Assembly: GCF_009770985.1 (NCBI RefSeq)
Contig: NZ_WSRW01000001.1
Location: 434,001 to 498,000, forward strand
DNA: 64,000 bases
DNA from: Mucilaginibacter lacusdianchii
Lineage (GTDB): Bacteria > Bacteroidota > Bacteroidia > Sphingobacteriales > Sphingobacteriaceae
Direction of reading: 5' to 3'
Positions 1 through 64,000 of the stretch are shown here, piece by piece. The stretch's first letter is position 1; every line of letters begins with the position of its first letter. The notes below the pieces were generated by a model, which made no database searches, had not been told where the DNA came from, and saw nothing but the letters and a program-made list of their open reading frames with translations. The translations under genes and the position numbers were made by a program.

Positions 1-252
1 ATTTTCGATAGCTGAATTTTTACCCACTTCCGGTATCGAACCTGCTCCCATCCCCTCGGTTAAGCTGGCACCCAATTGTACTTTGTTTGGTATAGGGCTA
101 AGCTCAAGAGCTTGCGCATCGGTATTACAAATTATAAAGTCAACACCGGTGATACCTTGCCTATACATGTGGTTTACCGCATTACCGCCACCACCGCCAA
201 CACCAACTACTTTGATGATTGACGATTTTTCTTTTAACATCTCAAACTGCAT
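1..252 (-). CDS. ftsZ: FtsZ cell division GTPase (N-terminal part, cut by window edge)
   Basis: FtsZ is the tubulin-like GTPase that forms the cytokinetic Z ring and is tethered to the membrane by FtsA. Only the first 84 codons lie in the window; the gene continues beyond base 1. The translation begins MQFEMLKEKSSIIKVVGVGG, and the glycine run GGGGGN at about residues 18-23 is the first nucleotide-binding loop of FtsZ, followed by the expected NTDAQAL segment. The tubulin signature GGGTGTG lies outside the window. It is the last visible gene of the dcw cluster, 124 bp downstream of the ftsA stop. The start was chosen as the ATG that places about 12 residues before the Rossmann-type strand; a second in-frame ATG four codons later is also possible. 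Confidence 0.95.
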   Translation of the reverse strand, partial: MQFEMLKEKSSIIKVVGVGGGGGNAVNHMYRQGITGVDFIICNTDAQALELSPIPNKVQLGASLTEGMGAGSIPEVGKNSAIEN

Positions 253-376
253 GGCTCTTATTTTCAGGAATATGTGAATTCGTGGATATTTAATTTTCGC
301 AATCGTAATATTAACACTTTTTTCGGTTACATTTTTGAAATATTTTTCATTTTCAGATAAATACTTCAATTGTATT

Positions 377-1723
377 TTACTTCAAAAAGTCTTCGTCCTT
401 GATATCGTCTTTGATGAATTTTTTACCGGTTTCCAGTATTTTGCCCAACAAACCAAACCGGCGCTCATCAGCATTAAACTTCGGCTTTTCGGTTTTGGTT
501 TCGGGTTGTACCGAAGCCTGGTTGTTATATTCCATTTTTTGAATACCTTTTATCAGTAAACCGATACCAGTGGCAAAAGTTGGGCTTTGCAGTTCTTCAA
601 ATGTATTTTTGGGTAACACTTCGTTTTTGGCCAAGTGCTCATTAGGGTATCCTACACGGCAATCCAAACCGGTTACATATTCTACCAATTGCGGCAAGTG
701 TTTCAGTTGTGCACCACCACCGGTAATAACAATACCCGCAATCAGTTTCTTTTCGTAACCCGATGATTTGATTTCGTAATACACATGCTCAATGATCTCT
801 TCAACACGGGCCTGGATGATATACGCCAGGTTTTTAACTGAAATTTCCTTTGCATCACGGCCACGCAAACCCGGTACGCATACAATTTCATTTTCCCGGT
901 TCTCATCTGCCAGGGCCGAACCAAATCTTACCTTTAGTTGCTCGGCAATGTTGCGCATTACTGCACAGCCTTCGCGAATATCCTCCGTTACACTGTTACC
1001 ACCAAACGGAATTACCGCTGTATGACGAATAATGCCTTCATGAAAAATAGCTACGTCGGTAGTACCACCACCAATATCCACCAGTACCACGCCGGCTTCT
1101 TTTTCTTCGTCGCTCAGTACAGATTCTGAAGATGCCAAAGGCTCCAAAATCAGCTCCTGACTTTCCAAATGTGCTTTAGTTACACATTTTACGATATTTT
1201 TGATAGCCGTAACCTGCCCAGAAATGATATGGAAATTTGCTTCCAGACGCACACCCGACATCCCGATCGGGTCTTTAATTCCTGGCTCGTTATCTACAGT
1301 AAATTCTTGCGGTAACACATGAATAATTTCCTCGCCCGGAGGCATTACCAGATTATACATATCTTCAATCAGCTTTTCTATATCCTTACGGCTGATTTCG
1401 GAATTTAAATCACGGCGGGTAATTAAACCGCGATGTTGCAGGCTTTTAATGTGCTGACCGGCAATACCTACGTTCACTACACGTATCTCTACGTTAGATT
1501 GTGAACCGGCAATTTCTACCGCCTGGTTTATGCCTTGTACAGTTTTATCGATGTTAGATACCATCCCCCTGGTAACGCCTGCCGACTCGGCTTTACCTAT
1601 TCCTAATACTTCAATTTTGCCGTTTTTACTGCGGCGGCCAACAATAGCGCAGATTTTGGTGGTACCAATATCTAACCCTACTACAATTGGCGAACTCTTT
1701 TCCTGTGGTATACTCTTTTCCAT
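377..1723 (-). CDS. ftsA: Cell division protein FtsA
   Basis: FtsA is an actin-like ATPase that anchors FtsZ filaments to the inner membrane and recruits later division proteins. The 448-residue protein has the two actin-family phosphate motifs: LDIGTTK near residues 17-23 and DIGGGTTD near 216-223. The inserted 1C domain falls between them. A basic amphipathic helix near the C-terminus (about 421-440, RRFGLLGKILETGKKFIK) fits the membrane-targeting sequence. The family is usually 410-450 residues. The gene lies between ftsQ, whose stop is 3 bp upstream, and ftsZ, the usual order, and is presumably in the same transcript. Confidence 0.97.
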   Translation of the reverse strand: MEKSIPQEKSSPIVVGLDIGTTKICAIVGRRSKNGKIEVLGIGKAESAGVTRGMVSNIDKTVQGINQAVEIAGSQSNVEIRVVNVGIAGQHIKSLQHRGLITRRDLNSEISRKDIEKLIEDMYNLVMPPGEEIIHVLPQEFTVDNEPGIKDPIGMSGVRLEANFHIISGQVTAIKNIVKCVTKAHLESQELILEPLASSESVLSDEEKEAGVVLVDIGGGTTDVAIFHEGIIRHTAVIPFGGNSVTEDIREGCAVMRNIAEQLKVRFGSALADENRENEIVCVPGLRGRDAKEISVKNLAYIIQARVEEIIEHVYYEIKSSGYEKKLIAGIVITGGGAQLKHLPQLVEYVTGLDCRVGYPNEHLAKNEVLPKNTFEELQSPTFATGIGLLIKGIQKMEYNNQASVQPETKTEKPKFNADERRFGLLGKILETGKKFIKDDIKDEDFLK

Positions 1724-1726
1724 AAA

Positions 1727-2608
1727 TCAATTTTTTTGGGATGTGTTTTCCGTTAGGTTGCTGTTGGTTGAATCCTGTTTTGTTACATTAATATGCTTAC
1801 CAGCGCTATCGGCTTTAAAGTTTTCACTTTTAATGCCAATTACCTGGTTTGCGTATTTAATGTTGATAATTTTATACTTGTCCCACCCGGTTTGCGGAAT
1901 GGCTTGCTTGTAAAATATTTTAAGGTTATGAAACTTTGTATCCAGCGAATCGGCATTGCCCAGTAATATCTTGTGACTGCCAACCCGTGGAACCAGCTCC
2001 ATTTCATGATCCTGATTTACATATATCTGTGCTATCTGTGCATTCCATAAGGTATCCTTACGAATAAAATCGGCAGTTTTGTACAGTCCTTTCGCTAATG
2101 CAGAATGTAAGCTATCCACCCTGTTGGCAAACAACTCATCAATATTACCATTGGCTACCAGCACCGGAGCAGTAAAATTGCTGGACAGCGGAATTTTTAA
2201 ACCGTGCTGATCAATATAAAAATCTTGATCGAAACGATTTAAGATGCGCATGATGGGTTGCCGTTGGCTAATTTCCACACGGATAATGCCGTCCATATCG
2301 GCATAAACGGTAGCCGACTCAATAAATGGATTTGCTTTCAGTTTGTTTTCCAGATCATGAATATTAATAGTATTCATTTGGCGGCCTACCAGCTGATGAT
2401 TGTTTACGCCTAAAATGTTATCTACCTCATCGCGGTCTATAAACGATTGCGTGCCTGGAATGTAAACGTTTACCGCTTTACACACCTCTGCTGCTTTTTT
2501 GCTGTCGATGAAACTCATCAGCACAATTAACCCACTTAAGCTGGCTACCCAGCTAAATGCAATTCCAATGCGTTTCCACGGTATCTTACTCCACATGTCC
2601 CAAAGCAC
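1727..2608 (-). CDS. ftsQ: Cell division protein FtsQ (DivIB-like)
   Basis: FtsQ is a bitopic inner-membrane divisome protein linking FtsA/FtsZ to the septal synthase FtsI-FtsW through FtsL and FtsB. The 293-residue protein has a short cytoplasmic N-terminus, one transmembrane helix at about residues 13-34, and a periplasmic part. That part begins with a POTRA-like segment, roughly 45-115, containing the stretch INIHDLENKLKANPFIESATV. Sequence similarity in this family is low, so the call rests on size, topology and position between murC and ftsA. Its start overlaps the murC end by 23 bp. The C-terminal tail after about residue 255 is polar and probably disordered. Confidence 0.88.
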   Translation of the reverse strand: MLWDMWSKIPWKRIGIAFSWVASLSGLIVLMSFIDSKKAAEVCKAVNVYIPGTQSFIDRDEVDNILGVNNHQLVGRQMNTINIHDLENKLKANPFIESATVYADMDGIIRVEISQRQPIMRILNRFDQDFYIDQHGLKIPLSSNFTAPVLVANGNIDELFANRVDSLHSALAKGLYKTADFIRKDTLWNAQIAQIYVNQDHEMELVPRVGSHKILLGNADSLDTKFHNLKIFYKQAIPQTGWDKYKIINIKYANQVIGIKSENFKADSAGKHINVTKQDSTNSNLTENTSQKN

Positions 2609-3956
2609 TTTTTAAGGGTTCAATAATTTGATCAATATCACCCGCTCCTACTGTTAACAGCAGCTCAGGTTTTTCTTTGTGTACACGGTCTATCACATCC
2701 TGCATGCTACCGCACAAATGTTTGTTTTTTAACTGCATGCGGGATAAAATCATATTTGAATTTACACCTTCAATGGGCAGTTCGCGGGCAGGGTAAATAT
2801 CCAGCATCAACAACTCATCTGTTAAATCAAGTGCCTCGGCAAAACCATCGGCAAAATCGCGCGTGCGGGAAAACAGGTGCGGCTGAAATATTGTAGTAAG
2901 CTTACGATCAGGATATAACTTTTTAACTGATGACAAGCAGGCTCTCAACTCTTCGGGGTGATGAGCATAATCATCTATGTAAATATGCCGCGAGTTTTTC
3001 ACGATGTACTCAAAACGGCGCTTTACGCCTGTAAATGAAGCCAGCGCATTTTTAATATGGTGCGGCATCAAGCCCATGTACAATGCTACCTGAATAGCAG
3101 CCACAGCATTTTCCACATTATGTGTTCCGGGAATGCCTAATTTGATATTGCCGATCACCATATCGCGGTTCAGAAAATCAAAATAGAAATCGCCGTTCCT
3201 GATATTAATATTCTCTGCTACAGCGTCAGCCGGCTCGCCTTTAATGCTATATGATGTGCAGTGATCACCTGTTATAGGCAACCCCTTTTTCACTACAATT
3301 TTGCCATCTTCTTTTACCTGAGAAGCAAACAACTGGAACGATTCCGTTAACTGCTCAGGACTGCCATAGATATCCAGATGATCGGCATCCATTGAGGTAA
3401 TAACGGCGATATCCGGATATAAGGTCAAGAATGAACGGTCATATTCGTCAGCTTCTACCACCACGATATTAGATTTACCATACAACACATTGCTTTGGTA
3501 ATTTACCGTAATACCACCCAAAAATGCCGAGCAATCTTTACCCGCCTCTTTTAAGATATGGGCAATAAGGCTTGAGGTAGTGGTTTTACCATGTGTACCG
3601 GCAACCGCAACTGTAAACATGCCTTTGCTGATGATACCTAAAACCTGCGAACGTTTGTATAGTTCAAAACCCCTGTCTTGAAAAGATTTTAAGATGCTCA
3701 AGTCTTTTGGAACAGCAGGTGTATAAATCACCAGCGTTTTTTCGTCGGGTGTATTAAATGCTGCCGGGATGAAACTTGTGTTATCCGAAAAAATAACTGA
3801 TATGCCTTCTGCAGATAAAGCGTCTGTAAGATGCGTTGGCGTTTTGTCGTAACCGCAAACCATGCAACCAATATGATGGAAATAGCGGGCCAGGCCACTC
3901 ATGCCTATACCACCAATGCCAATCAAATAAACGTTGCGTATGTTTTGCAATTCCAT
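2586..3956 (-). CDS. murC: UDP-N-acetylmuramate--L-alanine ligase
   Basis: MurC adds L-alanine to UDP-MurNAc in the cytoplasm, the first ATP-dependent step in building the peptidoglycan stem peptide. The 456-residue sequence shows the N-terminal dinucleotide-like loop GIGGIGMSGLA (about 13-23), the Mur ligase P-loop GTHGKTTT (about 120-127), the DADHLD motif, and the conserved DDYAHHP segment of MurC. Length is typical. It sits between murG and ftsQ in the dcw run and overlaps ftsQ, suggesting coupled translation. Confidence 0.97.
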   Translation of the reverse strand: MELQNIRNVYLIGIGGIGMSGLARYFHHIGCMVCGYDKTPTHLTDALSAEGISVIFSDNTSFIPAAFNTPDEKTLVIYTPAVPKDLSILKSFQDRGFELYKRSQVLGIISKGMFTVAVAGTHGKTTTSSLIAHILKEAGKDCSAFLGGITVNYQSNVLYGKSNIVVVEADEYDRSFLTLYPDIAVITSMDADHLDIYGSPEQLTESFQLFASQVKEDGKIVVKKGLPITGDHCTSYSIKGEPADAVAENINIRNGDFYFDFLNRDMVIGNIKLGIPGTHNVENAVAAIQVALYMGLMPHHIKNALASFTGVKRRFEYIVKNSRHIYIDDYAHHPEELRACLSSVKKLYPDRKLTTIFQPHLFSRTRDFADGFAEALDLTDELLMLDIYPARELPIEGVNSNMILSRMQLKNKHLCGSMQDVIDRVHKEKPELLLTVGAGDIDQIIEPLKSALGHVE

Positions 3957-3985
3957 GTTATCAGTTTCTCGTAATAAGGTGTTTC

Positions 3986-5143
3986 TTATTTTTTAGTATT
4001 TATTATATCTATCACCTGCTGCGCTATTACCTCATCAGCATTTGGCAAAGCCAGCTTACTGATGTTAGCACTCAATTGCGCTTGCTCAGCTTCGTTATTT
4101 AACAACGCCAATGCCTGAGGCACCAGTTGCACTTCGGCTTCTAAATCACTTACCAATACCGCCGCCTGGTGTTCAACCAATGCCAACGCATTTTTTGTTT
4201 GATGATCTTCGGCCACGTTAGGCGATGGCACCAGCAACACCGGCTTACCTACTATGCATAGCTCGGCTATGGTACCGGCACCGGCGCGTGATATAATTAC
4301 GTCGGCAGCGGCATAAGCTAAATCCATCCGGTTTACAAACTCCATAATGCGGATGTTTGGATGATAGTTTTCGCCCAGCTTTTCGATGATGCCTTTATAA
4401 TACACCTTTCCGGTTTGCCATATCAGCTGCACATCAGCGGCTATAATTTTATCCAGGTTAGCCAGTATGCTGTTGTTCAGTGTACGTGCCCCCAAGCTAC
4501 CACCGGTTACCAATATGGTTTTCTTTCCGGATGACAGTTTATATTCCTGAAAAGCAGCCTCGCGTTTGCCGGCCGTATTTACGGATTCGCGCCGTACAGG
4601 GTTACCTGTTTTGATGATTTTTGCAGCAGGAAAAAATTTGTCCATGCCATCAAAAGCCACACATATTTTTTTTGCGTTTTTGCTAAGCCATTTATTGGTA
4701 ACGCCAGCATATGAATTTTGCTCCTGTATCAGCGTAGGCACTCCTTTTTGCGAAGCCGCATACAGTAACGGGCCAGAAGCATAACCACCTACGCCAACAG
4801 CTGCGTCAGGTTTAAATTCTTTAATGATACTGCCTGCCTTGATAATACTACCTATTAGCTTAAACGGTAGCATCAGGTTTTTAAGGATAGATTTGCGTTG
4901 AATACCCTGAATATCTAAACCTATAATTTTGTAACCTGCCGCCGGAACTTTTTCCATCTCCATACGCCCATTGGCGCCAACAAACAAAATCTCCGTATCC
5001 GGACGCAGCTTTTTCAGCGCATTGGCAATAGACACAGCCGGAAATATATGCCCGCCTGTACCACCACCACTAATGATGATACGCAGCGCACGCCCCTGAG
5101 TGGCTTGTTTGCTGTTTGCCGTATTTCCCTGTCCGTTTTGCAT
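3986..5143 (-). CDS. murG: Undecaprenyl-diphospho-muramoylpentapeptide GlcNAc transferase
   Basis: MurG transfers GlcNAc from UDP-GlcNAc to lipid I to make lipid II at the inner face of the cytoplasmic membrane. The 385-residue GT-B glycosyltransferase has the first glycine loop GGGTGGH at about 26-32 and the second-domain VTGGSLGA loop, then the RAGAGTIAEL segment of the UDP-GlcNAc site. The first 17 residues are polar and unlike the family core, so initiation slightly further in cannot be excluded; no better ATG is apparent. It follows ftsW by 51 bp. Confidence 0.96.
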   Translation of the reverse strand: MQNGQGNTANSKQATQGRALRIIISGGGTGGHIFPAVSIANALKKLRPDTEILFVGANGRMEMEKVPAAGYKIIGLDIQGIQRKSILKNLMLPFKLIGSIIKAGSIIKEFKPDAAVGVGGYASGPLLYAASQKGVPTLIQEQNSYAGVTNKWLSKNAKKICVAFDGMDKFFPAAKIIKTGNPVRRESVNTAGKREAAFQEYKLSSGKKTILVTGGSLGARTLNNSILANLDKIIAADVQLIWQTGKVYYKGIIEKLGENYHPNIRIMEFVNRMDLAYAAADVIISRAGAGTIAELCIVGKPVLLVPSPNVAEDHQTKNALALVEHQAAVLVSDLEAEVQLVPQALALLNNEAEQAQLSANISKLALPNADEVIAQQVIDIINTKK

Positions 5144-5194
5144 ATATTATAATATTCAGTTTAAACAAAAGTGCCCCATTTAAGGGGTTAGGCG

Positions 5195-6373
5195 TTAAGC
5201 CTCTACTATTTGTCCAACTACAACCTTGCGGCTTTCTTTTACTTCTATTTTTTTATTTTCCTCATTTTCATCAATGTGGCGGCTTACCGACAAGATGATA
5301 CCGAAGGCTACACTGGTAAACAGTATTGATGTACCACCCATACTTACCAAAGGCAGCGGCACACCGGTTACTGGCCCCAACCCTACTGCAACTGCCATAT
5401 TAGCAAACGCCTGTATGGTTAAGCTAAAACTTAATCCAGCCGCCAACAATGCACCAAATGCTTTTGGCGCTTTAGTTACAATTTTAATACACCTGTATAA
5501 CAAAAACAGGTATATCATAATAATAGCAACCCCACCAAACATGCCATACTCTTCAACAATAGTGGCATACACAAAGTCGGAATATGGGTGAGGTAGGTAG
5601 TTACGCTCGGTACTGTTACCCGGCCCTTTACCAGCTATACCGCCGGTAGCTATCGCAATTTTAGCATGATCTGACTGAAACGACTTATCCGGGTCAGCTT
5701 TATCATGATGCAAAAACGAATTGATACGTGAATAGTATGTTTTACGACGCGGGCCCAATAATATTACACCTGTCAAAAGTACCGCCCCTGCCAAACACAC
5801 CACAGCAATTTGCTTAACACTGATACGACCAATAATCAACAACAAAATGCTTACACCAAAAAGCATTAACGCGGTTGATAAGTTGGCCAGTGCAATCAAA
5901 ATAAAAACAATACATACCGAGCCCATAATAGGTACAAATGATTGCTTTACATCCTTGATATTTTCCTGTTTGCGCGATAATGTCCGCGCCAGATAGGTAA
6001 TCAGGGCCAGCTTTGCCAAATCCGAAGTTTGGAACGTTAAGCCGGTGCCAGGGATGGCCACCCAACGGCTTGCACCGTTTACGTGGCTACCAAAAACCAA
6101 TGTATAAAGCAGTAACGGTATAGTAATAACCATCAACAATTTAGAAATACCTGCATAATACCGGTAATCCAGTTTATGGGAGATATACATCAGCGCTATA
6201 CCACCAATCATCATAAACATATGCTTCATGAGTATCGACTCTGCTCCAACCCCACGTTTATAAGCTAACGTTCCGGTTGAACTGTATACAGCCAGCAGCG
6301 ATATCACCGAAAGCAATATCACAATAAGCCATATCCAGCGGTCGCCCTTGGTTCTGCTTAAAATCCTATCCAT
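5195..6373 (-). CDS. ftsW: SEDS peptidoglycan glycosyltransferase FtsW
   Basis: FtsW is the SEDS-family polymerase that makes septal glycan strands together with the class B PBP FtsI. The 392-residue protein is a polytopic membrane protein of about ten hydrophobic helices. It contains family segments around GVGAESILMKH, the HPYSDFVYATIVEEYG loop, and the C-terminal GLGPVTGVPLPLVSMGG region. The position between murD and murG in the dcw cluster favours FtsW over the paralogue RodA. The cytoplasmic C-terminal tail is charged. Confidence 0.95.
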   Translation of the reverse strand: MDRILSRTKGDRWIWLIVILLSVISLLAVYSSTGTLAYKRGVGAESILMKHMFMMIGGIALMYISHKLDYRYYAGISKLLMVITIPLLLYTLVFGSHVNGASRWVAIPGTGLTFQTSDLAKLALITYLARTLSRKQENIKDVKQSFVPIMGSVCIVFILIALANLSTALMLFGVSILLLIIGRISVKQIAVVCLAGAVLLTGVILLGPRRKTYYSRINSFLHHDKADPDKSFQSDHAKIAIATGGIAGKGPGNSTERNYLPHPYSDFVYATIVEEYGMFGGVAIIMIYLFLLYRCIKIVTKAPKAFGALLAAGLSFSLTIQAFANMAVAVGLGPVTGVPLPLVSMGGTSILFTSVAFGIILSVSRHIDENEENKKIEVKESRKVVVGQIVEA

Positions 6374-6439
6374 CTTTTACCCAATTAGTATATGTTACGA
6401 ATCAGCTAATATTAATTCTGTTGTATGTTCAAAAAGTGC

Positions 6440-7831
6440 TTACAGCTCCATTACCGCTTTTTTAAACTGCTCGCCACGGTCTTCGTAGCTTTTGAACAGG
6501 TCAAAGCTGGCGCAGGCTGGCGATAACAATACAGTATCACCTTTTTTAGCCAGTTGATAAGCCGCTTGTACAGCATCTTTTGCCGAAGCGGTATCTACAA
6601 TAGTTTTCACATCTTCAGCAAATGCCTGATGAATGCGACCATTGTTAGTACCCATACATACGATGGCTTTTACTTTCTTTTGCACTAAGTCGCGCAGTTC
6701 ATTGTAATCGTTACCTTTATCAACGCCGCCTAAAATTAAAACCACGTCGCCAGGCATGCTTTCCAAGGCGTACCAGGTTGAGTTCACGTTGGTTGCTTTT
6801 GAATCGTTGATGAAATTGATACCCGAAATTTGCGCTACGTGCTCCAGGCGATGTTCAACATTTTTAAAATCGCCCATACTCTCCCGGATAGACTGATTTC
6901 TCAATTCCAGTACTTTCGACACAATTCCGGACGCCATTGAATTGTAGATGTTGTGCTTACCCTGCAGGGCCAATTTGTTGATGGTCATTTGAAGATGGTT
7001 TTTTGGTGTAGTAATATTTATCTCTTCTCCGTTAAGGTATGCCCCTAACGCTAATTCTTCTTTTATAGAAAATGGCAATTGCTGCGCAGCAAACGTGCGG
7101 CCCGCCATATATTTTACGGTTTCGGCATCATCGACACAGTAAATGAAATAATCATCTGCTTTCTGATTTTGCGTGATGCGGAATTTAGACGCCACATAGT
7201 TGTCCATCTGGTAATCGTATCGATCCAGATGATCGGGCGTGATGTTCAACAACACGGCAATGTTTACCCTGAATTTATACATGTCATCCAGCATAAAGCT
7301 GCTCAGCTCCAGCACGTAGTACTCAAATTTTTCCGTAGCTACCTGATAGGCGAAGCTTTTACCAATGTTACCAGCCAGGCCTACGTTCAAACCTGCATTT
7401 TTCAGGATGTGGTAAGTTAAACTGGTGGTAGTAGTTTTACCATTTGAACCGGTAATACCAATAATTTTTGCGTTGGTATAGCGGCCGGCAAATTCTATTT
7501 CAGATACTACTGAAATACCCTTTTCGCGCAATGCTTGTATAACTGGCGCCTTTTCGGGTATACCCGGACTTTTAATTACTTCGGCTGCATTAAAGATTTC
7601 TTCTTCAGTGTGCTGCTTTTCTTCGAAGCGGATATTCCAACCTTGCAGTTGTTGTTTGTATTTATCAGCAATAGCACCAAAATCTGAAACAAAAACATCA
7701 TAACCCTGCTGTTGAGCGAGGTATGCAGCGCCTACGCCGCTTTCGCCAGCGCCCAGCACTACAAGCCTTGCCCCTGCTCCTTTTAAAGAGAAGGAATTAG
7801 CCTGGTTAGATATGTTGTTTGTTTTGCTCAT
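6440..7831 (-). CDS. murD: UDP-N-acetylmuramoyl-L-alanine--D-glutamate ligase
   Basis: MurD adds D-glutamate to UDP-MurNAc-L-Ala. The 463-residue protein has the N-terminal nucleotide-like loop LGAGESGVGAA (about 26-36), the ATP P-loop GSNGKTTT (about 128-135), the NITPDHLDRY motif, and the late LSPACASFDLF segment characteristic of MurD. The first 20 or so residues extend beyond the core and are hydrophilic. The neighbours mraY (19 bp upstream) and ftsW give the standard cluster order. Confidence 0.97.
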   Translation of the reverse strand: MSKTNNISNQANSFSLKGAGARLVVLGAGESGVGAAYLAQQQGYDVFVSDFGAIADKYKQQLQGWNIRFEEKQHTEEEIFNAAEVIKSPGIPEKAPVIQALREKGISVVSEIEFAGRYTNAKIIGITGSNGKTTTTSLTYHILKNAGLNVGLAGNIGKSFAYQVATEKFEYYVLELSSFMLDDMYKFRVNIAVLLNITPDHLDRYDYQMDNYVASKFRITQNQKADDYFIYCVDDAETVKYMAGRTFAAQQLPFSIKEELALGAYLNGEEINITTPKNHLQMTINKLALQGKHNIYNSMASGIVSKVLELRNQSIRESMGDFKNVEHRLEHVAQISGINFINDSKATNVNSTWYALESMPGDVVLILGGVDKGNDYNELRDLVQKKVKAIVCMGTNNGRIHQAFAEDVKTIVDTASAKDAVQAAYQLAKKGDTVLLSPACASFDLFKSYEDRGEQFKKAVMEL

Positions 7832-7850
7832 TTAGTTTTTTGTTCTTTTA

Positions 7851-9092
7851 CTATCTCAACTTCAAAGTGATCATGGTAATAATGGCCAGCATGATACCGA
7901 TAATCCAAAACCGGGTTACAATTTTGGCTTCATGAAAACCTTTCTTTTGATAATGGTGATGTAAAGGCGCCATCAGAAAAACACGACGACCTTCGCCAAA
8001 CCGCTTTTTGGTAAACTTAAAATATCCTACCTGCAACAATACCGATGCATTTTCAATCAGGAACACGCCGCATAGTATAGGCAACATTAATTCTTTGCGA
8101 ATCACTATTGCAAATACGGCTATGATACCGCCGATAGCCAGACTACCTGTATCGCCCATAAATACTTGTGCCGGAAATGAATTATACCACAAAAAGCCTA
8201 CACAAGCCCCCACAAAAGCACCGGCAAAAATCACCAGCTCTCCCGAATTGGGGATGTACATAATATTCAGGTAATCGGATATCAAAACGTTACCCGATAC
8301 GTAGGCCAGAATAGCCAATGTAACACCAATAATAGCTGAAGTACCAGTAGCCAGACCATCAATACCGTCGGTAATGTTAGCGCCGTTTGAAATGAAGGTG
8401 ATAATGAATATCACAAATAGCAAAAACACCAGCAGTGCATAGTGTTCATAACCCGGACCAATGAATTTTAACACCTTAGCGTAATCAAACTCGTTGTTTT
8501 TGTAAAACGGTACAGTAGTTTTGGTTGATTTAATATCCTGCGTATAAATCGGTGTATTGTTCTTCATATGAAAGTTTACCGGTGCATCATATTTAACCGG
8601 CAGCTTTACTTCCTGACGCATTACAATATCTGAATGAAAATACATGGTCCAGCCTACAATCAGCGACAAGCCCACCTGACCAACAATTTTAAAGCGGCCA
8701 GCTAAACCCTCTTTATTCTTCTTGAATACCTTTATGTAATCATCTAGAAAGCCGATAGCGCCCAACCATACTGTAGTTACCAGCATCAGGATAATATAAA
8801 TGTTATCCAGCTTGGCAAACAGCAGGGTTGGTATAAGGATACCCAGCAAAATAATGATACCGCCCATAGTTGGCGTACCAGCTTTTTGCATCTGGCCTTC
8901 CAAACCCAGGTTACGTACGGTTTCACCCACCTGTTTGTAGCGCAGATAGTCGATCAATCGGCGGCCCCAAACGGTGGTTACAATAAGCGATACAATTACC
9001 GCCATAGCCATACGGAACGTAATGTACTGAAACACCCCTGCACCAGGGATATTGTAGTTACGGTCCAAATAGCTAAACAGGTAATATAGCAT
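7851..9092 (-). CDS. mraY: Phospho-N-acetylmuramoyl-pentapeptide transferase
   Basis: MraY transfers phospho-MurNAc-pentapeptide to undecaprenyl phosphate, forming lipid I in the inner membrane. The 413-residue protein has about ten transmembrane helices and the family motifs [35 protein letters not shown] and the MAPLHHHYQ loop. It is some 50 residues longer than the E. coli enzyme. The extra length is a polar insertion at about 165-215 (between the HSDIVM and FIGPGYEHY segments) that appears to face one side of the membrane. My recollection is that long MraY forms are common in Bacteroidota. Confidence 0.97.
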
Positions 9093-9117
9093 GTGTTTTT
9101 ATCTTAAATTTTAATTT

Positions 9118-10581
9118 TTAATTAGCCAGTTCTTTAAAGTTGTTCAACAACTCTTCTTTATCGTCAAAGTGATTTTTCACGCCTTTAATTTCCTGAAACT
9201 TTTCGTGACCTTTGCCCGCCAGCACAATGATATCGCCGGGCTGTGCTAAGTGTACAGCTGTTTTGATAGCTTCGTGTCGGTCGGTAATACTGATGGTTTT
9301 GCGTTTGGATGACGGGTCTACGCCGGCTTCCATATCTCTAATAATCTGTGCAGGATCTTCTGACCGCGGATTATCCGAAGTGAGAATCACTTTGTCGCTC
9401 CAGTCGCAGGCAACTTTGGCCATTACCGGGCGTTTGGTTTTGTCACGATCACCACCACAGCCAATAACTGTAATTACCTGTTCGGTACCTTTGCGGATAT
9501 CATGAACGGTGCTCAATACATTTTGCACAGCATCAGGCGTATGGGCATAGTCTACAATACCAATTACTTTGTTAGGTGCGATTACATAATCAAAGCGACC
9601 TTCGGCACCCGATAAGGTACTTAGACTAGTCAGCACTTTGCTTTTATCCTGACCCAACAACATAGCCGTTGCATATACAGCCAACAGGTTGTAAGCGTTA
9701 AAGCTGCCCACCATCTTAAACCACACTTCTTCGCCATCTACATTTAGCAGCAAGCCGCCAAACTGGTTTTCCAAAATCTTTACCTTAAAGTCGGCCATAT
9801 TTTTTAGGCCGTAGGTCTTTTTGGTGGCTTTAGTGTTTTGCAGCATTACGTTGCCGTTTCTGTCATCAACGTTGGTTAATGCAAAGGCACCTTTCGGCAA
9901 TGCATCAAAAAAGCCCTTTTTAGCTTTCAGGTATGCATCAAAAGTTTTATGATAATCTAAGTGATCGTGTGTTAGGTTTGAGAAAATGCCGCCGGCAAAG
10001 GTTAAACCATCTATACGGTGCTGCGCCACAGCATGCGAGCTTACTTCCATAAAGCAATAATCGCAGCCTTTGGCTACCATTTCGTCTAACAAAGCATTCA
10101 GCGCAACCGGATCGGGCGTGGTATGGGTTGACGGAATAACCTGACCGTTGATCTGATTTTCAACGGTTGAAAGCAATCCGCATTTGTAACCCAAGTCGCG
10201 AAACAATTGATATAATAACGTAGCCGTAGTAGTTTTACCGTTAGTTCCGGTAACGCCCACCAGCTTTAATTTTTGCGAAGGATTATCAAAAAAGTTAGCG
10301 GCAACTAAACCCAGTGCAGCAGCCGAATCAGCTACCATTAAAAAGTCGGCCTCGTTTATAGTATGACCGGGCAGGTCTTCACAAATAACTGCGATAGCGC
10401 CATCAGCAACAGCCTGCTCAATGTAGTCGTGCCCGTCAACAGCGGTACCACGTACAGCCACAAACAACGAACCCGGTAAAACCTTGCGCGAGTCAAAAAC
10501 CACTGCTGTGATTTCCACATCAGCGCTGCCTTGCAGTTCGGTAAAGGCCAGGCCTTCTATGATGTCGCTTAAATACTTCAT
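9118..10581 (-). CDS. murE: UDP-MurNAc-L-Ala-D-Glu--2,6-diaminopimelate ligase
   Basis: MurE adds the third stem-peptide residue. The 487-residue protein has the P-loop TGTNGKTTT at about 111-119, the SSHA motif, and the LTHDHLDYH segment. The motif DNPR in LTSDNPRSEDP is the binding signature for meso-diaminopimelate in characterised MurE enzymes, where lysine-adding enzymes differ. A meso-DAP peptidoglycan is therefore predicted. Its start codon overlaps the ftsI stop by 4 bp. murF, often next to murE, is absent here. Confidence 0.97.
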   Translation of the reverse strand: MKYLSDIIEGLAFTELQGSADVEITAVVFDSRKVLPGSLFVAVRGTAVDGHDYIEQAVADGAIAVICEDLPGHTINEADFLMVADSAAALGLVAANFFDNPSQKLKLVGVTGTNGKTTTATLLYQLFRDLGYKCGLLSTVENQINGQVIPSTHTTPDPVALNALLDEMVAKGCDYCFMEVSSHAVAQHRIDGLTFAGGIFSNLTHDHLDYHKTFDAYLKAKKGFFDALPKGAFALTNVDDRNGNVMLQNTKATKKTYGLKNMADFKVKILENQFGGLLLNVDGEEVWFKMVGSFNAYNLLAVYATAMLLGQDKSKVLTSLSTLSGAEGRFDYVIAPNKVIGIVDYAHTPDAVQNVLSTVHDIRKGTEQVITVIGCGGDRDKTKRPVMAKVACDWSDKVILTSDNPRSEDPAQIIRDMEAGVDPSSKRKTISITDRHEAIKTAVHLAQPGDIIVLAGKGHEKFQEIKGVKNHFDDKEELLNNFKELAN

Positions 10582-12671
10582 TCTAGTTCAATTATTATTC
10601 TTGACCCTTTAGGGATAATGCTACCACCGGTTACCGACTGCTTGGTTACTACTCCAGCGCCGCGTACCGTGGTTTTAAATCCGGCATTGCCTAGCACATA
10701 TAATGCGTCGCTTAAACCCATACCGGTTACCGAAGGCACCGTGCCAGGCTTAAACTTCATTTCTTGTGATGGAATACCGTTGCTGGTATCTACGTTACGA
10801 GCGGTGTTTGAAGCATAAAGCGGCTTTACACCCAGCTTTGTGTACACTTGCTGCAACGCTTTAAAGTTGCCGGTTTTAATTTTTGGCAGTTGTGTATTAC
10901 CTACGTAATGCGTAGGCTGGTCTTGATGAATTTCCAGATCGCTGGCGTACACCCGGTCGGCAATTTCGCGAAATACCGGGCCGGCTACAGTTGCGCCATA
11001 ATACCCGTTCTTAGGGTCATTGATCACCACAATTAGAGAATACTTTGGCTTATTAGCAGGGAAATACCCGCAAAATGAAGCTTGATACTGTAACTTGGCG
11101 CGGTAACCACGATTAGCATCAGCCACTTGGGCCGTACCGGTTTTACCTGCTACTTTATACAGCGGATTGTAAATAATGCTTTTACCTGTACCTTCATCTA
11201 CAACCCCTTCCAACATGCCTTTCATTTTACTCAGAGTTACATCCGAGCAAATTTTTTCGTTTACCACACGGGTCTGAAAACGTTCAACGGTGTTACCTAA
11301 ACGCCTGATTTCGCGCACAAAAATTGGTGTTACATACTTACCGTTGTTGGCGATAGCATTGTAAAACGTTAGCATTTTAAGCGGTGTAAGCTGCATTTCA
11401 TAACCATAGGCCATTTGTGGCAGGGTCATATTTTTGTTCCAGCTGGTGTTTTTCGGATTTTTAACGACCGGCTGCGCCTCACCGGGAATTTGTAAACCCA
11501 TTTTCTCGTTCAAGTGCCAATCATATAAATGGTCGGTAAATTTGGCCTGATCATCATGATAAGCTTTGTTTACCAGGTAAGCTACAGCGGCGTTTGATGA
11601 CTCTTCAAACGCCTTTTTAACGCTGACAACACCAATGCTGCCATGCGAATCTTTTATGGTATGGCCCGGAATTTTGTAAGTACCAGTACCCACACGGGTG
11701 CTGGTATCCACCATTTTATCTTCCAACAAGGCCATATATGAAGCTACTTTAAAAGTAGAACCCGGATCTTGGTTACCGGCGATAGCATAGTTAAACTTTT
11801 CCTTATATACACCCGGTTCTACTTTAGTAAAGTTGGCTACAGCACGTACTTCGCCGGTAGCAACTTCCATTAAGATGACCGTACCATGATCGGCATTGCT
11901 TTTAATAAGTTGCTTTTCCAATGCGCTTTGTGCTACATCCTGAAAATTAACATCGATAGTTGATATAATATCAGCACCATCTTTAGGTGCAATTTCATCA
12001 TCCTGATTCACCGGCATCCACACGCCACCTGCTATACGCTGCATCAGGCGCTTGCCGGTTTCGCCGTTGATGTAATCGGCATAAGCACCTTCCAAGCCTA
12101 CCGGATTTTTAACGTTTTCATTTTTATAACCTATGGTACGCATAGCCAGCGTACGGAAAGGCAGGATGCGTTTGTTTTTCTGAATAACAATTAACCCACC
12201 CTTGTATTTACCCAGATTAAAAATCGGGAACTTGCGAATTTTTTTCAGATCCTGATAAGAAACCTTGCGGCGCACTAATTGATACCTTGAACTGTCACGA
12301 CGCGCCTCGCGTAGAATAGCAGAATACTCACGGGCAGATTTATCACCAAAAAACTGAGACAGTTTCATAGCGAGGGAATCAACCTTGTCATAAAACACCT
12401 TATCGTCTTCGATGCCGCCAGCCAGCATATCCATGTGCAACTCATACTCGGGCACAGATGTAGCCAGCAAGCTGCCATCAACCGAAAAAATGTTGCCGCG
12501 GGCTGCATCTACGTTTACATAACGGGTAGACAAGCTATCGGCCATGGCTTTCCATTTTTTACCTTGCACAAACTGCAGCTGGCACATTTTAAAAAACACA
12601 GCAAATGCAAGCACCACTATGAAGCCAAAGGCCAGGTACACGCGCAGTAATATATTGGTTCTGATATTCAT
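10578..12671 (-). CDS. ftsI: Septal class B penicillin-binding protein with C-terminal PASTA domain
   Basis: FtsI (PBP3) is the transpeptidase that crosslinks septal peptidoglycan and works with FtsW. The 697-residue protein has a short cytoplasmic start, one transmembrane helix (about 10-29), a pedestal domain, and a transpeptidase domain with the serine motif STFK (305-308), SSN (358-360) and KTGT (510-513). A single PASTA domain follows at about 640-697 (the TVPSVTGMGLSDALYVLG segment). PASTA tails occur in some Gram-positive PBPs and in Bacteroidota FtsI but not in E. coli FtsI. The 4-bp overlaps at both ends tie it translationally to the ftsL-like gene and murE. Confidence 0.96.
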   Translation of the reverse strand: MNIRTNILLRVYLAFGFIVVLAFAVFFKMCQLQFVQGKKWKAMADSLSTRYVNVDAARGNIFSVDGSLLATSVPEYELHMDMLAGGIEDDKVFYDKVDSLAMKLSQFFGDKSAREYSAILREARRDSSRYQLVRRKVSYQDLKKIRKFPIFNLGKYKGGLIVIQKNKRILPFRTLAMRTIGYKNENVKNPVGLEGAYADYINGETGKRLMQRIAGGVWMPVNQDDEIAPKDGADIISTIDVNFQDVAQSALEKQLIKSNADHGTVILMEVATGEVRAVANFTKVEPGVYKEKFNYAIAGNQDPGSTFKVASYMALLEDKMVDTSTRVGTGTYKIPGHTIKDSHGSIGVVSVKKAFEESSNAAVAYLVNKAYHDDQAKFTDHLYDWHLNEKMGLQIPGEAQPVVKNPKNTSWNKNMTLPQMAYGYEMQLTPLKMLTFYNAIANNGKYVTPIFVREIRRLGNTVERFQTRVVNEKICSDVTLSKMKGMLEGVVDEGTGKSIIYNPLYKVAGKTGTAQVADANRGYRAKLQYQASFCGYFPANKPKYSLIVVINDPKNGYYGATVAGPVFREIADRVYASDLEIHQDQPTHYVGNTQLPKIKTGNFKALQQVYTKLGVKPLYASNTARNVDTSNGIPSQEMKFKPGTVPSVTGMGLSDALYVLGNAGFKTTVRGAGVVTKQSVTGGSIIPKGSRIIIELE

Positions 12672-13075
12672 GGCTTTACCTCCTCGTCTATCAGTTTTTG
12701 CGGTGGTTCAACAGCCTCGCTGATGCCTAAAGTATCGGCACGTTTAGCCACTTCGGTTAAGGTACTTTTGTAAGCTAAATCGGCTTTGGTGCTTTTGTAA
12801 TCCCAGCTCAACTCCTTTACTTCTTTGTTCAGTTTATCAATGCTGCGGATGTTGTTTTCGGCCAGGTGACGGTTACCGATATACACCATACCTAAAAAAG
12901 CCAGGTAAAATAAAAATGGCAAAGCCTTGGTTACCGAATCGGTAGACACAATACTATTGCTCAGAAGGCTGCTTAGTGAGAAACTCTCCGGGTTTTCGTC
13001 AACCGAAGGTTCTTTCACTACAACCTCTCTTTCCAATTCCTCTTCCTGAATTTCTGTACGTAAACGGTTACTCAT
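12668..13075 (-). CDS. FtsL-like divisome protein
   Basis: The 135-residue product has the FtsL layout: an acidic cytoplasmic N-terminus of about 50 residues, one transmembrane helix at about 53-69 (ALPFLFYLAFLGMVYIG), and a periplasmic helical segment with heptad-like spacing (about 75-110). FtsL forms a coiled-coil complex with FtsB/DivIC and FtsQ that activates FtsWI. Sequence conservation is poor, so the call depends on topology and on the position between rsmH and ftsI, where ftsL sits in most bacteria. Overlaps of 4 bp on both sides indicate coupling. Confidence 0.85.
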   Translation of the reverse strand: MSNRLRTEIQEEELEREVVVKEPSVDENPESFSLSSLLSNSIVSTDSVTKALPFLFYLAFLGMVYIGNRHLAENNIRSIDKLNKEVKELSWDYKSTKADLAYKSTLTEVAKRADTLGISEAVEPPQKLIDEEVKP

Positions 13076-13977
13076 CTTTTTACAGCTATTCTTAGTTTAG
13101 CACTCCGGGCCCTATTATTTTCTTTTATTTCATCTTCAGTTGCTGTAATCGCACCGCGACTAACCGCTTCTAAAGGTTTTTGATCATTTCCGTAAAAATC
13201 TTTCTCCACATCTCCGCTAAATTTTCCTTTGGCGATAAAGTTTTTTACCAACCTATCTTCCAACGAATGGTAAGACATCACCACCAACCTGCCGCCTGGT
13301 GCCAGCACATCGGCGGCTTGTGTTAAAAACTCTTTCAAAGCCTCCAGTTCCTGATTTACCTCGATACGCAACGCCTGAAAAACCTGCGCCAGGTATTTAT
13401 TTTCTTTTCCACGGGGTATTAAGCCCTGAATGATATTTTTCAAATCGGCTATGGTATTGATCGGGCCGTTTAAGCGGGCCGTAGCAATAGTTTTAGCCAG
13501 CGACTTGGCATTTTGAATTTCACCGTAAACGCCAAAAATGCGATGCAAATCTGCCTCGGCGTAATTGTTTACTACCTCTTTGGCAGTAAGTTCCGACGAC
13601 TGATTCATACGCATATCCAGCTCGGCATCAAAGCGGATAGAAAAACCACGATCGGCCTGATCGAACTGGTAAGACGACACGCCCAAATCTGCCAGTATAC
13701 CATCTACCGGAACGGCATCATGCAAACGGCAGAAGTTTTTGAGATAGCGGAAATTTTGATCCACAAACTCAAAGCGTTCATCTTCAATCAAATTCTGTTG
13801 TGCATCCGCATCCTGGTCAAAAGCAATCAGCCGACCGCCTTCATCCAAATGTTTCAATATCGCGCGCGAGTGACCGCCGCCACCAAAGGTTACATCCACA
13901 TAAGTACCGTTGGGCTTAATAGCCAATGCCTCGATACACTCTTGCAGCATTACCGGGTTATGATAATTACTCACCAT
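13072..13977 (-). CDS. rsmH: 16S rRNA (cytosine1402-N4)-methyltransferase RsmH (MraW)
   Basis: RsmH methylates N4 of C1402 in the ribosomal P site using S-adenosylmethionine. The 301-residue protein starts with the family segment YHNPVMLQECI and has the SAM loop DVTFGGGGHS (about 28-37). Later landmarks are ADLGVSSYQFDQADRGFSI, TIADL, and SYHSLEDRLVK near the C-terminus. Length is standard. It overlaps mraZ by 11 bp and the ftsL-like gene by 4 bp. Confidence 0.97.
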   Translation of the reverse strand: MVSNYHNPVMLQECIEALAIKPNGTYVDVTFGGGGHSRAILKHLDEGGRLIAFDQDADAQQNLIEDERFEFVDQNFRYLKNFCRLHDAVPVDGILADLGVSSYQFDQADRGFSIRFDAELDMRMNQSSELTAKEVVNNYAEADLHRIFGVYGEIQNAKSLAKTIATARLNGPINTIADLKNIIQGLIPRGKENKYLAQVFQALRIEVNQELEALKEFLTQAADVLAPGGRLVVMSYHSLEDRLVKNFIAKGKFSGDVEKDFYGNDQKPLEAVSRGAITATEDEIKENNRARSAKLRIAVKR

Positions 13978-14431
13978 CCCTCCTTCCTAAACCACCCATT
14001 ACCTCTTCGGCAAGGTTGGCAAAGTTTTCGGGTACGCTGTCCATTTGCTCATCGTACGCTTTCTGATCCCACACCTCTATTTTATTAAACTGACAAGCCA
14101 GTACTACATCTGATGATATTCCGGCATATTCCAACAAAGCTTTGGGCAAATTCACCCGGTTAGAGGCGTCCAGCGTTAGCTCGGTAGCACCACGGGTAAA
14201 ATAGCGGATAAACTCGCGGGTTCTTTTTTCGTACTGGTTAAGCTTACTCAGGTCGTCAACAATCTTGTCCCACTCTTTTCGGGTGTATATAACTAGATGA
14301 CGCTCAAAGCCACGGTTGATCACAAGGCCCTCACGCTCAGCTTCGGGAAGCTGCTTCTTGAGGCCCGCCGGGATCATCATCCGCCCTTTGGCATCCAGTT
14401 TACACTCAAATTCACCTAAAAAGTGAGACAT
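13967..14431 (-). CDS. mraZ: Transcriptional regulator MraZ
   Basis: MraZ is a dodecameric SpoVT/AbrB-fold DNA-binding protein that represses its own dcw operon in E. coli. The 154-residue product carries the two DxxxR half motifs, DAKGRMMIP near residue 13 and DASNRVNLP near residue 89. The start is set at the ATG giving MSHFLGEFECKL. An upstream in-frame ATG would add 29 residues that do not look like MraZ, and it would place the start upstream of the probable promoter and beyond the operator repeats. First gene of the cluster. Confidence 0.95.
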   Translation of the reverse strand: MSHFLGEFECKLDAKGRMMIPAGLKKQLPEAEREGLVINRGFERHLVIYTRKEWDKIVDDLSKLNQYEKRTREFIRYFTRGATELTLDASNRVNLPKALLEYAGISSDVVLACQFNKIEVWDQKAYDEQMDSVPENFANLAEEVMGGLGRRDGE

Positions 14432-14452
14432 ATTTACAACTAGGGTAAAATT

Positions 14453-14460
14453 CAAATGTA
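14453..14460 (-). promoter_or_regulatory. Probable -7 box of the mraZ/dcw promoter
   Basis: Read on the minus strand this is TACATTTG, an exact match to the Bacteroidota -7 consensus TAnnTTTG, 21 bp before the mraZ ATG. No TTTG is found 19-20 bp upstream; the repeats of the proposed MraZ operator occupy that place instead. Confidence 0.55.
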
Positions 14461-14475
14461 AAAGTAACACAGAAT

Positions 14476-14504
14476 TTCCACTTTCCTCCACTTTTCTCCA
14501 CCAA
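14476..14504 (-). promoter_or_regulatory. Candidate MraZ operator: three 10-bp repeats
   Basis: On the minus strand three units follow each other at exactly 10-bp steps: TTGGTGG, AAAGTGG and AAAGTGG, separated by 3 bp. MraZ operators are known as short direct repeats with about one helical turn of spacing (TGGGN in E. coli, AAAGTG[T/G] in Mollicutes). The array ends about 16 bp upstream of the -7 box, covering the -33 region, which suits autorepression. The site is seen directly; binding is inferred. Confidence 0.65.
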
Positions 14505-14549
14505 AAAGTTATTAACATGAATGTTAAAAACTTTTTTTCCCACCAAACA

Positions 14550-14579
14550 AAAACAGCCTGGCTGGCACCAGGCTGTTTT
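14550..14579 (-). terminator. Intrinsic terminator after the small lipoprotein gene
   Basis: A 12-bp perfect stem (AAAACAGCCTGG with its complement) closes a 6-nt loop and is followed on the minus strand by a T-rich tract. It separates the lipoprotein gene from the mraZ promoter. Confidence 0.75.
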
Positions 14580-14682
14580 CAAATTAAATTATATTTTCAG
14601 GTTCTAAATATATAGTTAAATCGGTTAATTTATTTTTAAAACATTAACATTATAAGATAGATTAATTTGAACGATCATGACG

Positions 14683-15105
14683 TTATTCGAAAAAAACCAC
14701 CTGCTCCGGACCAGAAATTTTATTTATATGGCAGGCACATTTGCCACCCGAAATTTCAAAATTAGCAGTAAGTGATTGATTTGTAGCAGGATTAACAGCC
14801 GTTACCTGTATATCATTGCCTAAACCAGATAATTGTTCAATGCTACTGTCATTTATAACAGTATAATATCCGGGTTTCTTAACGGCATCAATAGCTCCTG
14901 CTCCACTAACCGCCCTACCGGTAGTCAAGTTAACAGCACGATAATTTTGAACAACAACTGGCTGCCCCTGCTTATCCACAAACTTTACTACCACCGACTG
15001 AAACTCTAGAGTACACACCTGTGTAGCACAAGGCTTTCTTGAGCCTGATTTATTGCAGGCCATACTGCACAATACACTTATAATTAGGAATAGCTTTTTA
15101 AACAT
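14683..15105 (-). CDS. Small putative lipoprotein of unknown function
   Basis: A 140-residue protein with a lipoprotein signal: a lysine pair, a hydrophobic core, and a lipobox ending SMAC with Cys17 as the likely lipidation site. After cleavage it would be exported and membrane-anchored. The mature part looks beta-rich and has a CxC pair (KCACH) near the C-terminus plus another Cys pair near residues 26-31 (CATQVC), so disulfides or metal binding are possible. I do not recognise a family. It stands alone on the minus strand, divergent from purU, with its own terminator. Confidence 0.7.
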   Translation of the reverse strand: MFKKLFLIISVLCSMACNKSGSRKPCATQVCTLEFQSVVVKFVDKQGQPVVVQNYRAVNLTTGRAVSGAGAIDAVKKPGYYTVINDSSIEQLSGLGNDIQVTAVNPATNQSLTANFEISGGKCACHINKISGPEQVVFFE

Positions 15106-15204
15106 GTAAGGATATATTTTTAGCCTTTACGCATAAGTTTAATACACTGCTACACTATTCATAGGGTAAAAGCTTTTATAAATTATATTTATCTTACCCA
15201 ACAT

Positions 15205-16032
15205 ATGATCATTATAATACAATGCCGAGATGAGGTGGGACTAGTAGCCGGCGTTTCGGGTGTGCTGGCAAAACATTCACTCAACATTGTTTCAATGGAT
15301 GAATATGTAGATAAAGCCGAAAACCGCTTTTTTATACGCTTAGAAGTTGAAGAGATAGCTGATAATGAAGCCTTAAGACAGGAGTTAAAACAGATATTAC
15401 CTGATAATGCCCATATTCAGATTGATCCGCAGCCACAAAAGCGAATTGTAGTATTGGTGACCAAAGAATATCATTGCCTGGCAGATATTTTAGTGCGCAA
15501 TTATTTTGGCACTTTAGGTGCACAGGTACAATGCGTAATTGGCAACCATGATACTTTACGGGATATTTGCCTGCGTTTTGACATTCCTTTTATTTTGATA
15601 TCACATAATGATTACAGCAAAGCTGAATTTGAGGAACGTGTTGCAGAGAGTGTAGCCACTTACCAACCCGATTATGTGGTACTCGCTAAATTTATGCGGA
15701 TACTCTCGCCCGAGTTTGTGGCGCGGTATCCGATGCAGCTGATTAATATTCACCATTCTTTTTTGCCGGCTTTTGTGGGTGCCAGTCCCTATCGGCAGGC
15801 CTATGAACGGGGCGTGAAGCTGATTGGCGCTACCGCTCACTTTGTTACGAATGATTTAGACGAAGGGCCCATCATCGCGCAGCAGATTATTCCGGTAAAT
15901 CATACGTATACTGCTGCTGACATGGTTAAGGCCGGCCGTGAAATTGAAACTTCGGTGTTGGCCAAAGCCCTGAACCTGGTTTTTAACGACCGGGTATTTG
16001 TATACAAGAATAAAACGGTAGTATTTGAATAA
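15205..16032 (+). CDS. purU: Formyltetrahydrofolate deformylase
   Basis: PurU hydrolyses 10-formyltetrahydrofolate to formate and tetrahydrofolate, balancing one-carbon pools and supplying formate for purine synthesis. The 275-residue protein has an N-terminal ACT domain (about 1-80, CRDEVGLVAGVSGVLAKH) and a formyltransferase domain. The catalytic triad appears to be Asn181 and His183 in INIHHSFLPAF and Asp219 in DLDEGPII, as in PurN-fold enzymes. Length is typical. It is divergent from the lipoprotein gene; an AT-rich stretch precedes the ATG without an obvious Shine-Dalgarno. Confidence 0.95.
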   Translation: MIIIIQCRDEVGLVAGVSGVLAKHSLNIVSMDEYVDKAENRFFIRLEVEEIADNEALRQELKQILPDNAHIQIDPQPQKRIVVLVTKEYHCLADILVRNYFGTLGAQVQCVIGNHDTLRDICLRFDIPFILISHNDYSKAEFEERVAESVATYQPDYVVLAKFMRILSPEFVARYPMQLINIHHSFLPAFVGASPYRQAYERGVKLIGATAHFVTNDLDEGPIIAQQIIPVNHTYTAADMVKAGREIETSVLAKALNLVFNDRVFVYKNKTVVFE

Positions 16033-16112
16033 ATTCAACACGTTACAATCAACCACTCAAGAAATGCGCGCAGTGCATTTTGTACGGATGAATAATTATT
16101 TTAGCCAACTAT

Positions 16113-16763
16113 ATGGAAAGCTTACCTAAACTTACTAACGAAGAAATACGCGTACTAGGCGCATTAATGGAGAAAAGCCGCACTACCCCCGAATATTATC
16201 CGTTAACTCTTAACGCATTGGTAACAGCCTGTAACCAAAAATCGGCACGCAAACCTGTGGTTAATTATGATGATGACACCGTAGTACGCACGCTTGACAC
16301 ATTGAAAAAGAAAGGGCTGATATCAACAGCCACCGGCGGATCCAGCCGGGCTACCAAATACAAGCATAATTTTGCCATTGCGTTTCCAGTTATTCCATCC
16401 GAAGTAGCTATTATATGTTTATTACTGTTGCGCGGACCACAAACACCGGGCGAGATCAATACCAACTCGGGCAGGTTATACGAGTTTGAATCATTGGATG
16501 ATGTACAGCAGGCATTGGAAAAGCTGAGTAGCGGCGACATACCTTACCTTACGCTGTTGCCCCGCCGCACCGGACAGAAAGAAGCCCGGTATATGCACCT
16601 GCTGGGCGAAACACTGGACATATCAGAGGATGACGAGCCGGAAACTACTTTACCTTCGGGCTCATCAGTTACTGCTTTGGAAGCCAGGGTTGCACATTTG
16701 GAAGAAGAACTGACCAACCTGCGCGAAGAATTTAACAAACTGATGAAAGAGTTGATGGGATAA
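16113..16763 (+). CDS. YceH family protein (DUF480)
   Basis: A 216-residue protein matching the YceH/DUF480 family: LTNEEIRVLGALMEKSRTT at the start, then TLNALVTACNQKSARKPVV and a second winged-helix-like half with LLLRGPQTPGEIN. The fold is a tandem winged helix, so nucleic-acid binding is plausible, but the cellular role is not established. The C-terminal 35 residues form a predicted coiled coil (leucine and glutamate rich). It lies 80 bp after purU on the same strand and 34 bp before the DUF4256 gene. Confidence 0.88.
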   Translation: MESLPKLTNEEIRVLGALMEKSRTTPEYYPLTLNALVTACNQKSARKPVVNYDDDTVVRTLDTLKKKGLISTATGGSSRATKYKHNFAIAFPVIPSEVAIICLLLLRGPQTPGEINTNSGRLYEFESLDDVQQALEKLSSGDIPYLTLLPRRTGQKEARYMHLLGETLDISEDDEPETTLPSGSSVTALEARVAHLEEELTNLREEFNKLMKELMG

Positions 16764-16797
16764 GCTGTATTTAGATTAAAACATAAACACTGTCACA

Positions 16798-17358
16798 ATG
16801 AATACTAAAACATCATCGCCGTTGGAGCGGAAAGATTTATTAGCCATACTAAAAGCCCGCTTTGAAAAAAATATGAACCGCCATCCAAACTTGAAATGGA
16901 CGGAAGTACAAACCAAACTGGAAGCTCATCCCGAAAAACTTCGGTCGCTTGCTGAAATGGAGAATACCGGCGGCGAACCTGATGTTGTGGACATTGATAC
17001 TGTAGCAGGTAAATACGTTTTTTATGACTGCTCGGCAGAAAGCCCCAAAGGACGCAGAAGTATTTGCTATGACCACAAAGCTCTGGAAGCAAGAAAGGAA
17101 AATAAGCCCGCCGACAGTGCCATGAATATGGCCGCTGCTATGGGCATTGAACTCTTAACAGTTGAGCAATATGCGACGCTTCAACTGTTAGGCAAATTCG
17201 ATTTAAAAACATCCAGCTGGGTGAAAACTCCTGATACTATTAGAAACCTTGGCGGTGCTCTTTTTTGTGACAGGCGTTACGATAATGTATTTACCTATCA
17301 CAATGGGGCTGAGTCATATTATGCAGCCAGGGGCTTTCGTGGAATGCTGACAGTTTAA
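16798..17358 (+). CDS. DUF4256 family protein
   Basis: A 186-residue cytoplasmic protein that I recognise as DUF4256 from its overall pattern: an N-terminal helix pair (LLAILKARFEKNMNRHP), a central CSAESPKGRRSICYDHKAL segment, and the C-terminal GGALFCDRRYDNVFTYHNGA with a final GFRG motif. No catalytic residues are defined for the family. It lies downstream of the YceH gene and convergent with the VOC gene, only 6 bp apart at the stops. No function is proposed. Confidence 0.82.
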   Translation: MNTKTSSPLERKDLLAILKARFEKNMNRHPNLKWTEVQTKLEAHPEKLRSLAEMENTGGEPDVVDIDTVAGKYVFYDCSAESPKGRRSICYDHKALEARKENKPADSAMNMAAAMGIELLTVEQYATLQLLGKFDLKTSSWVKTPDTIRNLGGALFCDRRYDNVFTYHNGAESYYAARGFRGMLTV

Positions 17359-17364
17359 TACTTG

Positions 17365-17808
17365 CTACCGCTTTTGCTGCAATTCAATTAAGTATTCGTC
17401 CGGGTCGGCGAAGTAAATTTGTACCACGCCATCAAAGCGCACCTGCTTGTGGTATTTAATTTTTTGGTTAATCAGCCAAGCCTCTGCTTTTTTAATATCA
17501 TCTACAAACATGGCGAAATGACTGCCGTTACGGTCATCGGCTACAGTAAAATTACGACCATTAAGCAAATGTATTTGCTGACCATTGCCGGCATCAAACC
17601 AAGCACGGGTATTTTTCAGGCTATCTGGTACGGGAATAAGCTTTAGGCCAACCACATTTTGATAAAAGCTGCGGCTTGTGGGAATATCTTTTACCTGTAA
17701 AGCTACATGGTTGAGTTTAATGTAACCTAGGCCGGTCTGCGAGCTTTGCGCTTTCAATACAGCAGCACAGCATGCCAATGCGCATAAGAGAATAATGCTT
17801 TTTTTCAT
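17365..17808 (-). CDS. Exported VOC (glyoxalase/bleomycin-resistance fold) protein
   Basis: The 147-residue product has a Sec signal peptide (about 1-21, ending LKAQ) followed by one VOC domain. Visible family segments are LNHVALQVKDIPTSRSFYQ at the start and IYFADPDEYLIELQQ at the end. Candidate metal ligands are His34 (NHVAL), a central His (GSHFAMF) and the late Glu of LIEL, as in metal-dependent VOC enzymes. The substrate is unknown. An export signal on a VOC protein is less common than the cytoplasmic forms but is seen in Bacteroidota. Confidence 0.85.
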   Translation of the reverse strand: MKKSIILLCALACCAAVLKAQSSQTGLGYIKLNHVALQVKDIPTSRSFYQNVVGLKLIPVPDSLKNTRAWFDAGNGQQIHLLNGRNFTVADDRNGSHFAMFVDDIKKAEAWLINQKIKYHKQVRFDGVVQIYFADPDEYLIELQQKR

Positions 17809-17921
17809 GGAAGATAATAATGGTTGGCTAAATATACAATTTAAACAACCATTAATATTTTACAAAACTTCGAAAGACAAAAATAGCACTTTGTAAATTA
17901 GCGCTACGTTAACTTAGCTGC

Positions 17922-18350
17922 TCACTCTTGTGCATGCACATTCAACTGTAGCCACCAATACGCCACTAATGTAATTACAATACTTATTATGTAAGGAATA
18001 ATGAAGAGCATTGAAAGATCTTCATTAAAATATACTTGTGCTACTTCCCCTATGCTTAGCCTTTTTAATACAACAATCAACAATACAAAATGTACTAAAA
18101 TAAAAGTTACAGCATATTGTAATAAAATTTGCCAAGCTTGATTGAAACTTAAGTTAAACTTATTAAAAATCCAGTTTATCACATACAACAGTACAGCCAA
18201 AGTGAGTATCCAGATTATAGACAGTAAGTTAAATGATAGCCCACTAGCTTCCAGTTCACCTGCTGTTATAGCGATGATAACAAAGTTGAGCATAACAAAA
18301 AGCTGATGATAAAGACCGTTTTTCACATTAGGCTCATTCAATATTACCAT
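17922..18350 (-). CDS. Small four-helix membrane protein, unknown function
   Basis: A 142-residue protein with four hydrophobic segments at about 15-33, 41-63, 74-96 and 112-135, separated by short polar loops; no signal peptidase site is apparent. I recognise no family. Its start overlaps the preceding 94-residue gene by 17 bp, so the two are probably co-expressed with the CocE-like gene upstream. It ends the minus-strand run; 113 bp of AT-rich sequence separates it from the VOC gene. Confidence 0.65.
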   Translation of the reverse strand: MVILNEPNVKNGLYHQLFVMLNFVIIAITAGELEASGLSFNLLSIIWILTLAVLLYVINWIFNKFNLSFNQAWQILLQYAVTFILVHFVLLIVVLKRLSIGEVAQVYFNEDLSMLFIIPYIISIVITLVAYWWLQLNVHAQE

Positions 18351-18618
18351 CTACAAAATGATAGTGCTCTTGACTTGCACTACTAAAAGCTTGTATAAAT
18401 TGTGCAGATTGATATTTAATACTTTTCACCTCAAACAATTCCTTTTGAATCGCCCAATCATACACACCTTCATCTAATGGATATTCAGTTAGTACTCCAC
18501 TTAGTTTGTGCTTTGATATCCAATGCCGGGCTTTTTCAAGCGACGTAAATACGCCGCTTGAAAATCTTGCGCCTGCACCATGAAATATCCAAACAGCTTC
18601 TTGTTGTTTTGCTGTCAT
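18334..18618 (-). CDS. Small protein, DUF7710-like
   Basis: A 94-residue soluble protein rich in aromatic residues: WIFHGAGARFSSGVFTSLEK, then ARHWISKHKLSGVLTEYPLD, VYDWAIQK, and SSASQEHYHF near the end. I associate this arrangement with a small uncharacterised family (DUF7710), from memory and not checked. Its ATG shares one base with the stop codon of the CocE-like gene (TAATG), which implies translational reinitiation, and its 3-prime end overlaps the membrane-protein gene. Confidence 0.7.
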   Translation of the reverse strand: MTAKQQEAVWIFHGAGARFSSGVFTSLEKARHWISKHKLSGVLTEYPLDEGVYDWAIQKELFEVKSIKYQSAQFIQAFSSASQEHYHFVDGNIE

Positions 18619-20480
18619 TACATTACCCTCACCTTCAAAAAGCTTGGATGCACCTTAGAGGTATACACTCGATGGGTAGCCTTTTTAAAATCAGTATCTT
18701 TAGCTTTCATAATATCCTGAAACTGCTGGGTATTGCGATCAATAAGCGGGAACCAGGTGCTTTGTACCTGCACCATAATGCGGTGACCTTTTTTGAAGGT
18801 GTGCAGCACATCCTGCAATTCAAAGTTTACGGGCGATACCTGTCCGGGTACAAAGGCGGTAGGTCTATCAAAACCGGTGCGGAATTTACCACGCATGGCC
18901 TCGCTGCGTACCATTTGTTGGTAGCCCGCCATTTGCGTGCCTTTGGTGGTCCACTTGTTATTTTGGGCAGTGTCGGGGTAAACATCAATTACTTTTACCA
19001 CCCAATCAGCATCGGTACCGGTGGTGGATACTTTAAGGTTAGCCCAGATGTTACCGGCCAGGGTTACATCGTCAGTCAGCACATCGGTTTGGTAGGACAG
19101 CACATCGGGGCGCTGGACTACAAAACGTTGATCGGCCGTCATATAATCGCGGTCCATATCCATGCTTTTGCGGTTTACAAAAGGTACAGGGTTGGCCGGG
19201 TCGGACACATACTCGTTATAAGTTTCCTTTGCCTCGGTCGGTGCAGTGAAAGATAGTTTTCCACCAGGCAAAAAGTATAGATTCTTTTCTTCTGTTTCTT
19301 TAGGCGGCCAAGTGTTGTAAGTTTTCCACTGGTTAACGCCGGTTTCAAAAGTAGATACTTTGGGCATATCCAGCGGCGTACCTTTCAGGTAGTGACTAAA
19401 AAAGGCAAACTCAATTTTTTCACGGTAAAACGGACCAGTCGGGCCGCCAAAATCCACATCACCCAAATGATCACCGGCACCACGCGCCCAGCCACCATGC
19501 ACCCAAGGGCCCATAGCAAAGTATACAGGTGTATTCGGATTTTTTTGGGTAAGTACTTTATAGGTATTAATAGCGCCATATAAATCCTCTGCATCATACC
19601 ACCCGCCGGTTACCAGGGTAGCCGTTTTAATATCGTGCAGATGGGTAAGCACATTGCGATCTTTCCAGTGCTGATCGTAATTTGGGTGATCCAGCATTTC
19701 GTTCCACAGACGGATGGTATCTTTATAATATTTATCGTTGCTGTTTTTCATGGAACCCATTTTCAGGAAAAAGTCATAACCATCTTCCGTTCCCGGATCA
19801 AATTCCTTTCCCCTGCGTTGGGTAGGCTTATCATCCTGTCGATTGGTAAAACCCGGATAAAAGCCAAAGTTGGCCACCAACATAAAAGCGCCGTTATGAA
19901 ATGCATCATCCCGATACAAATCGGCAATAGGCGCTTGCGGCGACGCAGCCACCAGTGCGGGATGACGGCTTAGCAAGGCTGTGGTGGTGTAAAAACCAGG
20001 ATAGGAAATGCCCCAAACCCCTACTTTACCATTGTTGTTCGGAATGTTTTTAAGCAGCCAGTCGATAGTATCGTAAGTATCGGTGCCTTCATCTACATCT
20101 TTGTTCGATTTATGATTTTCCAGCTCGGGCGTCATTTCCTCATAAATACCTTCGCTCATCCAGCGACCGCGCACATCCTGATACACGAAAATATAACCAT
20201 CGTGCGAAAATTGTGGCGACGGGCCTAAGGACGTCTTATACTTATCTGCTCCGTACGGTGCTACGCTGTAACAGGTACGATCCATCATAAAAGGATATTT
20301 TTTAGTTTGATCTTTAGGCACATACACTGAGGTAAACAATTTCTTACCATCGCGCATGGGTACCTGGTATTCGTACTTGGTATAGTTTTCTTTAACGTAA
20401 GCAGCGTCGGGACTATTGCCGGGCTGGGCAAATGCCTGCAGGGTAAACAGGCAGATGATGAAGAAAGTAAGTTTTTTCAT
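18618..20480 (-). CDS. Secreted CocE/NonD family hydrolase (S15-like X-Pro peptidase or esterase)
   Basis: A 620-residue exported hydrolase of the CocE / X-prolyl dipeptidyl-peptidase S15 family, acting on acyl esters or X-Pro peptides outside the cytoplasm. The start is set at the ATG giving MKKLTFFIICLFTLQAFAQ, a clean signal peptide; the longer frame adds 33 residues without a signal. An alpha/beta hydrolase core carries the nucleophile elbow GISYPG (Ser159), a probable catalytic Asp in GGWYDAED and His in GPWVHGGW, with a C-terminal jelly-roll domain. The substrate cannot be predicted. It is followed directly by two small overlapping genes. Confidence 0.92.
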   Translation of the reverse strand: MKKLTFFIICLFTLQAFAQPGNSPDAAYVKENYTKYEYQVPMRDGKKLFTSVYVPKDQTKKYPFMMDRTCYSVAPYGADKYKTSLGPSPQFSHDGYIFVYQDVRGRWMSEGIYEEMTPELENHKSNKDVDEGTDTYDTIDWLLKNIPNNNGKVGVWGISYPGFYTTTALLSRHPALVAASPQAPIADLYRDDAFHNGAFMLVANFGFYPGFTNRQDDKPTQRRGKEFDPGTEDGYDFFLKMGSMKNSNDKYYKDTIRLWNEMLDHPNYDQHWKDRNVLTHLHDIKTATLVTGGWYDAEDLYGAINTYKVLTQKNPNTPVYFAMGPWVHGGWARGAGDHLGDVDFGGPTGPFYREKIEFAFFSHYLKGTPLDMPKVSTFETGVNQWKTYNTWPPKETEEKNLYFLPGGKLSFTAPTEAKETYNEYVSDPANPVPFVNRKSMDMDRDYMTADQRFVVQRPDVLSYQTDVLTDDVTLAGNIWANLKVSTTGTDADWVVKVIDVYPDTAQNNKWTTKGTQMAGYQQMVRSEAMRGKFRTGFDRPTAFVPGQVSPVNFELQDVLHTFKKGHRIMVQVQSTWFPLIDRNTQQFQDIMKAKDTDFKKATHRVYTSKVHPSFLKVRVM

Positions 20481-20550
20481 TTTATAAAAGATAGCTAAAC
20501 ATACAAAAAAGGCAGCTTTATGGAAAGCGGCATCTATAGTGTTACCCGTT

Positions 20551-20580
20551 GTCATGCCGAACTTGTTTCGGCACCCCACA
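20551..20580. repeat. Left 30-bp terminal inverted repeat
   Basis: It begins GTCATGCCGAAC and ends GCACCCCACA, and its exact reverse complement lies at 20927-20956. Each arm also folds on itself: TGCCGAA pairs with TTCGGCA over a 5-nt loop, a hairpin reminiscent of REP elements. Confidence 0.9.
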
Positions 20581-20599
20581 AGACAGGTAATCAGACTTA

Positions 20600-20896
20600 T
20601 TATAGTTCCAGTTCATGTTTTAAGTCTTTCATCTCTACATTAACAGATTGAATCAAATTTACCTTCCATGCATGATGCCAGTTTTTCAATTGCTTTTCGC
20701 GGTCAATTGCATCTGTAATACGTTCAAAGTATTCATAGTAAACCAAATCATATAGGCGGTACTTTTTCACAAAAGCTGATCCTTCTCCATTGATATGTTG
20801 CCATATCCTGGTTCTTAAATCACTGGTAACGCCAATATAAAAAGTAGTACGATACTGATTAGACATAATATAGACATGCCCTTGTTTGTGCAGCAT
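20600..20896 (-). CDS. GIY-YIG nuclease family protein
   Basis: A 98-residue single-domain GIY-YIG endonuclease of the small UvrC-like type. Motifs in order: VYI (8-10) and YIG (20-22) forming the central sheet, Arg28/Arg30 in TSDLRTRIWQH with His34, and the metal-binding Glu67 in DAIDREKQLKNW. All the expected catalytic residues are present, so it is probably active. It has no UvrC DNA-binding domain. The gene fills an inverted-repeat-bounded cassette, which suggests that it acts on its own repeats or on target sites, rather than in excision repair. Confidence 0.9.
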   Translation of the reverse strand: MLHKQGHVYIMSNQYRTTFYIGVTSDLRTRIWQHINGEGSAFVKKYRLYDLVYYEYFERITDAIDREKQLKNWHHAWKVNLIQSVNVEMKDLKHELEL

Positions 20897-20926
20897 AATT
20901 TGCGAGATCAGCTTAATTACTTAGCA

Positions 20927-20956
20927 TGTGGGGTGCCGAAACAAGTTCGGCATGAC
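20927..20956. repeat. Right 30-bp terminal inverted repeat
   Basis: Perfect reverse complement of 20551-20580. The match stops on both sides of the 30 bp. Confidence 0.9.
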
Positions 20957-21013
20957 TGAATATATTTTCAATTTAAAATTAACAGATTTAATTACCGTTA
21001 ATTTAAGAAAAAA

Positions 21014-21052
21014 AGGCAGTCTGTTATGTTGATAAAACATAACAGACTGCCT
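21014..21052 (-). terminator. Intrinsic terminator of pgk
   Basis: A perfect 17-bp stem (AGGCAGTCTGTTATGTT with its complement) around a 5-nt loop, followed on the minus strand by a T-rich tract, 26 bp after the pgk stop. Confidence 0.9.
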
Positions 21053-21077
21053 CTAAATCTAAGATGCTATTTATAGC

Positions 21078-22268
21078 TTACTCGTTAATCGCCTTCACAC
21101 CCGGCAACTCTTTACCTTCCATATATTCCAGTAAAGCGCCGCCACCGGTTGAAACATAGCTTACGCCATCAACCAGGTTGAACTTGGCTACTGCTGCGGC
21201 TGAGTCGCCACCGCCTATCAACGAGAACGCACCGTTTTGAGTTGCTTTAACTACGGCTTCGGCTACGGCTTTGGTACCTTTCTCAAATTTTTCCATTTCG
21301 AAAACACCCATTGGACCGTTCCATAAAATGGTTTTTGATTCTTCTACCACTTTGGTAAAGGCAGCGATAGAATCCGGACCGATATCCAGACCCATCCAGC
21401 CTTCTTTGATATCGCTGTTTGGTGCAGTATCCGTATTGGCATCCGCCGCAAAAGCATCAGCAATGATAGAATCGGTTGGTAATAACAGGTTTACACCTTT
21501 ATCTTTTGCTTTTTGAATTAAGCTTAAGGTCAAATCCAACTTATCATCTTCCACCAATGATTTACCGATGTTGCCACCTTGCGCTTTAGCAAAAGTATAA
21601 GCCATACCACCGCCGATAATCAGGTTATCTACCTTATCGAGCATGTTTTCGATCAGCAGTAGCTTATCAGATACTTTAGCACCACCCATAATGGCAGTAA
21701 AGGGTTTTGCAGCACCATTCAGTACTTTTTCGGCATTAGCGAGCTCGGCACCCATCAGGTAACCAAAATATTTAGACTCAGGGAAAAACTGGGCAATAAC
21801 GGCAGTTGATGCATGTGCACGGTGTGCAGTACCAAAGGCATCGTTTACGTAAACATCGCCTAGTTTAGACAATTTCTCGGCAAAGTCTTTATCACCTTTT
21901 TCTTCTTCTTTATAAAAACGCAGGTTTTCCAACAGTAAAACTTCACCGCCTTTTAAAGCTTCAGCTTTTTCGGTAGCCTGTGTACCAATGCAATCGTCGG
22001 CAAATTGTACTTCTGTGCCTAGCAAATCAGACAAATGCGGTACAATATGTTTCAGGGAATATTTTTCAGTCGGACCTTCTTTTGGGCGTCCCAAATGCGA
22101 CATCAGGATCACGGCACCACCATCATTCAAAATCTTTTTGATGGTTGGTAAAGCCGCCGTCATACGGTTATCGTCTGTAATATTATATTCTTTATCCAAT
22201 GGAACGTTAAAGTCGACCCTGATAAGAGCCTTTTTTCCGGCAAAACTGATTTGATCTATTGTTTTCAT
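21078..22268 (-). CDS. pgk: Phosphoglycerate kinase
   Basis: Pgk interconverts 1,3-bisphosphoglycerate plus ADP and 3-phosphoglycerate plus ATP in glycolysis. The 396-residue protein has the N-terminal substrate motif RVDFNVPLD, the MSHLGRP basic patch, [15 protein letters not shown], the GGAKVSDK segment, and the C-terminal nucleotide loop GGGDSAAAV with [10 protein letters not shown]. Full length. Monocistronic, with its own strong terminator and a candidate promoter; gapA, the partner enzyme, lies about 2.4 kb away on the same strand but not in the same transcript. Confidence 0.98.
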
Positions 22269-22653
22269 GATATTGAATGTCGGTCCAAATTTATGCTGCC
22301 AAATTGAGCAATTAAATTTAAATACTGAACGCTAAATTGAAATAAAGTGTTTTAAATACACTGTGAGTGAATGTTAAGTATTCTTTGAAGGTTGTTTCGC
22401 TACTATCGTTTTTAGTGCTTTTTTAGATACCATCAGTATTTGTTTACTTACTTTGCCTACTCGTTACCGCAAAGGCAATTTCTTTTACAATAGACACATA
22501 AAAACATTATACACTTACTAACAAGTTGTAAAATAGCATATTATCAACATTGTCACTATTTTCAATAATTGGCAAACTAATTGCTAGGGTAAATTAAACC
22601 TTTGCTATTTACTTAATTCATATATTCATTTACATTACCTAAAAACAATTTTT
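22269..22653. other. Divergent intergenic region between pgk and a glycine-zipper lipoprotein gene
   Basis: An AT-rich 385-bp spacer between divergent genes. Apart from the pgk -7 box, I see no ORF, RNA fold or long repeat. A weak 6-bp inverted repeat (CTTTGC and GCAAAG, around 22458-22482) is the only structure noticed. It presumably holds the lipoprotein promoter, but no convincing TAnnTTTG was found for it. Confidence 0.5.
22286..22293 (-). promoter_or_regulatory. Probable -7 box of the pgk promoter
   Basis: The minus strand reads TAAATTTG, an exact TAnnTTTG match, 17 bp before the pgk ATG, with TTTA 19 bp further upstream as a weak -33 element. Confidence 0.45.
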
Positions 22654-23196
22654 ATGATACAGGCTAAGCGTTTGTTAATAATTACAGGCATATCGGTTGG
22701 TTTGGCAGCATGTCACTCAAACCCTAATACAGTTGCAAAAAATACATCTGATACCACTGTGGTAGCTACTGTAAACAGCCCTGCTGTTAGTAACGCAGAC
22801 ACTGCAGGACTTGCTGCTTTTAAAGCTGAAAAGAAAGCCCGCTATGAAGATAGCTTAAAAAACGTAGGTGCTCAGCGTGAACGTGAGCAACGCCGTGCAA
22901 AAACATCTTACGCTGCTACTACGTCCAGATCAAGATCATCGTACGCTTCATCCGGCTCAAGAACATCAACTGGCACATCGGGTTATGCCAGCAGTGCAGA
23001 CTACCCTACTGCTAAGAAGAAAAGCCACGCTGCACGTAACGGTGCGTTGATAGGTGCAGGTGCCGGCGCTTTAACTGGTGCACTGGTTACAAAGAAAAAC
23101 AGAGGTGTAGGTGCGCTAATTGGCGGTGTTGCAGGTGGTGCCGCTGGTTTTGGTGTTGGTAAAATTGTAGAACACAAGAAAAAGAACAATCAGTAA
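22654..23196 (+). CDS. Lipoprotein with glycine-zipper domain (YMGG-like)
   Basis: A 180-residue exported lipoprotein: signal sequence with lipobox GLAAC (Cys20), a polar linker, and a Ser/Thr/Arg-rich low-complexity stretch (about 85-115). The C-terminal glycine zipper (about 130-170) has repeated GxxxG spacing (GALIGAGAGALTGALV, then GALIGGVAGGAAGFGVGKI) and a lysine tail. Glycine zippers of this type span or associate with membranes in envelope-stress and osmotic lipoproteins. The exact role is unknown. It is monocistronic and ends at a bidirectional terminator. Confidence 0.82.
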   Translation: MIQAKRLLIITGISVGLAACHSNPNTVAKNTSDTTVVATVNSPAVSNADTAGLAAFKAEKKARYEDSLKNVGAQREREQRRAKTSYAATTSRSRSSYASSGSRTSTGTSGYASSADYPTAKKKSHAARNGALIGAGAGALTGALVTKKNRGVGALIGGVAGGAAGFGVGKIVEHKKKNNQ

Positions 23197-23212
23197 TTGA
23201 TAGTTCAGATAT

Positions 23213-23245
23213 AAAAAAAGCAACCTCAATAAGGTTGCTTTTTTT
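23213..23245. terminator. Bidirectional intrinsic terminator
   Basis: A perfect 14-bp stem (A7-GCAACCT pairing with AGGTTGC-T7) with a 5-nt loop lies between two convergent genes and has a T tract in both directions. Confidence 0.9.
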
Positions 23246-23301
23246 ATTTATAATCATTTCGTACAATACATGTATTAACAAAATAGCTTATAAACCACAA
23301 G

Positions 23302-23745
23302 CTATTGTATCTTTAAATACATGACATAATGCGGGCCAATACCTGCAATCTGAAACTCATCAGAAATTACTTCAAAACCCGAGTTCTGATAAAAACTAAC
23401 CGCTACTTTACGGGCATTGCACCACATATAGTTTACGCCCTGGCCTTTAAGATATACTGTGGCAAAGTTTACCAGTTGAGTGCCTAAGCCTTTACCTTGG
23501 TACGCTGGTAAAGTAGCCATCCCCCTAAGCTGGTAGCCACGACCTGCATAGGCTTTATAAATTTGAGGATGAAAGGAAACGACACCAACCAACTTTTCCT
23601 CCCGAAAATAGCCTAAATGAAAAGCGCCGGGCAAATCATCACCCGGAAAAACACATTCATGCAACTGCAGCCTGCCTTCCCTTAAAACTTCATTACGGAT
23701 GGCGAGCACATCTTCGCCTGAAATAAATTTAACCATAAGTTTCAA
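23302..23745 (-). CDS. GNAT family N-acetyltransferase
   Basis: A 147-residue single-domain acetyltransferase that would transfer an acetyl group from acetyl-CoA to an amine. The acetyl-CoA loop is visible as LRGMATLPAYQGKGLGTQLV (motif A, Q/RxxGxG/A at QGKGLG), followed by ARKVAVSFYQNSGFEVISDEF, the typical motif B ending. The substrate is unknown. It is convergent with the glycine-zipper gene and has no operon partners. Confidence 0.9.
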   Translation of the reverse strand: MKLMVKFISGEDVLAIRNEVLREGRLQLHECVFPGDDLPGAFHLGYFREEKLVGVVSFHPQIYKAYAGRGYQLRGMATLPAYQGKGLGTQLVNFATVYLKGQGVNYMWCNARKVAVSFYQNSGFEVISDEFQIAGIGPHYVMYLKIQ

Positions 23746-23971
23746 TTGCGTAAAACACGCCCCAATGTGCGAAGATAAGTACTCAAACTAATAATATAAG
23801 TTTCCATAATCTTTTACTATATGCGTCGCTTTTAAAACTTTTGGTGATAAAATCGTGAATAAACATTCAAAACTCACTATAAACAAGTGCATAAGGCCCA
23901 ATACTTAAGATAGGGGCATAGCACTTGCAATACTATCAGCGGGATACACACAGATATAGAGAGATATTTTT

Positions 23972-24595
23972 ATGAAACTATTAATTGGCGGCTGCTTCAT
24001 AGCAGTTATGTTGGCGGGATGCGGAAAAGAAAAGAATGTGAAACCAACCGTCAGCAGTCGGGATATTGCTACCAGCGTACCTGTGCAAAGCACATCGGTA
24101 AACACAACTTTAACTTATAATGTCGGTTTCGAATTACCTGTACAAAAGGTAATTACATTGATTGATAAGAATACCCTGAAAATGGTTTATAACGAAACTG
24201 TTAATTTACTGGTTGATCCATCGGAGTATGATAGAGCTTGGGGCTTGCGCCTTACTGAAAATTTTTCGAGCTCGGCCCTGGCATCTTTTGATTATACCAC
24301 CGTTACTAAAGAAGGCCACGTAACCAAGAACTGGGTAGATGAGAATTTAAACAACGTAATATTAAAAGGCAAAGCCGATACCAGTGTAAACGGCGTAAAA
24401 AAGGTAAAGGTAAAAATTGAACGCGCATTCACTTTTACAAAAGAATATACTACACCACAACTAGCTATTGCCGAGCAAAATGCTATACTAGCACGTCAAA
24501 ACGATATCATCAGCTTTGCATCGTTTTATTATTCGGAGGATAAAAAGATATCGCCGGCTACTGCCAAAGCACAGGTGATTTATGTAAAAAATTAG
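23972..24595 (+). CDS. Putative lipoprotein of unknown function
   Basis: A 207-residue protein with a lipoprotein signal peptide (MKLLIGGCFIAVMLAGCG, lipobox LAGC, Cys17). The mature part is predicted to be mostly beta sandwich, with a segment of alternating Lys/Val (GVKKVKVKIERAFTF). No family is recognised. It is monocistronic: over 200 bp of ORF-free sequence precedes it and a shared terminator follows, convergent with gapA. Confidence 0.7.
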   Translation: MKLLIGGCFIAVMLAGCGKEKNVKPTVSSRDIATSVPVQSTSVNTTLTYNVGFELPVQKVITLIDKNTLKMVYNETVNLLVDPSEYDRAWGLRLTENFSSSALASFDYTTVTKEGHVTKNWVDENLNNVILKGKADTSVNGVKKVKVKIERAFTFTKEYTTPQLAIAEQNAILARQNDIISFASFYYSEDKKISPATAKAQVIYVKN

Positions 24596-24602
24596 GTTGT
24601 TT

Positions 24603-24646
24603 AATTGCAGTCATACACACAGTTATTTAAGTGTATGACTGTAATT
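24603..24646. terminator. Bidirectional terminator between the lipoprotein gene and gapA
   Basis: A 16-bp stem (AATTGCAGTCATACAC with its complement, one G:U pair) around a 12-nt loop in a convergent spacer. The T tract after it is interrupted. Confidence 0.65.
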
Positions 24647-24650
24647 AATT

Positions 24651-25646
24651 TTAATTTATTTGCTTAATTCTTTCAACCAAATCCGCCAATCGGCTCGAGT
24701 AGCCCATTTCATTATCATACCACCCTACTACTTTAACTAATCCGCCTACAATAGAGGTAAGCTGTGCATCAAAAATGCAGCTGTGCGGATTATCCAGAAT
24801 ATCGGTAGATACAATTGGATCTTCGGTATATTCCAAAATATTTTTCATGGCACCTTCGGCAGCTTGCTTAAAGGCAGCATTAATTTCCTCTACCGTAGTT
24901 TCCTTCTTTAAATTACAGGTAAAATCGGTTAATGAACCATTGAGCACAGGCACACGAATGCCCGCACCACCCAGCTTGCCTTCCAGATGTGGAAAGATAG
25001 AGGTGATGGCTTTAGCCGCACCAGTGGTGGTAGGAATAATAGAAGCCGACGCTGCTCTTGCCCGTCGCAAATCTTTATGCGGTGCATCGTGCAGGTTTTG
25101 GTCGCCGGTCATGGAGTGTACAGTGGTGATATAACCTTCGGTGATGCCCCAGTTATCTTCCAATACCTTTACCATAGCTGCTACGTTGTTGGTGGTGCAA
25201 GATGCGTTAGATAATATAGGCGAACGCAAATCAATTTGATTATCATTAACACCAAGCACTACAGTAGGCACACCTTTACTGCCGGCAGGTGCTGATAGAA
25301 TCACTTGTTTTGCCCCGGCATCCAGGTGCTGCTGACCGCCCTGCAAAGAGGCAAACTTGCCGGTCGATTCAATAACCAGATCAATACCCAGTTCAGCCCA
25401 GGGCAAATTCACCGGTATACTCTCTGACAATACTTTAATTGCACGTCCGTTCACAATCAAAGCATTTTCTTCAGCACTTACATCGCCTTTAAAACCACGG
25501 TGCACAGAATCGTATTTAAATAAGTGGGCCAATGTGCGTGTGTCTGTGATATCGTTGATGGCCACAACTTCAATACCTGGCTTGTTTAATATATTTCGTA
25601 AAAAGATCCGGCCTATACGGCCAAACCCATTAATGGCAATTCTCAT
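24651..25646 (-). CDS. gapA: Glyceraldehyde-3-phosphate dehydrogenase, type I
   Basis: GapA oxidises glyceraldehyde-3-phosphate to 1,3-bisphosphoglycerate with NAD in glycolysis. The 331-residue protein has the Rossmann start INGFGRIGR, Asp32 in AINDI (typical of NAD preference), the catalytic Cys150 in SNASCTTN, and His177 in TTVHSMT. The RRARAASASIIPTTTGAAKA phosphate-binding segment follows. Length is standard. Monocistronic by the look of the flanks: divergent from the membrane-protein gene and with a shared terminator. Confidence 0.97.
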   Translation of the reverse strand: MRIAINGFGRIGRIFLRNILNKPGIEVVAINDITDTRTLAHLFKYDSVHRGFKGDVSAEENALIVNGRAIKVLSESIPVNLPWAELGIDLVIESTGKFASLQGGQQHLDAGAKQVILSAPAGSKGVPTVVLGVNDNQIDLRSPILSNASCTTNNVAAMVKVLEDNWGITEGYITTVHSMTGDQNLHDAPHKDLRRARAASASIIPTTTGAAKAITSIFPHLEGKLGGAGIRVPVLNGSLTDFTCNLKKETTVEEINAAFKQAAEGAMKNILEYTEDPIVSTDILDNPHSCIFDAQLTSIVGGLVKVVGWYDNEMGYSSRLADLVERIKQIN

Positions 25647-25663
25647 ATAGTGTATTTGTGTTG

Positions 25664-25671
25664 CAAAACTA
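25664..25671 (-). promoter_or_regulatory. Probable -7 box of the gapA promoter
   Basis: The minus strand reads TAGTTTTG (TAnnTTTG exact), 17 bp before the gapA ATG. No clear -33 element was found. Confidence 0.45.
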
Positions 25672-25768
25672 TATAAAAATTAAAGCTTGCTTATGGTTTG
25701 AATGTCAGCTTTATAAAGGCGCATTATCCAGTAAAAATCACACAAAAACGCATTAAATCCAGATTGCT

Positions 25769-25776
25769 TACCTTTG
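25769..25776 (+). promoter_or_regulatory. Probable -7 box for the 525-residue membrane protein gene
   Basis: TACCTTTG matches TAnnTTTG exactly, 26 bp before the chosen ATG. If it is used, transcription begins near 25783, after an in-frame ATG at 25698, which supports the shorter start. Confidence 0.5.
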
Positions 25777-25802
25777 CAGCTGCCATATACAAAACTTTAT
25801 AT

Positions 25803-27380
25803 ATGACCTCTACCCTAGAAAAACAGTTACCGCGTATAATTTTATATATTCTAAGTACCCTTACAGTTGTATTGGGTGTTATCAGTTATATGGGGCCGCC
25901 TGCCATTTTTCCCGACCCCAGCTGGGGCTTTCAAGTAATGCGCAGCATGGAGCGGGGTGGCGGTTTTAACTTATTGATTGGCCCGAGTGCCGAAGACGTT
26001 AGCAAAAACGCGGCAGAGTTTATCTCCTGGTGGTCGCCGGGGCAATATCTTGCACCTTACCTTTTTAAAACGCTTTTTCATACCAATACCGCGCAAGCTG
26101 CTGTAATTACTGTCACGGCATGCCAGTTATTGGGGATAGCAGGTTTTTATAACTTATTTAAAAAAGTTGGCTTCAGCCGGTTGATAGCAGCCATTAGCGT
26201 AGCGGTAATTGTTTGCCAACAGTATTTTTATATACCTTATTCATTTTATAATGGCGGCGAAGTGTTGTTATTTGCTTATGCCGGATGGTTTTTGTACGGT
26301 TGTTTAAGCTTCCGCAAAATAAATGTGGGCATGCTGCTATTTATCCTGTTATCGGGTTGGGCAGGCTTTTTCTGTAAATCTTCTATGATGTGGATTTATG
26401 CGTCTGGGTTGCTGTGCTTATGGATCAACCTGTCGTACTACGAAAAAAACTGGTGGCAATGGATCAGGAACGGCATTTGGATGGCTCCACCGGCTATATT
26501 ATCTGTTGCTGCCATTTACGTTTTTTATTTAAGTAAAGGCCAAACGCCTGCTTCTACCCATGCTGGTATACGCCTGGCTTGGGAAACTTTTGGTTTTCCG
26601 CTGGCCTCACCTCTTTTATCAGGTTTTTCGGTAGATGAATTAACACATGGTTTAATTTACCACCCTGATGGGCCCATGTTTTCATTACCGGTTACGTTAA
26701 TTATTATATGGGCGCTGGCTATCCTGAGCATCCTCGTGGTTGTAAAATTGATAAGAACGATACCGCAAAGACACTATACTATTTTGATTGCCGTTTTTTA
26801 TGTAGTATCTGTACTGTTTTTCAGCTATGCGTTTTTACGGCAACTGGCTATCTCATATGAAGGCAGGCACTTTCGTATTGTAGGCTTACTAATTATACCT
26901 GGCATCGTTTATCTGCTTAGCAATACCAAAGTTCTTTATAGGGCTGCCTTTGGTTTGATGATTGTCTTTATACTGGCGTTTAGTCTGAATAAGTTGAAAG
27001 ATGAATATGCGTACAACAAAGAAGAATCTGCACATGGCACATCGGGCCTCACACAGGGCTTTATTGACCAGCCTACATTAAACTACATTATGCAACTAGA
27101 CAAGCAGCAGCGGAATGCCACGTTTGTATTTGTAAGTGCCGACCTTGGATTGGAAATCAACAACAATCGCATCATCACCATTGAACCCATAGGCCACGAC
27201 GTAAAAATTGATTATTATGATTATTTACATGAAGGCCACGCAGGACCACTATATATTGTACTGCCATCGGATTATGAAGAGCAAGGCCGCGATAAATTTA
27301 TCATGAAATGCTTTCCTGGCTACAAAAATTTCAAAACAACCGCGCTGACGGAAGATTACACTATATATTCGGCACAATAA
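25803..27380 (+). CDS. Polytopic membrane protein, possibly GT-C glycosyltransferase-like
   Basis: A 525-residue inner-membrane protein with about ten to eleven hydrophobic helices and a roughly 90-residue soluble C-terminal region. After the first helix comes a long periplasmic-looking loop with PDPSWGFQVMRSMERGGGFN and WWSPGQYLAPYL. This topology resembles GT-C-fold lipid-linked sugar transferases of the ArnT/PMT sort, but the expected Asp/Glu dyad in the first loop is not clearly present and I cannot assign it. The start is taken after the probable promoter. Monocistronic, ending at a terminator shared with obgE. Confidence 0.75.
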   Translation: MTSTLEKQLPRIILYILSTLTVVLGVISYMGPPAIFPDPSWGFQVMRSMERGGGFNLLIGPSAEDVSKNAAEFISWWSPGQYLAPYLFKTLFHTNTAQAAVITVTACQLLGIAGFYNLFKKVGFSRLIAAISVAVIVCQQYFYIPYSFYNGGEVLLFAYAGWFLYGCLSFRKINVGMLLFILLSGWAGFFCKSSMMWIYASGLLCLWINLSYYEKNWWQWIRNGIWMAPPAILSVAAIYVFYLSKGQTPASTHAGIRLAWETFGFPLASPLLSGFSVDELTHGLIYHPDGPMFSLPVTLIIIWALAILSILVVVKLIRTIPQRHYTILIAVFYVVSVLFFSYAFLRQLAISYEGRHFRIVGLLIIPGIVYLLSNTKVLYRAAFGLMIVFILAFSLNKLKDEYAYNKEESAHGTSGLTQGFIDQPTLNYIMQLDKQQRNATFVFVSADLGLEINNNRIITIEPIGHDVKIDYYDYLHEGHAGPLYIVLPSDYEEQGRDKFIMKCFPGYKNFKTTALTEDYTIYSAQ

Positions 27381-27382
27381 CT

Positions 27383-27420
27383 AACAAAAAAGAGACACTT
27401 ATCAGTGTCTCTTTTTTGTT
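27383..27420. terminator. Bidirectional intrinsic terminator
   Basis: A perfect 17-bp stem (AACAAAAAAGAGACACT with its complement) closes a 4-nt loop between convergent genes; its last bases overlap the obgE stop codon. Confidence 0.9.
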
Positions 27421-28417
27421 ATCGGTTAATCTCTTTCCACAATAAATCTTTTAGAGCATCTATTCCCTGCTGGGCGACAGATGAAATAAATACAGCCGGA
27501 ATATCGGGCGGCAACTCCTGTTTCATTTCCTGTTTCAATTCATCGTCCAGCAAATCACTTTTGGTGATGGCCAGTACACGGGGCTTGTGAATCAGTTCGG
27601 GATTATACACTTCTAACTCGTTCAGTAAAATTTTATATTCCTCCGTAATGCTACGATTAGTATCGGCAGGTATCATAAAAAGCAAAACTGAATTACGCTC
27701 AATGTGACGCAAAAACCTAAATCCTAACCCTTTGCCTTGCGACGCACCTTCGATAATGCCTGGAATATCGGCCATTACAAACGATTTGTTATCACGATAT
27801 GCCACAATACCTAAATTAGGCACAATAGTGGTAAACGCATAATCGGCAATTTCGGGTTTAGCGGCTGATACTACTGATAGCAAAGTAGACTTACCAGCAT
27901 TCGGGAAACCTACCAAGCCCACATCAGCCAGTAATTTCAATTCTAATATATTCCAAACCTCTTGACCAGATTCACCAGGCTGCGCAAAGCGCGGGGTTTG
28001 CTGCGTGGCCGATTTAAAATGCCAGTTGCCTAAGCCGCCACGGCCGCCACTGGTTAATACCTTAGTTTCGCCATCGTGGGTAATTTCAAAAATCACCTCG
28101 CCGGTTTCGGCATCTTTGGCTATAGTACCTAAGGGCACTTCCAATATTTCATCACGACCGGTTTTGCCGCTACGCAGGGCGCTGCCACCCGAATCACCAT
28201 CACCGGCAATAACGTGCTTGCGATATTTAAGGTGCAGCAAGGTCCACAATTGGGCGTTACCTTTCACAATAACATGACCGCCACGGCCGCCATCGCCACC
28301 ATCAGGACCACCTTTTGCTGTATGTTTATCGCGATGCAAATGCGCAGATCCTGCCCCACCTTTTCCCGACCGGCAGCAAATTTTTACGTAATCAACAAAA
28401 TTGGAACCTTGAGACAT
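27419..28417 (-). CDS. obgE: GTPase ObgE/CgtA
   Basis: Obg is an essential GTPase associated with the 50S ribosomal subunit and stress signalling. The 332-residue protein has the glycine-rich Obg fold (about 1-158, with the [12 protein letters not shown] run near 36-47). The G domain follows: G1 GFPNAGKST (170-178), G3 DIPG (217-220), G4 ITKSD, and G5 near ISSVAQQG. It lacks the C-terminal OCT domain, like many Gram-negative Obg proteins. adk is upstream on the same strand with a 155-bp spacer containing inverted repeats. Confidence 0.96.
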
Positions 28418-28499
28418 TTCTTTTTTCTATTTCGGATTTCGAATTTTCAAATTCGAATTCTGTAAGTTATTGTATTTCTGTTACCCGTATAAAACAACA

Positions 28500-28545
28500 A
28501 TTTCGGATTTAAACAGTTCTGTAAAGCCCTGCTTAAATCCGAAAT
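28500..28545. repeat. 13-bp inverted repeat in the adk-obgE spacer
   Basis: ATTTCGGATTTAA and its perfect complement are separated by 20 nt. The same TTTCGGATTT sequence recurs about 70 bp away, near 28430, beside the palindrome GAATTTTCAAATTC. It may be a weak terminator or a dispersed intergenic repeat. Confidence 0.6.
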
Positions 28546-28572
28546 CGAAAAAACCCGATACTCGAATTATAA

Positions 28573-29145
28573 TTAATATTTATCTACAACAGCACCAATA
28601 GCGGCAAAAATCTCATCGATGGAGCCTATACCGTTAATGCTGGTAAATTTATCCTGGCCTTTATAAAAATCGGCTACAGGTGCAGTTTTTTCGTTGTATT
28701 CGCGGATGCGTTTGCGGATAACCTCCGGGTTAGCATCATCCGGTCTGCCAGAATCTTTACCACGAAGTAATAAGCGGCTTTCCAGCTCTGCATCATTAAC
28801 CTCTAAAGCAATCATGCCCGAAATAGCGGTGTTTTTACTTTGTAACAGCGTATCCAGTGCAGTTGCTTGTGCTACCGTGCGTGGAAAACCGTCAAAAATA
28901 AAACCTTTAGCTACAGGATTCGCATCCAGCTTATTGCTAATCATGCCAATTACTACTTCATCAGGAACTAACAAACCTTGATCCATCAGCTTTTTAGCTT
29001 CGAGGCCTAATGTGGTACCTTGTGCTATTTCGTTGCGCAGTAAATCGCCGGTTGAAAGGTGAATTAATCCGTACTTTTCGATTAGGTTTTGAGATTGAGT
29101 ACCTTTCCCTGCTCCGGGAGGACCAAACAATACTAAATTCAGCAT
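28573..29145 (-). CDS. adk: Adenylate kinase (short form)
   Basis: Adk equilibrates ATP plus AMP with two ADP. The 190-residue protein has the P-loop GPPGAGKGTQ (8-17), the AMP-site segment HLSTGDLLRNEI, the GFPRTVAQA motif, and a short LID around RGKDSGRPDD. The short LID contrasts with the 214-residue E. coli enzyme and lacks the zinc-binding cysteines of Gram-positive forms. It lies just downstream of tRNA-Arg on the same strand, separated by a hairpin. Confidence 0.96.
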   Translation of the reverse strand: MLNLVLFGPPGAGKGTQSQNLIEKYGLIHLSTGDLLRNEIAQGTTLGLEAKKLMDQGLLVPDEVVIGMISNKLDANPVAKGFIFDGFPRTVAQATALDTLLQSKNTAISGMIALEVNDAELESRLLLRGKDSGRPDDANPEVIRKRIREYNEKTAPVADFYKGQDKFTSINGIGSIDEIFAAIGAVVDKY

Positions 29146-29164
29146 CCTTTGATTTTAAATTTAA

Positions 29165-29197
29165 AAAGCCTTTCTGTTTGTATCACGGAAAGGCTTT
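29165..29197 (-). terminator. Terminator after tRNA-Arg
   Basis: A 10-bp stem (AAAGCCTTTC with GAAAGGCTTT) with a 13-nt loop lies 15 bp downstream of the tRNA 3-prime end on the minus strand and is followed by TTTAAATTT. Confidence 0.7.
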
Positions 29198-29212
29198 ATA
29201 TTTGATTTTTTG

Positions 29213-29286
29213 TGGACTTGAAGGGAGTCGAACCCCTAACCTTCTGATCCGTAGTCAGATGCTCTATCCAATTGAGCTACAAGTCC
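29213..29286 (-). tRNA. tRNA-Arg, anticodon ACG
   Basis: The 74-nt minus-strand sequence folds as a cloverleaf. The acceptor stem is GGACTTG with CAAGTCC, the D arm starts AGCTCAATTGGAT, and the anticodon arm has loop CTACGGA (anticodon ACG, reading CGN after A-to-I editing by TadA). The T arm carries GGTTCGACTCC. The discriminator base is A. The CCA end is not encoded; the sequence continues CAAA. Confidence 0.97.
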
Positions 29287-29302
29287 TCTCTGAAACGGAG
29301 TG

Positions 29303-29333
29303 CAAATATAGTCACATTCTGTACACTCGCAAA
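29303..29333 (-). promoter_or_regulatory. Promoter of tRNA-Arg
   Basis: The minus strand shows TTTG, 19 bp, then TATATTTG: a complete match to the Bacteroidota -33/-7 consensus. The -7 box ends 16 bp before the mature tRNA. This is the best promoter in the window. Confidence 0.85.
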
Positions 29334-29463
29334 TACTTTTTTAAATAAAGTTGCAGTTTTTGACAAAAGATGTGATTAAGTGATTGAGTTACTGGACGAT
29401 TAATTTTTAAAAAAAATTCAGCCAAGTGACATCATACTCACTTTAACACTCTCTAAACAAAAA

Positions 29464-29557
29464 AATGTCATCTCGAACGCTAAGGAAAAATCTTTTAAGA
29501 GCGATTGATTAACCGTTTGCTCCTAAAAGATCTCTCACTGGCGTTCGAGATGACATT
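29464..29557. repeat. Palindromic element, TGTCATYTCGAACG family, copy 1
   Basis: 94 bp. The outer 17 bp, AATGTCATCTCGAACGC, are perfectly inverted at the right end, and the inner arms pair imperfectly through the shared ATCTTTTA. No ORF. It lies between the tRNA and the S8 protease gene. Copies 2 and 3 are at 43830 and 61726. Confidence 0.9.
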
Positions 29558-29581
29558 CTTGCTATTGAAAATCAACTGCAA

Positions 29582-31177
29582 CTAGTAAGTAGCAGCCAGT
29601 TTTAATGCATTGTAGGTATTAACAATACCACCGGTTTTGCACAGTTCAGTAAAAGCAACTTCCCTTTCGGCCTGTCCTTCTTTTAAGGTAACGGTATGGT
29701 CAACTTTTACTACCGATTTTAAGATGATCTCTTTAACCTGCATAGCGTTTAGTTTAGGATAGTATGAACGGATCAGCGCAGCCAAACCAGCTACCACCGG
29801 TGATGCCATACTGGTGCCGCTGTTTTGCTGGTATTTAGAACCTGGCACGGTAGAATTAATATCCACGCCCGGCGCAAACACATCTACCATGGTTTTACCG
29901 TAATTAGAAAAAGATGCTTTCAGCGTTTTATCATCCAGCGGACCTGATGCGCCAACTTCAATCCAGGCGGTGGCTTTTGTACCGTCTAAATATTTAGGCG
30001 TTGGAAAGTTGGTCTCTACTTCTAAATTCAGGTTATCATTGCCGGCAGCATGCACCAATAGCACATCTTTACTAATAGCGTATTTTATTGCTTCGTCTAC
30101 CACTTTTTTGTCCCAAGAGTATCCTTTGCCAAAACTCATATTAACCACCTTGGCACCGTTATCAGCGGCGTAACGAATAGCATTGGCTACGTCTTTATCA
30201 CGCTCGTCGCCATCAGGCACGGTACGTACCGACATGATAACTACATTATTAGCGACACCCTTAATACCTAAATTATTATCGCGCACAGCACCAATAATAC
30301 CCGCCACGTGCGACCCATGATCTGCATCCGGACCAGCCACATCGGCGTTGCCATAATTGCGCTCGCTGCTGTTGGCATAGTTATCACCTACAATAGGTCG
30401 CGGATCAAAATCAATGTTATAATGATATTTGGCTTGTGCTTCGTAGTGTTCAAAACCGTCGTCGATAGCCTGTTTCTTTAAATCCTTAAAATCTTTAAAC
30501 TGTGGCAGCAATTGCGATACTACAGCAACAACACGTGTTTCGGCATCACCGGCAGGCTCAAATTTTTGAAAATCGGCCAGCGTTGGGTTTTGATTGCCCA
30601 TCTTAGTCAGCACGCTTTCCAGCACTTGTTTAAAACCACCTATACCCTGCAGGCTTTGCTCGGCTTGCATACGCTTGGTAGCTACCTCTTGCTTCGCTCT
30701 TTGATATTGGCGGAATTGAACTAAGTCCTGACCCGACAACTTGGTAGAATCTGCACTGGCAAATTTAGTTTGATATGCCCGCACTACACGGGTTGCTTCT
30801 ACGTTATCCCAATGCACATCGCCTTTAGCGCCGCCTATAAAGTCCCAACCATGCAGGTCATCTATATAACCGTTTTTGTCGTTGTCTTTATTATCGCCGG
30901 CTTTCTCTTTCGGATTATTCCATATCACTTGCTTTAAATCTTCGTGGTTAATATCCACACCACCGTCTATTACAGCTACCAGTACAGGTTTCGATTTTTT
31001 GCCTTTCAGCAGTTCGGCATATGCTTTTTCGGTACTGATACCAAAAGTGCTATCAGTTTTCAGATCCAGGTTTTGCCAGTTATCTTTTGGCTTAACCGGC
31101 GATTGCGCCTGTACACTTAGGGCCAGGCTTAATCCACCGGCCAACAGGAAACTTCTTAATAAGGAAGAACTATTCAT
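29582..31177 (-). CDS. Exported S8 (subtilisin-like) serine peptidase
   Basis: A 531-residue protease with a signal peptide (about 1-25, ending SVQAQ). The catalytic triad is visible: Asp71 in AVIDGGVD, His287 in DHGSHVAG, and Ser456 in SGTSMASP, with the oxyanion Asn380 in HAAGND. Between Asp and His there is an unusually long, mostly helical and charged insertion (about 115-260), so the enzyme is not a minimal subtilisin. It has no C-terminal sorting domain. It probably acts in the periplasm or outside the cell, with unknown substrates. Monocistronic: a palindromic repeat lies downstream and a terminator upstream. Confidence 0.94.
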   Translation of the reverse strand: MNSSSLLRSFLLAGGLSLALSVQAQSPVKPKDNWQNLDLKTDSTFGISTEKAYAELLKGKKSKPVLVAVIDGGVDINHEDLKQVIWNNPKEKAGDNKDNDKNGYIDDLHGWDFIGGAKGDVHWDNVEATRVVRAYQTKFASADSTKLSGQDLVQFRQYQRAKQEVATKRMQAEQSLQGIGGFKQVLESVLTKMGNQNPTLADFQKFEPAGDAETRVVAVVSQLLPQFKDFKDLKKQAIDDGFEHYEAQAKYHYNIDFDPRPIVGDNYANSSERNYGNADVAGPDADHGSHVAGIIGAVRDNNLGIKGVANNVVIMSVRTVPDGDERDKDVANAIRYAADNGAKVVNMSFGKGYSWDKKVVDEAIKYAISKDVLLVHAAGNDNLNLEVETNFPTPKYLDGTKATAWIEVGASGPLDDKTLKASFSNYGKTMVDVFAPGVDINSTVPGSKYQQNSGTSMASPVVAGLAALIRSYYPKLNAMQVKEIILKSVVKVDHTVTLKEGQAEREVAFTELCKTGGIVNTYNALKLAATY

Positions 31178-31239
31178 TTAACTAAATTTAACTTTAAGCT
31201 ATGTTTTTCAATGATAAGGAAAGCTTTTTAAATAAAAAA

Positions 31240-31281
31240 AGCATCATTCGCTTTACAATTGTACTGTAAACGAATGATGCT
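31240..31281 (-). terminator. Intrinsic terminator of the peroxiredoxin gene
   Basis: An 11-bp perfect stem (AGCATCATTCG with its complement), extended by weaker inner pairing, is followed on the minus strand by a run of seven T. Confidence 0.88.
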
Positions 31282-31305
31282 GCAAAATTGGTATATAATA
31301 TCTGC

Positions 31306-31767
31306 TTATTTTAATAAAGCTTCAATAGCTTCAAAGTTTGGCAAATCACCAGCCGATTCCAGCACTTCTGCATAAATTACTTGTTGGTTTTCATCAATTA
31401 CAAAAGCTGCACGTTTAGATACGCCTTTTAAACCAAAAACAAACTCATCATACAAAGCACCATAAGCGGCTGATACTTCTTTGTTAAAATCAGATAAAAC
31501 AGGAAATTGATAATTATTTTCTTCTTTAAATTTAGCTAATGTAAAAGGCGAATCAACTGAAATGCCTAATACTTGCGCGTTTACGCCTTCATAGTAACCA
31601 AAATGATCGCGCACGGTACACAATTGGATGGTACAAACACTGGTAAAAGCTAGCGGAAAAAAGTGCAATACTACTTTTTGTCCTTTAAAATCAGCTAATG
31701 AAACTGTTTTCAGGTTAGACGCTACCAAAGTAAATTGCGGGGCCGGTTGGCCGGGTTGAACTGACAT
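31306..31767 (-). CDS. Thioredoxin-dependent peroxiredoxin, Bcp/AhpC-TSA family
   Basis: A 153-residue cytoplasmic peroxiredoxin that reduces peroxides at the expense of thioredoxin. The peroxidatic cysteine is Cys45 in PLAFTSVCT (PxxxTxxC-type loop), and Cys50 five residues on is placed like the resolving cysteine of E. coli Bcp, suggesting an atypical two-Cys mechanism. The C-terminal VIDENQQVIYAEV segment is also typical. It is divergent from the quinone oxidoreductase gene, which could mean shared redox control, though no operator was recognised. Confidence 0.92.
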   Translation of the reverse strand: MSVQPGQPAPQFTLVASNLKTVSLADFKGQKVVLHFFPLAFTSVCTIQLCTVRDHFGYYEGVNAQVLGISVDSPFTLAKFKEENNYQFPVLSDFNKEVSAAYGALYDEFVFGLKGVSKRAAFVIDENQQVIYAEVLESAGDLPNFEAIEALLK

Positions 31768-31909
31768 AGTTTAAATTTTTTTCAAATGAAGCATTTATTC
31801 TGCGAATGCTGTAGCAAGATGATAAATTTTGACACTTTGGCTAACATTTACTTTAGCGATTTAAACATATACTTAATGCGGTAGTTATGTAGTACTAAAT
31901 GGTATTTGA

Positions 31910-32896
31910 ATGAAAGCTATTGTGATTACCCAACCCGGCGAACCTGATGTTTTACAACTGGCAGACCGGCCCGAGCCTATACTCCAACCGCATGAGGTAT
32001 TAATTAAAGTTGCAGCGGCCGGTATAAACCGCCCCGACGTTGCACAGCGGAAAGGCGCTTATCCACCACCGCCAGATGCGCCGCAGGATATACCAGGTTT
32101 GGAAGTAGCCGGCACTATAACAGCCGTGGGCGATGCCGTTGCACAATGGAAAGTTGGCGACACCGTTTGTGCACTGGTAAGCGGCGGTGGTTATGCCGAG
32201 TATTGTACCGCGCCCGAAGGCCAATGCCTGCCTGTTCCGCAAGGTTTATCCATGATTGAAGCCGCATCATTACCCGAAACTTTTTTTACCGTTTGGAGCA
32301 ACGTTTTTGACCGGGTCCATTTGCAGCATGGCGAAACTTTATTAATACATGGCGGCAGCAGCGGTATTGGCGTAACAACTATACAAATGGCTAAAGCCTG
32401 GGGCTGCACTGTTTATGTAACCGCCGGCTCAGACGATAAATGCCATTTTTGTGAAGAGCTTGGTGCCGCTAAAGCGATTAATTATAAAACGGAAAACTTT
32501 GCAGATGAAATTAAACAGCTTACAGCAGGCAAAGGTGTTGATGTGATACTAGATATGATTGGCGGCGATTATACCCCAAACAACTTGCAAGCTTTGGCCG
32601 GGGATGGCCGACTGGTAATGATTAACACCATGAAGGGCAAAGATGCACAGGTTGATCTGTCGTTGGTGATGCGTAAGCGGCTAACATTAACGGGCTCTAC
32701 CCTACGCCCGCGCGATACCCTTTTTAAATCGGCCATAGCTTCGGCCCTTAGGCAGCACATCTGGCCGTTTTTAGAAAGCGGCAAAATTAAGCCTGTTATC
32801 CATCAGGTGTTTCCGGCAGAAGAAGCGGCTAAAGCTCATGAGTTGATGGAAAGCAGCTCGCATATGGGTAAGATAGTTTTGCAATTTCTAGCTTAA
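31910..32896 (+). CDS. NAD(P)H quinone oxidoreductase, zinc-independent MDR family
   Basis: A 328-residue medium-chain dehydrogenase/reductase of the quinone oxidoreductase (Qor/PIG3) subgroup. The N-terminal GroES-like domain includes GINRPDVAQRKGAYPPPP and GLEVAGTITAVGDAV, and the NADPH-binding loop is HGGSSGIGVTTIQ (about 144-156). The structural and catalytic zinc cysteines of alcohol dehydrogenases are missing, consistent with the subgroup. The RPRDTLFKSAIA segment fits PIG3-like proteins. The likely role is quinone reduction under oxidative stress. Monocistronic. Confidence 0.92.
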   Translation: MKAIVITQPGEPDVLQLADRPEPILQPHEVLIKVAAAGINRPDVAQRKGAYPPPPDAPQDIPGLEVAGTITAVGDAVAQWKVGDTVCALVSGGGYAEYCTAPEGQCLPVPQGLSMIEAASLPETFFTVWSNVFDRVHLQHGETLLIHGGSSGIGVTTIQMAKAWGCTVYVTAGSDDKCHFCEELGAAKAINYKTENFADEIKQLTAGKGVDVILDMIGGDYTPNNLQALAGDGRLVMINTMKGKDAQVDLSLVMRKRLTLTGSTLRPRDTLFKSAIASALRQHIWPFLESGKIKPVIHQVFPAEEAAKAHELMESSSHMGKIVLQFLA

Positions 32897-32910
32897 TTAT
32901 ATATCAAAAC

Positions 32911-32944
32911 AAAAGCCCTTGACCAACGAAGGTCAAGGGCTTTT
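32911..32944. terminator. Bidirectional intrinsic terminator
   Basis: A 14-bp stem (AAAAGCCCTTGACC with its complement) and 6-nt loop separate two convergent genes, with T or A tracts on both sides. Confidence 0.9.
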
Positions 32945-32964
32945 TAATATAAATGAGTTGTTGC

Positions 32965-34314
32965 TTATGGTAATTTTACACCACGATAAGCTGCCACATT
33001 AGCCAATGGGATATTAGAACCGTACTGAGCGTTGATAGCTTTGATAAACTCATTAGCCACCACCGCGTAGCCTCTTGGCGTTAGGTGTATACCATCTAAC
33101 GAGAATATACCACCGCTAATAAAATCAGAGGTTAGGTTAATTCCGTCTACCGTCAAACCGTTTTTCTTGATGTTATTTAGAACGGCATATATATCTACAA
33201 CAGCCAAACCTTTAGATGATGCTACAGATTTAATAGTGTTGTTATAAGAGATTACGTAATCCTGAGTCATCGCCACTTCATTGGCATCCAGCACATATTG
33301 GTTTTCAATAGGCGTGTACTGGGTTAAACCGTAAGGCAGGTTACCATAAGGTGTAGCAACCGGCTGACCAATTTTACTGGTTGGGAAAGTTAAAACCACC
33401 AAATCGGCACTGGTAGCCGGACGGGCGGCGTAAGTTGTACCGACAGCATCGGCATTAACTTTAGCGTTAACAAATAGTGCTTGTGCAGCTGGACTAGCTT
33501 TTTTTACACTGGCCAGTATAGCGTTAATAGTAACAGTATTGAAATAAGGAATAGCCGTTACATCAGGAATGGTAGCTACTGCACCTTTTTGACCGGCAAG
33601 CGTAAGTTTGTTAATAACCTGGTTATACAAGGCGCTGAATGTACCCTTATCGGTCAGTACATCACCCACACCACCCGAAGTTGCATAACCCAAAGCATCG
33701 TTATTACCTAGCCAGTTAGAAAAGAAAGTAAACGGTTTGGAGGTTACAAAATCTAGGTAGCTGGTGTTATTGCTTGGCGCATTACCGGGCAGCATGCGCT
33801 CAAAGTAACCATTCAAATTACCATATGATGGCAAGGTTGAAGTTAACAACTTAATACCCGGAACACCATAGTTGTTGATATCACCAGCATATTTAGTGTA
33901 CAGTGTAACTTTTAATGTAGTGGTTGCGCTGGTAGGTACAGTAATCTGTCCTCTTATGGCAACGTTATCAGTTACGTTTGCGGTAACCGGCGTACCATCG
34001 GCACTGATACTTTTCAGCATCAAATACCCTGATCCGTTGGCTTGAGCTTCGCTAAACAGCGGTTGTACAAAAGCACCGCCGCCAATCTTTTGCATTTGCT
34101 GCGCTATGATGGCTGGGAAAGAGTTCAACTGACCCTCGCGGTACAAGCCCCCATCGGCAAAGCCAGATGTTAACGAGTTACCTACAGAAATGTACCTCGA
34201 AAAATCGGCCGAACCTTGGGTGGCAGCCGGTGTATTAATTTCGGGCTTGCATGCAGCCAAACCCATCACCCCTGCCGTAAGCAGGAAAATATTTTTTAAT
34301 TGATTCATCTTCAT
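32965..34314 (-). CDS. SGNH/GDSL hydrolase family lipoprotein
   Basis: A 449-residue lipoprotein (lipobox GLAAC, Cys22) of the SGNH hydrolase type, expected to be an esterase or lipase on the envelope. Block I is GNSLTSG (Ser47 the likely nucleophile, with Asn replacing the usual Asp of GDSL), and block V is DGIHLTPRGY near residue 417, supplying Asp and His. A long insertion between the blocks is Thr/Ala/Val rich. It is 17 bp downstream of the FadL-like gene, so the pair probably handles long-chain lipid or hydrophobic substrates: transport through the outer membrane and hydrolysis. Confidence 0.88.
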   Translation of the reverse strand: MKMNQLKNIFLLTAGVMGLAACKPEINTPAATQGSADFSRYISVGNSLTSGFADGGLYREGQLNSFPAIIAQQMQKIGGGAFVQPLFSEAQANGSGYLMLKSISADGTPVTANVTDNVAIRGQITVPTSATTTLKVTLYTKYAGDINNYGVPGIKLLTSTLPSYGNLNGYFERMLPGNAPSNNTSYLDFVTSKPFTFFSNWLGNNDALGYATSGGVGDVLTDKGTFSALYNQVINKLTLAGQKGAVATIPDVTAIPYFNTVTINAILASVKKASPAAQALFVNAKVNADAVGTTYAARPATSADLVVLTFPTSKIGQPVATPYGNLPYGLTQYTPIENQYVLDANEVAMTQDYVISYNNTIKSVASSKGLAVVDIYAVLNNIKKNGLTVDGINLTSDFISGGIFSLDGIHLTPRGYAVVANEFIKAINAQYGSNIPLANVAAYRGVKLP

Positions 34315-34331
34315 CTAATGCTTTACAAATA

Positions 34332-35558
34332 TTACCAGTGATAAGTAAGTGACACACCAGGAATGTATACGTTTGATTTATACGTTCCTGCTAATTGTGC
34401 TTCGATATTGGTTTGGGTGCGTTTAAATAAGTGCTCGTATTCAAAAGAAAAATCCAAATCCAGCTTGTTAGCCAATTTGTAACCCAAACCAGCAGTCAAG
34501 TAGTAACGGTTGGCATCCGGCACCTCTGGGGTTACATAACCATCCTGCGCTGCGGTTGATGCGTAACCGCCACCTCCACGGATAGCCCATTTGGTAACGG
34601 GTTTATACTCGGTACCTGCTCTCAGGCTAAAACCATCGCGGTATAAGCGCGGCGAGTGCGTATCCTGTAAGCGGGAGGTATTTTGTGCATAATCAAAATC
34701 TAATGATTTATAAACGTGCCAGGCCACCAGGTTTGCATCTAAAGCAACCGTCCATTTTTTTGATGGATAAAAGCCAAAGCCTAATGATGTAGTAGCTGGC
34801 AGCGGAATACCTGCTCTGAAGTTGTTAGGCTGCGGAAAACTTGTGGCTAATGCCGATGGTAAATTGGTAAAATAAGCATCACCGTTCTCAATAGTGGTGG
34901 TCACTTTTGAACGATAAGAAACACCAACGGTAATACCTGATTCTGTTTTCATAAACACCCCAGCATTCCACCCATAACCATGCCCGCTACCTTTTAACTG
35001 CGCCTGTCCGTCTTCACCGTTAGCGTTAGCTACCGGAATAGCACGTTTCAAATCAACAATACCGTGACTGTATACAAAACCACCGCCGATGCTAATAAAA
35101 TCGGCCAGTTTAATACTGATGGTTGGCTGGAAAAAAATCGCTTTCAAATCCAAGCTCTCTAATACGTATTTGCCCTGCCAGTTGTTACCCCAATCGGTTA
35201 ATCCGCCAAATGGCGTATAAACACCCAAGCCAAGTTTCCAGGCAGCAGATTTTGGCCCCCAAACAGCATAAGCATTAAAAGGCGTGGCTACTTTGTCTGA
35301 AGTGCGATATTGCACATCTGTTCCGGCCGGATTAAACACTGATTTAAACATCAACGGGCTAATGCCGGCTTGAATAGAATTTTCAGGCAGCATAGCTACT
35401 GCGCCAGGATTAAAAAATACCGAAGCACCATCCTGCACTAACCCGGTTCCGGTATGGCCCATACCAATTTGCTTTTGCCCCCCAAGGTTTACCTGAAAGC
35501 CCTGAGAAAAGGCTGCAGCAGGCAGTAAAGCCAATAAAGACAGTAAAAGTTTTCTCAT
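34332..35558 (-). CDS. OmpP1/FadL/TodX family outer-membrane transporter
   Basis: A 408-residue outer-membrane beta-barrel of the FadL family, which takes up long-chain fatty acids or other hydrophobic compounds. After the signal peptide (about 1-19, ending AAFSQ), the mature N-terminus GFQVNLGGQKQIGMGHTGTG matches the FadL hatch region, with PGAVAML soon after. Alternating hydrophobic strands continue to the C-terminal aromatic residue (YHW end), the usual BAM recognition signal. First gene of a two-gene unit with the GDSL lipoprotein; divergent from atpD. Confidence 0.93.
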   Translation of the reverse strand: MRKLLLSLLALLPAAAFSQGFQVNLGGQKQIGMGHTGTGLVQDGASVFFNPGAVAMLPENSIQAGISPLMFKSVFNPAGTDVQYRTSDKVATPFNAYAVWGPKSAAWKLGLGVYTPFGGLTDWGNNWQGKYVLESLDLKAIFFQPTISIKLADFISIGGGFVYSHGIVDLKRAIPVANANGEDGQAQLKGSGHGYGWNAGVFMKTESGITVGVSYRSKVTTTIENGDAYFTNLPSALATSFPQPNNFRAGIPLPATTSLGFGFYPSKKWTVALDANLVAWHVYKSLDFDYAQNTSRLQDTHSPRLYRDGFSLRAGTEYKPVTKWAIRGGGGYASTAAQDGYVTPEVPDANRYYLTAGLGYKLANKLDLDFSFEYEHLFKRTQTNIEAQLAGTYKSNVYIPGVSLTYHW

Positions 35559-35682
35559 AATCAGTTAATAATTAATTTAAAATTTAAAAAAGGCTGCTAA
35601 GATAATAATTTACTACACCCCACAAGTGGTATTTTTACTTAAATTTCTTTGACATAAGTACTTAAATATCCGACAGAAAGGT

Positions 35683-35690
35683 TAACTTTG
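35683..35690 (+). promoter_or_regulatory. Probable -7 box of the atpD promoter
   Basis: TAACTTTG (TAnnTTTG exact) lies 81 bp before the atpD ATG, in the divergent spacer shared with the FadL-like gene. No TTG at 19-20 bp upstream. Confidence 0.45.
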
Positions 35691-35756
35691 CGCTCCAAAA
35701 TAGGAGTGTGTTTATACGTAAGTACTATTCCTATTGTTTACAAACTCATTAAATAA

Positions 35757-37277
<1,521 letters not shown>

Positions 37278-37279
37278 AG

Positions 37280-37355
37280 TTGTTGTGAGTTGTGGGCTGT
37301 GTGTTAACGGTTTAAAACGTAACATATAACTCACAACAGACAACTAACAACTCAC
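37280..37355. repeat. GTTGT-rich inverted repeat between atpD and atpC
   Basis: The left arm (GTTGTGAGTTGTGGGCTGTG) is matched imperfectly by the complement of AACAGACAACTAACAACTCA at the right end, immediately before the atpC ATG. Same family as the repeats at 39735, 46453 and 63160. Confidence 0.7.
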
Positions 37356-37358
37356 CAT

Positions 37359-37607
37359 ATGACATTAGAAATTCTTACTCCTGATAAAAAAGTGTACGAG
37401 GGCGAAATTACTTCGGTAACCGTGCCCGGCACTATGGGATCATTCGAGATACTGAATAACCACGCTCCTATTATCTCAACTTTGGAAGACGGTAAACTAA
37501 TTGTAAGAGCCGGCGGTAAAAACGAGGTATACACCATTAAAGGTGGCGTTGTTGAAGTAAACGACAATAAAGTAATGGTGCTGGCTGAAGGCATTACGCA
37601 TCGTTAG
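37359..37607 (+). CDS. atpC: F1F0 ATP synthase subunit epsilon (short form)
   Basis: The epsilon subunit couples the gamma rotor to the c-ring and inhibits ATP hydrolysis. The 82-residue product consists essentially of the N-terminal beta-sandwich (LEILTPDKKVYEGEITSVTV, FEILNNHAPIIS, GGVVEVNDNKVMVLAE). The C-terminal helical hairpin found in E. coli epsilon (about 139 residues) is absent. The regulatory helices are therefore missing, a form I recall from other Bacteroidota. It follows atpD. Confidence 0.95.
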   Translation: MTLEILTPDKKVYEGEITSVTVPGTMGSFEILNNHAPIISTLEDGKLIVRAGGKNEVYTIKGGVVEVNDNKVMVLAEGITHR

Positions 37608-37624
37608 AATAATGACAATTTTAT

Positions 37625-37658
37625 AAAAAAAAGCCCGGCATGTTGCCGGGCTTTTTTT
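37625..37658 (+). terminator. Intrinsic terminator of atpD-atpC
   Basis: A GC-rich stem (AAGCCCGGCA with TGCCGGGCTT) extended by A/T runs, 3-nt loop, then T7. Confidence 0.93.
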
Positions 37659-37721
37659 ATGCACATATTTTTTAGCACTTCTCACAGAAGTTGTTGTTTT
37701 AGGCAGAAATTATAGTACAAT

Positions 37722-37737
37722 GCTATGCATGCATAGC
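37722..37737. promoter_or_regulatory. Perfect 16-bp palindrome upstream of ilvD
   Basis: GCTATGCATGCATAGC, fully self-complementary without spacer, about 140 bp upstream of the promoter candidate. It is a possible dimeric regulator site; the regulator is unknown. Confidence 0.45.
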
Positions 37738-37877
37738 TAGCATACTGAATACCAATTTCAACTTTGGTATAGATGCTTAAATATATTATTCTTATTTAAA
37801 CAAATAATACAAAATATAATTCTGTATATAAACAATAAATAAAATTATATTCTTATTTAAAATTCTTATTTTGTGTA

Positions 37878-37908
37878 TTGTCAAAAAAAAACTAACTCCC
37901 TACCTTAC
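37878..37908 (+). promoter_or_regulatory. Candidate ilvD operon promoter
   Basis: TTG, 20 bp, then TACCTTAC, a near match to TTG-N19/20-TAnnTTTG. It would give a 5-prime leader of about 105 nt. Confidence 0.45.
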
Positions 37909-38021
37909 AAATACAGATTTATAACCTAATCAGCTTTAAACTTATAGATTGATAAAAGCAACTATAACAGGTAAACATCACTATAATAAAAAGCTGAGCA
38001 GTAAAATATTTTGAACACCAA

Positions 38022-39731
38022 ATGAGCTTGACACCAGATACCACCGAAAACGTTGAATTAAACAAGTATAGCAAAACTTTAACTGCCGACCCTACTCAGC
38101 CTGCAGCCCAAGCCATGCTTTACGGTATTGGCTTAACGGACGATGACATGAAGAAAGCTCAGGTAGGCATTGCCAGCATGGGTTACGATGGCAACCCTTG
38201 TAACATGCACCTGAATGATTTAGCTAAAGTTGTAAAGGAAGGCGTTTGGGGCGAAAACTTGGTTGGACTAATATTTAACACCATTGGTGTAAGTGATGGC
38301 ATGAGCAACGGTACCGATGGTATGCGCTACTCATTAATAAGCCGTGATGTTATTGCCGACTCTATTGAGGCAGTTTGCGGTGCACAGTATTATGATGCGT
38401 TGATTACGCTGCCCGGCTGTGATAAAAACATGCCCGGTTCGCTGATTGCCATGGGCCGGTTAAACCGTCCATCAATTATGGTGTACGGTGGTACCATCAA
38501 ACCAGGTCATTACAAAGGCGAAGATTTGAACATCGTATCGGCATTTGAAGCACTGGGTAAAAAAATAGCCGGTCAGCTTGATGAAATCGACTTTAAAGAA
38601 ATTGTAAAAAACTCTTGCCCCGGTGCTGGTGCATGCGGTGGCATCTATACAGCCAACACCATGGCTGCAGCTATTGAGGCTTTGGGCATGAGCTTGCCTT
38701 ACTCTTCATCTAACCCAGCCGTTAGTGAAGAAAAACAGGCCGAGTGTCGCGCCGCAGGTAAAGCTATTTATGAATTGCTGGAAAAAGACATCAAGCCATC
38801 AGATATCATGACCCGTAAGGCATTCGAGAATGCCATTATCACTATTATGGTGATGGGTGGCTCTACCAATGCCGTACTGCACCTGATTGCTATTGCAAAA
38901 AGCGTTAATGTGCCATTAACTATTGATGATTTTCAGGAATTGAGCAACCGTATTCCATTACTGGCCGATATGAAGCCAAGCGGTAAGTACATGATGGAAG
39001 ACCTGCATAAAGTTGGTGGTGTACCGGCCGTAATGAAATATCTACTGAAACTAGGCTGGTTGCATGGCGATTGTTTAACCGTAACCGGTAAAACACTTGC
39101 CGAAAACTTGGCCGACGCCCCTGAGTTGGATTTCGAAACCCAGAAAATTATACTTCCTGTCGAAAAGGCAATCAAAGCTACTGGCCACCTACAAATCCTA
39201 TATGGTAACCTGGCCGAGCGTGGCAGCGTAGCCAAAATTACCGGCAAAGAAGGCGAACGCTTTGATGGTCCGGCCCGTGTATTTGAGGGCGAGCAATCAT
39301 TAATTGCCGGTATATCCAGCGGTCGTGTACAACGTGGCGATGTGGTAGTTATCCGCCACGTTGGTCCTAAAGGTGCACCGGGTATGCCCGAAATGTTGAA
39401 ACCAACATCGGCCATTATTGGCGCCGGCTTAGGCAGTTCGGTAGCTTTAATTACCGATGGTCGTTTCTCGGGTGGTACGCATGGTTTTGTGGTAGGTCAC
39501 ATCACGCCCGAAGCTTGGGAAGGTGGCACCATCGCCTTAGTAAAAGACGGCGACCCAATTACTATCGACGCGGTAAACAATACCATCAACGTAAACATCA
39601 GCGATGAAGAACTAGCTTACCGCCGTAGCGAGTGGCAACAACCTGCCCCACCGGTAACCAAAGGTTTACTATACAAATACTTTAAACAAGTAAAAGACGC
39701 CAGCGAAGGCTGCGTAACGGATGAAGCATAA
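38022..39731 (+). CDS. ilvD: Dihydroxy-acid dehydratase
   Basis: IlvD dehydrates 2,3-dihydroxy acids to 2-keto acids in isoleucine and valine synthesis and needs an iron-sulfur cluster. The 569-residue protein carries the three cluster cysteines in GNPCNMH (near 66), [10 protein letters not shown] (near 132) and [12 protein letters not shown] (near 205). The later [19 protein letters not shown] motif is the IlvD/Edd signature. First gene of the operon, preceded by a long leader and followed by a spacer holding an inverted repeat before ilvB. Confidence 0.97.
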
Positions 39732-39734
39732 TTC

Positions 39735-39777
39735 AGTTGTTTGTGTTGCCCGTTATCACTTGTAAACACAAACAACT
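39735..39777. repeat. GTTGT-family inverted repeat between ilvD and ilvB
   Basis: AGTTGTTTGTGTT and its perfect 13-bp complement flank a 17-nt loop just after the ilvD stop. It lies inside an operon with no T tract, so it is not an obvious terminator. Confidence 0.8.
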
Positions 39778-39822
39778 AAATACATACAACACACAACAGA
39801 CAACTAACTAAAAGAGAAGAAT

Positions 39823-41562
39823 ATGGAAGTTGCACAGCAAGACGTATTAACAGCACTTGAAGAGCAAGAGGCAATTGAACTTTCAGGCTCGGCTGCCTTA
39901 CTGGAAGCACTAATTGTAGAGGGCGTAGATACCATTTTTGGTTATCCGGGTGGCGCTATAATGCCTATTTACGATGCTTTGTATGATTACAAAGAAAAAC
40001 TCAACCATATTCTCGTCCGCCACGAGCAGGGCGGCATTCATGCCGGTCAAGGCTATGCCCGCTCATCGGGCAAAGTGGGCGTTGTATTTGCCACCAGCGG
40101 TCCGGGTGCAACTAACCTGGTAACCGGTTTGGCCGATGCACAGATAGACAGTACACCCTTGGTGTGTATCACTGGTCAGGTATTTGCCCACCTGCTAGGT
40201 ACGGATGCTTTTCAGGAAACTGACGTAATTAACATCACCACCCCAGTTACCAAATGGAACTTTCAGGTAACTGATGCTAATGAAATTCCGGAAGCCATTG
40301 CCAAGGCGTTTTACATTGCCCGTACCGGCCGGCCAGGCCCTGTGCTGATTGATATTACTAAAAACGCACAGATTCAAAAATTTCAATATAAAGGCTATAC
40401 GCCTTGCAACCATATCCGCAGCTACCGGCCAAAACCTATTGTTAGGCCACAATTTATAGAGCAGGCTGCACAATTAATTAACGAAGCTAAAAAGCCTTTT
40501 GTGCTTTGGGGCCAAGGCGTAATTTTAGGTAGTGCCGAAAAGGAGTTTCAGGCCTTTATTGAAAAAGCAGGCATCCCATCTGCCTGGACAATTATGGGCG
40601 TTGGCGCTATCCCTACTGACCATCCATTGAATGTAGGCATGTTGGGCATGCACGGCAATTACGGCCCTAACGTAATGACCAATGAATGCGATGTATTGAT
40701 TGCCATCGGTATGCGTTTTGACGACCGGGTAACTGGCCGTTTAGACAAGTACGCCAAACAGGCTAAAGTAATTCACCTGGATATTGACCCAGCCGAGATT
40801 GACAAAAACGTACAAACCACTGTAGCCGTTTGGGGCGACTGCAAAGAAACTTTACCCCTGCTTACCCAACTGGTTGAAGCAAAGCAACACACCGAATGGC
40901 TGGAAAAATTCAATGATTTTGCCCGCCGCGAAAACGAGGCCGTGATTGATGCCGAACTGCACCCTACTGAAGGCGAAATGACCATGGGCGAAGTGGTTGA
41001 CCAATTAAATAAACTAACCAACGGCGATGCTATCATTGTAACCGACGTAGGTCAGCATCAGATGGTAGGCTGCCGTTATGCCAAGTTTAACCAAACCCGC
41101 AGCAATGTTACCAGCGGTGGCTTAGGTACGATGGGCTTTGCATTGCCGGCAGCTATAGGCGCTAAGTTTGGCGACCAAAACCGCACGGTGGTAGCCATTA
41201 TTGGCGACGGCGGTTTCCAAATGACCCTTCAGGAACTGGGCACCATTATGCAAAGCGGTGTTGATGTAAAAATCATGATTTTGAACAACCGCTTCTTAGG
41301 CATGGTTCGCCAGTGGCAAGAGTTGTTTAATGAGCGCCGCTACTCATTCGTAGATATTCAAAGTCCTGATTTTGTACAAGTGGCTAAAGGCTACGGTATT
41401 GCCGGTCGTTGTATATCAGAGCGAGAAGACTTGCAAACCGCTTTAAAAGAAATGCTGGAGCACACAGGCTCGTACCTGCTCGAAGTAATGGTAACCAAAG
41501 AAAATAACGTATTCCCGATGGTACCACAGGGATGTAGTGTTAGCGAAATCAGATTAAAATAA
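39823..41562 (+). CDS. ilvB: Acetolactate synthase, large (catalytic) subunit
   Basis: This ThDP enzyme condenses pyruvate with pyruvate or 2-ketobutyrate, the first common step of branched-chain amino-acid synthesis. The 579-residue protein has the ThDP-activating Glu68 in VRHEQGG, FATSGPGATNLVTG, an FAD-binding middle domain, and the ThDP/Mg motif GDGGFQMTLQEL ending in ILNN. Length is normal; a 15-residue acidic N-terminal extension precedes the core. The regulatory subunit gene follows by 16 bp. Confidence 0.97.
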   Translation: MEVAQQDVLTALEEQEAIELSGSAALLEALIVEGVDTIFGYPGGAIMPIYDALYDYKEKLNHILVRHEQGGIHAGQGYARSSGKVGVVFATSGPGATNLVTGLADAQIDSTPLVCITGQVFAHLLGTDAFQETDVINITTPVTKWNFQVTDANEIPEAIAKAFYIARTGRPGPVLIDITKNAQIQKFQYKGYTPCNHIRSYRPKPIVRPQFIEQAAQLINEAKKPFVLWGQGVILGSAEKEFQAFIEKAGIPSAWTIMGVGAIPTDHPLNVGMLGMHGNYGPNVMTNECDVLIAIGMRFDDRVTGRLDKYAKQAKVIHLDIDPAEIDKNVQTTVAVWGDCKETLPLLTQLVEAKQHTEWLEKFNDFARRENEAVIDAELHPTEGEMTMGEVVDQLNKLTNGDAIIVTDVGQHQMVGCRYAKFNQTRSNVTSGGLGTMGFALPAAIGAKFGDQNRTVVAIIGDGGFQMTLQELGTIMQSGVDVKIMILNNRFLGMVRQWQELFNERRYSFVDIQSPDFVQVAKGYGIAGRCISEREDLQTALKEMLEHTGSYLLEVMVTKENNVFPMVPQGCSVSEIRLK

Positions 41563-41578
41563 TCCACAACCAACTATC

Positions 41579-42193
41579 ATGAGCACCCCAGATAACATGC
41601 CGCAAGGCAAGCAGGAATACAACATCACGGTTTATACCGAAAACCAAATTGGTTTACTGAACCGAATTGCGATTATCTTTACCCGTCGTAAAATAAATAT
41701 CGAGAGCTTAAACACCTCTCCTTCTGAAATAGACAGCATTTACCGCTTTAACATTGTGGTAAATGAAACAGAAGACGTAGTACGTAAGGTAGCCCGCCAG
41801 ATTGAAAAGCAGGTGGAAGTATTGAAAGTATACTACCATACCAATGCCGATGTGATTTGGCAGGAGATGGCCCTTTACAAAGTACCGGCTGATATCATCG
41901 CCGAAAAAGCTCCGGTTGAGCGTTTGCTACGCGAAAACGGTGCCCGTGCGGTTGTGATTCGTAAAGACTATGTGGTGTTCGAAACCACCGGTCACCGTGA
42001 GGAAACGGATAACTTAATTAACGTATTGCAACCTTACGGTTTAATTGAATTTGTGCGTAGCGCCCGAATTGCTATCATCAAAGGCAGCGAAGGCTTTAAT
42101 GCTAAACTTCGCGAATTTGAAGAGCAGCAGCCTGGCGAAGAGGTAAGCGAAAACGAGTACTTGAACCAGCGCGACAAAGTATTTACAATGTAA
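41579..42193 (+). CDS. ilvN: Acetolactate synthase, small (regulatory) subunit
   Basis: The regulatory partner of IlvB, giving activation and feedback inhibition by valine. The 204-residue protein starts with an ACT domain (NITVYTENQIGLLNRIAIIF, then RKINIESLNTSPSE) followed by a C-terminal ACT-like domain that contacts the catalytic subunit. It is about 40 residues longer than E. coli IlvH. The symbol could equally be ilvH. It lies immediately before a DinB-like gene with 5 bp between stop and start. Confidence 0.95.
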   Translation: MSTPDNMPQGKQEYNITVYTENQIGLLNRIAIIFTRRKINIESLNTSPSEIDSIYRFNIVVNETEDVVRKVARQIEKQVEVLKVYYHTNADVIWQEMALYKVPADIIAEKAPVERLLRENGARAVVIRKDYVVFETTGHREETDNLINVLQPYGLIEFVRSARIAIIKGSEGFNAKLREFEEQQPGEEVSENEYLNQRDKVFTM

Positions 42194-42198
42194 TAAGC

Positions 42199-42690
42199 AT
42201 GGGATTTTCACTCGACATAGCCAAACACACCCGTTTAAACTTCATCAAACTGATGGATGGTTTAAGCATTGAGCAATTAAATTTTATCCCGGAAGGATAT
42301 ACCAACAACATTGCCTGGAACTTTGCACACATAGTAGCCGCACAGCAAACGTTATGCTACGTAAGAGGACATGTATCAACCCGTATGCCTATAGACAAAG
42401 TAACCAAATATCAAAAAGGTAGCGCACCCGAAGGGTTTATCAGTGAAGAAGAATTAGCCTATTATAAAGATCAGGCTTTTGTGCTGCTGGATAAGTTAAA
42501 GGCAGATGTTGCCGCTAATCTATTCACCAGTTATGAAAGAGTGACAACAGCATTCGGCGTTACCATCAACAACATAAATGGTGCAATAACCTACTTTACA
42601 ACGCATGATACCCTGCATCTGGGTTATGCACAAGCATTGCGAAGGGCAGTGATAAATAGCGAAAAAGCTATTGAAAGCAGCATTTACTAA
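42199..42690 (+). CDS. DinB-fold family protein inside the ilv operon
   Basis: A 163-residue four-helix-bundle protein of the DinB/YfiT-like superfamily. The three metal-binding histidines typical of the fold appear at His44 (WNFAHIVAAQQ), His136 and His140 (THDTLHLGYAQ). Members include thiol S-transferases and metal-dependent hydrolases, but the substrate here is unknown. Its start is 5 bp after the ilvN stop, and ilvC begins 54 bp later, so it is transcribed with branched-chain synthesis. Whether it has a role in the pathway is not known to me. Confidence 0.85.
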   Translation: MGFSLDIAKHTRLNFIKLMDGLSIEQLNFIPEGYTNNIAWNFAHIVAAQQTLCYVRGHVSTRMPIDKVTKYQKGSAPEGFISEEELAYYKDQAFVLLDKLKADVAANLFTSYERVTTAFGVTINNINGAITYFTTHDTLHLGYAQALRRAVINSEKAIESSIY

Positions 42691-42744
42691 TATCGAACTT
42701 AACTAAAACTAAACAATAACTAACAAACCATAACTTAACATAAA

Positions 42745-43803
42745 ATGGCAAAACTAAATTTTGGCGGCACTGAAGAAAACGTAGTAACCCGCGAAGAATT
42801 TCCACTATCAAAAGCACAGGATGTATTGAAAGATGAAGTTGTAGCAGTAATCGGTTACGGTGTTCAGGGTCCCGGCCAGGCGCTAAATCAAAAAGACAAC
42901 GGTATCAATGTGATCGTTGGTCAGCGTAAAAATTCAAAAACTTGGGATAAAGCCGTAGCAGATGGCTTTGTACCTGGCGAAACTTTATTTGAAATTGAAG
43001 AAGCACTGGAAAAAGGAACCATTATTTGTTACTTATTAAGTGATGCGGCTCAAATTGAACTTTGGCCAACCGTACAAAAACACTTAACCCCAGGCAAAGC
43101 CCTGTACTTCTCTCATGGTTTTGGTATCACCTTTAACGAGCAAACCGGCATTGTTCCACCTGCTGATGTGGACGTGTTCCTGGTAGCGCCTAAAGGTTCT
43201 GGCACTTCACTGCGTCGTATGTTTTTACAAGGCCGCGGCTTAAACTCAAGCTTCGCTATTTTCCAAGATGCAACCGGTAAAGCATGGGATCGTGTAATTG
43301 CCTTAGGTATTGCTGTAGGTAGCGGTTACCTGTTCGAAACCGATTTCAAAAAAGAAGTATTTAGCGATTTAACCGGCGAGCGTGGTACGCTGATGGGTTG
43401 TATCCAAGGTATTTTTGCCGCTCAGTACGATGTTTTACGCAGCAAAGGCCATACCCCATCTGAGGCGTTCAACGAAACGGTTGAAGAGTTAACCCAATCA
43501 TTGATGCCATTAGTTGCCGAAAACGGTATGGACTGGATGTACGCCAACTGTTCTACCACTGCACAACGCGGTGCGTTAGATTGGTGGAAAAAGTTCCGTG
43601 ACGCTACCAAACCGGTTTTCGAAGAATTATATGAAAGCGTAGCTACTGGCAAAGAGTCACAACGTTCTATCGACTCTAACAGCCAGCCTGATTATCGCGA
43701 AAAACTGAATGAAGAATTAAAAGAATTACGCGAAAGCGAATTATGGCAAGCCGGCAAAACTGTACGCAGTTTACGTCCGGAAAACCAGGAAGTAGAAGCA
43801 TAA
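42745..43803 (+). CDS. ilvC: Ketol-acid reductoisomerase
   Basis: IlvC isomerises and reduces acetolactate (or acetohydroxybutyrate) with NAD(P)H and Mg. The 352-residue sequence has the Rossmann loop GYGVQGPGQA (about 37-46), GQRKNSKTW in the cofactor-selectivity loop, and the APKGSGTSLRRMF segment. The Mg-binding Asp/Glu are in DLTGERGTLMGC. Size and sequence are closer to the single-knotted class I than to the 490-residue E. coli enzyme, with a Bacteroidota-specific N-terminus. A palindromic repeat separates it from leuC. Confidence 0.97.
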   Translation: MAKLNFGGTEENVVTREEFPLSKAQDVLKDEVVAVIGYGVQGPGQALNQKDNGINVIVGQRKNSKTWDKAVADGFVPGETLFEIEEALEKGTIICYLLSDAAQIELWPTVQKHLTPGKALYFSHGFGITFNEQTGIVPPADVDVFLVAPKGSGTSLRRMFLQGRGLNSSFAIFQDATGKAWDRVIALGIAVGSGYLFETDFKKEVFSDLTGERGTLMGCIQGIFAAQYDVLRSKGHTPSEAFNETVEELTQSLMPLVAENGMDWMYANCSTTAQRGALDWWKKFRDATKPVFEELYESVATGKESQRSIDSNSQPDYREKLNEELKELRESELWQAGKTVRSLRPENQEVEA

Positions 43804-43829
43804 AGCGAATAACATAACTAACAAACTTC

Positions 43830-43920
43830 TGTCATTTCGACGTTAGGAGAAATCTTTTAGACCTTGCAACTGATAAACAAGCAGCGCGTAAAAGATATTT
43901 CGCTATCGTTCGAGATGACA
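43830..43920. repeat. Palindromic element, TGTCATYTCGAACG family, copy 2
   Basis: 91 bp between ilvC and leuC, ending 16 bp before the leuC ATG. The outer arms TGTCATTTCGACGTTAG and the complement of CGTTCGAGATGACA pair with a few mismatches, and the inner arms share ATCTTTTA with copy 1. No ORF. Confidence 0.88.
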
Positions 43921-43936
43921 TTAGTAATTTAAGAAA

Positions 43937-45349
<1,413 letters not shown>

Positions 45350-45355
<6 letters not shown>

Positions 45356-45366
45356 ACCGGAATTTA
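45350..45366. repeat. Left 17-bp inverted repeat of the GxxExxY cassette
   Basis: GTCTGAACCGGAATTTA, exact reverse complement of 45841-45857. Its bases 4-6 are the leuC TGA stop. Confidence 0.9.
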
Positions 45367-45408
45367 AAAAATTAAGATAATTAACCGAATTGAATTCCTT
45401 ATAACAAA

Positions 45409-45843
45409 GTGAGCACCATCAAAAGAACACCTCAAGAATTTAATGATTGCACAAGTGCGATTATTGGCTCTGCAATGCGTGTTCATGCTACATTGGGGAA
45501 TGGTTTTCAAGAGGTAATTTATCAAAGGGCACTAGAAATTGAAATGAGTTTAGCTGGACTTAGCTTTACTCGTGAAATGGAAATGCCTATTTTTTATAGA
45601 GAAGAGCTTATTGGCACCCGACGTGTCGACTTCTTTGTGGAAGGGGAAATTATGGTTGAACTTAAAGCGTTGATACATTTAGAAGACGTTCACTTAGCTC
45701 AAGCATTAAATTACCTGGAAGCTTATCAGGTAAGAACAGGTTTGCTGATAAACTTTGGAAGCAATAGCTTACAGTTCAAACGACTATTTAATAAGAAGAT
45801 TAACCCGAATTTACTGAATTCTATCAATTCAATAAATTCATAA
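45409..45843 (+). CDS. GxxExxY protein, PD-(D/E)XK nuclease superfamily
   Basis: A 144-residue protein with the defining motif GFQEVIY (GxxExxY, 32-38) and the nuclease-like core: Asp74 in RRVDFFVEGE, then VELK (Glu84, Lys86) and a following AQALNYLEAY helix. These fit the PD-(D/E)XK fold of the family, so metal-dependent DNA or RNA cleavage is plausible, but the family function is not established. The start is GTG. The C-terminal NSINSINS repeat reflects the 9-bp sequence periodicity of the element end, and the stop codon is the first three bases of the right inverted repeat. It interrupts the leuCD pair. Confidence 0.9.
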   Translation: MSTIKRTPQEFNDCTSAIIGSAMRVHATLGNGFQEVIYQRALEIEMSLAGLSFTREMEMPIFYREELIGTRRVDFFVEGEIMVELKALIHLEDVHLAQALNYLEAYQVRTGLLINFGSNSLQFKRLFNKKINPNLLNSINSINS

Positions 45844-45857
45844 ATTCCGGTTCAGAC
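45841..45857. repeat. Right 17-bp inverted repeat of the GxxExxY cassette
   Basis: TAAATTCCGGTTCAGAC; it starts with the nuclease stop codon and ends 1 bp before the leuD ATG. Confidence 0.9.
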
Positions 45858-45858
45858 A

Positions 45859-46449
45859 ATGACCAAAATATTCAAACACGTACAAACCTCGGTAGTACCC
45901 CTGCCGATTGAAAATATAGATACCGACCAGATTATTCCTGCCCGGTTCCTGAAAGCCACTACCCGCGAGGGTTTTGGCGACAACCTGTTTCGCGATTGGC
46001 GCTTTGACAACAACAATCAGCCTAAACAGGATTTTGTATTGAACAATCCTACGTACTCGGGTAAGATACTGGTAGCAGGCAAAAACTTTGGCTGCGGTAG
46101 CAGTCGTGAACATGCTGCCTGGGCCATTGCCGATCATGGTTTTGATGTAGTTGTAAGCAGCTTTTTTGCTGATATTTTTAAAGGTAACGCGCTAAACAAC
46201 GGATTGCTTCCGGTACAGGTAAGCGATGAGTTTCTGAAAAAGATTTTTGACGCAGTTTATGCTGATGCCAATACACAGGTTGAAGTTGATCTGGAAAACC
46301 AAATCATCAAATTAGCCAATACCGGCGAGCAGGAAAGCTTTGATATTAACCCGTACAAAAAAGCTTGCTTAATTAATGGCTATGATGATATTGACTACAT
46401 TTTAAGCAACCGCCAAAAGGTAGAAGAATACGAAGAAAATAGATTTTAG
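45859..46449 (+). CDS. leuD: 3-isopropylmalate dehydratase, small subunit
   Basis: LeuD is the swivelling small subunit that completes the isopropylmalate isomerase active site. The 196-residue protein has the segment [33 protein letters not shown] (the substrate-binding Ser/Arg loop), and [19 protein letters not shown]. Length is typical. Its upstream region is now the right repeat of the nuclease cassette, so its ribosome entry depends on sequence supplied by the element. An inverted repeat follows before leuB. Confidence 0.97.
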
Positions 46450-46452
46450 TAG

Positions 46453-46506
46453 TCAGTTATGTGTTGCCGGTTGTGAGATTAATTACTGCCGATAATACAC
46501 AACTGA
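46453..46506. repeat. GTTGT-family inverted repeat between leuD and leuB
   Basis: TCAGTTATGTGTTGCCGG at the left pairs imperfectly (14 of 18) with the complement of TGCCGATAATACACAACTGA. The spacer resembles the repeat after hemL. Confidence 0.6.
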
Positions 46507-46529
46507 TAACCGACAACCAAAACATACAA

Positions 46530-47624
46530 ATGGGTATCAAGAAACATATTTTAGTTATCCCTGGTGACGGCATTGGCCCCGAGGTTACAACCTGGGGCAA
46601 AGCCGTTTTACAGCAGATAGCCACCGAATACGGACACGAATTTACTTTTGACGAGGCGCTGATGGGCCATGTTGCTATTGAAGCTACTGGGAACCCCTTG
46701 CCTGATGAAACTTTAGAAAAAGCTAGAGCCAGCGACGCTATATTATTTGGTGCGGTTGGCCATGCCAAATACGATAACGATCCGTCGGCTAAAGTACGCC
46801 CTGAGCAGGGATTGCTGAAAATCCGTAAAGAACTGGGCTTGTATGCCAACCTGCGCCCCATCATGCTATTTGATGAACTTCTGGATGCATCCAGCTTAAA
46901 GCCTGAAGTATTACGCGGTACCGATATCCTGTTTTTCCGCGAACTGACCGGCGATGTATACTTTGGCGAAAAGAAACGGAGCGAAGACCGCAATACGGCA
47001 TCAGACCTGATGATTTATCACCGCTACGAAGTTGAGCGTATTGCCACTAAGGCCTTTGAAGCGGCCAGCGCCCGTAACAAGCGTTTATGCTCTGTAGATA
47101 AAGCCAACGTACTGGAAGCTTCACGCTTGTGGCGCGAGGTAGTACAGGAACTGGCTAAGCAATACCCTGATGTAGAGACTGAGCACATGTTTATTGACAA
47201 TGCTGCCATGCAGCTGGTTAAAAACCCTAAAAAGTTCGACGTGGTATTAACGGCTAACCTGTTTGGTGATATCCTGACTGACGAAGCTTCGCAAATTGCA
47301 GGTTCTATGGGTATGCTAGCCTCTGCATCTGTAGGTGATGGCACCGGCTTTTTTGAACCTATTCACGGTTCGGCACATGATATTGCAGGTCAGAACAAAG
47401 CTAATCCGCTGGCCTCTATCCTATCTGTAGCCTTGATGTTAGAAATCAGCTTCGGTTTAAAAGATGAAGCAAAACGCATAACATCGGCCATAGATCAGGC
47501 ATTAAAAGATGGTTACCGTACTGGTGATATTGCCGATGCCAACACTGATAAAAGTAAAATATTGGGTACTGATGCCATGGGGCAAAAAATATTAGAATAC
47601 TTAAAGCAACCGGTATTATCCTAA
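46530..47624 (+). CDS. leuB: 3-isopropylmalate dehydrogenase
   Basis: LeuB oxidatively decarboxylates 3-isopropylmalate to 2-ketoisocaproate with NAD. The 364-residue protein begins MGIKKHILVIPGDGIGPEV, and this ATG was chosen because the longer frame adds 23 residues encoded by the upstream inverted repeat. Other landmarks: LRPEQGLLKIRKELGLYANLRP equivalents near 90-115, the TGDVYFG loop, the DNAAMQLV catalytic segment, and GSAHDIAGQNKANP for NAD binding. Full length. Confidence 0.97.
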   Translation: MGIKKHILVIPGDGIGPEVTTWGKAVLQQIATEYGHEFTFDEALMGHVAIEATGNPLPDETLEKARASDAILFGAVGHAKYDNDPSAKVRPEQGLLKIRKELGLYANLRPIMLFDELLDASSLKPEVLRGTDILFFRELTGDVYFGEKKRSEDRNTASDLMIYHRYEVERIATKAFEAASARNKRLCSVDKANVLEASRLWREVVQELAKQYPDVETEHMFIDNAAMQLVKNPKKFDVVLTANLFGDILTDEASQIAGSMGMLASASVGDGTGFFEPIHGSAHDIAGQNKANPLASILSVALMLEISFGLKDEAKRITSAIDQALKDGYRTGDIADANTDKSKILGTDAMGQKILEYLKQPVLS

Positions 47625-47655
47625 ATAAATAATCATAATCCATAAATCAACGCTT

Positions 47656-48411
47656 ATGAAATGGAACGCTGAATTATATGATGATAAACATGCCTTTGTT
47701 TTCCAGTTCGGTGAAAACGTACTGGAACTGCTGAATGTACAACCCGGTGAACGGGTATTGGACATTGGCTGCGGCACGGGGTATCTCACTCAGCAAATCC
47801 AAAATCAAGGTGGCGTTGCAAAAGGCACAGATTATTCGCCCGAAATGATTGCGCAGGCTAAAGCCAACTACCCTGATGTTGATTTTGCAGTTGAGGATGC
47901 AGCCAATTTTACGGTAAACGAACCATTTGATGCTGTCTTTTCAAACGCAGCCTTACATTGGATACATAACAAGGACGGCCTGATGCAATCTGTTTACAAT
48001 GCACTGAGACCCGGAGGCCGCTTTGTGGCCGAGATGGGTGGAAAGGGCAATGTAGATCAACTAATCGCAGCAACTCAACAAGTGTTGATACAACATGGCT
48101 ATACCGAGCAAGCCAAAACGAAAATCTGGTATTTCCCGTCATTAGGTGAATATACCAGCCGGTTAGAAAGTCACGGGTTCCGGGTAACATTTGCTGTTCA
48201 TTTTGATCGTAAAACACCTTTAAAGGATGGCGACCAAGGCGTAACCAAATGGATTAAAATGTTCGGTTCGCAATATTTTGCCGGGATACCGGAAACCGAG
48301 CAGCAACAGATATTAGAAGAAATTACCGACATACTGGAACCGCATTACAACGAAAGCGGCCAGTGGTATGCCGATTATAAGAGATTAAGATTTATAGCAG
48401 TAAAAGAGTAA
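47656..48411 (+). CDS. Class I SAM-dependent methyltransferase
   Basis: A 251-residue small-molecule methyltransferase. The SAM motif I is [15 protein letters not shown] (about 35-49), then the acidic motif II region [17 protein letters not shown], and [13 protein letters not shown] as motif IV, a pattern seen in trans-aconitate-methyltransferase-like enzymes. The substrate is unknown. It lies between leuB (31 bp) and leuA (85 bp) in the same orientation, so it is probably carried on the leu transcript. No role in leucine synthesis is known. Confidence 0.88.
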
Positions 48412-48496
48412 CCGGTGTTCAATGGCCAGTGATCAGACTTTCATATCCGGAACCAGACCACCGTTCACCCAACACCGAAATAAAAACAAAAGAACT

Positions 48497-49663
48497 ATGT
48501 TACACGATCCAAACCGAGTTTACGTATTTGACACCACCCTGCGTGATGGTGAGCAGGTACCGGGCTGCCAGTTAACCACGCCTGAAAAGATTGAAATAGC
48601 GCGCGAACTGGAAGCGCTGGGCGTTGACATTATTGAGGCCGGTTTCCCGGTTTCAAGTCCCGGCGATTTCCAGAGTGTTGTGGAAATTTCTAAAGCCGTA
48701 AAAAATCCAACTGTATGTGCCCTTACCCGTGCCCATAAAGGAGATATTGATGCCGCTGTTGAGGCTTTGCAATATGCTAAGCATCCACGCATCCATACCG
48801 GTATTGGCTCGTCGGATATGCACATCAAGCATAAATTCAATAGCACTCGTGAAGAGATTTTAGAACGTGCGGTAGATGCCGTTAAATACGCCAAAAAATC
48901 AGTAGAAGATATAGAGTTTTATGCCGAGGATGCTGGCAGGGCCGATATTGAGTTTCTGGCCAAAATGGTTGAAGCCGTTATAGCAGCCGGTGCTACCGTA
49001 GTTAATATTCCTGACACCAACGGTTATTGCCTGCCCGACCAATACGGCAGTAAAATCCGCTTTTTGAAAGAGAACGTAAAAAATATTGATCAGGCTATTA
49101 TCTCTGTACATTGCCATAACGATTTGGGCCTGGCTACTGCCAACTCGGTTGCCGGTTTGCAAAACGGTGCCCGTCAAATTGAAGGTACGATCAATGGTAT
49201 TGGCGAACGTGCGGGTAATACTTCTATTGAAGAAGTAGTAATGATCCTGAAAACCCACCAAACGCTGGGCCTGCATACCAACATTAACACCCAAAGCTTC
49301 TACGAACTAAGCCGCATGATTAGCACCCAAATGCGCATGCCGGTACAGCCTAATAAAGCTATTGTAGGCAGCAATGCTTTTGCACACAGTTCGGGCATTC
49401 ACCAGGATGGCTTCCTGAAAAACCGCGAAAATTACGAAATCATTCGCCCCGAAGATGTGGGCTTCCCGAGCGCCAGCATTGTGCTTACCGCACGTAGCGG
49501 TCGCCATGCGCTGAAATATCATTTGGAGCGTTTGGGCCATAGCTTAGATAAAGAAGAACTAGCCAGTGTTTACCACGAATTTTTGAAACTGGCAGATAGC
49601 AAATTGAACATTGATGATAACGACCTGCTGGGTTTAGTAGCATATCGTTTGGTAAAACAATAA
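48497..49663 (+). CDS. leuA: 2-isopropylmalate synthase (short form without regulatory domain)
   Basis: LeuA condenses acetyl-CoA with 2-ketoisovalerate, the committed step to leucine. The 388-residue protein has the catalytic motif [10 protein letters not shown] (Arg16, Asp17), the metal-binding [12 protein letters not shown], and [13 protein letters not shown]. The start is the ATG giving [12 protein letters not shown]; a longer frame adds 25 unrelated residues. It stops about 130 residues short of classical LeuA, so the C-terminal leucine-binding dimerisation domain is missing. Citramalate or homocitrate synthases share the motifs, but the leu context favours LeuA. Confidence 0.92.
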
Positions 49664-49666
49664 TAG

Positions 49667-50917
49667 ATGGATACCGAAACTAATATGCAGCTCGACTTTG
49701 CGTTGGCTAAGGAGCGTTTGAGCGGAGTTGTTCGTCGTACCCCGCTGGAATTTAACCAGGGGCTGTCTGACAAGTACGAGTGCGAAGTATACTTAAAGCG
49801 CGAGGACATGCAGGTGGTGCGCTCGTACAAACTGCGTGGCGCTTACAATATGATTAGCCAGTTGGATGAGCAGCAACGGCAACGCGGCGTGGTTTGTGCC
49901 AGTGCGGGCAATCATGCGCAGGGTGTAGCCTTTTCATGCAAAAGACTGGGCATTAAAGGCGTTATTTTTATGCCCGAAATTACTCCCAAGCAAAAGGTAA
50001 AGCAAACCCAAATGTTCGGCAACGGCTTTGTAGAGATTGTATTAACCGGCGATACTTTTGATGATTGTTTGCAAGAAGCCCTGGCTTACACCGAGGCGCA
50101 TGAAATGACTTTTATCCCACCGTTTGATAACTACCGTATCATGGAAGGTCAGGGTACCGTAGGTGTTGAAATTTTGGAAGACGAGCCTGATACTGATGTA
50201 GTAATCATGCCCGTAGGCGGTGGCGGCTTAGCGGCCGGTACCGGCACTTATTTAAAGCAGGTTAATCCCAACATTAAGTTAATAGGCATTGAGCCCGAGG
50301 GTGCGCCATCAATGGCAGAAGCCATTCGGCGAGGCCAGCCTTATACCCTATCGCAGATTAACCGATTTGTAGATGGCGCCGCAGTAAGACGCGTAGGCCA
50401 TCTTACTTTTCAAATATGCAGCGAAATATTGGATGACATGCTATCAGTGCCCGAAGGTAAGGTTTGCACTACCATTCTAAAGCTTTACAATGAAGATGCT
50501 ATTGTGGTAGAACCAGCAGGTGCCTTATCAGTAGCCGCATTAGATTTGGTTAAAGAGCAGATTAAAGGGAAAAAAGTGGTTTGCGTTATTAGTGGTGGTA
50601 ACAATGATATCGACCGCATGGGCGAGATCAAAGAGCAATCATTATTGTATGAAGGATTGAAACATTACTTCATCGTACGCTTTCCACAACGCCCAGGCGC
50701 TTTAAAGCTATTTGTAAGCAGTGTGCTGGGCCCTCATGATGATATTACCCGTTTTGAATTTATTAAAAAAACCGAACGTGAACGTGGCCCGGCTCTGGTA
50801 GGTATCGAACTTAAATCGGCAGACGATTACCCTGACCTGATGCAACGCATGGAAGCGCACCGCTTTGATGTAATTGAAGTAAACCGCGACCAGACGCTGT
50901 TTGAATACCTGGTATAG
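49667..50917 (+). CDS. ilvA: Threonine dehydratase (biosynthetic)
   Basis: IlvA deaminates threonine to 2-ketobutyrate, the entry to isoleucine. The 416-residue PLP enzyme has the Schiff-base Lys55 in RSYKLRGAYN, the CASAGNHAQGVAF segment, the phosphate loop VGGGGLAAG, and one C-terminal ACT-like domain (about 330-416, FPQRPGALKLFVSSVL) for allosteric control. It is shorter than E. coli IlvA (514), which has two such domains. It is 3 bp after leuA, the last gene of the operon, so all carbon inputs of the pathway are co-expressed. Confidence 0.96.
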   Translation: MDTETNMQLDFALAKERLSGVVRRTPLEFNQGLSDKYECEVYLKREDMQVVRSYKLRGAYNMISQLDEQQRQRGVVCASAGNHAQGVAFSCKRLGIKGVIFMPEITPKQKVKQTQMFGNGFVEIVLTGDTFDDCLQEALAYTEAHEMTFIPPFDNYRIMEGQGTVGVEILEDEPDTDVVIMPVGGGGLAAGTGTYLKQVNPNIKLIGIEPEGAPSMAEAIRRGQPYTLSQINRFVDGAAVRRVGHLTFQICSEILDDMLSVPEGKVCTTILKLYNEDAIVVEPAGALSVAALDLVKEQIKGKKVVCVISGGNNDIDRMGEIKEQSLLYEGLKHYFIVRFPQRPGALKLFVSSVLGPHDDITRFEFIKKTERERGPALVGIELKSADDYPDLMQRMEAHRFDVIEVNRDQTLFEYLV

Positions 50918-50921
50918 ACTT

Positions 50922-51017
50922 TAGAGCCAGGAGCTAAGAAACAAGAGCCAAGAATTTTGCCTATTTATAGTAAGAAAGTGGTAAATCCGGGCTTTTGTTT
51001 CTTGTTTCCTGGCTCTA
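50922..51017. repeat. Inverted repeat (TAGAGCCAGGA family) between convergent genes
   Basis: TAGAGCCAGGAGCTAAGAAA at the left is matched by the complement of the right end (TTTCTTGTTTCCTGGCTCTA) with a few mismatches. The right arm ends 5 bp before the stop of the ABC gene. It may serve as terminator for both the ilv-leu operon and the ABC gene, though no T tract is obvious. Confidence 0.75.
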
Positions 51018-51021
51018 TCCC

Positions 51022-52023
51022 TTAGAACTCTAAAAATTGATGCACTTCTACGTGCACGTGGCTATAATTGTCAAATTTGCCAACCTCGCGATTAATTAAG
51101 TGCAATTCAATAGGGCCATATTCTACCGATATTTCTTCGTATGCGCCTTTAAACCGTATTTCTTTAACAGCCCAATCTATGCGTTTGCCACTGCTCATAG
51201 CCTCGGCCCACTCTGGATAAATCACTACCTGATCTTTTTTCGCCTTAATGCCTAATACACGCGCTTCTTCTCGTAACAGTACGTTACAATTGGTAAGCAA
51301 GCGGGCGGTATACAGGTTCTGTGGCGTTTGATACAATACTTTTGGCAAACCTGCCTCCAGTATCTCACCATCCTTCAATACCACCAGTTCATCAGCCATA
51401 GATAACACCTCGGCCGGATCATGCGATACAATAATTACCGTTAAACTCGTTTCGCGCACTATGTGGCGAATATCCTGCTGCAAGCCATCTCTAAAAGTAG
51501 TATCCACCTGGTTAAAAGGTTCGTCCAGTAACAACACATCGGGCTGGGTAACCAGCGCACGGGCAATGGCCACACGCTGCTTTTCGCCACCACTCAGGCT
51601 AAACACTTTTTGCTGGGCCAGATGCAGCATGTTTAATTGCTTTAGCACCCGCTCTGTTTTTTCCTGCTTGGCTTTGATATCGGTATTTGGCAAAAGCACA
51701 GCAATATTATCCCAAACTTTGGCGTACAAGTTCAAATCATCGGTGTGCTGGGTAACCATCTTCATGGCATCATGGCCAGGAATCAACTTTTCTTCCGGTC
51801 CCCATACCCGTTCGCCTTTAAATTGGACTTCGCCGCTATCAGGAGTCAATAAACCGAATAATAAGCGCAGCAATGTACTTTTGCCGCTGCCGCTTTGCCC
51901 TATAATGGCGGTTATTTTTCCGGGTTGTATATTGAGATAAGCTTTTTTGATACCAGCCTGCTGGTTGCCGGGAAATATCTTACTAACAGCTTTGGCTTGT
52001 AAAAAAGAAGAAGAGTTTGCCAT
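51022..52023 (-). CDS. ABC transporter ATP-binding protein
   Basis: A 333-residue nucleotide-binding subunit. Walker A GQSGSGKST, the signature LSGGEKQR, Walker B VLLLDEP and the switch His in IVSHDP are all present, so it should hydrolyse ATP. About 100 residues after the core (EVRFKG-like strands, IELHLINREVG) resemble a TOBE/regulatory extension as in PotA- or CysA-type importers. The start was moved to the ATG giving MANSSSFLQ, since the longer version begins with 11 Cys- and aromatic-rich residues. No permease or binding protein is adjacent, so the substrate is unknown. Confidence 0.88.
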   Translation of the reverse strand: MANSSSFLQAKAVSKIFPGNQQAGIKKAYLNIQPGKITAIIGQSGSGKSTLLRLLFGLLTPDSGEVQFKGERVWGPEEKLIPGHDAMKMVTQHTDDLNLYAKVWDNIAVLLPNTDIKAKQEKTERVLKQLNMLHLAQQKVFSLSGGEKQRVAIARALVTQPDVLLLDEPFNQVDTTFRDGLQQDIRHIVRETSLTVIIVSHDPAEVLSMADELVVLKDGEILEAGLPKVLYQTPQNLYTARLLTNCNVLLREEARVLGIKAKKDQVVIYPEWAEAMSSGKRIDWAVKEIRFKGAYEEISVEYGPIELHLINREVGKFDNYSHVHVEVHQFLEF

Positions 52024-52097
52024 TGCGCAAAGATATACAAAAGCACAAAAGGCCACTTGTAAAGGCAGCCTTTGTTATGCACATATATGTTAATTGA

Positions 52098-52964
52098 CTA
52101 GAAACCAAAAGTAAGTCCGACTGATAAGTTTTTCAAGCCTTTTTGCATCGGACTATTTTCAAACATATCATTGAAGTAGTATTTGGCAAACAAGCCGGTA
52201 AAGCCGTAACCTACACGGGCAAATACACCATAACGTACTTTGGCGAAATGAAAATCGTCATTAAATTTTTGTTTGCCGTTTTCATCACTAATTTGCTTTA
52301 CACGGCCATTCAGTAAGATACCGATGTCTGGTCCGCCGGTTATGTGAAAACGCTTGCCATCATCATTCACATGGCTCCGCCAGTCGAAAGTAAGCGGGAT
52401 GCGCAAGTAGCTGGAAGTAAACCGGTTTTTGCTGTAATCGATATTATCCTGACGATAAGTTAACACCGGCTGGTCTTCCAAAATGGTAATGTTTTCGCGT
52501 AAGCGGATGTGTGTCCAATCAAACCCGGCAGACAAATAAATACGGAAAGCACTATTAAAACGGTAACCTGCCTGAAACACATCAAAGCCTACGTTGCTGC
52601 TTTTCCAGGAACGGTAGCGCAAAAAGTTATTTTGTGGTGATAAAGTAAAGCTGCCATTATCAACTAAAGTAGCCAGCCCCAAATCAAAACGGGCAAAGGT
52701 TACCCCCCATGAAAAACCGGGTGCTTTGGACACTTCTTTAATAGTATCCCTGCGGTTTACTGATATCGAGTTTGAATCTTCACCCTGACCGAAAGAGAAC
52801 TTAAACCCTTTTCTTTTTGATTTAACGGTATCTGTTCTAACTTGTATGGTATCGCCTTTATCGTTGGTAACCACTGTGGTACTGGTAGTTGTTTTGGTAA
52901 CGGTTTGTGCAAACACACCGCTGGCCGCTGCGCAAAGTATGGCAGTAAAGAGTAAGCGTTTCAT
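52098..52964 (-). CDS. Outer-membrane beta-barrel protein (PorT-like)
   Basis: A 288-residue protein with a signal peptide (about 1-19, ending GVFAQ), a short Thr/Lys-rich linker, and a predicted eight- to ten-stranded barrel from about residue 75. It ends in an aromatic residue (LTFGF), the usual outer-membrane signature. It resembles the PorT/outer-membrane beta-barrel domain common in Bacteroidota. It lies 31 bp downstream of the probable anti-sigma gene and may be a target or a sensor of the same system. Confidence 0.82.
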   Translation of the reverse strand: MKRLLFTAILCAAASGVFAQTVTKTTTSTTVVTNDKGDTIQVRTDTVKSKRKGFKFSFGQGEDSNSISVNRRDTIKEVSKAPGFSWGVTFARFDLGLATLVDNGSFTLSPQNNFLRYRSWKSSNVGFDVFQAGYRFNSAFRIYLSAGFDWTHIRLRENITILEDQPVLTYRQDNIDYSKNRFTSSYLRIPLTFDWRSHVNDDGKRFHITGGPDIGILLNGRVKQISDENGKQKFNDDFHFAKVRYGVFARVGYGFTGLFAKYYFNDMFENSPMQKGLKNLSVGLTFGF

Positions 52965-52995
52965 GTAACTATGTATTTAGATTGAGAAGTATATT

Positions 52996-53775
52996 TTATT
53001 TTTCTTTTTTCACTTTAATAATGCCCAGGTTCACGCCGGTAATTGTGGCCTCATCATCATCGGTGTTGCTAAACTCAATAACTTTGTCCTCGCGTTTATC
53101 CACTTTAGCCACTACCACGTTAATCAAATCGCCAAAAGAATGAATACCATGCTTTTTGGCTGGCTTTTTAGTTTGTGGATTTACACTTTCGGGCACCGAT
53201 GCCAGGGTATTAACAACTTTAGGCTGAATAGTTTCTACCTCGTCCGATTTTATGGTAAGCTGCACATCTGGCAGCACAGGTTGCATTTTAACCGGTTCTT
53301 TAACTACTGCTAGTTGTTCGGGTTGGGTGATTAAAGGTTCAGTCACCGCAGTTGTATTAGTCGCTTTTTCAATGGTAACAACTTTATGCATTTTAACAAT
53401 AGATTTTGGCATCCGGTTCCTTACCATTTTACTAACCGGAATAATCTGTTCCTGTATCACTTCAGATGCTTTAGTTTCTTTTACATCTTCCTTAACCACT
53501 GGCTCTTTAACTGGCTTTACCACCTGTGTACTGGCTATCGTATTACTTGCCTTGGTATTTGTGCTATTACTAAACTTGGTAACGGCGAACCAAGTACCTG
53601 CTGCTAGTACAACAATTACACTAGCGGCAATACGCAGCATTGGTATTACGCTGCTTTTTTTACGCTCACCTAATTCGGCAGCAATATTATTCCACACATG
53701 CGCATCAGGCTCCACTTCTAACCCGTTCAGCTTACTGCGAAACAGATTATCAAATTCGTTATCTTGCATATTCAT
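52996..53775 (-). CDS. Probable anti-sigma factor, single transmembrane segment
   Basis: A 259-residue bitopic protein: a cytoplasmic N-terminus of about 45 residues (NEFDNLFRSKLNGLEVEPDA, typical of these Bacteroidota regulators), one transmembrane helix at about 50-67 (LRIAASVIVVLAAGTWFA), and a long polar, Val/Thr/Lys-rich periplasmic region. The start was placed at the ATG preceded by GGAGG nine bases upstream. It overlaps the sigma-factor gene by 17 bp, indicating co-translation. Function as anti-sigma is inferred from context and topology. Confidence 0.72.
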   Translation of the reverse strand: MNMQDNEFDNLFRSKLNGLEVEPDAHVWNNIAAELGERKKSSVIPMLRIAASVIVVLAAGTWFAVTKFSNSTNTKASNTIASTQVVKPVKEPVVKEDVKETKASEVIQEQIIPVSKMVRNRMPKSIVKMHKVVTIEKATNTTAVTEPLITQPEQLAVVKEPVKMQPVLPDVQLTIKSDEVETIQPKVVNTLASVPESVNPQTKKPAKKHGIHSFGDLINVVVAKVDKREDKVIEFSNTDDDEATITGVNLGIIKVKKEK

Positions 53776-54328
53776 ATTGCTTTGCCTCCAGTTGTTCAAT
53801 TTTTTGTTTTAACAGGGTGCGTGCTCTTGACAATTGCGATTTGGATGCCCCTTCGGTAATACCGGCCATTTCGGCTATTTCTTTGTGCGAATAACCTTCA
53901 ATGGCATACAGGTTAAACACCATCCGGTAACCATCGGGCAAACCTTGTATTAACGCCATCAGATCGTTAGCCTCTAATTTGGCGGCAGCCACCGGATTTA
54001 CTGATTGCTCATAACCGCTTTCTTCCATGTCTACCATCTGCATTTTGTGATGCTTGCGGTAATATTCAATAGCGCTATGTACCATAATGCGGCGCATCCA
54101 TCCTTCAAAGCTCCCTTCGCCCCTAAAATCATTTATCTTTTGAAACACCCTTACAAATCCGTTTTGCAGCATATCTTCGGCTTCCATTTTATCTACGGCA
54201 TAGCGTAAACAAACGGCCAGCATTTTCGAAGCAAATTGTTTGTACAGCAGTTCCTGCGCCTTGCGGTCGGCTGCTTTACATTTTACAATCAGATCTTCGG
54301 TTGAAAGTTTATGCTTTAAAAACATCAT
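53759..54328 (-). CDS. ECF-type RNA polymerase sigma-70 factor
   Basis: A 189-residue extracytoplasmic-function sigma factor. Region 2 is visible around YKQFASKMLAVCLRYAVDKMEAEDMLQNGFVRVFQKI (quoted only as a landmark in two halves: core-binding helix and the -10 recognition helix near 50-60). Region 4 (about 120-180) includes LPDGYRMVFNLYAIEGYSH and the helix-turn-helix KEIAEMAGITEGASKSQLSR for -35 recognition. It should direct transcription in response to an envelope signal relayed by the downstream membrane protein. First gene of a three-gene unit. Confidence 0.94.
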   Translation of the reverse strand: MMFLKHKLSTEDLIVKCKAADRKAQELLYKQFASKMLAVCLRYAVDKMEAEDMLQNGFVRVFQKINDFRGEGSFEGWMRRIMVHSAIEYYRKHHKMQMVDMEESGYEQSVNPVAAAKLEANDLMALIQGLPDGYRMVFNLYAIEGYSHKEIAEMAGITEGASKSQLSRARTLLKQKIEQLEAKQYEYAR

Positions 54329-54445
54329 TTGTAAGTAAGATGAAGCATTGTAAAGAATGGTTGCATCACTTTGTAAATATTTTTTTACTGATGCTAAAGA
54401 TAATTGATTAAGCGATACGCCATGATGTTTATATCTTTAAGCGTT

Positions 54446-55720
54446 ATGAGAAAAACGGCTTTATCATTACTATTCATTATACTGTTTACCAACTCCCTGT
54501 TGGCACAAAAGCAACGTACAGATACATACACTCTGTTAAAGCCCGACCGCGTATTTGACGGGCAACAGCTGCATACTAACTGGCAAGTGCTGGTAAAAGG
54601 CAATCATATTGAAGCAGCAGGCCCAGCCTCATCTATACAAGCCCCCGCTGATGCCAAAACGATTGATTTGAAAGGCATGACTTTAATGCCGGGGATGATT
54701 GAAGGGCACTCCCACCTCTTCTTGCATCCTTATAATGAAGTTAGCTGGAACGACCAAGTACTTACCGAAAGCCGTGCCGAGCGTACTGCCCGCGCCGTAA
54801 ACCATGCCCGCGAAACGCTGATGGCCGGCTTTACCAGCGTACGTGATTTAGGAACAGAAGGTGCCGCTTATGATGATGCCGGCTTAAAACAGGCTATCAA
54901 TAAAGGCATCATATTAGGTCCGCGTATGCAGGTGGCTACAAGGGCAATTGTGGCTACTGGTAGCTACGGCCCTAAAAGCAGTGTGGCCGAAACCACCTTG
55001 CCGCAAGGTGCTGAAGAAGCCGACGGCGTAGACGGTTTAACCCGCGCCATACGTTCGCAAATAGGTCATGGTGCTGATGTAATTAAACTGTATGCTGATT
55101 ACCGTTGGGGTGCGAATAACACTGCTGCACCTACTTTTACTTTGGATGAACTAAAACTGGCTGTACAGGTAGCTGGTAGCAGCGGCCGCTTTGTAGTAGT
55201 ACATTCCAGCACTGAAGAAGGTATGCGACGCGCCACGCTGGCAGGCGTACGCACCATTGAGCATGGGGACGCGGGTACGCCCACAGTATTTAAGCTGATG
55301 AAAGAACACAACGTAGCATTTTGCCCTACCCTGGCAGCAGGCGAAGCTATTGCCATGTATAGCGGCTGGAAAAAAGGCACCGACCCGGAGCCGCAACGCC
55401 TGAAAGATAAACGCACTACCTTTACCCAAGCCTTAAAAGCCGGCGTAACCATTTGCTTTGGCGGCGATGTTGGTGTATTTACGCATGGTGACAATGCCCG
55501 CGAATTATTACTGATGGTAGATTACGGGATGAAACCTATTGCTGCCCTGCAATCGGCCACGGCCATTAATGCAGATGTGTTTGGCTTACGGAACTTAGGC
55601 AACGTTAAAGCTGGTTATCTGGCCGATTTAATTGCGATGGAAGGTAATCCGGTTGAAGATATTAAAGCGGTGAAAGCTGTAAGGTTGGTGATGAAGGATG
55701 GGGTGATTGTGAAGGAGTAG
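54446..55720 (+). CDS. Exported metal-dependent amidohydrolase
   Basis: A 424-residue amidohydrolase-superfamily enzyme with a signal peptide (about 1-21, ending LLAQ); the start was chosen to give this signal. Metal ligands are seen as HSH (His88, His90 in MIEGHSHLFLHP), a candidate carboxylated Lys in ADVIKLYADY, His in VVHSS and IEHGD, and the late Asp in FGGDVGVFTHG. The arrangement resembles prolidase or imidazolonepropionase-like members that act on cyclic amides or X-Pro dipeptides. The substrate is unknown. Divergent from the sigma gene; followed by a long ORF-free region. Confidence 0.9.
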   Translation: MRKTALSLLFIILFTNSLLAQKQRTDTYTLLKPDRVFDGQQLHTNWQVLVKGNHIEAAGPASSIQAPADAKTIDLKGMTLMPGMIEGHSHLFLHPYNEVSWNDQVLTESRAERTARAVNHARETLMAGFTSVRDLGTEGAAYDDAGLKQAINKGIILGPRMQVATRAIVATGSYGPKSSVAETTLPQGAEEADGVDGLTRAIRSQIGHGADVIKLYADYRWGANNTAAPTFTLDELKLAVQVAGSSGRFVVVHSSTEEGMRRATLAGVRTIEHGDAGTPTVFKLMKEHNVAFCPTLAAGEAIAMYSGWKKGTDPEPQRLKDKRTTFTQALKAGVTICFGGDVGVFTHGDNARELLLMVDYGMKPIAALQSATAINADVFGLRNLGNVKAGYLADLIAMEGNPVEDIKAVKAVRLVMKDGVIVKE

Positions 55721-55818
55721 TTTTTCTTTGTGCTGCTATTGTTAGAGTTTGTGCTGTTAGTTTAACATCTTGTAGTGGCTCTTTACTTAAGCTAGTCTGC
55801 TCATTGCCGCAGGGGCTA

Positions 55819-55845
55819 CTTACTTTGTCATAGCCACAAAGTAAG
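55819..55845. repeat. Hairpin, first of two in the 490-bp region
   Basis: CTTACTTTGT, 7-nt loop, then its perfect complement ACAAAGTAAG. Without a T tract it is not a standard terminator. Confidence 0.75.
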
Positions 55846-56083
55846 CAAAAGGCCTAGCTCTCGCGATCCCCTGGCTGCCCTAATGCCCAACGCTGGCCCG
55901 GGCGCGATAGCGGGCCTCTGCGCTGCTCTTTGCTTTTTCCTCCTTCTTTTTCATTCAACATAAAGCACTATCAGAACTAACCAAACAAAAAAGAATCGGC
56001 ATTCAGCTTCTTTCGGTAGCTACTGACTTAAGTACAAATATTGTCTTGAGTAGAAAGAAGGTGCGGCCGAGAGGTTTCTTTTT

Positions 56084-56119
56084 GATTACTTTTTCTTTTC
56101 CGGTAAAATAAAAAGTAAC
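56084..56119. repeat. Hairpin, second in the 490-bp region
   Basis: GATTACTTTTTCTTTTC pairs with AAATAAAAAGTAAC around a short CGGT-containing loop with mismatches. The ACTTTTT/AAAAAGT stem echoes the first hairpin. Confidence 0.6.
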
Positions 56120-56210
56120 ATCCACAAGCTGTGGTTACCATACATCCCTATCCTAACGAAGAATAACAGGAAGTTAAAGCACAAACCAAAAATATACCAC
56201 TATGCCTAAA

Positions 56211-57050
56211 TCACAAACTTCCCGTCTCCAAAAAGCCTACCACCTTTTTACATAAATCATGTAGCGTAGCTGGTAACTCATGACCGGTGTACGGATGCGA
56301 ACCGCCAAAAACATGGTCGGCATTGGGCATAATGAGTAGCTGCGCGTTGGGTTGCATAGCTTTCAATTCATGCGCCTGACTGATAGGCACAGTTGGATCG
56401 GCAGTTCCATGGATAAGCAGCCACGGCTGTTGCACATCGACAGCACGAGCCAATACGTTAAGGCGACCGGGATTGCGGTCTAAATCATCCAGCAGTGACA
56501 CCTTAATTGGCATTTGCTGCCCGGTACGGTGATTAGGAAAGTACATCACGCCCATGGTGCGCCACTGTTGTTCGGCTTGTGATGGCCATAAATTTCTGAA
56601 GGTACCTACTGAAGCCATGGTAATCAGTTTACTTATACGGTCATCCTCAGCTGCTTTAATAATACTAATGCCGCCGCCCATGCTATGCCCCATTAAAATA
56701 ACCGATGGTGCAACTGGTATTACCGATCCACTGGTAACAAAATCAATTACAAACTTCAAATCGTCCAGCTCTATGGTAAAGGTATTTTCACTAAAGGCAA
56801 TCAAGTCGGCAAAATCAACGGGCTGTTCTGGCGTAGTACCATTGTGCGAAAAGTTGAATTTGAGTAACCGGTAGTCATGCTCGGCAAAATAATGGGCAAG
56901 TAAGTGGTGTGTACCCCAATCTTTAAAACCTTTAAAGCCATGCACAAAAATAATAAGCGGTGCATATGGCTTGGCGTCATCAAATGTTAAATCGGCCAGC
57001 ATGGCGCGACCTTTTGAGCCGGGTATAATGAAATTATTTGTTCTAATCAT
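56211..57050 (-). CDS. Alpha/beta hydrolase
   Basis: A 279-residue cytoplasmic hydrolase of the alpha/beta fold. The oxyanion segment is FVHGFKGFKDWG, the nucleophile elbow GHSMGGG (Ser near 128), the acid in IHGTADPTVPI, and the catalytic His in NADHVFGG. This layout is close to dienelactone-hydrolase and acylglycerol-lipase-like peptidase/esterase proteins. The substrate is unknown. It follows the DoxX-like gene by 4 bp on the same strand, so the two are co-transcribed. Confidence 0.9.
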   Translation of the reverse strand: MIRTNNFIIPGSKGRAMLADLTFDDAKPYAPLIIFVHGFKGFKDWGTHHLLAHYFAEHDYRLLKFNFSHNGTTPEQPVDFADLIAFSENTFTIELDDLKFVIDFVTSGSVIPVAPSVILMGHSMGGGISIIKAAEDDRISKLITMASVGTFRNLWPSQAEQQWRTMGVMYFPNHRTGQQMPIKVSLLDDLDRNPGRLNVLARAVDVQQPWLLIHGTADPTVPISQAHELKAMQPNAQLLIMPNADHVFGGSHPYTGHELPATLHDLCKKVVGFLETGSL

Positions 57051-57054
57051 ACAG

Positions 57055-57438
57055 TTAACGATAATCGGGCTTGGTATGCCACCAAGCCCATAGCATAAGT
57101 ACTGGTTGTAGTAGTAAACGTATCCAAGCTACAAATGGTGTTACCTTTATACTGCCTAATTGCATGGGTGCTTGCAATAGCATAGTAATATGCACCGGTA
57201 AAAATGTGGCCAGCATCAAAACAATAAGCCATGCGCCCCATTTGCGCGTAGGTTTAAATATCAGCATTAGGCCAAACATCACTTCACAAACACCGGCCAA
57301 TATATTAAGTGTGTAATGAAAAGGCAGGTAATCAGGTATAATGCGGATATAGCCGACGGGATGTATAAAATGGTTAATACCAGCAGCTATGTAACCTATA
57401 ATGAGAATCAATAAGCTTATTCGTTTAAGAATAGTCAT
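57055..57438 (-). CDS. DoxX-like four-helix membrane protein
   Basis: A 127-residue integral membrane protein with four hydrophobic helices (about 6-24, 46-63, 71-88, 100-118), the layout of the DoxX/DoxD-like family. Family-like segments are AAGINHFIHPVGYIRIIPDYLP and NILAGVCEVMFGLMLIF. Members have been linked to terminal oxidases and thiol or redox metabolism, but most are uncharacterised. It is co-oriented with, and just upstream of, the alpha/beta hydrolase, and is divergent from hemA. Confidence 0.85.
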   Translation of the reverse strand: MTILKRISLLILIIGYIAAGINHFIHPVGYIRIIPDYLPFHYTLNILAGVCEVMFGLMLIFKPTRKWGAWLIVLMLATFLPVHITMLLQAPMQLGSIKVTPFVAWIRLLLQPVLMLWAWWHTKPDYR

Positions 57439-57604
57439 AAATAAAATGTTAAGTATTTATGGTGATAGTATGACCAAAGTGTATCAATGGCTCGCTACAT
57501 TTGGCGGTTGAAAAACTAAATGTTAGATGTAAAGACTTTATTTATAAGCATTCTAAATTACTGCGTTTGACAAAGGCTTGACAGTGCAAGCTATTAAATG
57601 ATAG

Positions 57605-57612
57605 TAATTTTG
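57605..57612 (+). promoter_or_regulatory. Probable -7 box of the hemA promoter
   Basis: TAATTTTG, an exact TAnnTTTG match, lies 33 bp before the hemA start codon. A TTG is found 24 bp upstream, slightly too far for the consensus spacing. Confidence 0.45.
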
Positions 57613-57644
57613 TGGGATAAAGTTTTGTTAAAATATATACTGCT

Positions 57645-58871
57645 TTGAAGTATTTAAAGGTTATAGCTTTTACGCACAAACAGATTGAATTGAAGGAGTT
57701 GGGCAAGTTGGTAATCTGTCAGGAAAATCTGACCGAGAAACTTCAGCTGGCACAAAAACATTTTGATATTCCTGAGTTATTCTATTTGTCTACCTGTAAC
57801 CGGGTAGAGTTTGTAATGGCTACTTCACAACCGGTTGATAAAGCTTTTGCACAGCAGTTTTTACAACACTTAAGTATAGGCCTTTGCCCATACTACATGA
57901 ATACCTTCATCGACGCAGCCTCTATTTATGAAAACCAGGATGCGCTGAACCACCTGTTAAGAACATCTTGCTCATTGGAAAGTTTAGTAGTTGGCGAAAA
58001 AGAAATTTTAGCACAATTGCGTAAAGCTTACGAAAGCTGCCGTGAAGCCGGCTTAACCGGCGATTACCTGCGTATGGTGATGAGCTGCGTAGTAAAAACC
58101 GCTAAAGAGGTTTATACACATACTGCCATATCTCGCAATCCAATATCAGTTGTATCTTTAGCTTACCGTAAGTTAAAAGAACTGAAACAATGCTCTAATT
58201 CACGAGTGCTGATTATTGGTGCTGGCGAAACTAACCGCAACATTTCCAAATATCTTCAAAAGCATAAATACTCAAACTTCGCAGTATTTAACCGTACGTT
58301 GGCCAATGCCCAATCCCTGGCAACCGATTTGAACGGCGAGGCTTATGATTTGGAAGCGTTAAAAACGTATGATAAAGGTTTTGATGTAATTATTACCTGT
58401 ACATCAGCAACACAGCCTATCATCACGCCCGAGATTTATCAAACGCTGTTAAACGGCGAAACCTGCCGCAAAACCATTGTTGACCTGGCTATTCCTAATG
58501 ATACTGCCCCCGAAATTTTGGAGCAATACCCGGTAAACTTTATTGAAGTAAATTCACTAAACGAGATTGCCAAAAAGAATTTGCAAGAACGCTACCAGGA
58601 ACTGGTTCATGCCGAAAGAATCATCACCCAAAACATAGAAGAGTTTTTACCTCTTTTAAAACAACGCCGCATTGAAGTAGCTATGCGCCAGGTGCCTGAA
58701 AAAATCAAAGAAATTAAGCACAAGGCACTCAATACTGTTTTTGCTGATGAAGTGAACAGCCTGGACGAGCAATCGCGCGAGATATTGGAAAAGGTAATTA
58801 ATTACATGGAGAAAAAATACATCAGCGTTCCCATGGTGATGGCTAAAGAAATTCTGATCAACAATAATTAA
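57645..58871 (+). CDS. hemA: Glutamyl-tRNA reductase
   Basis: HemA reduces glutamyl-tRNA(Glu) to glutamate-1-semialdehyde with NADPH, the first committed step of the C5 heme route. The 408-residue protein has the nucleophile Cys51 in YLSTCNRVEF, the SLVVGEKEILAQLR segment, and the NADPH loop VLIIGAGETNRN (about 188-199). A C-terminal dimerisation helix follows. The start codon is TTG; no in-frame ATG fits the conserved N-terminus. hemCD, hemB and hemL follow, giving the full route from Glu-tRNA to uroporphyrinogen III. Confidence 0.95.
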   Translation: MKYLKVIAFTHKQIELKELGKLVICQENLTEKLQLAQKHFDIPELFYLSTCNRVEFVMATSQPVDKAFAQQFLQHLSIGLCPYYMNTFIDAASIYENQDALNHLLRTSCSLESLVVGEKEILAQLRKAYESCREAGLTGDYLRMVMSCVVKTAKEVYTHTAISRNPISVVSLAYRKLKELKQCSNSRVLIIGAGETNRNISKYLQKHKYSNFAVFNRTLANAQSLATDLNGEAYDLEALKTYDKGFDVIITCTSATQPIITPEIYQTLLNGETCRKTIVDLAIPNDTAPEILEQYPVNFIEVNSLNEIAKKNLQERYQELVHAERIITQNIEEFLPLLKQRRIEVAMRQVPEKIKEIKHKALNTVFADEVNSLDEQSREILEKVINYMEKKYISVPMVMAKEILINNN

Positions 58872-58877
58872 TATAAC

Positions 58878-58917
58878 ATACCAAAAGAGACACCGTAACA
58901 GGTGTCTCTTTTGGTAT
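58878..58917 (+). terminator. Intrinsic terminator after hemA
   Basis: A perfect 17-bp stem (ATACCAAAAGAGACACC with its complement) with a 6-nt loop. It separates hemA from hemCD, which has its own candidate promoter. Confidence 0.8.
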
Positions 58918-58995
58918 ATACCCGTTGTGTAAGTACTTATAAGTCAATTAATCTTCACATTCTGATAAATATTCCCAAAAACACCTGCTAAAGCT

Positions 58996-59003
58996 TAAAT
59001 TTG
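58996..59003 (+). promoter_or_regulatory. Probable -7 box of the hemCD promoter
   Basis: TAAATTTG (TAnnTTTG exact), 22 bp before the TTG start codon, downstream of the hemA terminator. No clear -33 element. Confidence 0.5.
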
Positions 59004-59025
59004 CGCTGCAAACAATTAAGTACCC

Positions 59026-60600
59026 TTGGACAGGAAAATTATTATCGGAACCCGCGGCAGCGAATTAGCCTTATGGCAAGCCAATTTTGTTAAAGACAGT
59101 TTAGCAGATATCGGTATAAGCGCCGAATTGAAAATCATTAAAACGCAGGGTGACCGTATCCTGAACCTAAGCCTCGATAAACTGGAAGGCAAAGGCTTTT
59201 TTACCAAGGAACTGGAAGAAGAATTGATAGCCGGTAAAATTGATTTGGCGGTACACTCGCACAAAGACTTACCTACCGAGCATCCACCAGGATTAATCAT
59301 TGCAGCAGTTTCAGAACGGGAAGATCCGGCTGAGCTGTTGTTGATATTAAAAGATTGTGTGGATGTGCGCCAGAAGCTATCTGTTAAATTTGGTGGTACA
59401 GTTGGCACCTCATCTAACCGCCGCAAGGCGCAGTTATTAGCGTTGCGCCCGGATTTGGAAATGGACGATTTGCGCGGTAACGTACCCACCCGTATTGGTA
59501 AATTGCGCAGCGAAAATTATGATGCCATTATGCTGGCCAAAGCCGGTGTAAAACGTTTGGGTATCGATTTAAGCGAATTTCATGTGGAGGAATTAAAGCC
59601 TACCGAATTTGTACCGGCTCCGGCACAAGGAGCACTGGCTATACAGATACGGGAAAACGACAAAGATTTGTATACCATTTTGCAGCAGCTGCATCATCCC
59701 GAAGTGGCCGAAGCTTTATCCATTGAACGCCAGGTACTCAAAATGTTTGGTGGTGGTTGCCATATGCCGTTAGGCTGTTACTGCACCAAGCAAGATGACA
59801 CTTACCATGTATTTACCTCGAAGGCCGACAGTGATGAGGATTTACCTGATCGCTTATATATTAACACGCCTTCATTGGACGGCTTGGCCGAACATATTGT
59901 GTCTTATTTTAGCAAAGACCGTAAAATTGCCGACAAGGTTTTTATCTCTCGTGATCTGCCACCATCCAGCTACTTCCGCAGGGTGTTACAAAAACATGGT
60001 ATAGAGGTTGAAGCGCGTTCGCTGATTCGTACGGTGCCCATCATGACCATACTAAATCCTTACATTTTACAGGATGTGGATTGGGTGTTTTTTACCAGCA
60101 AAAATGCGGTTGAATACTTTTTTGAACTGAAGCCGAAATTTGTAAAACAAGTAAAGTTTGGCGTAATAGGCAGCGGTTCTGAAGATATGCTACGTCGCCA
60201 GGGGCACTTTGCCGATTATGTGGGTGATAATGTAGATACTGCTATTGTAGCCAAGGAGTTTGCTTGTGTGGCCAACGGTACCACTGTACTTTTCCCAGGT
60301 GCCGAAAGCCCGATGCGTAGCATCCACCAGGCATTATCTGCCGAAACTAAAATAATTGACTTGCCGGTTTATGCCACTATGCGCGAAGAAGTGGCCTGCG
60401 GGTCAACTGCTGACGTGCTGGTGTTTACCAGCCCATCAAACGCTGAAGCTTACTTTAAAGATAACCTGCTCGATTTGAATCAAAAGGTTGTTGCCATCGG
60501 CAAATCAACCGGTAAAAAACTCGACGAATTGAATATTCCTTACAAGCTGCCTTTCTCGCCCGACGAAGTTGGACTGGCCGAGGCAGTGTTTGGACTTTAA
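59026..60600 (+). CDS. hemC: Porphobilinogen deaminase / uroporphyrinogen-III synthase fusion
   Basis: A 524-residue bifunctional protein. Residues about 1-300 are HemC, polymerising four porphobilinogens to hydroxymethylbilane: RGSELALWQ, the SHKDLPT loop with catalytic Asp81, and Cys245 in GGGCHMPLG carrying the dipyrromethane cofactor. Residues about 305-524 are HemD-like (FISRDLPPSSYFRRVL, DWVFFTSKNAVEYFF, VLVFTSPSNAEAYF), which closes the ring to uroporphyrinogen III. No stop or frameshift separates them. The start is TTG, fixed by the conserved HemC N-terminus. hemB follows. Confidence 0.94.
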   Translation: MDRKIIIGTRGSELALWQANFVKDSLADIGISAELKIIKTQGDRILNLSLDKLEGKGFFTKELEEELIAGKIDLAVHSHKDLPTEHPPGLIIAAVSEREDPAELLLILKDCVDVRQKLSVKFGGTVGTSSNRRKAQLLALRPDLEMDDLRGNVPTRIGKLRSENYDAIMLAKAGVKRLGIDLSEFHVEELKPTEFVPAPAQGALAIQIRENDKDLYTILQQLHHPEVAEALSIERQVLKMFGGGCHMPLGCYCTKQDDTYHVFTSKADSDEDLPDRLYINTPSLDGLAEHIVSYFSKDRKIADKVFISRDLPPSSYFRRVLQKHGIEVEARSLIRTVPIMTILNPYILQDVDWVFFTSKNAVEYFFELKPKFVKQVKFGVIGSGSEDMLRRQGHFADYVGDNVDTAIVAKEFACVANGTTVLFPGAESPMRSIHQALSAETKIIDLPVYATMREEVACGSTADVLVFTSPSNAEAYFKDNLLDLNQKVVAIGKSTGKKLDELNIPYKLPFSPDEVGLAEAVFGL

Positions 60601-60613
60601 CGGCCTACTTAAA

Positions 60614-60636
60614 CCCTCCCAGCAGGGAGGGCTTTT
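60614..60636 (+). terminator. Hairpin with T tract between hemCD and hemB
   Basis: CCCTCCC, 4-nt loop, GGGAGGG, then CTTTTTG. It would terminate or attenuate transcription into hemB. The CCCTCCC arm is also complementary to the hemB ribosome-binding site. Confidence 0.75.
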
Positions 60637-60677
60637 TGTTTAAGGCTATATTTTTATTAATCATTTAATTTTTCAAG

Positions 60678-60710
60678 TTCTCCCAAACCGGGAGAATTTA
60701 GGAGGGGCTA
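60678..60710 (+). promoter_or_regulatory. Second hairpin and strong Shine-Dalgarno before hemB
   Basis: TTCTCCC, 5-nt loop, GGGAGAA, then AGGAGGGG four bases before the ATG. So strong a ribosome-binding site is exceptional in this window, where most genes have none. Confidence 0.6.
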
Positions 60711-61682
60711 ATGTTACAACGACCTAGAAGAAATAGAAAAAGTGAAGTAATCCGCCAAATGGTGCAGGAAACTTATGTGAGTGCGGCAAACCTGATTTTT
60801 CCGCTGTTTATCATCGAAGGCGAAAATCAGAAAAGTGAGGTATCTTCTATGCCCGGTATCTTTCGGTATTCTATCGATAATTTGCTGCGCGAAGTAGAAA
60901 GTTGTATGAAACTGGGCTTAAAGTCGTTTGACCTGTTCCCGAATATTGACGAGTCGCTGAAGGATAAATTTGCGACCGAAAGCTACCGCGACGAAAGTTT
61001 ATACCTGCGTGCTATACGCGAGGTAAAAAAAGAATTTCCGGAAGCCTGTGTGATTACCGACGTAGCTATGGACCCTTACAGCAGCGACGGACATGACGGC
61101 ATTGTAGAAAACGGCGAGATATTAAACGACGCCACGCTGGAAGTGTTAGGTAAAATGGCATTGGCTCATGCCCGTGCCGGCGCTGATATTATTGCCCCTT
61201 CGGATATGATGGACGGCCGTGTAGGTTACATCCGCCAGGTGCTGGATGAGCATGGTTACTCAACAGTATCCATCATGTCCTATTCGGCCAAATATGCCAG
61301 TGCCTTTTATGGCCCGTTTCGTGACGCATTGAATTCTGCACCTAAGTTTGGCGATAAAAAAACTTACCAGATGAACCCGGCCAACCAACGTGAAGCTTTG
61401 ATTGAAGCAGATTTGGACGAGCAGGAAGGCGCCGACTTTTTAATGGTTAAACCAGCATTGCCTTACCTGGATGTAATTAAATTATTGAAAGATAACACTG
61501 AGTTACCAATAGCGGCTTACAATGTAAGCGGCGAGTATGCCATGATTAAAGCCGCCATTCAAAAAGGCTGGCTGAACGAGCAACGCGCCATTACCGAAGT
61601 GCTAACCAGCATCCGCCGCGCCGGAGCAACCGCCATTTTAACTTACCACGCCAAAGAGGTATTGGAAAACAAATGGCTGTAA
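60711..61682 (+). CDS. hemB: Delta-aminolevulinic acid dehydratase (porphobilinogen synthase)
   Basis: HemB condenses two 5-aminolevulinates into porphobilinogen. The 323-residue protein has the two active-site lysines, Lys194 in YSAKYASAFYGPFRDA and Lys247 in LMVKPALPYLD. The metal-site segment reads TDVAMDPYSSDGHDG: the three zinc cysteines of the human and yeast enzymes are replaced, matching the magnesium-dependent class. Full length. Preceded by hairpins and a strong ribosome-binding site; a palindromic repeat follows before hemL. Confidence 0.97.
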   Translation: MLQRPRRNRKSEVIRQMVQETYVSAANLIFPLFIIEGENQKSEVSSMPGIFRYSIDNLLREVESCMKLGLKSFDLFPNIDESLKDKFATESYRDESLYLRAIREVKKEFPEACVITDVAMDPYSSDGHDGIVENGEILNDATLEVLGKMALAHARAGADIIAPSDMMDGRVGYIRQVLDEHGYSTVSIMSYSAKYASAFYGPFRDALNSAPKFGDKKTYQMNPANQREALIEADLDEQEGADFLMVKPALPYLDVIKLLKDNTELPIAAYNVSGEYAMIKAAIQKGWLNEQRAITEVLTSIRRAGATAILTYHAKEVLENKWL

Positions 61683-61725
61683 TAAAGAATATAGCATAAA
61701 GAATCAATAACATAGATCAAAACGA

Positions 61726-61812
61726 AATGTCATCTCGAACGCTAGTGAGATATCTTATACGAGTGATTAGGCCAAGCGTATAGGATTTCCCGTTATCACT
61801 CGAAATGACATT
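61726..61812. repeat. Palindromic element, TGTCATYTCGAACG family, copy 3
   Basis: 87 bp between hemB and hemL. The left arm begins AATGTCATCTCGAACGCTAG and the right arm is its imperfect complement ending CTCGAAATGACATT, with a central gap of about 15 nt. The right end lies 13 bp before the hemL ATG. Confidence 0.88.
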
Positions 61813-61825
61813 AAAATAAAATATT

Positions 61826-63160
61826 ATGGTTGAACCCATTAAAAATATTACAAGTGCCCCTGAAATCAGCCGCGAAAAATCGGTCGAACTGTATGCCAAA
61901 GCTAAAACCTACTTTCCGGGTGGTGTAAACTCACCGGTTAGAGCCTTTAAATCGGTATATGGTACCCCACTGTTCATCAAAAAAGGTGACGGAGCTTACC
62001 TGTGGGACGCTGATGATAACCAGTTTATAGATTTTTGCTGCTCATGGGGACCGCTAATCCTGGGGCATAACCACCCAAGCATCCGCGAAAAGGTGATGGA
62101 TGTGATGCAATATGGTATGTCTTTCGGTGCACCAACCGCATTGGAGAACGAGCTAGCTGAACTGATTTTATCGAACAATTCTTTCATCGAAAAAATACGC
62201 TTTACCAGCTCGGGTACTGAGGCTGTAATGTCGGCTATCCGACTGGCCCGTGGTTATACTAAGCGTAACAAAATATTAAAGTTTGAAGGCTGCTATCACG
62301 GCCATACTGATGCACTGCTGGTTAAAGCAGGTTCGGGCTTGGTTACTTTTGGCGAAACGTCGTCAGCCGGTATACCCGAGGCTTTTGCCAAAGAAACCAT
62401 TGTAATTGCTTTGAATGATAAAGAAGCTTTGCAAAAAGCTTTTGAAGAGTTTAAAGACGAAATTGCGGTAGTTATTATTGAGCCGGTTCCGGCTAATAAT
62501 GGCTTGCTGTTACAACATAAAGAGTTTTTGCAGTACCTACGCGAGATATGTACAGACAACGGTACGTTACTACTGTTTGATGAAGTAATCTCCGGTTTCC
62601 GTTTAAGTTTTACCGGTGCATCTGGTTATTATGATATCAAGCCGGATGTTATTACCTATGGTAAAATTATTGGTGGAGGTTTGCCAGTAGGCGCATATGG
62701 TGCATCGGCCGAAATTATGAGCAATATATCACCAGAAGGTGCCGTTTATCAGGCAGGTACATTATCTGGAAACCCGGTAGCTATGGCAGCTGGTATTGCG
62801 CAGTTAAGCGAATTGGTAAAACCTGGCTTTTATGATGATCTGAACCGTAAAACAGAAGTTTTCGTAAACAACCTGTTGCAATTTATAAAAGAGCGTAATT
62901 ACCCGGTGCAGATTGACCAAATAGGTTCTATTTTTTGGTTTGCATTCACTACACAAGGTACCATCCGCCGTGCCGATGAAATTGATCCGGCCAGTATGGA
63001 AAATTTCAAAAAAATGCACCGCGAATTGCTGAACCGGGGCGTATACATGGGACCTTCTGGTTATGAAGTTGGCTTTGTATCGGCTGCGCATACAACTGAT
63101 ATACTGGATAAAGCAAAACAAGCTATATTTGATAGTTTAGATGTGGTATTTAACGGTTAG
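61826..63160 (+). CDS. hemL: Glutamate-1-semialdehyde 2,1-aminomutase
   Basis: HemL converts glutamate-1-semialdehyde to 5-aminolevulinate, the step between HemA and HemB. The 444-residue fold-type I PLP enzyme has PGGVNSPVRAFK at the N-terminus, SSGTEAVMSAIRLARG for the phosphate, Asp252 in LLFDEVISGFR, and the Schiff-base Lys280 in TYGKIIGGGLP. Length and motifs are standard for HemL rather than other class III aminotransferases. It follows hemB after a palindromic spacer. Confidence 0.97.
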   Translation: MVEPIKNITSAPEISREKSVELYAKAKTYFPGGVNSPVRAFKSVYGTPLFIKKGDGAYLWDADDNQFIDFCCSWGPLILGHNHPSIREKVMDVMQYGMSFGAPTALENELAELILSNNSFIEKIRFTSSGTEAVMSAIRLARGYTKRNKILKFEGCYHGHTDALLVKAGSGLVTFGETSSAGIPEAFAKETIVIALNDKEALQKAFEEFKDEIAVVIIEPVPANNGLLLQHKEFLQYLREICTDNGTLLLFDEVISGFRLSFTGASGYYDIKPDVITYGKIIGGGLPVGAYGASAEIMSNISPEGAVYQAGTLSGNPVAMAAGIAQLSELVKPGFYDDLNRKTEVFVNNLLQFIKERNYPVQIDQIGSIFWFAFTTQGTIRRADEIDPASMENFKKMHRELLNRGVYMGPSGYEVGFVSAAHTTDILDKAKQAIFDSLDVVFNG

Positions 63161-63228
63161 TTGTCAGTTCTCAGTTGTGAGTTGTCAGGAAAACCAAATT
63201 TGACAACCGACAACTCACAACCGACAAC
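63160..63228. repeat. GTTGT-family inverted repeat after hemL
   Basis: Arms of 28 bp: GTTGTCAGTTCTCAGTTGTG... is complementary to the right arm ending CTCACAACCGACAAC at 23 of 28 positions, with a 13-nt loop. It is the best-preserved member of the family; the right arm ends 15 bp before the kinase ATG. Confidence 0.85.
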
Positions 63229-63243
63229 ACAGAAACTAATTAT

Positions 63244-64000
63244 ATGAAAAAACCTTTTGTTATATTTTACGGACTCCTCCTTTATGCCTTTGCAGAGTTG
63301 CTTTGGTGGGGGTATATGCTGGTAAGTTTGCAGCCACAACGTTCGGGCATGATTCTGAGTGAAGGGCTTATGTTCGTGTCAGTATTGTCATGTGGTGCTT
63401 TTCTGTTTCACAAATCGCTCAATAAAGAGCGCAAGCTGCAACATCAAAAAAAGAATTTTTTGCTTTCGGTTACCCACGAGCTGAAATCGCCGTTGGCTTC
63501 TATCAAGTTATATCTGGAAACCATTCAAAAACGTAATCTGAACAAAGACCAGATAATGGACTTTACCGGAAAGTGTTTGCTGGATATTGACCGGCTGAAC
63601 GATATGGTAGAAAACATGCTGCTGGCGGCCAAAATTGAAAATCAGTCTTATACATTTCCTAAACAGCAATTTAACCTTTCGGCACTGGTTGATAGCGTAG
63701 TCAATCGCTTGCAGATCAATAAGTGTGATTTGACGCAGCAACTGATCAATGCCGAAATTGAACCTAAAATTGAAGTTTCGGGCGATAAATTTGCATTAAC
63801 ATCGGTGGTAACCAACCTTATCGAGAATGCCATTAAGTATTCGTCGCCCTGCGCAACGGTAGATGTAAAATTGTATACCAAGAGTAATAAAGTATATTTA
63901 GAGGTGGCCGATCATGGCATTGGTATAGCAGATGAAGAGAAAAACCGTATTTTCGACCGGTTTTACCGTGTAGGTAGTGAAGAAACCCGTAACACAAAAG
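63244..64000 (+). CDS. Sensor histidine kinase (3-prime end cut by window)
   Basis: The first 252 codons of a two-component kinase, open to the window end. Two transmembrane helices (about 4-27 and 37-55) flank a very short periplasmic loop, so little extracellular sensing is expected. The HisKA domain has the phospho-acceptor His78 in SVTHELKSPL. The ATPase domain shows the N box NLIENAIKYSS, the G1 motif DHGIGIA and the F box IFDRFYR; the G2 box lies beyond the edge. A response regulator is expected downstream but cannot be seen. Whether it relates to heme supply is unknown. Confidence 0.93.
   Translation, partial: MKKPFVIFYGLLLYAFAELLWWGYMLVSLQPQRSGMILSEGLMFVSVLSCGAFLFHKSLNKERKLQHQKKNFLLSVTHELKSPLASIKLYLETIQKRNLNKDQIMDFTGKCLLDIDRLNDMVENMLLAAKIENQSYTFPKQQFNLSALVDSVVNRLQINKCDLTQQLINAEIEPKIEVSGDKFALTSVVTNLIENAIKYSSPCATVDVKLYTKSNKVYLEVADHGIGIADEEKNRIFDRFYRVGSEETRNTK

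Follow-up and report, generated by a model that had tools for sequence, protein, structure and literature searches.

A GxxExxY nuclease-family gene between inverted word arrays at the leuC-leuD junction: a likely mobile element of operon gene boundaries

The 508-bp element in its operon

The window, that is the whole 64-kb stretch of DNA analysed here, comes from a Mucilaginibacter-group genome and contains a branched-chain operon. Its order is acetolactate synthase small subunit (41579), a DinB-like gene, an ilvC-position gene (42745), leuC, the element described below, leuD, a leuB-position gene (46461), a methyltransferase and leuA (48422), where ilvC-position and leuB-position denote place in the operon, not a family-library match. 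A sequence-only reading of this DNA had described a unit of 508 bp, end to end, in which perfect 17-bp inverted ends enclose an intact GxxExxY gene, with the leuC TGA in the left end, the nuclease TAA opening the right end and the leuD ATG 1 bp beyond. All of this was borne out at the following coordinates, which also include a parallel unit of a different class.

43937..45355, + strand: leuC (Pfam Aconitase, 586 bits); TGA stop at 45353-45355, within the left arm
45350..45366, + strand: left inverted end, 17 bp, perfect, GTCTGAACCGGAATTTA
45367..45397, + strand: remainder of the left arm, with more AATT words upstream of the ORF, as in the periodic arms of the family; inner border approximate
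45409..45843, + strand: GxxExxY (PD-(D/E)XK) nuclease-family gene, 144 aa, GTG start; TAA stop at 45841-45843, opening the right end
45812..45840, + strand: right arm, inner portion, with AATTC words in the 3' end of the ORF (approximate)
45841..45857, + strand: right inverted end, 17 bp, perfect, TAAATTCCGGTTCAGAC, the exact reverse complement of the left end
45859..46449, + strand: leuD (Pfam Aconitase_C, 113 bits); ATG one base past the right end
20551..20956, - strand: GIY-YIG unit, ORF 20600-20896 (-) between inverted GTCATGCCGAACTTGTTTCGGCACCCCACA ends

Pairing of the arms continues imperfectly beyond the 17 bp (28 nt, 86%). Exact inverted 17-mer pairs at a distance of 60-700 bp occur in three places in the window (the leuC-leuD element, 20551/20956 and 29464/29541); 30 shuffles of the window that preserve dinucleotides contain none. 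The claim that leuD starts directly after the element holds by position (ATG at 45859). The claim that the element entered without breaking a frame needs correction: the tail of LeuC is altered compared with the nearest relative. LeuC ends in QEELEIV in the window and in QEEELVG in that relative (G085), where leuC and leuD overlap (TAATG). Judged from these tails, which differ by more than the insert, the window junction is not a clean insertion.

The window's own genome has one GxxExxY gene only, which means no recent spread there. Common ends among several copies of this genome, which had been proposed as something to look for, are therefore ruled out, and other copies were sought in relatives, where copies with the same kind of ends were found. 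The exact sequence GTCTGAACCGG occurs 8 times in the genome; 2 occurrences belong to the element, 5 are single arms of a different repeat and 1 is unrelated. The different repeat is an interspersed sequence of about 200 bp without a long ORF; in its five copies (L001, L002, L005, L006, L007) one of the ends carries a lone GTCTGAACCGG-GAATT arm like those of the element.

The window ORF matches TIGR04256 with 131.5 bits (cut-off 35) and PF13366 (PDDEXK_3) with 127.4 bits (cut-off 22), and NCBIfam and Pfam at E 1e-3 gave no match but GxxExxY / PDDEXK_3, with no transposase and no HUH tyrosine transposase. Conserved residues are H26, GxxE35xxY38, D74, E84xK86 and Q98xxxY102, and E35, Y38, D74, E84, K86, Q98 and Y102 are invariant across 62 aligned sequences, the window's included. 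By its sequence, the protein carries the GxxExxY motif together with the PD-(D/E)XK catalytic residues, and a nuclease role is predicted. The structure model has a pLDDT of 89 and its best Foldseek match is SSO0001 (E 6e-4); no convincing sequence relatives were found in the PDB. Cas4 and RecB-like PD-(D/E)XK nucleases resemble it in fold type and in the D, ExK and QxxxY residues of the RecB-type motif. Unlike them the GxxExxY protein is smaller and stands alone, with no CRISPR or recombination genes beside the window copy. PADLOC gave no match, and a defence gene was rejected; PHROGs gave nothing beyond one weak match to a family of no known function. GxxExxY matches are present in 115/149 genomes of the genus, and the sequences are mostly under purifying selection, with one near-identical pair having a dN/dS of 1.0.

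Arm words and placement in the GxxExxY family

Inverted ends were called significant if they lay above all of 30 shuffles. By this measure they are significant in 120/145 GxxExxY loci from several phyla and not in the other 25; by set, the counts are 60/80 for named-genome loci, of which five are second records of surveyed junctions, 27/30 for genus loci and 33/35 for junction loci. GxxExxY copies elsewhere thus have inverted ends of the same kind, as the sequence-only reading had expected, and the contrary case of other copies lacking such ends did not occur.

A typical end opens with TGTCTGAAY, after which GAATT or GATT words recur at intervals of about 9 nt. The CTGAA-type head stands at both ends of 74 of the 101 distinct GAATT/GATT elements, nearly always after GT, and extension of the repeat outward past GT...AC is at most slightly above expectation. 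One deep clade has CAGAG-type words and other ends. Word recurrence at lag 9 is 0.47 for GAATT and 0.43 for GATT, while CAGAG has 0.36 at both 9 and 11; within ORFs no lag peak was found. Four-helix-bundle genes (TIGR02436, presumably the family of the S23 ORF in 23S rRNA intervening sequences) are present in 146/149 genus genomes, and their units, a parallel operon-lodged class, have inverted arrays of 7-nt words (recurrence 0.58 at lag 7), with significant ends in 29/30. Their word types are AGATTTG, AGTATCA, GTTGTGA and AAGTTGA (L172-L201), and the short tandemly repeated repetitive sequences of cyanobacteria may be linked to such 7-nt arrays.

In order of the nuclease tree (143 rows, 2 of the 145 proteins being shorter than 100 aa and left out), the type of arm word changes only 3 times, compared to at least 38 changes in 300 shuffles (n=116; the 27/143 rows without a clear arm word were excluded, and near-identical and duplicate loci were kept). 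Within one genus the number is again 3, where shuffling never gave fewer than 18. The three bases between the end and the first GAATT word are the same left and right in 29/35 elements, and agree in 30% of comparisons across elements. This co-change of the arms, with each other and with the nuclease, is the strongest sign in the sequences that the nuclease protein reads the arms.

Two simpler readings of the arms were rejected. Word spacers agree left to right more than across elements for GATT (0.62 vs 0.40) and more weakly for GAATT (0.41 vs 0.33). Conservation thus seems higher for the words than for the palindrome in its entirety, and the arms are not pure hairpins. The number of frames stopped in the first 30 nt, compared to shuffles, is 2.16/1.86 for GATT, 2.39/2.08 for four-helix, 1.97/1.78 for GAATT and 1.15/1.04 for CAGAG. 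Since the excess is mild, built-in stop codons are at most a side effect and not the purpose of the arms.

The neighbours were assessed on 82 loci having significant ends and an ORF (mechanically called, at least 80 aa) on each side, five of them being leuC-leuD copies. Both neighbours are codirectional with the nuclease in 66/82 loci, against it in 5/82 and mixed in 11/82; for comparison, 170/226 of the other adjacent ORF pairs in the same loci are codirectional. The left end lies no more than 20 nt from the upstream stop in 51/72 cases, and the right end is equally close to the next start in 33/71. For five loci, hand-picked out of eight, neighbours were identified: ilvC (L093), leuB and ilvE (L155), hsdR and an hsdS-like gene (L126), and hsdS-like genes (L134, L137), the hsdS matches being below cut-off. 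In 3/5 of these loci (L126, L134, L137), the GxxExxY element lies directly 3' of an hsdS-like gene of a type I restriction system.

leuC-leuD junctions across the genus and gene-less minis

We searched 149 genomes of the genus, of which 143 have a LeuD match, and read 110 junctions. The 39 genomes outside the junction survey are 6 without a LeuD match and 33 left out by hand (29 with LeuD matches of 63-68% identity, 4 with partial or weak matches). GxxExxY sequence is present in 35/110 junctions, every one in operon direction; 10/110 are empty (gap of at most 6 bp), 2 are short, 34 are occupied by 60-200 bp of other sequence, and in 29 such sequence exceeds 200 bp. Where no GxxExxY sequence is present and the gap is 40 bp or wider, 29/65 fillers are palindromic above shuffles. 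Empty junctions, which had been expected in related genomes, are therefore found beside filled ones, and it is not the case that all close relatives carry the gene: the nearest relative by LeuC, G085, has an empty junction and is absent from the 115 genomes with a GxxExxY match.

The filled junction of the cleanest comparison (G017) has GAATTAGT, then the element from CTGAATCAG to CTGATTCAG, then ATG, and its empty counterparts (G008, G041, G042) have GAATTAGTATG. Compared in sequence, these read as a precise insertion without target duplication. In 74 elements for which the two ends could be placed, flanking direct repeats of 2-8 nt are about as frequent as comparison across elements predicts; the excess is greatest at offset 0, 2 nt (4 vs 1.0 expected) and at offset 2, 4 nt (4 vs 1.9). 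Having no clear target duplication, the elements lack the classical signature of transposition. We infer insertion and not loss as the direction, since LeuC tails are encoded by the element and the family is widespread.

The leuC stop is the TGA of GTCTGA in 21/35 filled junctions, and leuC reads on into the left arm in the other 14/35, so a stop codon built into the inverted end, which the sequence-only reading had presented as part of the design, is not a fixed feature. The LeuC tails of filled genomes differ in phase: the old ELV tail closed by GTCTGA, the arm-coded SESEFAELEN and its variants, and the shortened FLIV. In one case (L255) the element is nested within arm remains of another element. 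The junction copies fall in two nuclease clades, one of 11 rows having full support. The phases and the nested case make one origin of all junction copies unlikely, and from these sequences the element probably reached leuC-leuD more than once, yet a single clade uniting these copies is still compatible with the AU test (p=0.31; tree with few columns).

Three loci (L087, L081, L091) have a mini or an additional partial arm, with the same ends, directly beside the full junction element. The junction seems to be a hotspot for insertions in general, as a different small ORF occupies leuC-leuD of other species (L065, L078, L209, L220, L233, L263, L264). This ORF is antibiotic-biosynthesis monooxygenase-like by eye, and some of its copies retain remains of 7-nt-word arms.

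Gene-less minis were searched for in the 149 genus genomes with the pattern TGTCTGAAY-N40-70-RTTCAGACA, spanning at most 88 bp. This gave 124 matches in 56/149 genomes, and the reversed control pattern matched in 0/149. Of 30 mini loci read, 28 have at least five GAATT/GATT words. Their neighbours are ++ in 9, -- in 7, -+ in 7 and +- in 5, with 2 within an ORF. Minis are present in 51/115 genomes with the nuclease vs 5/34 without a detected GxxExxY gene (p 0.002, kinship ignored). The sole match in the window's own genome lies within an ORF and is probably due to chance.

Explanations and related systems

On balance, we regard the 508-bp unit as a copy of a widespread small element which is probably mobile and is predicted to spread by its nuclease acting on the arms. 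This reading draws on sequence comparison, in which we see the anatomy, the empty and filled junctions, the varied phases, the match between word and clade, the minis and the placement at gene boundaries. The GxxExxY nuclease would bind the word arrays at both ends and would cut there or at a target, and the element or a mini would enter a new gene boundary via repair or a hairpin intermediate, without target duplication. The element is presumed to have no promoter of its own and to be expressed by read-through of the host operon, from which the orientation bias would follow. Operons would tolerate it because its ends provide the upstream gene with a stop, or else with an open tail, and spare the start codon that follows. 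Against this explanation stand the 25/145 loci without significant ends and the five genomes having minis with no detected GxxExxY gene, as do the AU result, the lack of a clear target duplication, the unclean window junction, the single copy in the window's genome and the pair with a dN/dS of 1.0.

The unit could also act at the RNA level as an intervening element like that of 23S rRNA, with the arms pairing in leu mRNA and the ORF looped out, the leuC stop kept beside the leuD start, RNase III trimming possible, and selection on RNA pairing and not on nuclease sites. The predicted mRNA fold of the window element does pair the 17-bp arms (z -7.2), and in six junction elements the mean z is -6.4 in full and -1.4 for the interior, so the excess stability comes from the arms. 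The ends often lie at stop and start codons in sense orientation, and the four-helix family, relatives of which occur in 23S intervening sequences (PMC4990558, in the part consulted), has the same placement, being codirectional with both neighbours in 28/28 counted (without L193, whose contig ends early, and one element without significant ends). However, the antisense strand folds about as well, and minis are not confined to codirectional genes. Selection for mRNA pairing predicts an excess of G-U among differences between the arms, but on the mRNA strand the pooled GxxExxY elements have 103 G-U vs 158 A-C (p=0.0008), and counted by element 26 vs 50 (p=0.008), both p values being optimistic as the elements are related. 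This argues against such selection, and we therefore rank the DNA-level explanation first and consider the RNA-level one, in second place, unlikely. The A-C excess on the coding strand equals G-T wobble on the template strand, and it could be due to strand-biased mutation or a template-strand hairpin. A structured RNA or intron was rejected: there are no Rfam matches up to E 1 in 45200-46000, and hence no group I or II intron RNA, and the interiors of the elements tested are no more structured than shuffled sequence.

Decidedly improbable, in our view, is that the nuclease is a passenger or addiction gene and that some unrelated enzyme, for instance a REP-associated tyrosine transposase, moves the palindrome in trans. 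The lack of a clear target duplication and the five genomes with minis and no detected GxxExxY gene would suit it, as would a weak REP-associated transposase match adjoining L137 (65.4 bits, below the cut-off of 80), but it hardly explains why the arm word follows the nuclease clade even in one genus, or the enrichment of minis where the nuclease is present. We give least credence, and very little, to a resident, vertically inherited regulatory gene of the leu operon with the palindrome as attenuator or translational coupler. Its presence in about a third of the junctions, the mostly purifying selection and the AU result agree with such a gene; the empty junctions in close relatives, the differing insertion points and phases, the nested case, the division of the junction copies into two separated nuclease clades and the occurrence of such elements beside ilvC, leuB/ilvE and type I restriction genes do not.

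Several known systems resemble the GxxExxY elements in part. REPtrons and TIRtrons have a small nuclease-type gene between (inverted) repeats and gene-less minis elsewhere in the genome, according to the portion of PMC3733652 used here, and the GxxExxY element too has a flanked nuclease-type gene and gene-less minis sharing its ends. It differs in having a PD-(D/E)XK gene and not the HUH tyrosine transposase of RAYTs, in ends that are inverted word arrays of about 9-nt spacing and not GTAG hairpins, and in the full copies lying mostly between codirectional genes at the upstream stop codon. The 23S rRNA intervening sequence with the S23 ORF likewise has a small ORF in pairable inverted ends and a sporadic distribution, as far as the excerpt of PMC4990558 describes it, at a similar size of about 430-510 bp; unlike it, the GxxExxY element lies between protein genes and its ORF is GxxExxY, not S23/four-helix-bundle. 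MITEs and IS-type (DDE) transposons share terminal inverted repeats and short gene-less relatives, but the GxxExxY element has no clear target duplication and its protein no transposase match. In the literature searched (titles and the starts of abstracts, subscription journals being outside its scope), no paper names GxxExxY palindrome elements and TIGR02436 is unmentioned; among the papers with 'GxxExxY' or 'PF13366', an excerpt of PMC8934634 has a passage on a CRISPR-like reverse transcriptase.

More tentatively, and at somewhat less than even confidence, these elements may form a new category of mobile DNA: one-gene inter-cistron elements with inverted word arrays spaced according to the protein (about 9 nt with GxxExxY, 7 nt with four-helix), an own word for each protein lineage, minis mobilised with the same word and sense entry at operon stops and starts. 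The 23S intervening sequences would then be members of the four-helix group that came to lie in rRNA genes. Within the genus, GxxExxY and four-helix-bundle genes are both frequent and annotated as 'unknowns'. If they belong to operon-lodged mobile elements, this would explain these genes together with many quasi-periodic intergenic palindromes, the changed C-termini of host enzymes, as in LeuC tails that the arm encodes, and perhaps how the 23S intervening sequences arose. The pairing of arm word and nuclease would be a recognition code open to direct test.

The GIY-YIG unit of the window had been said to follow the same plan with an unrelated nuclease. It does have a nuclease gene between inverted ends, here of the GTCATGCCGAA type, and its relatives have significant inverted ends in 25/28 cases (of 30 loci, two were too short), but the ends are short REP-like hairpins without the 9-nt word array or any word periodicity. 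Of the 25 units with ends, 15 lie between converging genes, 8 are codirectional and 2 are against their neighbours. In the window the gene at 20551-20956 is flanked by inverted GTCATGCCGAACTTGTTTCGGCA ends, and REP-like GTCATTGCGAG repeats may be minis of GIY-YIG units. REP-like words, as in the GIY-YIG ends, were found also in other leuC-leuD junctions.
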